25,463 nt of DNA from a virus. Below are positions 1 to 25,463 of this stretch, piece by piece. The first letter of the stretch is position 1; the number at the start of each line of letters is the position of its first letter. The notes under the pieces were generated by a model. It was given only the letters and a program-made list of their open reading frames with translations. It was not told where the DNA came from and searched no databases. The position numbers were made by a program, and so were the translations under genes. The stretch is from the IMG/VR virus record IMGVR_UViG_3300025508_000134, positions 1-25,463 of that record; one strand, given 5' to 3'.

Positions 1-2
1 AT

Positions 3-56
3 TGCATTGACCCGTTACGTTATTGCGAAAAATACCTAAATTTTAACAAAAATTAA
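3..56 (+). CDS. possible 3' end of an upstream gene (terminase large subunit?)
   Basis: An open frame enters from the left edge and ends with TAA at 54-56, 12 bases before the portal start. It reads as a short tail containing IDPLRYCEKYL. A D-x-L-R-Y motif near the C-terminus is common in large terminase subunits, and terminase normally precedes portal, so this is an inference from position and a tiny motif. The competing frame 1 (ending TAA 37-39) also stays open from the edge, so the frame choice is uncertain. Confidence 0.25.
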   Translation, partial: CIDPLRYCEKYLNFNKN

Positions 57-64
57 TATATTTG
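57..64 (+). promoter_or_regulatory. TAnnTTTG box just before portal start
   Basis: TATATTTG matches the Bacteroidetes -7 consensus TAnnTTTG exactly and sits only four bases before the ATG at 69. If it is a promoter, transcription would start at or near the ATG, giving a leaderless message. No convincing TTG/TTTG -33 partner lies 17-21 bases upstream, so it may be a chance match. Confidence 0.25.
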
Positions 65-68
65 AAGT

Positions 69-1367
69 ATGGATGAATTTAATGTATTTGATAGTAAGAT
101 AAAAAACCTCAATAATGAGAACCGTTTTTTTTCCTTAAAAAATATTTTTGGTTATAAAAAAGTTAGTGAATTTGATATACTTAATAAGGGGTATCTATCA
201 AATCAAGATGTTTATAATGTAGTTTCTAGGATTGCTAGGTTAACATCTTCTATACCTGTTCAAGTGATGAAAGGAGAGGATGAAGTATTTGAGGGTGACC
301 CGTTTTATGAGTTTTTCCATAATGGATGGGGTAAAAGTCAAACGTTAAAAGAATCTGTAAACGCAATAGAAACTAACTTATTAATATTTGGAGTTGCTTA
401 TATTTTAAAGCAAGATTATAGTACGGGGTTTCCGTCTGATAAACTATGGGTACTACCAAGCCAATTAGTAACACCAATTAAAAATACAAATGATTTCTTT
501 TCGGGTTATGATTATTACGAGTTTAACGATGGCTTAAAAACAGTTAGATATTTACCAGAAGAATTAGTAGTTTTAAAGTATTACAATCCAAATGAAGCAT
601 TAGATAAGCAAGAAGGTTTAAGCCCACTTCAAGCAGGTTGGACTGTTGTAGAATCTTCTAACAATAGGAATACAGCAGAGAAAAATATGCTTGAAAATGG
701 AGGAGCAACTGGCTTAATCACCCCTAAAACTAATGAATTTGGTTTAAAACAAGCGTCTATCGAGGCGGTTAGAAAGTTATTTACTTCGATTATTGGAGGT
801 GCAAAGAACTTTAATAAGGTGCAAACACTATCACAACCAGTAGATTATATTAAGATTGGTATGTCTGCAACTGATTTAAAGATAATTGAAAGTAGATTTC
901 AGCATATTAGAGATATCACAGCGTTGTATGGCGTTCCATCTTTGTTATGGAATGACCCTGAAAGTAGAACACACTCTAATTATTTAGAGGCAAAAAAAGC
1001 ACTTTATACACAAGCTATAATTCCAAACTATGAGCAGTTTTTAGACATTTACACTAGAAACATAGTAAAGGAATACAACGATTTTAATGGTACTGATTAC
1101 TATATTAGAATAGATTTAAAGGCTATCCAAGAAGTTAATCCTAATTATGAAGAGAGGGTTCAGGATGTACTTTCTTTATACTCTAAAGGGCTAATAAGCA
1201 GAGAGAGAGGTCGTGAAATGTTAGGCGAATCTGAAAATATTGAAGAAACTCAATTAACACCACTTGAAACTTTAATGAGGTTAGATAGTGGAATGGCTAA
1301 TACATTCTTTAACAGCTTAACAGAAGAAGAAAAAACTAAACTATTAAAAGATACATTAGGACTATGA
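69..1367 (+). CDS. phage portal protein, HK97 type
   Basis: The 432-residue product has the length and signatures of HK97-family portal proteins, which form the dodecameric ring at the capsid vertex through which DNA is packaged and the tail attached. Visible family features are the GLSPLQAGW segment near residue 183, the following long helix region ending in ENGGATG near residue 207, and a C-terminal KGLISRERGREMLGE segment near residue 373, equivalent to the 'G-iT-NEaRe-lG' motif of the family. It heads a portal-protease-capsid cluster, the canonical HK97 order, and ends with an ATGA overlap onto the next small gene. Identification is from pattern and context. Confidence 0.9.
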   Translation: MDEFNVFDSKIKNLNNENRFFSLKNIFGYKKVSEFDILNKGYLSNQDVYNVVSRIARLTSSIPVQVMKGEDEVFEGDPFYEFFHNGWGKSQTLKESVNAIETNLLIFGVAYILKQDYSTGFPSDKLWVLPSQLVTPIKNTNDFFSGYDYYEFNDGLKTVRYLPEELVVLKYYNPNEALDKQEGLSPLQAGWTVVESSNNRNTAEKNMLENGGATGLITPKTNEFGLKQASIEAVRKLFTSIIGGAKNFNKVQTLSQPVDYIKIGMSATDLKIIESRFQHIRDITALYGVPSLLWNDPESRTHSNYLEAKKALYTQAIIPNYEQFLDIYTRNIVKEYNDFNGTDYYIRIDLKAIQEVNPNYEERVQDVLSLYSKGLISRERGREMLGESENIEETQLTPLETLMRLDSGMANTFFNSLTEEEKTKLLKDTLGL

Positions 1368-1444
1368 AAAAAGAAAAATTAACACCTAAAGAGGTAAAAG
1401 AAAAGTTAGATAAAAAGTTAAACGATAAAATTGTAAGAAAATGA
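1364..1444 (+). CDS. 26-residue lysine-rich linker protein
   Basis: A complete 26-codon frame sits exactly between portal and protease. Its ATG overlaps the portal stop (ATGA at 1364-1367) and its TGA overlaps the protease ATG (ATGA at 1441-1444). The peptide is nearly all Lys, Glu, Leu and Asp, for example KEVKEKLDKKLNDKIV, and would be a short charged helix. The double ATGA coupling argues that ribosomes translate it, whether or not the peptide has a role: it may mainly carry ribosomes from portal to protease. No family is recognised. Confidence 0.55.
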   Translation: MKKEKLTPKEVKEKLDKKLNDKIVRK

Positions 1445-2292
1445 ATAGTCAAAGAAATTCAGCGATAATAAGATTTAAGAGCCAAAAGGATGGTATTTTA
1501 AAACTAAAAAAGAGTATTGGTAAAAGTGCCGATGCTAATTTTAATATTACTCCTAAAGTAATTAAACCTTTGACGGCTGAAAAAGGAGTGTTAAAAGAAG
1601 ATACAGAAGACTTTTTATATCGTTCTATCATTGCTAACACTTATAATTATATGGACAGCCACGATGATGTCCACGTAGGAAACACCTTTAAAAAGTCGAT
1701 TAGTGAACGTAAAAGTGATTTATTAGATAGCCATATACATACAGTAGGAAGCAGGATAGGAGTTAAATTAGAGAGTAGAGAGGAGATAGTTAACTGGAAG
1801 GATGTTGGTTATGATATTGCAGGTAGTACAATTGCTTTGATTGAAGATGTAGAGATAAGAAAGGAATACAATAAAAATATATTTAATCAATATAAGGATA
1901 ATTTAATTACTCAACATAGCGTAGGTATGAAGTACATTCAGATAGCTTATGCAGTTGATGATATTAACGATAAGGAGGGATTTGCAATGTACCAAAAGTA
2001 TTTACCTATTATTGGCAATAGCAAAGAAGTTGAAGAGCAAGGGTATTTTTTCCCTGTTTCAGAGGCTATGTTAGTTGAAACATCAGCAGTTTTACAAGGT
2101 AGCAATCCGTTAACGGGAATCTATAATACTAATCAAACTGCTAAGGCTCACGAAATTGAGCAATTAATAAAAAGTTTTGATAATAACGAATTTATTTATA
2201 ATATTTGTAAAGATATAGTTAACACTTATAAAGTAGAGCCGTCTAATGACACTCCAAAAAGTAAGCCGTTGTATTATATGAGCAGTTTTTAA
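1441..2292 (+). CDS. prohead maturation protease, HK97 type
   Basis: A 283-residue protein between portal and major capsid protein, where HK97-type phages encode the serine protease that cleaves scaffold/delta segments during capsid maturation. The sequence shows the family layout. An early strand contains DDVHVGNTFKKSI, equivalent to the 'f-rGaF-ktl' segment. A catalytic-type histidine lies in LLDSHIHTVG (His98 or His100). A serine follows a histidine in QHSVGMKY (Ser160). It is longer than many family members (about 200 residues), with extra N-terminal and C-terminal sequence. The start at 1441 is fixed by the ATGA overlap with the preceding mini-gene. Confidence 0.82.
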   Translation: MNSQRNSAIIRFKSQKDGILKLKKSIGKSADANFNITPKVIKPLTAEKGVLKEDTEDFLYRSIIANTYNYMDSHDDVHVGNTFKKSISERKSDLLDSHIHTVGSRIGVKLESREEIVNWKDVGYDIAGSTIALIEDVEIRKEYNKNIFNQYKDNLITQHSVGMKYIQIAYAVDDINDKEGFAMYQKYLPIIGNSKEVEEQGYFFPVSEAMLVETSAVLQGSNPLTGIYNTNQTAKAHEIEQLIKSFDNNEFIYNICKDIVNTYKVEPSNDTPKSKPLYYMSSF

Positions 2293-2303
2293 TAACCTAA
2301 AAA

Positions 2304-3593
2304 ATGAAATTTGAATTTAAAGTAGGCAAAACTTTTGCTGATTATTTAACACACAAAGGAATCGAAGCTAATGCTTCTGATGAAATTAAGGCACCAGCTT
2401 TTGAAGAATACCAAGACGGTATGCAAAAGGCTTTAGAATTAGCTTTTGAAAGTAAAGCATCTAAAGAAGATATTTTAGCAATTACTTCTGAAATATCTAA
2501 ATCGGTTGAAAAAAACCAAGCTATTGTATTAGAACTTGTAAGAAAACAAGGAGCTGAATTGTTACAAATGAAAAAAGACGGTTTACAATCTTCTGAAAAA
2601 GCATTGACTTTAAAAGATGCAGTTAAAGAAAACTTAGGTAAACTTTCAGATTTAGCTAACAAAAAAACAGGAGTTGAATTAACTGTTAAGGCAGTTTCTA
2701 ATAGAGCTTCTATTGATGGCAACGAGTCTGCTTTTGATTTACCAAGTATTGGACAATTAGCTACTCAAAACGTAAACATCTTAAATGTTTTCCCAACTCA
2801 AACTGTTGGTATTGGTACTCACAGCGGAGAGATTAGATACTACGATTGGGATGAAGAAACAACTGTAAGAGCTGCTGCAATGATTGCTGAGGAAGGAACT
2901 TTTCCAGAATCAACTGCAAAGTTTAAAAAGTACGTTATTTCTTTAAAGAAAGTTGGTGATACTTTACCAGTTACAGAAGAGTTTTTTGAAGATGAAAACT
3001 TATTTTACAATGAGTTAGAGAGATTCTTAAGGCTTAATGTTGACTTGAAAGTAGCTGACAACATGGTTAACGGTGATGGAACAGGTAATAACTTAACGGG
3101 TTTAATTACTTCTTCTACTGCTTATACACCTGTTGCTAGTGGTATTACTGATGCTTCAATCTATGACTTAATTGTTAAGGTTAAAGAAGCTATCACTAAA
3201 ACTGGAGGTGGTAAATATATGCCTGATGTAGTGTTCATGAACTTACCTACAATTAATAAATACAAATTGAAAAAAGATGCTAACAAAAATTACGTTATGC
3301 CTCCATTTGTATCTGCTGATGGTAAAGTGATTGACGGTATGTTAGTTGTAGAGGTTAACCAAATGGCTGACAATGTCTTAGTAGTTGGAGAGAGAAAATT
3401 CGGTACTGTTTACGCAATGAACGGAGTTACATTTGCACAAGGCGAAGTAGCAAACCAATTTATCGAAGATGAAATGACTTTAAAAGTTAGAAAAAGAGTT
3501 TTATTCTTAATTAGAAATTCAGATAAAAACGGATTCTACAAAGTTACGGATATTGATGCTGCATTAACTACGTTAGCAACTACTCCGACATAG
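2304..3593 (+). CDS. major capsid protein, HK97 fold
   Basis: The 429-residue product has the two-part layout of HK97-type capsid proteins. An alanine/lysine/glutamate-rich N-terminal helix region (about residues 1-130) probably acts as the delta scaffold and is removed by the protease encoded upstream. The shell domain follows. It contains the typical segments KKVGDTLPVTEEFFED near residue 213, a helix ending NMVNGDGTGNNLTGLI (GDGTG at about 257) and a C-terminal beta-rich part. Codon use is biased toward a few preferred codons, fitting high expression. A strong terminator follows at once. Confidence 0.92.
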   Translation: MKFEFKVGKTFADYLTHKGIEANASDEIKAPAFEEYQDGMQKALELAFESKASKEDILAITSEISKSVEKNQAIVLELVRKQGAELLQMKKDGLQSSEKALTLKDAVKENLGKLSDLANKKTGVELTVKAVSNRASIDGNESAFDLPSIGQLATQNVNILNVFPTQTVGIGTHSGEIRYYDWDEETTVRAAAMIAEEGTFPESTAKFKKYVISLKKVGDTLPVTEEFFEDENLFYNELERFLRLNVDLKVADNMVNGDGTGNNLTGLITSSTAYTPVASGITDASIYDLIVKVKEAITKTGGGKYMPDVVFMNLPTINKYKLKKDANKNYVMPPFVSADGKVIDGMLVVEVNQMADNVLVVGERKFGTVYAMNGVTFAQGEVANQFIEDEMTLKVRKRVLFLIRNSDKNGFYKVTDIDAALTTLATTPT

Positions 3594-3618
3594 TAGTATA
3601 AATATTACTATAAATATT

Positions 3619-3652
3619 AAACCCCTATTTACTTAGTATCTAGGGGTTTTTT
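3619..3652 (+). terminator. intrinsic terminator after capsid gene
   Basis: A perfect nine-pair stem, AAACCCCTA at 3619-3627 with TAGGGGTTT at 3641-3649, encloses a 13-base loop and runs into a T tract (3647-3652). It lies 26 bases after the capsid stop and separates the head genes from the glycosyltransferase and connector genes. Confidence 0.85.
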
Positions 3653-3670
3653 AATTAATAAAAATTAAAT

Positions 3671-4510
3671 ATGATAGTTTTAAATATAGCGATTTATAAA
3701 AGATACAAGTTAACTAAAATAGTTTTAGATTATTATAGATACTTGATGACTAAGTATGATTTACAGATAGTTGTAGCAGGTTCAGAGGGTAATATAAGTG
3801 AAGATATAGCAAAAGGGTTGCATTACATTGAAGTTGAAAACGAACCCCTTACAATGAAGTATAATTCAATGATGAAGTATAGTAAGAAATTAAATCCTGA
3901 TGCAGTTGTTTTGTTAGGTTCTGATGATATTATTTGTGAAAATATAGTTAAATTCTATATTGAGTTAGTTAAGAATAAAGAAAGTAATGTAGTTGGTTTT
4001 AATGATTTGTATTTTTACTTATCTGAATACGGTACTTTGCACCATTATAAAAGTCCTTACCAACATTTCGGAGCAGGTAGGTTCTATCCTAAAAGCGTTT
4101 TAGAGCTAACTAACTACAATGGATGGGAGTATCATAAAAACAAAGGGTGTGATGCAGAAAATCAAAGATATTTAGAAAGTTTCAAGGTTAAATTTAGAAG
4201 TATTTATTTAAGTGAGATAGATGGTTTTTTGGTTGATGTGAAAAGTAATTTTAATATAACGAGCAAAAACTTTATATTTGATTTAATAAATGTTAAAATT
4301 GATATAATGGAAAAGAAAGTAAGAAAAAGAACGGTTAAGAAAGTTGTTGAATTAGACGAAGTAAAAAAGGAATTACCTATTAAGCAAAATGACGGCTTTG
4401 TAATGGTTAAAATTACTAATCACCCGTATTTAGTTGAGGGAACAACTTACAAAATGGAGCAGGATAATGCGGATAAGATAGTAGCTAGAAAACAGGGCGT
4501 TATATGTTAA
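3671..4510 (+). CDS. glycosyltransferase (GT-A/GT2-like) with a C-terminal extension
   Basis: A 279-residue protein whose first 210 or so residues look like a GT-A nucleotide-sugar transferase. The N-terminal strand-helix (LNIAIYKRYKLTKIVLDYY) fits the GT2 start. NSMMKYSKKLNPDAVVLLGSDD at 65-86 matches the 'N-a---a---D-vv-lgsDD' metal/nucleotide-binding pattern, with SDD at 84-86 as the DxD-like motif. The last 45 residues (FVMVKITNHPYLVEGTTYKM and following) resemble the small beta domain that often ends or follows phage capsid-region genes ('G-tY-l----A--Lv--g-a'). The link between them is Lys/Arg/Val-rich. Position between capsid and connector genes suggests it glycosylates a virion protein or host surface sugar, but that is inference. 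Its stop overlaps the next start. Confidence 0.7.
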   Translation: MIVLNIAIYKRYKLTKIVLDYYRYLMTKYDLQIVVAGSEGNISEDIAKGLHYIEVENEPLTMKYNSMMKYSKKLNPDAVVLLGSDDIICENIVKFYIELVKNKESNVVGFNDLYFYLSEYGTLHHYKSPYQHFGAGRFYPKSVLELTNYNGWEYHKNKGCDAENQRYLESFKVKFRSIYLSEIDGFLVDVKSNFNITSKNFIFDLINVKIDIMEKKVRKRTVKKVVELDEVKKELPIKQNDGFVMVKITNHPYLVEGTTYKMEQDNADKIVARKQGVIC

Positions 4511-5289
4511 AATTAAGGGTTAATAATGATAAAAGATACGTGTTTAACAGCTTCTTTGATGTTACTTTGAACCAATTAAAAGAACCTCTAAAATGGTTAT
4601 CAAAGCAGGATAAGGAGTTGTTAAATACTATTTTTCAAGAAGAACCAGAGTTAAACGAAAAAACTATTGATGTAATGATTACATGGATAATGTTTTTTAG
4701 CGATTTTAAAAGGGTTGAGCTTGAAAATATTAGCGTAACTGATGAAACTGATTTAAGCCTAACAACTTTATTTTCTCATTGTGCTTTGTTTATGGCAGAA
4801 GCTCCGCATATTTTTGATGTAGATAAGTTTAAACATAAAGGGGTTGAATATAAACTTCTAGAGCCGTTAAAAACAATAGACGGTACAAAGGTTCTACTAG
4901 GTAATGCCTCTTATAAACAATTTATGTTATCAACTAAAATAGATAATTTAATTAAAAAAGGGTTATCTGATAGTTACATAGACGGATTAATTCAATGTTT
5001 AGCGTTATTTTATACTGATGGTGACGATAGTAACGAGGGAATAAATAAAAGAGTTGAGGAGTTTGGAGAGATACAAGCAATATACGGATATAATGCATGG
5101 TTTTTTTTTGTAGTGGTTATAAACAAATACAACGATTTTTTCCAATCTTGTTTAACTCGAAAAATGACCAAGCTACAAGCAAAGGCACTATTAAAAGAAA
5201 GGATATTAAAACTTTGCTCGAAAATAACTATTGGGAAGTTGTCCGCAACGAGATTGCAAAAGATGGAGTATTTAATACTATCAACTTAA
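4504..5289 (+). CDS. connector-region protein, upstream frame of a split gene
   Basis: A 261-residue frame starting with an overlap onto the glycosyltransferase stop. Residues 1-213 look like a normal alpha-helical protein. From there the frame loses protein-like character (run of KLQAKALLKERILKLCSKI) and ends inside the region where the -1 frame is clearly coding. The -1 frame continues to 5375 and carries a W-x-V-V...LLEVLQFF ending of the sort seen in tail/connector proteins of Bacteroidetes phages. A -1 slip at T TTT TTC (5136-5142) would give one 290-residue protein. Two-product genes made by -1 slippage are typical of tail-assembly chaperones, but this gene is 4.5 kb before the tape measure, so that role is speculative. 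A missing T in the T9 run at 5101-5109 would explain it equally. Confidence 0.65.
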   Translation: MLKLRVNNDKRYVFNSFFDVTLNQLKEPLKWLSKQDKELLNTIFQEEPELNEKTIDVMITWIMFFSDFKRVELENISVTDETDLSLTTLFSHCALFMAEAPHIFDVDKFKHKGVEYKLLEPLKTIDGTKVLLGNASYKQFMLSTKIDNLIKKGLSDSYIDGLIQCLALFYTDGDDSNEGINKRVEEFGEIQAIYGYNAWFFFVVVINKYNDFFQSCLTRKMTKLQAKALLKERILKLCSKITIGKLSATRLQKMEYLILST

Positions 5290-5375
5290 ATGCTTTGGAT
5301 AGTGTAGATAATAGTAACTTACTAGAAGTATTACAGTTTTTTAACTTAAAAGTAGCATCATTAACAACTGAATAA
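5097..5375 (+). CDS. downstream (-1) frame of the split connector-region gene
   Basis: This frame is -1 relative to the gene starting at 4504 and overlaps it by 193 bases. Coding character (AT-ending codons, Trp-Glu-Val-Val helix, LLEVLQFFNLKV ending) is strong from about 5143 and continues past the other frame's stop at 5287-5289, ending TAA immediately before the next ATG at 5376. An independent start at the ATG at 5097 is possible, but no ribosome site is evident and the first 15 residues look unlike a protein start. The more likely reading is the C-terminal 77 residues of a frameshift product beginning at 4504. Confidence 0.55.
   Translation: MVFFCSGYKQIQRFFPILFNSKNDQATSKGTIKRKDIKTLLENNYWEVVRNEIAKDGVFNTINLNALDSVDNSNLLEVLQFFNLKVASLTTE
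5136..5142 (+). other. candidate -1 ribosomal slippery heptamer
   Basis: T TTT TTC lies in the zero frame exactly as X XXY YYZ (GAT TTT TTC), the arrangement needed for tandem -1 slippage, and the -1 frame is the coding one downstream. A second T-rich slip site, T9 at 5101-5109, lies 27 bases earlier. No strong stem-loop or pseudoknot was found by eye in the next 60 bases, which weakens the case. Confidence 0.45.
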
Positions 5376-5873
5376 ATGGCAAAATTAACACTTGATAACT
5401 TCATTAAAACTATGAATGTAGTAGCAACTGCTTACAACAAAGTAAATAGTTTTAAATATGATGAGATATGGAATATAAACGGGAATTTAAACGTAGAATT
5501 TCCCTGTATTTGGGTGCATTGCAACCCTGATTACACAGTAACAACAGTAGGTAATAAATTCATACAGGTAAAAGATAAGTTTAAGTTTAAGGTTGCAATA
5601 TTTGATACTTATACAATAGAGGAGCAAAAGGCTATTAATGACGATTTAGAAGAGTTTAAAAGTAAGAAACAAGAGGAATTGATTGTTTATATGAGGCAAT
5701 ATCTAGCGGAGGTTAAAAGACTTTGTTTGGAGAATTACCAAACTGATGTAATTATATTAGGTGGTTTTGTAGCAGGTTTTAATAAACACAATCAAAAGTT
5801 AGCTGAACACTTCCAAGAAATTGAAGTACAGATAGTGAATAACTGTGATTTAGGTACTTTTACTTATGTATGA
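5376..5873 (+). CDS. putative tail terminator / head-tail connector protein
   Basis: A 165-residue protein directly after the split gene, with no gap to it. The DEIWNINGNLNVEFPCIWVH segment (near residues 29-48) followed by beta strands and a helix (EEFKSKKQEELIVYMRQYL) is the layout of small tail-terminator or neck proteins in Bacteroidetes phages. These cap the tail tube and join it to the head. It overlaps the start of the HK97 gp10-like gene by eight bases, a pairing typical of neck modules. Function is inferred from neighbours and general fold layout; no diagnostic motif proves it. Confidence 0.5.
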   Translation: MAKLTLDNFIKTMNVVATAYNKVNSFKYDEIWNINGNLNVEFPCIWVHCNPDYTVTTVGNKFIQVKDKFKFKVAIFDTYTIEEQKAINDDLEEFKSKKQEELIVYMRQYLAEVKRLCLENYQTDVIILGGFVAGFNKHNQKLAEHFQEIEVQIVNNCDLGTFTYV

Positions 5874-6357
5874 TAAGCGTTTAAATATAATAGGGGCGTT
5901 TATAACAGACCAAATAAAAGCAGAATTAAAAGCACAAGGTCACGTAAATACTGGAGAGCTTTATAACTCTATAAAACACGAGGTTAAGCAAACATCAACA
6001 GGTTACGAATTAAATATTTACGCTAACGATTACGCTAAATATATGGAAAATGGATTTGGCAAAGGAAAGTGGGTTAGTGTTTATGCTTTAGCCGAATGGG
6101 TTGAACAAAAAGGAATAGCAACTGGCGAAAAGGAAATAAAGAGTGTAGCTTTTGCAATCCGTAGAGCAATTTATAACGAGGGGTCACCAACTAAGGGAGC
6201 TTTTGCTTTTTCGTCTAATGGCAGACGTAAAGACTTTGTAAGTTATACAATGGAGGTAATTAATAAAGATATTGAAGAGAGATTATTTGATATATTTACA
6301 GACGATTTCACAACTAAATTAAGTAATTTTATTACATACGCAAACAATCAAGAATAA
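5866..6357 (+). CDS. HK97 gp10-like tail-completion (neck) protein
   Basis: The 163-residue product shows the two hallmarks of the HK97 gp10 family: VNTGELYNSI (TGEL at 29-32), matching the 'tG-LrnSi' motif after the first helix, and NDYAKYMENGFGKGKW (about 54-69), matching 'Y----E-Gt'. Members sit at the head-tail joint and complete the tail end. It overlaps its upstream neighbour and ends in TAATG shared with the following start, so translation is probably coupled through the module. Confidence 0.75.
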   Translation: MYDKRLNIIGAFITDQIKAELKAQGHVNTGELYNSIKHEVKQTSTGYELNIYANDYAKYMENGFGKGKWVSVYALAEWVEQKGIATGEKEIKSVAFAIRRAIYNEGSPTKGAFAFSSNGRRKDFVSYTMEVINKDIEERLFDIFTDDFTTKLSNFITYANNQE

Positions 6358-7493
6358 TGGCACTAACAAGGGAATTTTTAGGAATACCAAGTACAAACGA
6401 AAAGTATTTATTAAAAGCTACAACAGACAATGTAAATGTTACAAGTGTAATATTAACAATTAGTGTTGATGGTGTTAATGTGTTTAGTATTGAGCATTTG
6501 CCAGACATTGGAACAAGTGATGAATTTAGTTTTAATATATCTGAAATAATTAAGGAATATTACGAAACAGCTTTTTTTGATTTGTCACTTGACGAATTAA
6601 CAACGGAAAGTTTTAATACTAAAAGGATTGTAGCAGTTACTGAGGAGGTTGTTGGATTAGTTCCTGTTGGTGTTGGTTATAATGACAATATTTTTATAGA
6701 TAAATTCTATATTGAGTTATTAAAAGAAAGTAATTTCAACTTTACTACTTATAATGTTGGGGATTCTGGAAGCAGTACAAGAAAGTTTTTAAGCAACTCA
6801 CCAAGTCCACAAGAGTTAAAAGACGGACAAAGTTTATTTTTAGCTATTAAAGACTTTAGTATAGATGGCAGTAATTTAGCAAAGCAGGAGGTAATAGTTG
6901 AGCGTTATAATAGTTCAGATGTATTACTAAGCTCTATAACGGTTGATTTAACAGTTAAAGAGTTTACTCCGTCTTTTTTCAAAGGCTTTAATAATTATTT
7001 TAGAGTTGAAATGCCTACGGGTGTTAGTTACTTACTTGTTTACGTTAAAGATGTAGTAGGAGCAACCAAAAGAAGTGAGGTAAGAAGAATTAATTATAAT
7101 TGTAGTGAGGGTGTTAGAGTGCATTGGATTAATGAGTTTAACTGCCAGGATAGTTATACTTTTAAAGGTAGAATTGTAAAGGGTATTACAACTAATTCAA
7201 AGGCTTACCAAAAAGTTAGACCCGTTGCACCTAGTACGGTTGATGTTGGGAATTTGATTTATTCTAACGATATAGCGAACGAGTGGGAAATTTGGACAAA
7301 TACAATCAGTCCAACGGATTTTGATTGGTTAAAGTCTATGTTTATAAGCAAACGAATAGCGTTAGAGATTGATGGTAATTATTACCCTATTATATTAAGC
7401 GAAAATGATTTTGTGTATAATGATGACTTTGATAGTTTAACTCAATTTAGTATTCCTTTTACCTTTGCTAATGTTAAAAATAATAGGATATAA
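6357..7493 (+). CDS. phage tail structural protein, function unassigned
   Basis: A 378-residue, beta-rich protein coupled on both sides by one-base TAATG overlaps (6357 and 7493). The early part has repeated strand patterns. Around residue 255, VHWINEFNCQDSYTFKGRI resembles the 'l-WlN--G--DsytF' signature I associate with tail proteins of Bacteroidetes phages. It is followed by a region ending in strand-rich sequence. With the next gene it forms a pair of tail proteins encoded before the tape measure. Roles such as distal tail protein or adhesion component are possible, but the sequence does not decide between them. Confidence 0.6.
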   Translation: MALTREFLGIPSTNEKYLLKATTDNVNVTSVILTISVDGVNVFSIEHLPDIGTSDEFSFNISEIIKEYYETAFFDLSLDELTTESFNTKRIVAVTEEVVGLVPVGVGYNDNIFIDKFYIELLKESNFNFTTYNVGDSGSSTRKFLSNSPSPQELKDGQSLFLAIKDFSIDGSNLAKQEVIVERYNSSDVLLSSITVDLTVKEFTPSFFKGFNNYFRVEMPTGVSYLLVYVKDVVGATKRSEVRRINYNCSEGVRVHWINEFNCQDSYTFKGRIVKGITTNSKAYQKVRPVAPSTVDVGNLIYSNDIANEWEIWTNTISPTDFDWLKSMFISKRIALEIDGNYYPIILSENDFVYNDDFDSLTQFSIPFTFANVKNNRI

Positions 7494-9895
7494 TGCAAGA
7501 AATAACTATAAGACTTTACGATAATTCTGTTTATTTAGGTGTTTTAGAGCTTTCAGAATTTAGCGACTTTGGATTAAAAATAACTAAGTCAATTAGTGAT
7601 TTATCTGACTTATCAAAGCGTAACACTTCTTATTCTTTAGATTTTGATATCCCTAACACTCCTAATAATAATAAGGTGTTAGCTAATGTTAAGAACATTA
7701 ATAAATATGATAATGAAGTAAAGAAATTACAAGCTAGGATTTACGTAAATGAAAACTTTGTTGACGGTGGTGTTTTATTACCTACTAAATCAAAGCATAA
7801 TAACGATTTTACAGCGGTTTTTTATGGAGGTAATAAAGATTGGGTTGATGCAATAGCAGACGTTAATATAAGGGATTTAGATTTTGAGCTAACTCAATTT
7901 AGTGGAGGTGTTGAAACATTTGGAAGTAGTAGGATTGGAGTTGTAAACAGCGGTTGGAGTGGCACTAATGATATTCATTATCCTTATATGGATAGAAATA
8001 ACACAGGTTTAACAGAAGATTTAAGACCTGTTATATTTGCTTATAACTTTTTTCAATATGCTTTTGCTAAAATTGGCTACACTATTGATTCAGATTTTTT
8101 TGAAACAGAATTTTTTAAGGGAACTGAATTAGGCGAGTATAAAGGGTTGGTAATTGACCCAGCTTTTAACTTTACAGTAGATCAAGATGAAATAGTACTA
8201 ACTCAATCGGCTTACGGAACTACCTTAATAGATGAAGATTTAAACGCTGGTTCATGGACTGATGGCTTGTATTTAGGTGGTTCGGCTAGTCAGCAATCTT
8301 TATTGTGGAGAAGTAGATTTAATACTTTGTGGAATGATGAAATAAGCGACAATAGTAATTTATACACTACTGCATCAAGTACATATACAGCAAATAATAC
8401 GGGAGTTTATACGGTTACTTTTAATCCTAAAGACGCTAGACTATACGTTTATATTCCAGAATCTAGTAGTGGTCCATATTGGTCGAGATTTTTCCCAGAT
8501 ACTATAAATCAAAATAGTTTTTTTGGACAAGTAGAAGTTATTTTAGTTAAAAATAACACTTCTAGTACTGTTATTGATGGTGTTGTATTAGATAGTATAA
8601 TAACAAATGTAGCGGGTGATTTATCAACTCCAATAGATTTAGAAGCTAGTTTAAACAGTGGTGATGAGTTAAGTATTTGGTTTGAGTTTGTTGATAGTAT
8701 GGCAGGTTTAACTGGAAGTAGAGCATATCTAAACTCAATTGCTAACGGTGGAGAGGGTTTAATAAATTGGCGAATGCAAGTGGGTGAAACTGCTACAATA
8801 AATATTGAACGAAAAGCAGAAATAAGTCTAACTAATAATGACCAATATACAATCACTAATCACATACCTAAAAACATTAAAGTACTTGATTTAATACAAG
8901 ATTTTAAGGTTTTATTTAATTTATACTTTGACCCCGATGTTAACCGTAAAATTATAAGAATAGAGCCAAGAGATGACTATTATCAAAATTTAGGAAGTGC
9001 ATTAAATATTACTGATTTAATAGATTTAAACTATCCAATTGAATTAGACCATAGTACAGACTATAAATCTGAAATGGTTTTTAAATACAAAGCTGATAGT
9101 AAAGACAAGTACCTTGAAAGGTGGCAAAATATTAATGATAGGATTTATGGCGAGTATATCCATTCTTTTAACTCCACTAGGTTTGAAAAAGGGCAAAACA
9201 TACTAGAAACTAAGTTAATTAGCCCAACTATACAAGGAGTTTTACAACCAAGTAACATCGTAACATCAGTTATAAAAGAAGAGTGGTTACAAGCGGATAA
9301 CGATGGTAAAGGAGTTAATAAAGATTATAACTTTAGATTGTTTCAATTAGTAAGAAACAGACAGTTTGACCAAGCAGGAACACCAAGAAGAACATCAAGT
9401 CCTTTAATTGTTAGTAGTGCATTAATGGAGGGTTTTGGCGGAACATCAACTTTAAACGATTTGCAGTTAACTTTTAATGGCGAAAACGGTTTAGTTGCTA
9501 ATTACTACGCAAAGACTTTAAGAAATATAGAGGACTTTGCAAAGGTAAAATTAAGGGTTAAGATGAATAAAAACTTATTTTCTAGTTTTGACTTTTCAAG
9601 ACCTTTATACATTGAACAGCCTTATGATTACAAAGGCTATTACGTTTGTAGTTCTATTAATAATTATAATTTTAATGAGTTAGATAGTACTGAAATTATA
9701 CTAACTAGATTTAAAGACTATGCACCGATTGAGATAGACCCTACACAAAAAACCAATGTTAATATTTATAATAATGGTGATACGGGAAATGACGAGGGGC
9801 AAATGTATCAGATAATAGACGAGGGATTACCAACTGAACAGATTGATTTTTTATATGTTTACGATAATAACGGAAATTTACAACCACTTTTTTAA
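7493..9895 (+). CDS. large tail / distal tail-associated protein
   Basis: An 800-residue protein. Its N-terminus contains SISDLSDLSKRNTSYSLDF followed by DIPNTPNNN (about residues 33-60). This is a recognisable motif ('i-Dl-d-s-r--sys-tf-lPgt--N') of large tail proteins in Bacteroidetes phages and prophages, often the distal tail or hub component. The middle part is long and strand-rich with many Ser/Thr/Asn, as in surface-exposed tail modules. The last 45 residues are polar (Asn/Gly/Asp-rich) and end LQPLF. It lies between a tail structural gene and the tape measure, nine bases before the latter. Confidence 0.65.
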   Translation: MQEITIRLYDNSVYLGVLELSEFSDFGLKITKSISDLSDLSKRNTSYSLDFDIPNTPNNNKVLANVKNINKYDNEVKKLQARIYVNENFVDGGVLLPTKSKHNNDFTAVFYGGNKDWVDAIADVNIRDLDFELTQFSGGVETFGSSRIGVVNSGWSGTNDIHYPYMDRNNTGLTEDLRPVIFAYNFFQYAFAKIGYTIDSDFFETEFFKGTELGEYKGLVIDPAFNFTVDQDEIVLTQSAYGTTLIDEDLNAGSWTDGLYLGGSASQQSLLWRSRFNTLWNDEISDNSNLYTTASSTYTANNTGVYTVTFNPKDARLYVYIPESSSGPYWSRFFPDTINQNSFFGQVEVILVKNNTSSTVIDGVVLDSIITNVAGDLSTPIDLEASLNSGDELSIWFEFVDSMAGLTGSRAYLNSIANGGEGLINWRMQVGETATINIERKAEISLTNNDQYTITNHIPKNIKVLDLIQDFKVLFNLYFDPDVNRKIIRIEPRDDYYQNLGSALNITDLIDLNYPIELDHSTDYKSEMVFKYKADSKDKYLERWQNINDRIYGEYIHSFNSTRFEKGQNILETKLISPTIQGVLQPSNIVTSVIKEEWLQADNDGKGVNKDYNFRLFQLVRNRQFDQAGTPRRTSSPLIVSSALMEGFGGTSTLNDLQLTFNGENGLVANYYAKTLRNIEDFAKVKLRVKMNKNLFSSFDFSRPLYIEQPYDYKGYYVCSSINNYNFNELDSTEIILTRFKDYAPIEIDPTQKTNVNIYNNGDTGNDEGQMYQIIDEGLPTEQIDFLYVYDNNGNLQPLF

Positions 9896-9904
9896 TATAC
9901 ACAA

Positions 9905-12811
9905 ATGGCAGACAAGGAATTAATATACTCTATAAAATTAGAGGGTACGGAATTATCAAATGAAAAAACTACTTCTTTATCTAAAGCAATTAAAGAGCTT
10001 ACAGATGAAAAGAAAGAACTTAATAAGCAAATTAAGGAATTAGATAAAAATAGTTCTACTTATGATGAAGAGTTAGGGAAATTATTAAATACTCAAAACG
10101 AAGTAAACGCAAAATTAAAGATTGCAAAAAAAGAGTATGCTAGTAATGAAAAAGCAGTAATTAGTAACACTAAAGCAACTAGAGCAGAAACAGGAAGTTT
10201 AGAACAATTAAGAGGAAAATTATCTATTCTTACTGCTCAATACGACAAGCTAAGTAAAGAGCAAAGAGAAAACGCAGAAGTTGGAGGTGTGCAATTAAAA
10301 AGAATTAAGGAGTTAAACAAAGAGATTAGCGATATAGAAGAAAACTCTGGTAGATTTCAAAGGGGTGTAGGTAATTACTCAAAAGCATTTAAAGGATTAG
10401 GCGCAGCTGTTAAAACTGCAACTGGTGCATTTTTAGCAATACAGGGTATTATACAAACATTTTCTTTTTTCAAAGATTTTGCAAACGAAGTAGGAGAGAG
10501 TAATAAATTACTTGCTGAATTTACAGATGGAACAGGCGAGTCAGTTAAACAACTATCTAACTTATCTTTAGCTATAAGCCAAACATTTGGACAAGACCAA
10601 AAAGAGGTTTTAATAGCTGCTAATTCCCTTAGTAAACAGATGGGAATATCATTTGAAGAGGCTTTGAATAAAATTAACTTAGGTTTTTCAGCAGGACTAA
10701 ATAATAACGGTGAATTTTTATCACAACTAAGAGAGTATCCAACTTTATTAAGCGAAGTAGGTTTAACAGCTGATGAAACTTTTAACTTAATTAATCAAAC
10801 TGTTAAAAGTGGGGTTTATTCAGATAAAGGTATTGATTCTATAAAAGAGGCAGGAATAGCACTAAGGGAATTAACTCCCGTGACTAGACAAGCATTGGAT
10901 GGTATTGGGCTTAGTTCCGCTGAAATAGAAAGAAGTTTAGCAGATGGTTCTAAGTCTGTTTTAGATGTTATAAAGGAGGTTAGTACTCAAATGGGTACTT
11001 TACCACCTCAAAGTGCAGTAGTAGGTACAGCAATAGCAGATATATTCAAAGGTGCAGGAGAGGATGCAGGACTTGATTTTTTACTAACACTAAAGGATAT
11101 TAATTCAGAATTTAGCGAACAGACTTTAAATTTAAACGAGGCACAATTAGCACAATTAGAATTAGCTAAATCAAATGAAAAATTAAATGCTGTTTTTAAT
11201 AAGTACTTTGGGGATTCATCAATAGGATTTCAAAAAATAAAAGCCTTTGCCATTTCATTTTTAGCAGATGGATTAAACAAACTTATCAAAGCTAATATAA
11301 AGGTCGCTAATGGCTTTATAACTATATATAATAGCAGTTTACCATTAAGATATAGTTTATCAGCGATAATATCACTTATTAAATCAGTCCAAAAATTTGG
11401 GGAGTATTTGTTTACTCAACATTTAAGATTTTATAAGGATGTTTCAGATATTTTCAATTCTTTAATTAATCTAGATTTTGACAATATTGCTTTAATAAGT
11501 GAAAAATACGTAAAAGACCAAATAGAAGCGGCAAAGAAATTAGGAAGTGATATTTATGATACTTTTGCAGATGGTTTTGAAGAAACTAAAAATAAAAGAT
11601 TACCAATTATAGAGTTTAAGACAGAGGAAGTTAAAACAGAATCAGGAAAAGAGGCTGAAGAGAAAGCTAGAAAAGAAAGAGAAGCAGAAGCTAAAAAAGA
11701 AGCAGAAAGATTAGCTAAGCAGAAAGAAGCAGAAGCTAAAAAAGAAGCAGAAAGATTAGCTAAGCAGAAAGAAGCGGATGCTAAAAAAGAAGCAGAAAGA
11801 TTAAAGAAACAAACAGAAGATAATGTTAAATCTGTAAATAAAACTATTGAGGAGTTAGAAAAAGAAGCATTATTAAGGGGTATTGATGATAAATATGATG
11901 CTGAGATAAAGAAATTAGAAATAGCTAGAGATATAAGAAAAAAAGAAATATCTGAAAGTTTAGCAGATAAGAAACAAAAAGATGAGGCTGAATTATTATT
12001 AGATGCTGAATTTGAAGCTAAAAAACAAGAGGTTGAGGCTAAAAGACAAAAGGAATTAGATGAAAAAGAAAAAGCCCAAAAACAAGCGGTAAGGGAACAA
12101 AGTTTAAATTCCGCAAAAGAGTTAGCAGATACTGCTTTGCAAGTGTTTGAAGATAGAAGCACTAGAAAAAAAGAAGTTGAATTATCAAATTTAAACAGCC
12201 AACTAGAACAAGGCTTAATATCACAAGAAGAGTTTGAGAAAAGTAGAGAGGCAATAGAACGTAAAGCATTTAACCAAAAGAAACAACAAGATACAGCACA
12301 AGCAATTATAAATGGAGCTTTGGCAGTTACTAGAGCATTAGCAACAAGTGGACTTTTAGGACTATTACAAGCAGGTACTATAACGGCTACAACAGTTGCC
12401 CAAATTGGAATTATACAAGCACAAAAATTTAAAAAAGGTGGTGTGTTAAGCGGTGCTAGTCACGAAGCTGGAGGTGTTCCAATGTCTGTTGACGGCAAGT
12501 TAGGTTATGAGGGCGAAGGAGGTGAAGCGGTTATCAATAAGCGTTCTACTTCAATGTTCCTGCCACAATTAGACGCAATAAACCGAGCAGGTGGCGGAGT
12601 TAGTTTAATGTCGCCTAACATGAGTAATTTAAGTATGTTTAGAAATGGGGGTGTTATGAGTGCATCAAATGTTTCTAATTCTATTAATGCGGAACAAGTA
12701 GCAAGTATAGTAAGTGCATCAATTGGGAAAATTCAAGTAGTAAACAATGCAACAGATACAGCAAATGTAAATGGTAGAGTAAATCAAATTAAAAATTTAT
12801 CAACTTTTTAG
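9905..12811 (+). CDS. tail tape measure protein
   Basis: The 968-residue product is the largest in the window and has tape-measure architecture. A Lys/Glu-rich coiled coil covers roughly residues 1-155. The segment GRFQRGVGNYSKAFKGLG and a hydrophobic stretch follow (about 157-185). Further helical parts follow, then a highly charged repeat coiled coil (about 570-770), a second hydrophobic stretch (about 800-845) and a C-terminal module with GGVLSGASHEAGGVP and EGGEAVINKRS (about 850-880). That last module is typical of Bacteroidetes tape measures. At the usual 1.5 Angstrom per residue it predicts a tail near 145 nm, which is inference. Its last bases overlap a promoter-like element for the next gene. 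Confidence 0.9.
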   Translation: MADKELIYSIKLEGTELSNEKTTSLSKAIKELTDEKKELNKQIKELDKNSSTYDEELGKLLNTQNEVNAKLKIAKKEYASNEKAVISNTKATRAETGSLEQLRGKLSILTAQYDKLSKEQRENAEVGGVQLKRIKELNKEISDIEENSGRFQRGVGNYSKAFKGLGAAVKTATGAFLAIQGIIQTFSFFKDFANEVGESNKLLAEFTDGTGESVKQLSNLSLAISQTFGQDQKEVLIAANSLSKQMGISFEEALNKINLGFSAGLNNNGEFLSQLREYPTLLSEVGLTADETFNLINQTVKSGVYSDKGIDSIKEAGIALRELTPVTRQALDGIGLSSAEIERSLADGSKSVLDVIKEVSTQMGTLPPQSAVVGTAIADIFKGAGEDAGLDFLLTLKDINSEFSEQTLNLNEAQLAQLELAKSNEKLNAVFNKYFGDSSIGFQKIKAFAISFLADGLNKLIKANIKVANGFITIYNSSLPLRYSLSAIISLIKSVQKFGEYLFTQHLRFYKDVSDIFNSLINLDFDNIALISEKYVKDQIEAAKKLGSDIYDTFADGFEETKNKRLPIIEFKTEEVKTESGKEAEEKARKEREAEAKKEAERLAKQKEAEAKKEAERLAKQKEADAKKEAERLKKQTEDNVKSVNKTIEELEKEALLRGIDDKYDAEIKKLEIARDIRKKEISESLADKKQKDEAELLLDAEFEAKKQEVEAKRQKELDEKEKAQKQAVREQSLNSAKELADTALQVFEDRSTRKKEVELSNLNSQLEQGLISQEEFEKSREAIERKAFNQKKQQDTAQAIINGALAVTRALATSGLLGLLQAGTITATTVAQIGIIQAQKFKKGGVLSGASHEAGGVPMSVDGKLGYEGEGGEAVINKRSTSMFLPQLDAINRAGGGVSLMSPNMSNLSMFRNGGVMSASNVSNSINAEQVASIVSASIGKIQVVNNATDTANVNGRVNQIKNLSTF
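11681..11815 (+). repeat. 45-base tandem repeat inside the tape measure gene
   Basis: Two identical 45-base units (11681-11725 and 11726-11770) and a diverged third (11771-11815) encode the heptad-like block EAEAKKEAERLAKQK. Copy-number change in such a tract would lengthen or shorten the coiled coil in steps of 15 residues. Confidence 0.9.
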
Positions 12812-12841
12812 TTTGTTGTATAATAAAATATTTTATATTTG
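12812..12841 (+). promoter_or_regulatory. Bacteroidetes-type promoter for the tail-tube gene
   Basis: TTTG at 12812-12815 and TATATTTG at 12834-12841 (exact TAnnTTTG) are separated by 18 bases, close to the Bacteroidetes -33/-7 spacing. The box lies 59 bases before the ATG at 12901, giving an AT-rich leader of about 55 bases. The downstream gene is closed by its own terminator, which supports a dedicated, probably strong, late promoter. Confidence 0.6.
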
Positions 12842-12900
12842 AAACATAATTAACATTATTTAAGACAAATTAACTTTTTTTAACATATAAACATTATAAA

Positions 12901-13488
12901 ATGGCAAATTGCACAGTAGCATCAAACTTATTAATTAATTGCGTAGATGACCAAGCTAACGCGGGTTTAGGTAAAATTTACCTTGCTTTTGTAAATCAAG
13001 TAGATACATCGGCAATCACTTATTCAGCAACTGACCACTCAATGACAGCAGTAGGTTTATTAGATTCAGCAGTATTTGTTGAATTAGAGGGGCGTTTTGA
13101 ATTAACTGATTACGCAAGTACTAGTAATAGAGATAACTACGGAACTACTTACGAAAGGACTTTAAATGCTTTCTTCCCTAACTTAACTAAAGAAAGACAA
13201 TTTATACTAGATAACTTATCTAAAGGGAAAAAACTTTTTGCAATCGTTGCAGGTTATGAAAGCACTGGAACACAAAAAAGAGCTTTTGTTTTAGGTTGGG
13301 ATAAAAAACTAGGTGCAGAGGGTGGAGCAATGCTAAACATTAATGAGATAGTTGCAGGAGAGATAAGCGGACAAAATGGAGCTACTGCAGTTTTTACAGC
13401 TAAATCAACAGAGTTATTAAGAGAATTTGTAGGTTCTATTACAGTTGAGGACGGTGCAACAGGAACGTCAGTTAGTTTTGGAGCATAA
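12901..13488 (+). CDS. putative major tail tube protein
   Basis: A 195-residue protein expressed as a single-gene unit between a promoter and a terminator, as expected for a protein needed in hundreds of copies. The central part, FELTDYASTSNRDNYGTTYE, then a helix with NLTKERQFILDNLSKGK and LFAIV...FVLGWDKKLGAE, follows a layout I associate with tail-tube-like proteins of Bacteroidetes phages ('ngttY-q----l--l----r--i--La-g-l--iv----G---llG---G'). Codon use is similar to that of the capsid gene. The odd point is position after, not before, the tape measure. An alternative is another abundant virion protein. Confidence 0.55.
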   Translation: MANCTVASNLLINCVDDQANAGLGKIYLAFVNQVDTSAITYSATDHSMTAVGLLDSAVFVELEGRFELTDYASTSNRDNYGTTYERTLNAFFPNLTKERQFILDNLSKGKKLFAIVAGYESTGTQKRAFVLGWDKKLGAEGGAMLNINEIVAGEISGQNGATAVFTAKSTELLREFVGSITVEDGATGTSVSFGA

Positions 13489-13530
13489 TATTTAAGATTT
13501 TCATATCTATATTGTTTTTAATTATAAAAG

Positions 13531-13555
13531 AGCCTCATTAATTTGGGGCTTTTTT
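13531..13555 (+). terminator. intrinsic terminator after tail-tube gene
   Basis: AGCCTC (13531-13536) pairs with GGGGCT (13545-13550) with one T-G wobble around an eight-base loop, followed by TTTTT to 13555. It ends the one-gene unit beginning at 12812. Confidence 0.75.
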
Positions 13556-13567
13556 ATTAAAATTTGT

Positions 13568-13575
13568 TAAATTTG
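13568..13575 (+). promoter_or_regulatory. TAnnTTTG box before the 60-residue gene
   Basis: TAAATTTG is an exact -7 match, placed just after the terminator at 13531-13555, where a new promoter is expected. A TTTG at 13542-13545 lies 22 bases upstream, slightly long for a -33 partner. Only five bases separate the box from the ATG at 13581, so a transcript from it would be leaderless or nearly so. Confidence 0.45.
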
Positions 13576-13580
13576 ATTAT

Positions 13581-13763
13581 ATGGCAACTAAAAAAGTGTA
13601 CGAGGTTAAGAAATTGAGTATAGGAACTAGGGTAATGAGTTCAAAAGGTATATTCATTTTAGATAATAGTTTAAGTCAAAGAAAACTAAAAAGCCTTTAT
13701 GATATGGGTATAAAAGCAATAACCGTTAAAATTATAGAAGATGGCAAAGATATTAACGGCTAG
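13581..13763 (+). CDS. small basic protein of unknown function
   Basis: A 60-residue protein, Lys-rich at the N-terminus, with strand-turn-strand pattern (SIGTRVMSSKGIFILD) and a helix LSQRKLKSLYDMG. The last part (KAITVKII) may be another strand. It starts a new transcription unit after the terminator and overlaps the following gene by 23 bases. No family is recognised. The fold pattern would fit a small structural decoration or joining protein, but nothing proves that. Confidence 0.6.
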   Translation: MATKKVYEVKKLSIGTRVMSSKGIFILDNSLSQRKLKSLYDMGIKAITVKIIEDGKDING

Positions 13764-14220
13764 TCAGATAAAGGATATTGCAGTAGTTGACCCTAATTTT
13801 GATATTGGCTACTTAGATAAAATTATTGAATATACACAGCTAATTGATTTAAAACCAATTTTAACAGTTGATTTGTATAATGATTTTATTGATAATTTAG
13901 GTTCTTTGCCTGTTAACTATCAATATTTGTTGGATAATTACATACAATACTTATTGAGTTATGCAACTTTATTTAATGCTATTAAAAAAGATGTAGCATT
14001 ACAAGTTAGCAATCAAGGGGTAATGACTAACAGAACAGATTTTAGTGACTCAAATAAGGACTACGCAACTAATAAACAGCTATTAACTTTGGCGGATATG
14101 TGCTACACTTACCAATATGATTTGGGTTGTTATTTAATTGACAATAAAACTGATTATCCTTTATTTGATATTGATAAAATTACAGTAGATTTAAAATTTA
14201 ATTGTTTCTTTGGACTATGA
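13741..14220 (+). CDS. head-tail adaptor-like protein (DUF6712-like)
   Basis: A 159-residue alpha-helical protein. LTASQIKDIAVVDPNFDIGYLDKIIEYTQLIDLKPIL is spread over residues 5-41. This segment, followed by LYNDFIDNL, follows the pattern of gp6-like adaptor proteins of Bacteroidetes phages ('l----i--yI--aq-ldLkpiLG--lYd-l'). Such proteins bind under the portal. It is unusual to find one after the tape measure and tail tube rather than next to the capsid gene, so the assignment is tentative. It overlaps its upstream neighbour by 23 bases and ends with an ATGA overlap onto the tail-spike gene. Confidence 0.5.
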   Translation: MAKILTASQIKDIAVVDPNFDIGYLDKIIEYTQLIDLKPILTVDLYNDFIDNLGSLPVNYQYLLDNYIQYLLSYATLFNAIKKDVALQVSNQGVMTNRTDFSDSNKDYATNKQLLTLADMCYTYQYDLGCYLIDNKTDYPLFDIDKITVDLKFNCFFGL

Positions 14221-16193
14221 GTACTAGACATATAAACGTATTAGAGAGCGAGAAACACACCCCTAAAGGCTTTCCTAGTTCTCCTACTTTTGGCTTTGCT
14301 ACAAAAGACGAAAACGGGAATAGTACTTACCAAGAACCTAACACTCTACCTAGTTGCTTAGCTTTTGTTGATGGTAACGCAGTGCCTCCAACAACTAACA
14401 ACGGGGATATTTATATATTAATTAATGAGGGAAATGGGGCGGTTAATACTGATTGGAACGGTGCAAGTTATAACGATTGGGTAAGATATAATAGTGGTGT
14501 TTGGGTTTCTTTTAATCCTTTTAACGGTGTTACTATATTTAATAAATCAGATAATTTATATTACTTATACAATAGTGGGTGGAGTGTATTTGTTCCAGAA
14601 GTACCAACTTTGTACAATCAAAACGGAACAATATTAACAGGTAGAGAGGTAACTATAACAGACACATTAACTTTTTTAAGTGGTCGAATAGGAATCGGAC
14701 AAACACCAAACGCATCAAGTATTTTAGATATATCGGTAAACAATAAAGGTTTTTTACCTCCGATTGTTACAAATGCAGAAATGAACGCAATTAGCTCACC
14801 TGCTGACTATTTATTAGTATTTAATAGTGAGGAAAAAGGTTGGTTTTATTATTCGCCTACATTAACAGATTGGATTCCTTTAAGCAAAGGTTATGGAATT
14901 ATAAGTGTAAATGATTCAAGCGGTGTTCCTACTTTTTACGCTGACTTACAAACAGCTTTAGAAACTTGTAAAACTTCGGGTGGCGTGTTTAGTGTTGATA
15001 TTCATAGTAACATAGTTTTAACATCTCAAATCAATATGAATGACGGTGGAACTGGTATTGGTAACGGTTATTTATTTGACAGTCTTACAATTAACTTAAA
15101 CGGCTATAAGCTTTCAATGGCTACGGCTGACAGTCAAAGAATTATAAGTGCTGATTTATTTGGTTTAGATACTAAGCTAAATATAATTAACGGTATAATT
15201 GAACGAACAAACGCCACAAGTGGAACAGCTATTTACTTAAATAAAGTTACATTTAATAGTTCTATGCTATTAGTAACAAGTAATCAAACAGCTTTTCAAA
15301 CTGGAACGAGTTTGCCATCTAAAATAAATCTAGGATATTCTAAATTTATAAGCAGTGGCTCTGCTACAACTATGATACTAGCAGCATCGACTATCGACAA
15401 TTTTTATGTTGAAAATACAAGCTCTGGAATTGGTGTAACTTGTTCAGCTAATCTAAACAACTTTTCAGTAGTTTCGAATAGTGGCATCGCTCTAGATTGG
15501 GGTGCTGGAAATCTTGACAATTTCAATTGTTATTCGAATACAAGTAACGCTCTAAAAATCGGTGGTTCTGGAACACAAACTGCTAGTAATTTCACTTTAG
15601 AATCTAATACTAATAACGCTATTTTAAGGACTGGATTTGGTGCTAAAACTGTTACTTTATCTAATTTCACTGTAAAAAAGGGGGGTTTTTTATTCACAGG
15701 TACTTTTACAAAATTAATTATGAAAAATTTCACTATTACATCTTCAAACCAAGACATTTTAAGTGGTAACGTTATTAGATGCGAATGTGAACAAGGTAGT
15801 TTTATTGCAGATGGGTCTTTTAGTGTTGGAATAACTGGAATTGACTGTGTTTTTAAACACGTTAGTTTTGCTTCTAAAGAAACATCTTGTTTAAATTTGG
15901 GGAGTAGTTCTAGTGTGAATAATTCAGTATTTGAACATTGTAGTTTTACTTCTGAATGGGATAATGCAAGTGGTCACGCTCTAGATATTAGTAGTATTAA
16001 TGGAGGAACAGCAGACTTTAAACTATGTACTTTTAATGTAGCAAACGCAGGAGCAAATCATATTTATTCATCAGATGCAGAGGAGATAAAAGTTTCAAAT
16101 TGTGTGATGAATGATGTAGCAACAACATCAATTAACGCAAATGTAACAATTACGGCAACAACAGATTTAAGTAACGGAAATAGACAATTATAA
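14217..16193 (+). CDS. tail fibre / beta-helix tail spike
   Basis: The start is set at the ATG at 14217, which overlaps the upstream stop as ATGA, rather than the in-frame ATG at 14202 inside the previous gene; this gives 658 residues. Residues 1-130 contain the DUF2793-like surface module (NNGDIYILIN, YNDWVRYNSGVW, YYLYNSGWSVF). Next comes IGIGQTPNASSILDIS with NKGFLPPIVT, the tail-fibre module widespread in Bacteroidetes. From about residue 235 to the end the sequence is a long series of short strands with Asn/Ser/Gly turns, typical of a right-handed beta-helix of the pectate-lyase type. It probably recognises or degrades host surface polysaccharide. Catalytic residues cannot be picked out by eye. 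Confidence 0.75.
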   Translation: MSTRHINVLESEKHTPKGFPSSPTFGFATKDENGNSTYQEPNTLPSCLAFVDGNAVPPTTNNGDIYILINEGNGAVNTDWNGASYNDWVRYNSGVWVSFNPFNGVTIFNKSDNLYYLYNSGWSVFVPEVPTLYNQNGTILTGREVTITDTLTFLSGRIGIGQTPNASSILDISVNNKGFLPPIVTNAEMNAISSPADYLLVFNSEEKGWFYYSPTLTDWIPLSKGYGIISVNDSSGVPTFYADLQTALETCKTSGGVFSVDIHSNIVLTSQINMNDGGTGIGNGYLFDSLTINLNGYKLSMATADSQRIISADLFGLDTKLNIINGIIERTNATSGTAIYLNKVTFNSSMLLVTSNQTAFQTGTSLPSKINLGYSKFISSGSATTMILAASTIDNFYVENTSSGIGVTCSANLNNFSVVSNSGIALDWGAGNLDNFNCYSNTSNALKIGGSGTQTASNFTLESNTNNAILRTGFGAKTVTLSNFTVKKGGFLFTGTFTKLIMKNFTITSSNQDILSGNVIRCECEQGSFIADGSFSVGITGIDCVFKHVSFASKETSCLNLGSSSSVNNSVFEHCSFTSEWDNASGHALDISSINGGTADFKLCTFNVANAGANHIYSSDAEEIKVSNCVMNDVATTSINANVTITATTDLSNGNRQL

Positions 16194-16197
16194 TATT

Positions 16198-16596
16198 ATG
16201 GCAAATAAAATATGGAATTATGGAGTTGACCCAATTACGGGCTTAGAAAGAAAGTTAGTTTTAAATACTTTCTTATTCCAAGAGGATAACGATGTTAGGA
16301 CATCACCTCCTAAAATAACTGTTTTTTTAAGAGAAAGAACGTATAGCAATGGAGCTATTGTATCTGATAAATCAGCAGATTATGACGTAGTAAAAGGTCA
16401 AATATCTTATGACATTGACGGGCAACCATTACCAAAAAGAGATTTAGAAGGCAATATAGTTTATAAAGAAGATGGTGTGACACCAGAGGAGCGTGACAAT
16501 GCTTATGAGAATATTATTTACTATGTAGATAACAAAGTATTTTCGCCTTATGATTTAATTGATGCAGGAGTTGTAGAGCGTTTTAAATTAGTGTAA
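16198..16596 (+). CDS. tail-spike-associated protein of unknown function
   Basis: A 132-residue, acidic protein directly after the tail spike and ending TAATG on the next gene. It contains NKIWNYGVDPITGLERKLVL, a segment VFLRERTYSNGAIVSDKSAD with alternating strands, and DIDGQPLPKRDLEGNIVYKE. The order suggests a small virion or chaperone protein for the fibre. No family is recognised. Confidence 0.6.
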   Translation: MANKIWNYGVDPITGLERKLVLNTFLFQEDNDVRTSPPKITVFLRERTYSNGAIVSDKSADYDVVKGQISYDIDGQPLPKRDLEGNIVYKEDGVTPEERDNAYENIIYYVDNKVFSPYDLIDAGVVERFKLV

Positions 16597-17009
16597 TGGC
16601 AGTAAGTGTAATTTTAAGAAACTATCCAATTATACCAATAGCATACGTGTTATATGGTGGCAAAAAGTGTTGGATAACTACTGATACTTTATCTTATAGG
16701 TTAAGTAACGGGCAAAATTATACGGTTGAAAAAGGGTTTAGGTTTGATGGAACAAGCTCACCACGTTTTTTATGGTCTGTATTTCCTCAGATTGATGATA
16801 GTATTTTAGCTGTTATACTACATGACCATATGTATATGAATGATTATTTACTAGACACTAAAAGTCCTAAAGATGCAAAAGAGTGGATAGACCACGAGTT
16901 TAAATTATTCTTAGATAAGTATAGTAAGAAACCAAAAAAAGATAAAGCAATGTTTCTCGGGGTTGATTTGTTTGGGTGGAAAATTTTTAATAGAAGAAAA
17001 GATGAATGA
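16596..17009 (+). CDS. DUF1353 family protein
   Basis: The 137-residue product has the DUF1353 signatures: a short beta region, then GFRFDGTSSPRFLW at residues 47-60 (family pattern 'GF-tDgaSvPr-lw'), then a helix with ILHDHMY at 74-80, including the paired histidine-aspartate (LHDH). The function of DUF1353 is unknown; the conserved Asp and His residues suggest metal or hydrolytic activity, and members often lie near phage lysis or tail genes, as here. It ends overlapping the holin-like start. Nothing looks truncated. Confidence 0.8.
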   Translation: MAVSVILRNYPIIPIAYVLYGGKKCWITTDTLSYRLSNGQNYTVEKGFRFDGTSSPRFLWSVFPQIDDSILAVILHDHMYMNDYLLDTKSPKDAKEWIDHEFKLFLDKYSKKPKKDKAMFLGVDLFGWKIFNRRKDE

Positions 17010-17442
17010 GAAACTAAGCCACCTTATTACAACGATTATAACATCTTTTTTAGTAGTATTAGGTAATATATCATTATTTGCAATATTGTTGATTACAACG
17101 GTTGTAACTGATGTAATTTACTGTTTGGCGACTAACATTAGGAAAAATGGTTTTAAAGGTTTTAATTATGCTAAACTATTAGATAGTGGAATTAATTTAG
17201 TGCTTTATTTAATGGTAGTGTTAATTATGGGGATTGTTGACTACACAATACTTGCTAATAACCCTTTAAAAATTGAGTTTATTGCAACTAAAGTAGTTAC
17301 TTTAATATTCCTATCAATTGAATTAAAGCATATCGAAAAAACACACTTACAAGCAGGAGGTAAAAGGTTTAAAGTATATTTCAGTCAGTTAGTTAAATTC
17401 TTTAATTTTGTAAAAAAATCAATCAAAGATGAAAATAATTAA
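17002..17442 (+). CDS. putative holin
   Basis: The start is taken at 17002 (ATGAATGA overlapping the upstream stop) rather than the upstream in-frame ATG inside DUF1353, giving 146 residues. Three or four membrane helices are visible: ITTIITSFLVVLGNISLFA and ILLITTVVTDVIYCL in the first third, then INLVLYLMVVLIMGIVDY and KVVTLIFLSIELKHIE. A basic, soluble tail follows (GGKRFKVYF). The final 'iE-k-ie' after the last helix resembles holins of Bacteroidetes phages. It would make the membrane lesion that lets the cell-wall enzyme out. Placement in a lysis-like cluster supports it. Confidence 0.6.
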   Translation: MNEKLSHLITTIITSFLVVLGNISLFAILLITTVVTDVIYCLATNIRKNGFKGFNYAKLLDSGINLVLYLMVVLIMGIVDYTILANNPLKIEFIATKVVTLIFLSIELKHIEKTHLQAGGKRFKVYFSQLVKFFNFVKKSIKDENN

Positions 17443-17710
17443 AAATATAATCGGGGCTTTTGATGTACCAAAGGTAATAAAAGCTATTAAAGGCAATGAC
17501 ACAAGTGTTAAATCAAAGGCAATAAGTAAATTAGCAGTTGGTACACCTAGTTTAATGGGATTAGGTATAACATTGATTTATGAGGGTATTGAATACGATG
17601 ATAATATGGTATTTATTACAGGTGCTATATTCGTGTTAGTATCAGTTGTATTGGTCGAGAGAATGGGCGACAAAATAAGTAAAATTGATAGTGATGGTAG
17701 TAACGATTAA
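17429..17710 (+). CDS. small membrane protein of the lysis cluster
   Basis: A 93-residue protein overlapping the holin-like gene by 14 bases. The first 40 residues are basic and soluble (VIKAIKGNDTSVKSKAISK). Two hydrophobic stretches follow, PSLMGLGITLIYEGI and MVFITGAIFVLVSVVLV, separated by a short acidic loop, and the C-terminus is charged. It could be a second holin, an antiholin or an inner-membrane spanin-like protein. The sequence does not decide among these. Confidence 0.6.
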   Translation: MKIIKNIIGAFDVPKVIKAIKGNDTSVKSKAISKLAVGTPSLMGLGITLIYEGIEYDDNMVFITGAIFVLVSVVLVERMGDKISKIDSDGSND

Positions 17711-18104
17711 CAGGGTTAAACAAACGGATAAAGTAACTTTAGGCGAATTATATTTACACGATGACTGTAACAATTTACTATTCAAATGTAAGACGGTTGA
17801 ACGTGAATGGAACGACAATAAACGGTCAATTAGTTGTATTCCTAAAGGTTCTTACAAGGTTATTAAAACCTATTCACCACGATTTAAAAAAGACCTTTAT
17901 TTGGTTAAAGATGTTCCAAATCGTAGTGGTATTAGGTTTCACTCTGCTAATTATTCTTATCAGTTAAACGGTTGTATAGCATTGGGCAAAACCTTTGCAG
18001 ACATTAATCAAGATGGTGTTATTGATGTTACTAGCTCGGTTAATACTCATAAAGAGTTTGATAAGATACTAGAGGGTAAAGGATTTGATTTGGTTATTAA
18101 TTAA
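17694..18104 (+). CDS. DUF5675 family protein, possible cell-wall enzyme
   Basis: The ATG at 17694 is chosen over the in-frame TTG at 17685; both lie inside the preceding gene. The 136-residue product shows the DUF5675 pattern: CKTVEREWNDN near residue 32, PKGSYKVI at 50-57, and the conserved block PNRSGIRFHSANYSYQLNGC at 75-94 followed by GKTFAD. The conserved His83 and Cys94 are spaced somewhat like the H-x14-17-[ST]HGC motif of L,D-transpeptidases, so an activity on peptidoglycan is conceivable. Position at the end of the lysis cluster fits. The catalytic activity of the family is not established to my knowledge. Confidence 0.7.
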   Translation: MVVTINRVKQTDKVTLGELYLHDDCNNLLFKCKTVEREWNDNKRSISCIPKGSYKVIKTYSPRFKKDLYLVKDVPNRSGIRFHSANYSYQLNGCIALGKTFADINQDGVIDVTSSVNTHKEFDKILEGKGFDLVIN

Positions 18105-18264
18105 CTTTAGTAAATAATCCATCTATAAAGCCAGTTAAAGCACATAAATAGCAAAGGATATATAACTCGTAATCGTAATCATAACCTAAAATATAGGAAT
18201 AAATAAAAAATAATGTTACATAAATTACTATATTTTTTATTATTGCTTTTATGTATTTATTCAT
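18097..18264 (-). CDS. 55-residue membrane protein
   Basis: A complete minus-strand frame of 55 codons that converges on the DUF5675 gene, overlapping its 3' end by eight bases. Two hydrophobic helices are visible: IKNIVIYVTLFFIYSYIL, and LYILCYLCALTGFIDGLF after an acidic turn (GYDYDYE). Its start is preceded by AAAAAAGATAGATAATG, one copy of the recurrent initiation module of this gene cluster, and overlaps the upstream frame's stop by eight bases (ATGAATAA). No family is recognised. Confidence 0.65.
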   Translation of the reverse strand: MNKYIKAIIKNIVIYVTLFFIYSYILGYDYDYELYILCYLCALTGFIDGLFTKVN

Positions 18265-18412
18265 TATCTATCTTTTTTAAATTATTAATATCTTTCTTCA
18301 ACTCTTCTATGTCTTTTAAAATTAATTGTTGATTTCCAACTATGGTTGAAGCCGTTACCCCAATGAATATCAATAAGAGAGTGTATAAGAAAATCTGGTA
18401 TATTATTTCCAT
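18257..18412 (-). CDS. 51-residue membrane-anchored coiled-coil protein
   Basis: A complete minus-strand frame with an N-terminal membrane helix (YQIFLYTLLLIFIGVTAS) followed by a charged helix (ILKDIEELKKDINNLKKIDNE) that looks like a short coiled coil. A GGATAGATAATG initiation module precedes it, and its 3' end carries the module of the next gene inside its own coding sequence. The layout (one membrane helix plus coiled coil) resembles some small phage spanin-like or superinfection proteins, but the strand is opposite to the lysis genes. No family is recognised. Confidence 0.65.
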   Translation of the reverse strand: MEIIYQIFLYTLLLIFIGVTASTIVGNQQLILKDIEELKKDINNLKKIDNE

Positions 18413-18447
18413 TATCTATCCTTTTTAAATTATTAATTAAGTTTAAT

Positions 18448-18654
18448 TTACAAATATTCCTTAATTATCCTACGTGCTGATGCGTTACTGCATGAATTTC
18501 TTATCAAATCAATAACATCATTTTGAAGTAATTTGCTTTCTTTCATTTCATTAACTATTCTAATTATTTCCTCTAATTGCGAGTCTAATAAAGTTAAATC
18601 GTGTTCATTACTTAGATGACTAAATAACTCATAATACATTTCGCTTGTTTTCAT
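18448..18654 (-). CDS. small acidic helical protein
   Basis: A 68-residue protein with almost wholly helical sequence (HLSNEHDLTLLDSQLEEII, VIDLIRNSCSNASARRIIKE). It begins at a copy of the recurrent initiation module (18652-18676). The gap of 35 bases to the next gene is the largest in this sub-cluster and is filled by another module copy. No family is recognised. By size and position it belongs to the early, host-interaction type of small phage genes. Confidence 0.7.
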   Translation of the reverse strand: MKTSEMYYELFSHLSNEHDLTLLDSQLEEIIRIVNEMKESKLLQNDVIDLIRNSCSNASARRIIKEYL

Positions 18655-18671
18655 TATCTATCCTTTTTAAA

Positions 18672-18872
18672 TTATTCAAAATAATTATCAGTATATTCAA
18701 ATCCTTTATCGTAATCATATTGTTCCGAACTTACATTTTCTCTAAAACTATCTAAAAAATCAATATTTGTTTGTTGTATTAAAACTATTAACTTTTTAGT
18801 TGCTTTTTCTTTATCAAGAAAACCAAACTTATCATGAGATTTTATTAATATATCTTTAATTTTTTCTTCCAT
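18672..18872 (-). CDS. small acidic protein
   Basis: A 66-residue protein. The N-terminal part is helical and mixed in charge (MEEKIKDILIKSHDKFGFLD), the middle hydrophobic-helical (KKLIVLIQQTNIDFLDSF), and the end very acidic and aromatic (YDYDKGFEYTDNYFE). Its start lies in the fourth junction module and its stop TAA lies in the third. The first 17 bases overlap the 55-residue gene upstream. No family is recognised. Confidence 0.7.
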   Translation of the reverse strand: MEEKIKDILIKSHDKFGFLDKEKATKKLIVLIQQTNIDFLDSFRENVSSEQYDYDKGFEYTDNYFE

Positions 18873-19023
18873 TCTCTATCCTTTTTAAATTATTATAATT
18901 ATTTACAACTGTTAAAAACTCAATTACTACGGGCAAATCTACTAAATCAATTTGGCTTAATAGATTATACCCTATTGTATTTCTGATTGTTTCGTGTTGT
19001 TCTATTGTGGCTATTGGGTTCAT
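18856..19023 (-). CDS. 55-residue protein of unknown function
   Basis: A complete minus-strand frame whose ATG overlaps the stop of the gene upstream (ATGA at 19020-19023), which fixes the start. The peptide begins MNPIATIEQHETIRNTIGYN and is followed by a hydrophobic helix (VDLPVVIEFLTVVNN) and a basic tail. It overlaps the next gene's start by 17 bases, so the junction module at 18870-18896 is inside its coding region. No family is recognised. Confidence 0.65.
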   Translation of the reverse strand: MNPIATIEQHETIRNTIGYNLLSQIDLVDLPVVIEFLTVVNNYNNLKRIENGRKN

Positions 19024-19292
19024 TTATCTTTAAATGTTTCTGCTAATTTTTCAGCTAATTCATTTTGATACTGTTTACATTCTTCTTTACTCAAACAACC
19101 ATCGACAAATAAACTTAAAGTTTCAAACCAATAAGATTTTCGGCTTTTAATTCTGTTTATTATCCTATTTTTATCAACCTGTTTCTTCAACTCATTATAT
19201 TTATTTGGGAAATCTTTATTAATATGCAATTCGCCCGTTTCAGCCAAATCCTCCCAAAGTTTCCAAAGCTCTTTTATTAGTTCTTTTTCCAT
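19020..19292 (-). CDS. small charged helical protein
   Basis: A 90-residue protein, Lys/Glu-rich and helical (KELIKELWKLWEDLAETGEL; KNRIINRIKSRKSYWFETL; ending KLAETFKDK), with two cysteines in the middle (GCLSKEECK). Two bases separate it from the gene upstream, and its stop overlaps the next start. No family is recognised. Confidence 0.7.
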   Translation of the reverse strand: MEKELIKELWKLWEDLAETGELHINKDFPNKYNELKKQVDKNRIINRIKSRKSYWFETLSLFVDGCLSKEECKQYQNELAEKLAETFKDK

Positions 19293-19294
19293 AT

Positions 19295-19555
19295 CTATTT
19301 TAATCCTAAAAAGCTAATTAGTTTATCCATTATTGTTTTATGCTCTCTATTACTTTGGCAATTAATTTCATTAGTAAACAATAAAACTTTATCTTCTGGA
19401 ACTAAAAAAGTAAAATACATATTGTTTTTTTCTTCTTTAATAGCTTTTATTATACATTCAAAATGCTTAATATATTTAATTAACTCAGTAATATTATGAT
19501 TAGTATTGCAAGGTATAACCATTTCAAAGTAATTTATTCCGTTTATTCTTTCCAT
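19295..19555 (-). CDS. small protein of unknown function
   Basis: An 86-residue protein with alternating strands and helices (YFEMVIPCNTNHNITELIKY; a helix HFECIIKAIKEEKNN; strands MYFTFLVPEDKVLLF). The beta-alpha-beta pattern would fit a small ferredoxin-like fold. It begins 12 bases after an attC-like hairpin (19567-19622) and is the first gene of the downstream half of the minus-strand cluster. No family is recognised. Confidence 0.7.
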   Translation of the reverse strand: MERINGINYFEMVIPCNTNHNITELIKYIKHFECIIKAIKEEKNNMYFTFLVPEDKVLLFTNEINCQSNREHKTIMDKLISFLGLK

Positions 19556-19566
19556 ATCTATTTAAT

Positions 19567-19622
19567 TTAATAACGATGTATAAAATGCAACTTCGCAGAC
19601 ATTTATACGGGCGTTATGCGTA
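19567..19622 (-). repeat. attC-like imperfect palindrome, element 1
   Basis: On the minus strand it runs from TACGCATAAC (19622-19613) to TCGTTATTAA (19576-19567). It folds as CGTTAT/ATAACG, then GTATAAA/TTTATAC with an unpaired A, then TGC/GCA around a loop. Conserved outer boxes with a variable palindromic interior and a length of 56 bases resemble integron attC sites, whose consensus ends are RYYYAAC and GTTRRRY; the boxes match only partly. The same two ten-base boxes recur exactly in element 2. Confidence 0.6.
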
Positions 19623-19633
19623 ACTATATTTTG

Positions 19634-19654
19634 CCACTAATTAGCGTTTAGTGG
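19634..19654. terminator. hairpin at the 3' end of the cysteine-rich gene
   Basis: CCACTAA (19634-19640) and TTAGTGG (19648-19654) form a perfect seven-pair stem with a seven-base loop. The stop codon of the minus-strand cysteine-rich gene (19641) lies inside it. On the plus strand it is followed by TATTTTTTA; on the minus strand there is no T tract, so termination of the minus-strand genes is doubtful. Confidence 0.4.
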
Positions 19655-20042
19655 TATTTTTTAGTTTTTCTTCTTCACACATTTTACACTCATTTTTACA
19701 TCTTCCTATTTCAGGATAATGTTTTTCATCATTACAATAAAATTGACTGTTCGGTTTTTCCGAATAGTTGTCATTTAAGTTAAATTCACAACCATTGCAA
19801 TTCACCATACTCTTATAATTATGACACCAATCATCATCAGTATCAGCATTAATTTTGCAATGTGAAGTGTTAATTACTTTTGCTTTCATTTTTCTAATTA
19901 ATTGCTTTGAAGCATCATGTAATCTTAAATACATGGCTTTTTGAATTGGGTCATTTTCATCCCAATCTAACGAATATAAATGATTGTTAAAACAATGAGT
20001 AACTACGTTATCTAAATAGTTTTTATAAGTCTTTTTGCTCAT
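19641..20042 (-). CDS. cysteine-rich protein, possibly metal-binding
   Basis: A 133-residue protein with nine cysteines. Seven are in the C-terminal half: DWC, VNCNGC, FYC, and GRCKNECKMC, each pair separated by two or three residues as in zinc-binding sites. The N-terminal half is basic and helical (KQLIRKMKAKVI). It is the last gene of the block bracketed by the two attC-like hairpins. Zinc binding is inferred from cysteine spacing only; no named family is recognised. Confidence 0.7.
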   Translation of the reverse strand: MSKKTYKNYLDNVVTHCFNNHLYSLDWDENDPIQKAMYLRLHDASKQLIRKMKAKVINTSHCKINADTDDDWCHNYKSMVNCNGCEFNLNDNYSEKPNSQFYCNDEKHYPEIGRCKNECKMCEEEKLKNTTKR

Positions 20043-20044
20043 AA

Positions 20045-20224
20045 TTATTTTACTTTTGAAATTATTTTTTTTGTTTTTAAAATAACATAATCCATCAACT
20101 CTTCCTTAGTAGAAAATTCAATTTCTAAATTACTCCATCTTGTTGGTGATATTTCAGATTTAATTCCTCCTATTAATTTGTAACAATTATGTCTTTTTTC
20201 TATTTTAAATTCAAAATCATTCAT
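20045..20224 (-). CDS. 59-residue basic protein
   Basis: A complete minus-strand frame filling the gap between two longer genes, ending two bases before the next start. The peptide is basic and strand-rich (FEFKIEKRHNCYKLIGGI, RWSNLEIEFSTKEEL), followed by a lysine-rich helix end (LKTKKIISKVK). Codon use matches the neighbours. No family is recognised. Confidence 0.65.
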   Translation of the reverse strand: MNDFEFKIEKRHNCYKLIGGIKSEISPTRWSNLEIEFSTKEELMDYVILKTKKIISKVK

Positions 20225-20238
20225 CTCTATTGCCGTTT

Positions 20239-20481
20239 TTATAGTTTGTTTAATTCTTGTTTAACTTCTCTCCAATACTCTAATTCTTTTATTTCTGCTT
20301 TCCCAAGTGTTTCAATCCCTTCAATTTTTACTATTGCATGAGTAATTTCAAAAACACTTATTAAAGAATTTTTAATCGCTATTGAAGTGCAAAGTAATTC
20401 GTTTCCACACTCCGTATCTTCATTCATCAAAACCATTCTAAATTGGCTTACTAAATCTTCTGCTTTTTTAATTGGTGTCAT
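20239..20481 (-). CDS. small conserved phage protein ('YWxxVKxEL' type)
   Basis: The ATG at 20481 is chosen, giving 80 residues; an earlier in-frame ATG at 20520 would lengthen it by 13 Lys-rich residues deep inside the upstream gene. The sequence starts TPIKKAEDLVSQFRMVL, has a central helix ELLCTSIAIKNSLISVFEI and ends LEYWREVKQELNKL. This layout ('kAkeLv-kf---------a-i-----i------YW-eVk-Ei-kL') is common in small proteins of Flavobacteriaceae phages. Their function is unknown. The gene at 20739 has a similar end. Confidence 0.7.
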   Translation of the reverse strand: MTPIKKAEDLVSQFRMVLMNEDTECGNELLCTSIAIKNSLISVFEITHAIVKIEGIETLGKAEIKELEYWREVKQELNKL

Positions 20482-20749
20482 AGTCTTTTTTTTTGTTAAT
20501 CCTATCTTCTTTCTTTTCAAAGTCTTCTGCTAATCCATCTTTATAGGTACTTAAAAACCTTGTAGCTTCATCCCATTTATCAACTGGAATAAATTGCTCA
20601 AAGCATTCTTTATAAGCATCTATTTTCGTTTCTAAATCTGAAAAGTAATGTACCATTAAATCAAAAATTTCATTTTGAATTAAATCATTACTTTTTTTGT
20701 TATCTGAATACTTTACCAATATTTTTCTTATTTCTTTTTTAACACTCAT
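20468..20749 (-). CDS. small acidic protein of unknown function
   Basis: A 93-residue helical protein (MSVKKEIRKILVKYSDNKKS, then a helical middle with CFEQFIPVDKWDEATRFLST) ending in a highly charged tail (EDFEKKEDRINKKKDYDTN). It overlaps its upstream neighbour by 11 bases and its downstream neighbour by 14. No family is recognised. Confidence 0.7.
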   Translation of the reverse strand: MSVKKEIRKILVKYSDNKKSNDLIQNEIFDLMVHYFSDLETKIDAYKECFEQFIPVDKWDEATRFLSTYKDGLAEDFEKKEDRINKKKDYDTN

Positions 20750-20993
20750 AATTTATAATTTCAATCATTACTTTTTCCCAATAATTAATTCTTTCCTGTT
20801 CCCAATTAACAACCTCTTTATGTTTTATTTGACTATCTATTTCTTTTATTATTTCATAAATAAGTATCTTAGCTACTTGTTTACATGAATATTCATCAAA
20901 TTCATCACCTATTAAAAAATGGGGATACAATAAATGTTCAATAATATATTCAGATTTTCTTTTAGCTGTTTCTGGTTTTAATATTTTATCCAT
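20739..20993 (-). CDS. small phage protein related to the 20239 gene
   Basis: An 84-residue protein and first gene of the minus-strand cluster. SCKQVAKILIYEIIKEI and ERINYWEKVMIEIINYEC reproduce the alanine-helix plus 'YWekV--EI' layout of the gene at 20239-20481, so the two look like diverged relatives. Its start is 18 bases from the inner edge of the attC-like hairpin at 21011-21076, which would lie in its 5' leader. Function unknown. Confidence 0.7.
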   Translation of the reverse strand: MDKILKPETAKRKSEYIIEHLLYPHFLIGDEFDEYSCKQVAKILIYEIIKEIDSQIKHKEVVNWEQERINYWEKVMIEIINYEC

Positions 20994-21010
20994 AATATTA
21001 TAATTTTAGC

Positions 21011-21076
21011 TACGCATAACACAGCATTAATAACAATTCCGCTACGCTACACAGTTATTACTGTATTCGTTATTAA
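21011..21076 (+). repeat. attC-like imperfect palindrome, element 2
   Basis: It runs from TACGCATAAC (21011-21020) to TCGTTATTAA (21067-21076), the same ten-base boxes as element 1 but on the opposite strand. ATAAC pairs with GTTAT, ACAG with CTGT, and TAATAAC (21028-21034) with GTTATTA (21054-21060), leaving bulges CAT and ATTC and a loop containing GCTACGC, which also occurs at 21009-21015. The interior differs from element 1, so the boxes are conserved and the stem is not. Confidence 0.6.
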
Positions 21077-21084
21077 CAAAACTA
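21077..21084 (-). promoter_or_regulatory. possible promoter for the minus-strand gene block
   Basis: On the minus strand this reads TAGTTTTG, an exact TAnnTTTG. It lies directly outside element 2 and would start transcription within it, so the hairpin would form the 5' end of the message for the gene at 20739-20993. No good -33 element is visible 17-21 bases upstream. Confidence 0.3.
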
Positions 21085-21149
21085 ACAAAAACAAATCAAT
21101 CTAAATGTTAAAAAGTCTTAAATTTTATACTTAGGTTAAAATCATAGAG

Positions 21150-21165
21150 TTTAATTAAAATTAAA
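21150..21165. promoter_or_regulatory. candidate operator, copy 1
   Basis: TTTAAT-TAAA-ATTAAA is a 16-base perfect inverted repeat with a four-base spacer. It lies directly upstream of the -7 box TATCTTTG at 21170-21177, where a bound repressor would block RNA polymerase. Confidence 0.55.
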
Positions 21166-21169
21166 TACA

Positions 21170-21177
21170 TATCTTTG
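21170..21177 (+). promoter_or_regulatory. promoter -7 box of the first early unit
   Basis: TATCTTTG is an exact match to TAnnTTTG, 35 bases before the ATG at 21213. The -33 region is not clear. The candidate operator copy 1 occupies the spacer. Confidence 0.5.
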
Positions 21178-21212
21178 TTGAGTAAATAAATTTTTAACTA
21201 AAAACAATAATT

Positions 21213-21485
21213 ATGAAACTAGAATTAAACGAATACTCACCTTATTTACGCAAATCGTTAAGGTACATTCAAAACTTATTTGATGGTTTAATTGAAGTAG
21301 AAGTGACTAAATTAAACAATGATAATGAAAGGTGTTGGATAGAATTTAATTGCGAATACGGTGTATTTAATTTATCTGATGACTGTGATAATTTAGATGT
21401 GTTTAGCACCAAAAGATACTTACAAATATTTGAAATATTAGAAAATCAGATTAAAGAGTTTGTAGGCGAATTAATAGAATTATAA
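21213..21485 (+). CDS. early protein of unknown function
   Basis: A 90-residue acidic protein, first gene of the plus-strand early region. A helical start (YSPYLRKSLRYIQNLFDGL) is followed by strands (IEVEVTKL, CWIEFNCEYGVFNL) and a final helix (YLQIFEILENQIKEFVGEL). The leader ends AAAAACAATAATTATG, an A-rich type shared with the other early genes. No family is recognised. Confidence 0.7.
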   Translation: MKLELNEYSPYLRKSLRYIQNLFDGLIEVEVTKLNNDNERCWIEFNCEYGVFNLSDDCDNLDVFSTKRYLQIFEILENQIKEFVGELIEL

Positions 21486-21502
21486 ACTAAAAACAAATAG
21501 AA

Positions 21503-21712
21503 ATGGAAAAAATGAAACTTTATAAAGTGACTTTTGATAATAATATTAATTTTGAAAATCAATTTATAATTGCAATTGATGAATTTCAAGCGGTTACTAA
21601 GGCATTAGATTTTAAAACTTTAGATAATTGTATGATTTACACTAAATTCATCTGCAATCGTGACGAGATAATACCAACAGTTGAGCCAATTCAAGAATTT
21701 AAAAACCAATAA
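21503..21712 (+). CDS. early protein of unknown function
   Basis: A 69-residue protein with a beta-helix-beta pattern (KLYKVTFDNNINFENQFIIA, then a helix DEFQAVTKALDFK). The pattern resembles half of the DUF4494 protein encoded next (strand, then a helix beginning with an 'eA--al' element), so a shared small fold is possible. It is preceded by AAAAACAAATAGAAATGG. No family is recognised with confidence. Confidence 0.65.
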   Translation: MEKMKLYKVTFDNNINFENQFIIAIDEFQAVTKALDFKTLDNCMIYTKFICNRDEIIPTVEPIQEFKNQ

Positions 21713-21723
21713 AACCAAAACAC

Positions 21724-22140
21724 ATGAATTATTTTAGTGCAAAAATCAGTTGTTTAACTCCTAAAGATAACGGTGAGCTAAAATCGACAAAAGAAGAGTA
21801 TTTAATTAACGCTTTCAGTTTCTCAGAAGCAGAAGCTAATTTACAAAAAAAATTAGATGGCAGAAAGTACGAGTTACTAGCATTAACTATTAAAAACTTT
21901 GATGAAATTTATAAAGTACAATTTGAAACTTTAGACGATTTATATTACTACAAAGTTATAATTAAACATACTACGGTTAACGAAGCAGGTAAAGAGGTTA
22001 AAACTAAATCAGTTTGTTTAATCGAAGCTAAGAATACAGATGAAGCAAACGAAAAGATTGTTGAACTATGGAAAAACAGCGGTTCAGACTGGAGTATATT
22101 TGCTATTTCAGAAACTAATTATCTTGATTTATTTGTATAA
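21724..22140 (+). CDS. DUF4494 family protein
   Basis: A 138-residue protein with the DUF4494 layout: NYFSAKISC at the start, EEYLINAFSFSEAEANLQKK (about 26-45) equivalent to 'eeYLvdA-sfteAE', DEIYKVQFE, then a second repeat-like half with YYKVIIKHTTVNEAGKEVK, CLIEAKNTDEANEKIVELW and ending IFAISETNYLDLFV, equivalent to the family's 'iaaisEtkimDv'. DUF4494 proteins are found in Bacteroidetes and their phages; the function is unknown. The two halves look like duplicated strand-helix units. Confidence 0.85.
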   Translation: MNYFSAKISCLTPKDNGELKSTKEEYLINAFSFSEAEANLQKKLDGRKYELLALTIKNFDEIYKVQFETLDDLYYYKVIIKHTTVNEAGKEVKTKSVCLIEAKNTDEANEKIVELWKNSGSDWSIFAISETNYLDLFV

Positions 22141-22156
22141 TTTAACATTTAAAAAC

Positions 22157-22186
22157 TTGTTGTTTATTTAATTTTTATTAAATTAG
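22157..22186 (+). promoter_or_regulatory. promoter of the recombination unit
   Basis: TTG at 22157-22159 and TAAATTAG at 22179-22186 are 19 bases apart; the latter is one mismatch from TAnnTTTG. The box lies 23 bases before the ATG at 22210 and overlaps candidate operator copy 2. Confidence 0.45.
22167..22182. promoter_or_regulatory. candidate operator, copy 2
   Basis: TTTAAT-TTTT-ATTAAA, the same inverted repeat as copy 1, ends 27 bases before the ATG at 22210. It overlaps the -7 box. Confidence 0.55.
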
Positions 22187-22209
22187 CGGTATAATTAAAA
22201 ACAAAAGAT

Positions 22210-22767
22210 ATGAAAGCAATTTACAAAGCATTAGCAGATTTTCAGCAAGAAGTACCAGTAATACATAAAGGTACTAAGGGTTACGGTTATTCTTATGCAG
22301 ATTTACCAGCCATTTTTGAAATCATTAATCCTATTTTGAAAAAAAACAAGTTAGGATTTACACAATTAATACAAGGTAAGGACATAAAAACTATTTTATT
22401 CCATACTGAAACAGGAGAAACAATTGAAACAGTTACAGAAATCCCTCAAGATGTAACCTTAAAGGGAATGAATAGCTTTCAAGTTAGTGGTTCAGCATTT
22501 ACTTATTTCCGTAGATATGCTATATCTTCAATGCTTGGTTTAGTTACTGATGTAGATAATGATGGAACAAGCCAACAAGAGCCAATTAAACAAGCTCAAC
22601 CAACTACACAAGTAATTACTCAACAATGGATAACAGATGAGCAATTTGAATCTGCTAAGGATTTTAACACTAAACAACTAGAACAAGTATTTAAAAAGTT
22701 TAAATTTAGAAAAATAGAACAAAAAGAAGAATTACAAGAAATTTATAACAACCTAAAATCTAAATAA
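22210..22767 (+). CDS. ERF-family single-strand DNA annealing protein
   Basis: The 185-residue product matches the ERF recombinase family, which anneals complementary single strands in phage recombination. KGYGYSYADLPAIFEIINPI (about 23-42) corresponds to the 'ygY-ya-l--i---v-p-L' segment. The core block MNSFQVSGSAFTYFRRYAI followed by LGLVTDVDNDG (about 91-120) is the diagnostic 's-is-Yakryal---lgi---dDdg' motif. The C-terminal 55 residues are Gln-rich, then a helical tail. It is followed by the SSB-like and Gp157 genes, the usual partners. The A-rich leader AAAACAAAAGATATG resembles that of the gene at 23750. Confidence 0.85.
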   Translation: MKAIYKALADFQQEVPVIHKGTKGYGYSYADLPAIFEIINPILKKNKLGFTQLIQGKDIKTILFHTETGETIETVTEIPQDVTLKGMNSFQVSGSAFTYFRRYAISSMLGLVTDVDNDGTSQQEPIKQAQPTTQVITQQWITDEQFESAKDFNTKQLEQVFKKFKFRKIEQKEELQEIYNNLKSK

Positions 22768-22768
22768 T

Positions 22769-23140
22769 ATGATGCAATTTGATGGAACAATTATCGTAAA
22801 AAACGATACACAAGTAATTAGCGAAAAATTTGCTAAAAGGGAATTTGTTTTAAATGATGGAGGCGACTATCCGCAAACACCAATTTTTCAATTAACACAA
22901 GACAAGTGTGATTTACTAGACCATTACGAAGTTGGAGATAGAATAATAGTACACATTAATATACAAGGTAGAGCTTGGACTAACCCACAAGGCGAAACAA
23001 AGTATTTTAACTCTTTAAATGTTTGGAAGATTGATTTAGTTGCTAAAGGTGGACAAGCACCTGCACCACAATACAAACAACAAGCTCCAAAACCTCAACC
23101 AATTGAAGATGATGGAGAGGAACTTACGTTACCATTTTAA
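22769..23140 (+). CDS. DUF3127 protein, SSB-like
   Basis: A 123-residue protein, two bases after the ERF stop, with ATGATG as start (second ATG possible). It has the DUF3127 layout: strand DGTIIVKNDT, then KFAKREFVLNDGGDYPQTPIF (one segment of about 20 residues) and VGDRIIVHINIQGRAW with FNSLNVWKIDLV, an OB-fold pattern. A proline/glutamine linker is followed by an acidic end, DDGEELTLPF. This resembles the acidic C-terminal tip by which SSB proteins recruit partners (typically ending DDIPF). It probably binds single-stranded DNA alongside ERF; that is inference from fold and context. Confidence 0.8.
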   Translation: MMQFDGTIIVKNDTQVISEKFAKREFVLNDGGDYPQTPIFQLTQDKCDLLDHYEVGDRIIVHINIQGRAWTNPQGETKYFNSLNVWKIDLVAKGGQAPAPQYKQQAPKPQPIEDDGEELTLPF

Positions 23141-23163
23141 TTAACCTTTAAAAACAAATAGAT

Positions 23164-23649
23164 ATGAATAATTTATATGCGATAAACAGCGAGTTAGCTT
23201 TAATACTTAAAGAGATTGAGTTAAACGATGGAGAGATAACAGAAAGTTTGTCTAACAAGCTAGAAATAGCAGAAGCAGACTTAATGAATAAATCAGAAAG
23301 TTATATTTCTGTTATTAAAACTAAAGATAGTTTTATAAGTGCTATTGATATCGAAATTAAACGATTGCAAGACCTAAAGAAAAAAAACACTAATCTAGTA
23401 TCTAAATTAAAAGATAGATTGTTAGAAGCGGTTAAAATATACGGTGATTTTGAAAATGGTACTCATAAATTCAGTACTCGTAAAAGCAGTAGTGTTGAGG
23501 TTGAAGATGTAAATAGTTTACCAACTGAATTTAAAACTGTTAAGGTTGTTGAATCTGCTGATAAAAAAGCTATTAAAGATGCTTTAAATAGTGGTAAAAC
23601 TATTAAAGGTTGTAGTATCGTTGAGAATTTAAACTTAAAAATTAGTTAA
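23164..23649 (+). CDS. Gp157-like protein
   Basis: A 161-residue protein with the siphovirus Gp157 layout: an N-terminal helix, a long coiled coil in the middle with a predicted end (IDIEIKRLQDLKKKNTNLVS, then LKDRLLEAVKIYG), then strands HKFSTRKSSSVEVEDVNSLP with F-x-x-x-K-VV and a final helix DKKAIKDALNSGK followed by GCSIVENLNLKI. The family is a phage recombination/replication accessory protein whose role is unsettled. It usually lies next to ERF or SSB genes, as here. Confidence 0.85.
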   Translation: MNNLYAINSELALILKEIELNDGEITESLSNKLEIAEADLMNKSESYISVIKTKDSFISAIDIEIKRLQDLKKKNTNLVSKLKDRLLEAVKIYGDFENGTHKFSTRKSSSVEVEDVNSLPTEFKTVKVVESADKKAIKDALNSGKTIKGCSIVENLNLKIS

Positions 23650-23657
23650 AAACTGTT

Positions 23658-23693
23658 AAAAAAAGGTGTGATTTTAGTAATTGCACTTTTTTT
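23658..23693 (+). terminator. possible terminator after Gp157
   Basis: An A-run plus GGTGTGA (about 23658-23671) pairs imperfectly with TTGCAC plus a T7 run (23681-23693), with one bulged G and wobble pairs. It lies between the end of the recombination unit and the promoter-like region before 23750, where a terminator would be expected, but the stem is weak. Confidence 0.4.
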
Positions 23694-23706
23694 ATGCTCT
23701 AGTTAG

Positions 23707-23722
23707 TTTAATTTTAATTAAA
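23707..23722. promoter_or_regulatory. candidate operator, copy 3
   Basis: TTTAAT-TTTA-ATTAAA, again ending 27 bases before an ATG (23750), the same distance as copy 2. The overlapping TAAATTTA (23719-23726) is one mismatch from the -7 consensus, placed exactly as in copy 2. Confidence 0.55.
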
Positions 23723-23749
23723 TTTACAGAAACAAATAAAACAAAGATT

Positions 23750-24313
23750 ATGAAAATTAAAGACTTAAAAGAACCGTACAGAAGTATTGCGGAATTTGAT
23801 TGTAAAAATCAAGGTAAAGAAAAATATATTAATGAAGATTTCAATAAAGGAAGCGTTATTAATTGGCATACAGTTAAAGCTGGTTGGGATTTTTATAATT
23901 CACTAGATAGAGGTATTTACCCACCAATAACAGAACAAATAAAACTAGATTATCCAGAAGTGTTTACACACAAAGATAAATCGTTAAAAATGGAAACAGA
24001 AACAAAATTTAAGTTTAATGTAGGGGATAAAGTCTCATTCCCTTATCTTGGAGAAAAACGTATTATCGTAATTGATTTTATAGGAAAAGAAAAGATTTTT
24101 GGAACAGATGAAAATGGTAAGGAATGTTCTTATTCAAAGGTATATGATTTCGTTTCACACGAAGAACCAAAAGAAAAAATCAAACTAAAAAAGTTTTATT
24201 ATACTGATAGTTGTGGTGGTTGGTCAATTTTGTATGCGGAAAGCAAAGAAAAAATAGCATTTTTAAAATTATTAACAGAACAAGAATTTTTAGAACAATT
24301 TGAAATTATATAG
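23750..24313 (+). CDS. early phage protein of unknown function
   Basis: The ATG at 23750 is chosen, giving 187 residues, because the longer frame would place the start inside the terminator/operator region and begin with an unlikely hydrophobic stretch. The N-terminal part (IKDLKEPYRSIAEFDCKNQG; INWHTVKAGWDFYNSLDRGI) follows a pattern I associate with small proteins of Bacteroidetes phages ('W---keG-dFW--i--g-'). A middle beta module (KFNVGDKVSFPYLGEKRIIV) resembles an SH3-like or KOW-like barrel, followed by a third, separate C-terminal part. Function unknown. Confidence 0.7.
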   Translation: MKIKDLKEPYRSIAEFDCKNQGKEKYINEDFNKGSVINWHTVKAGWDFYNSLDRGIYPPITEQIKLDYPEVFTHKDKSLKMETETKFKFNVGDKVSFPYLGEKRIIVIDFIGKEKIFGTDENGKECSYSKVYDFVSHEEPKEKIKLKKFYYTDSCGGWSILYAESKEKIAFLKLLTEQEFLEQFEII

Positions 24314-24315
24314 TA

Positions 24316-24528
24316 ATGGAATTTATAACAGATTTGGACGACAAAGAAGATTACTATAAACTTTATGATGGTAATTTAAACCTAATGCTAGTTACACCGA
24401 GTAAAATAAGTTTACTAGAGGAATTACAAAAGCTAACTTTCTCTTATTTAGATAAAGCTGTTTTGGTAATGGCTTTAAATGATTACAGATTTATTAATGG
24501 TTATAAAGTTGAACGAGTTAAAATTTAA
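24316..24528 (+). CDS. small acidic protein of unknown function
   Basis: A 70-residue protein two bases after the previous stop, with strands near the N-terminus (EDYYKLYDGNLNLMLVTPS) and a helix (KISLLEELQKLTFSYLD). No family is recognised. It lies between two early genes and is probably co-transcribed with them. Confidence 0.65.
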   Translation: MEFITDLDDKEDYYKLYDGNLNLMLVTPSKISLLEELQKLTFSYLDKAVLVMALNDYRFINGYKVERVKI

Positions 24529-24533
24529 AGAAT

Positions 24534-24959
24534 ATGAAAATAACAGTAGGACAATATCAAGATGCTTTAAAATTAATTAAAAGGTATAAACGACAATTAA
24601 AAGATGAAGCAAAAGAAGTAAATGTAATTGAGGTAATTAATAATCATAAAGAAAGTGAAATAATTAAGAAGTATATTAAAGAGATATGTAAGTATTATGG
24701 ATTTGGCTTAACGGATTTTATTAGTAAACGTAGATATGGTAATTATATAAAAGGTAAACAACTACTTTGCTACTTACTAAAAGAGTATGATAGTAAAGTA
24801 TTTAAAGAGGAAGTAGTATCTGAATTTGTTTTATTACACCGTACTACTGTTATTTATCACGTTAATACGGTTAAAAACTACATAGAATCAAAAGATAAAG
24901 AAACATTAAAAGCAATAGGAACAATTAAATATAACTTAAATGGACAATTACAGAAGTAA
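24534..24959 (+). CDS. DnaA domain IV-like DNA-binding protein
   Basis: A 141-residue protein. After a basic coiled start (about 1-45), residues 46-118 match the C-terminal DNA-binding domain of DnaA: ICKYYGFGLTDFISKRR at 51-67, corresponding to 'v---y-l---dl-s--R', then the recognition helix region KGKQLLCYLLKEY (74-85) and HRTTVIYHVNTV at 102-113, equivalent to the DnaA signature 'RDHTTVihA'. The AAA+ ATPase part is absent, so it cannot replace DnaA; it could bind DnaA-box-like sites in an origin or act as a regulator. Its last 20 bases overlap the methyltransferase start. Confidence 0.75.
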   Translation: MKITVGQYQDALKLIKRYKRQLKDEAKEVNVIEVINNHKESEIIKKYIKEICKYYGFGLTDFISKRRYGNYIKGKQLLCYLLKEYDSKVFKEEVVSEFVLLHRTTVIYHVNTVKNYIESKDKETLKAIGTIKYNLNGQLQK

Positions 24960-25463
24960 AATAGAACTACATAACATAGATTGTATGGAGTTTATGAAAA
25001 CTTGCAAAGATAATCAGTTTGATTTAGCAATAGTTGACCCACCTTATATGGATAGTTTTAATACTGATAATTGGGTAGCTTCAAATGCTAAACAGAAAAA
25101 CTATAAAAACAGACAAGAAACTTTGACTAATAAAAAGCCAAATAAAGAGTATTTTCATGAGTTAATGCGAGTAAGTAAAAACCAAATTATTTGGGGTGGA
25201 AACTATTTCACATTACCAATTAGCAGGGGGTGGATTTTTTGGCTGAAAAACCAATCTAATAACTACTTTAGTGATGGTGAATTAGCATGGACTTCTTTTG
25301 ATAGGGTTTTAAAAGTTTTTGACTTTCATTGGTCTGGTATGTTACAAGGCGATATGAAAAACAAAGAAATAAAAATACACCCAACACAAAAACCAAAGCA
25401 ACTTTATAAATGGTTACTTAATAACTACGCTGAAAAAGGTCAAAGCATTTTAGATACTCATTT
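24940..25463 (+). CDS. DNA adenine methyltransferase, 3' end outside window
   Basis: Starts inside the preceding gene and is open to the window edge (174 codons seen). DLAIVDPPYMDSF contains the catalytic DPPY motif (residues 33-36) of N6-adenine (or N4-cytosine) methyltransferases. It precedes the AdoMet-binding end, of which KIHPTQKPKQLYKWLL (from about residue 145) and ILDTH are visible. DPPY before the AdoMet motif, with a middle target-recognition region (WIFWLKNQSNNYFSDGELAW), indicates a beta-class arrangement. The phage probably modifies its own DNA against host restriction. No restriction gene is seen. Confidence 0.85.
   Translation, partial: MDNYRSKIELHNIDCMEFMKTCKDNQFDLAIVDPPYMDSFNTDNWVASNAKQKNYKNRQETLTNKKPNKEYFHELMRVSKNQIIWGGNYFTLPISRGWIFWLKNQSNNYFSDGELAWTSFDRVLKVFDFHWSGMLQGDMKNKEIKIHPTQKPKQLYKWLLNNYAEKGQSILDTH

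Follow-up and report, generated by a model that had tools for sequence, protein, structure and literature searches.

Could a block of phage genes flanked by two inverted, hairpin-like elements be a gene cassette of the sort found in integrons, the bacterial platforms that reshuffle such cassettes? The stretch of DNA that raises this question (hereafter, the window) is a viral contig of 25,463 bp that encodes portal, major head and tape-measure proteins, together with an Erf-type annealing protein and a protein similar to Mu Gam; flavobacteria are the probable hosts of the phage. The original prediction was that two attC-like elements, here called sites A and B, bracket a block of minus-strand genes in the manner of a mobile unit. 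Our analysis indicates that A and B are very probably attC-like recombination sites that fold as single strands, and that positions 19614-21069 probably form one mobile cassette of five genes. The relevant features are as follows (a vertical bar marks a break).

19567..19622, minus strand: attC-like site A; the plus strand reads TTAATAAC, arms 19578-19584 and 19602-19608, GTTATGCGTA
19613..19622, plus strand: cassette end box; the minus strand reads TACGCATAAC
19614..21069, genes on the minus strand: putative cassette of 1456 bp, its likely ends (plus strand cut at G|TT on both sides) placed from the box layout and from AAC|G breaks in related contigs and isolates
19632..19656, plus strand: terminator-like hairpin and T-run, overlapping the gene 5 stop codon
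19641..20042, minus strand: cassette gene 5, 133 aa, with a Cys-rich C-terminus common to contig L092
20045..20224, minus strand: cassette gene 4, 59 aa, no function assigned
20239..20520, minus strand: cassette gene 3, phrog_21441 (E 4e-6), listed start TTG
20468..20749, minus strand: cassette gene 2, 93 aa, no function assigned
20739..20993, minus strand: cassette gene 1, 84 aa, weak phrog_21441 match (E 0.0095)
21011..21020, plus strand: cassette start box; the minus strand reads GTTATGCGTA, complementing the end box
21011..21076, plus strand: attC-like site B; TACGCATAAC, arms 21021-21024 plus 21028-21034 and 21054-21064, with a 3-nt bulge, GTTATTAA

All five ORFs of the minus-strand block between the sites were confirmed. 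For gene 3, an ATG near 20481 is a likelier start than the listed TTG; by eye, short ORFs similar to this gene (MTPKEKA...EVKxEL) occur in related cassettes of L100, L108 and L113. L092, L108, L111, L113 and L120 have the terminator-like module ahead of their end boxes as well; L104 has lost the box.

Pattern searches agree with the claim that A and B have two exact 10-base boxes in common, in inverted order and around different interiors. Within the window, TACGCATAAC occurs exactly twice (19613-19622 minus, 21011-21020 plus), as does TCGTTATTAA (19567-19576 minus, 21067-21076 plus), and every further match to either has at least one mismatch. Read on the minus strand, site A runs TACGCATAAC, arms, GTTATTAA. 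A composite pattern (box, 26-50 nt, box) matches once per strand in the window, and its reversed control not at all. As for the predicted hairpins, arm pairing beats that of shuffled arms, but the single-strand fold energy is no better than that of shuffles (z −0.4 to −1.2, not significant). Energy alone is thus no proof of hairpins, and structure was judged by comparison. Site B forms 11 pairs, a score matched in 2 of 1000 arm shuffles; for site A, with 7 pairs, the figure is 14 of 1000. Among the collected sites, own arms score 8.6 versus 5.2 for mixed arms. AAC and GTT triplets bound 19/19 of these sites, A and B included; the sites were collected by this very feature, and independent support for A and B comes from the breakpoint data. 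Judged by arm pairing, the sites have the imperfect palindrome, variable arms, unpaired spacers and one-sided bulge of attC. GTTAGGC and GTTAGGT fit the box consensus RYYYAAC / GTTRRRY; against GTTRRRY, the R boxes of the window include GTTATGC, with one mismatch, and GTTATTA, a poor fit.

Other searches for the sites yielded little. RNAalifold, run on a MAFFT alignment of the sites, recovered the outer box pairs only, and a covariance model from 13 sites contained zero base pairs, the aligner having lost the arm register; the pairing score was used instead. An Rfam search gave no match. An exact two-box scan of viral contigs returned chance matches only, judged by the absence of paired arms, the arms of site A had no match in viral contigs, and plasmid searches with B and with the L092 and L120 sites gave nothing convincing.

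The start and end boxes of the window cassette, GTTATGCGTA and TACGCATAAC, are complementary, with 10/10 positions paired. The outer halves, TTAATAAC and GTTATTAA, are likewise complementary (8/8 paired), and joining the flanks produces one intact site. The former relationship follows if both boxes are parts of one cassette, and the latter if one older site was split by insertion, as is probable; both are what insertion of a cassette at the G|TT of one older site would produce. A different explanation is that the hairpins serve in regulation or processing at mRNA 5′ ends, with blocks swapped by homologous recombination at the repeats. Indeed, as had been noted, a start codon follows each element at a short distance: the one at 20993 is 17 nt downstream of B, and the one at 19555 is 11 nt downstream of A. 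Regulation, however, leaves the complementarity of start and end boxes unexplained, and we consider this explanation unlikely; A and B may still play a secondary role at mRNA 5′ ends. The block ends form a perfect 10-bp inverted repeat, and terminal complementarity reaches about 25-30 nt in Danklef and P12002L; this could also evoke a transposon or MITE-like unit bounded by short terminal inverted repeats. We find this barely credible: no transposase domain was found among the cassette genes and, as originally reported, no target-site duplication is seen in the sequence; moreover, the box sequence differs between units, which insert into sites resembling their own and can form arrays. The notion of inverted ends around a mobile unit survives with respect to mobility and the inverted boxes, but the ends are not those of a transposon.

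Related contigs help to locate the joints. In seven other phage contigs, site B or the 3′ end of the cassette adjoins unrelated DNA; where the boundary is clear, similarity stops at AAC|G. L092, the one viral contig with a relative of the gene 5 protein (19641-20042), resembles the window at the nucleotide level only over 161 nt (gene 5 end through TACGCATAACG, end box included; 97.5%) and at site B (81%). A genome search with the gene 5 tail gave one chance match, to an alphaproteobacterium. Searching with the B loop, we found 63 nt of site B identical in L100, a contig otherwise unrelated, a nearly identical site in L104, and sites with other arms in L108 and further contigs. Identical or related versions of B are thus present in L100, L104, L113, L120, L092 and L108, in differing contexts. 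Six aligned contigs agree through TTACGCATAACG (TTATGCATAACG in L111), identity of the cassette 3′ module ending after AACG, and then enter six different arms; on the opposite side, similarity starts at ATAACG and runs through the hairpin into the leader of the next gene. This pattern implies that, in those contigs, arms and downstream gene move together, with AAC|G as the joint. Another unit, in L120, starts with GTTAGGTGTA and ends with TACACCTAAC, indicating that the box varies from unit to unit, yet the start and end of one unit match. Two further modules recur in these contigs. In L100, L104, L111 and L120, the start box is followed by a shared structured leader of ~75 nt (ATCAGGTCATCTCACAAGG...GAGTGCCTGAT) before the ATG of different genes; it has no Rfam match at the gathering threshold (L100, L104). 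Three arrays (L120 11676-11765, L108 and L104) end with a common terminal site and a GTTAAAAGCCGTTTTAATGGC terminator (GTTAGCAGCCG in L104), preceded by different genes.

Matching of start and end boxes is also seen in isolated phages: GTTGTATG and CATACAAC bound the gp38 cassette of P12002L, GTTACCTA and TAGGTAAC its gp54 cassette, and GTTACCTGTAGTAA and TTATTACAGGTAAC the methylase cassette of Danklef_1. For 33 isolate cassette candidates, own start and end boxes beat permuted ones (z 5.1; 1 of 50,000 permutations) when a restricted motif (AACG, [TC]GTT) was used, a value that is optimistic in that the motif was picked after seeing the sites and P12002L and P12002S share cassettes. Unrestricted scoring of box complementarity was marginal (z 2.1).

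Comparisons of near-identical isolates provide natural before-and-after pairs. P12002S has one methyltransferase unit more than P12002L (backbone 99.7% over 5 kb); the break is AAC|G, and the unit sits between the same ...GCAGGTAAC and the same downstream arms. P12024S carries a box-bounded methyltransferase unit absent from P12024L, which has another short box-bounded insert. Relative to Freya_10, the Polaribacter phages Freya_1, 2, 5, 8 and 9 have at least one unit removed, with every joint at AAC| and flanks 100% identical, and Freya_6 has a different cassette at the same place. Danklef_2, 3 and 4 are without exactly one 781-bp methylase unit of Danklef_1; the joint falls in TAAC, and the rest of the compared sequence contains 0 to 4 mismatches. 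Of Danklef_1-5 (L131, L154-L156, L132), two carry the methylase cassette and three lack it. (Elsewhere in Danklef_1, at 6286-6735, complementary arms GTATAACAAAA and TTTTGTTATAC flank a small gene, as if it lay in the loop of a site.) The outcome named beforehand as counting against an attC-like mobile unit, namely hairpins kept in relatives with the block never gained or lost, did not occur; box-bounded blocks are repeatedly gained and lost, which supports that reading. These data also bear on homologous exchange. Further leader and 3′ modules are common to some relatives, and some of the mosaicism is probably homologous; however, near-identical isolates have only AAC or TAAC in common at the joints, which always fall there, and this is much too short for homologous recombination. 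Presence and absence at the triplet are seen for the relatives, whereas no close relative of the window phage with an empty site (TTAATAAC-arms A-GTTATTAAC, uninterrupted) was found. Hence, while the relatives lend good support to attC-bounded cassettes, we infer from them that this very block moves in the same way.

The break position is within the AAC/GTT triplet, and the structural polarity of the sites is consistent, save at one array edge. Read in gene sense, the AAC-side spacer is longer than the GTT-side spacer in 19/19 sites, and all bulges are on the 3′ arm. Since the AAC|G joints lie upstream of the arms, this pattern implies that the genes run opposite to those of a canonical cassette. 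At the exceptional edge, Freya_2 versus Danklef_1, similarity breaks after the arms rather than before them, such that polarity is not uniform in every comparison.

Which recombinase might act on these sites? A PF00589 search found none in the window or in six other metagenomic contigs, all of which may be incomplete; the integrase gene that, together with attI, marks a complete integron was thus not found in them. Nor was a recombinase found in P12002L/S, P12024L/S or the related contigs searched. Freya_10 (L142), by contrast with these, encodes a compact tyrosine recombinase of 271 aa (4078-4962), and cassettes join at a constant joint, AAC|ACCCCTATAAC (AAC|ACCCC), 49 bp before its gene. The best models for this protein are XerA/XerC/D-like. 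It scores 96.5 bits against the IntI model TIGR02249, below the cutoff of 265, and its aligned blocks lie 50 residues apart versus 94 in IntI4 (~44 shorter), which places it outside IntI. Related recombinases (31-40% identity) are encoded by Ingeline_1 (L152; 3021-3995) and Leef_1 (L153; 2575-3500), those of Leef and Ingeline being preceded by AAC|GCCCCTATA and AAC|ACCCACATAAC, respectively. Similar constant joints, AAC|RCCC, precede the recombinase genes in three phage families, and in Freya and Leef these genes are also preceded by box-bounded cassettes. The Danklef recombinase gene is truncated in 5/5 isolates, yet cassettes differ between these isolates, implying either recent breakage or a recombinase supplied in trans.

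The affinity of the Freya recombinase, nearer XerA/XerC/D than IntI, raises the idea of an Xer/dif-type module akin to pdif, in which host Xer acts on inverted XerC/XerD-like half-sites around genes. CGCATAA and TTATTAAAT do resemble dif half-sites, and pdif modules, which are Xer-dependent, offer a similar layout of a gene block between inverted tyrosine-recombinase-like half-sites. Here, though, 36-46 nt that include paired arms separate the half-sites, in place of a 6-8 bp centre, the box sequences vary among cassettes (GTTACCTG, GTTGTATG, GTTAGGTG), and arrays have an attI-like end, all of which makes such a module very unlikely. Transposon, pdif module and pure 5′-UTR element were all set aside.

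We therefore return to attC-like sites and propose the following scheme. An older attC-like site of a CALIN (a cluster of attC sites without integrase) would take up a cassette at G|TT. The cassette would circularise, a folded site being built from its start and end boxes plus one arm pair, and a tyrosine recombinase supplied in trans would join this folded site to a like site at the AAC/GTT triplet. The compact Xer-like recombinase and the adjacent attI-like site probably do the joining in related flavophages. We lean, by a small degree, towards a broader view in which flavobacterial phages (Freya/Danklef, Leef, Ingeline) own an integron-like platform, consisting of a compact Xer-like, non-IntI recombinase, an attI-like AAC|RCCC site upstream of its gene and fast-turnover cassettes of inverted genes, with window-type phages carrying stray cassettes mobilised in trans.

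Arrays of attC sites in phages, that of P12002L included, have already been reported, on the basis of predictions and an E. coli assay in which a P12002L site recombines with attI1 via IntI1 (PMC9892861). Like integron cassettes and these phage CALIN (Qi et al. 2023, PMC9892861), the units described here have AAC...GTT boxes, imperfect arms, complementary boxes proper to each cassette and joints at the GTT triplet. A further common trait is the array of small genes, among which DNA methyltransferases are frequent; several arrays lack an integrase. P12002L is in both data sets. Unlike known cassettes, that of the window has five genes, oriented against the inferred canonical polarity, and relaxed R boxes; unlike the earlier report (PMC9892861), we document turnover between near-isogenic phages. 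The Freya recombinase resembles IntI with attI in that a constant site adjoins it where the array ends; in contrast to IntI, it has 271 aa, a score below the model cutoff and a shorter inter-block segment. As far as we could find, the near-isogenic turnover, the compact recombinase with its attI-like site, the gene polarity and the five-gene cassette are new, and the recombinase with its site could be the part that goes beyond known phage attC clusters. The paper on the Freya and Danklef isolates interprets the integrase as pointing to a temperate lifestyle, and its searched text makes no mention of cassettes or integrons (PMC8776804).

Gain and loss exactly at the sites in nearly identical isolated flavobacterial phages suggest that site-specific recombination is how these phages exchange accessory genes. 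In the Freya and Danklef isolates, genes for methylases and other accessory functions are gained and lost at a single triplet, and part of phage gene content would thus be built to vary, perhaps as a counter to host restriction. The recombinase, the site and the isolates can all be obtained for testing.

Finally, two other repeats lie nearby in the window. A leader, AATAATTTAAAAAGGATAGATAATG, is common to several minus-strand genes (18097-19320), and the flank of site A resembles it. At 17867-17938, there is a strong imperfect inverted repeat, AACCTAATACCACTACGATTT...AAATCGTGGTGAATAGGTT.
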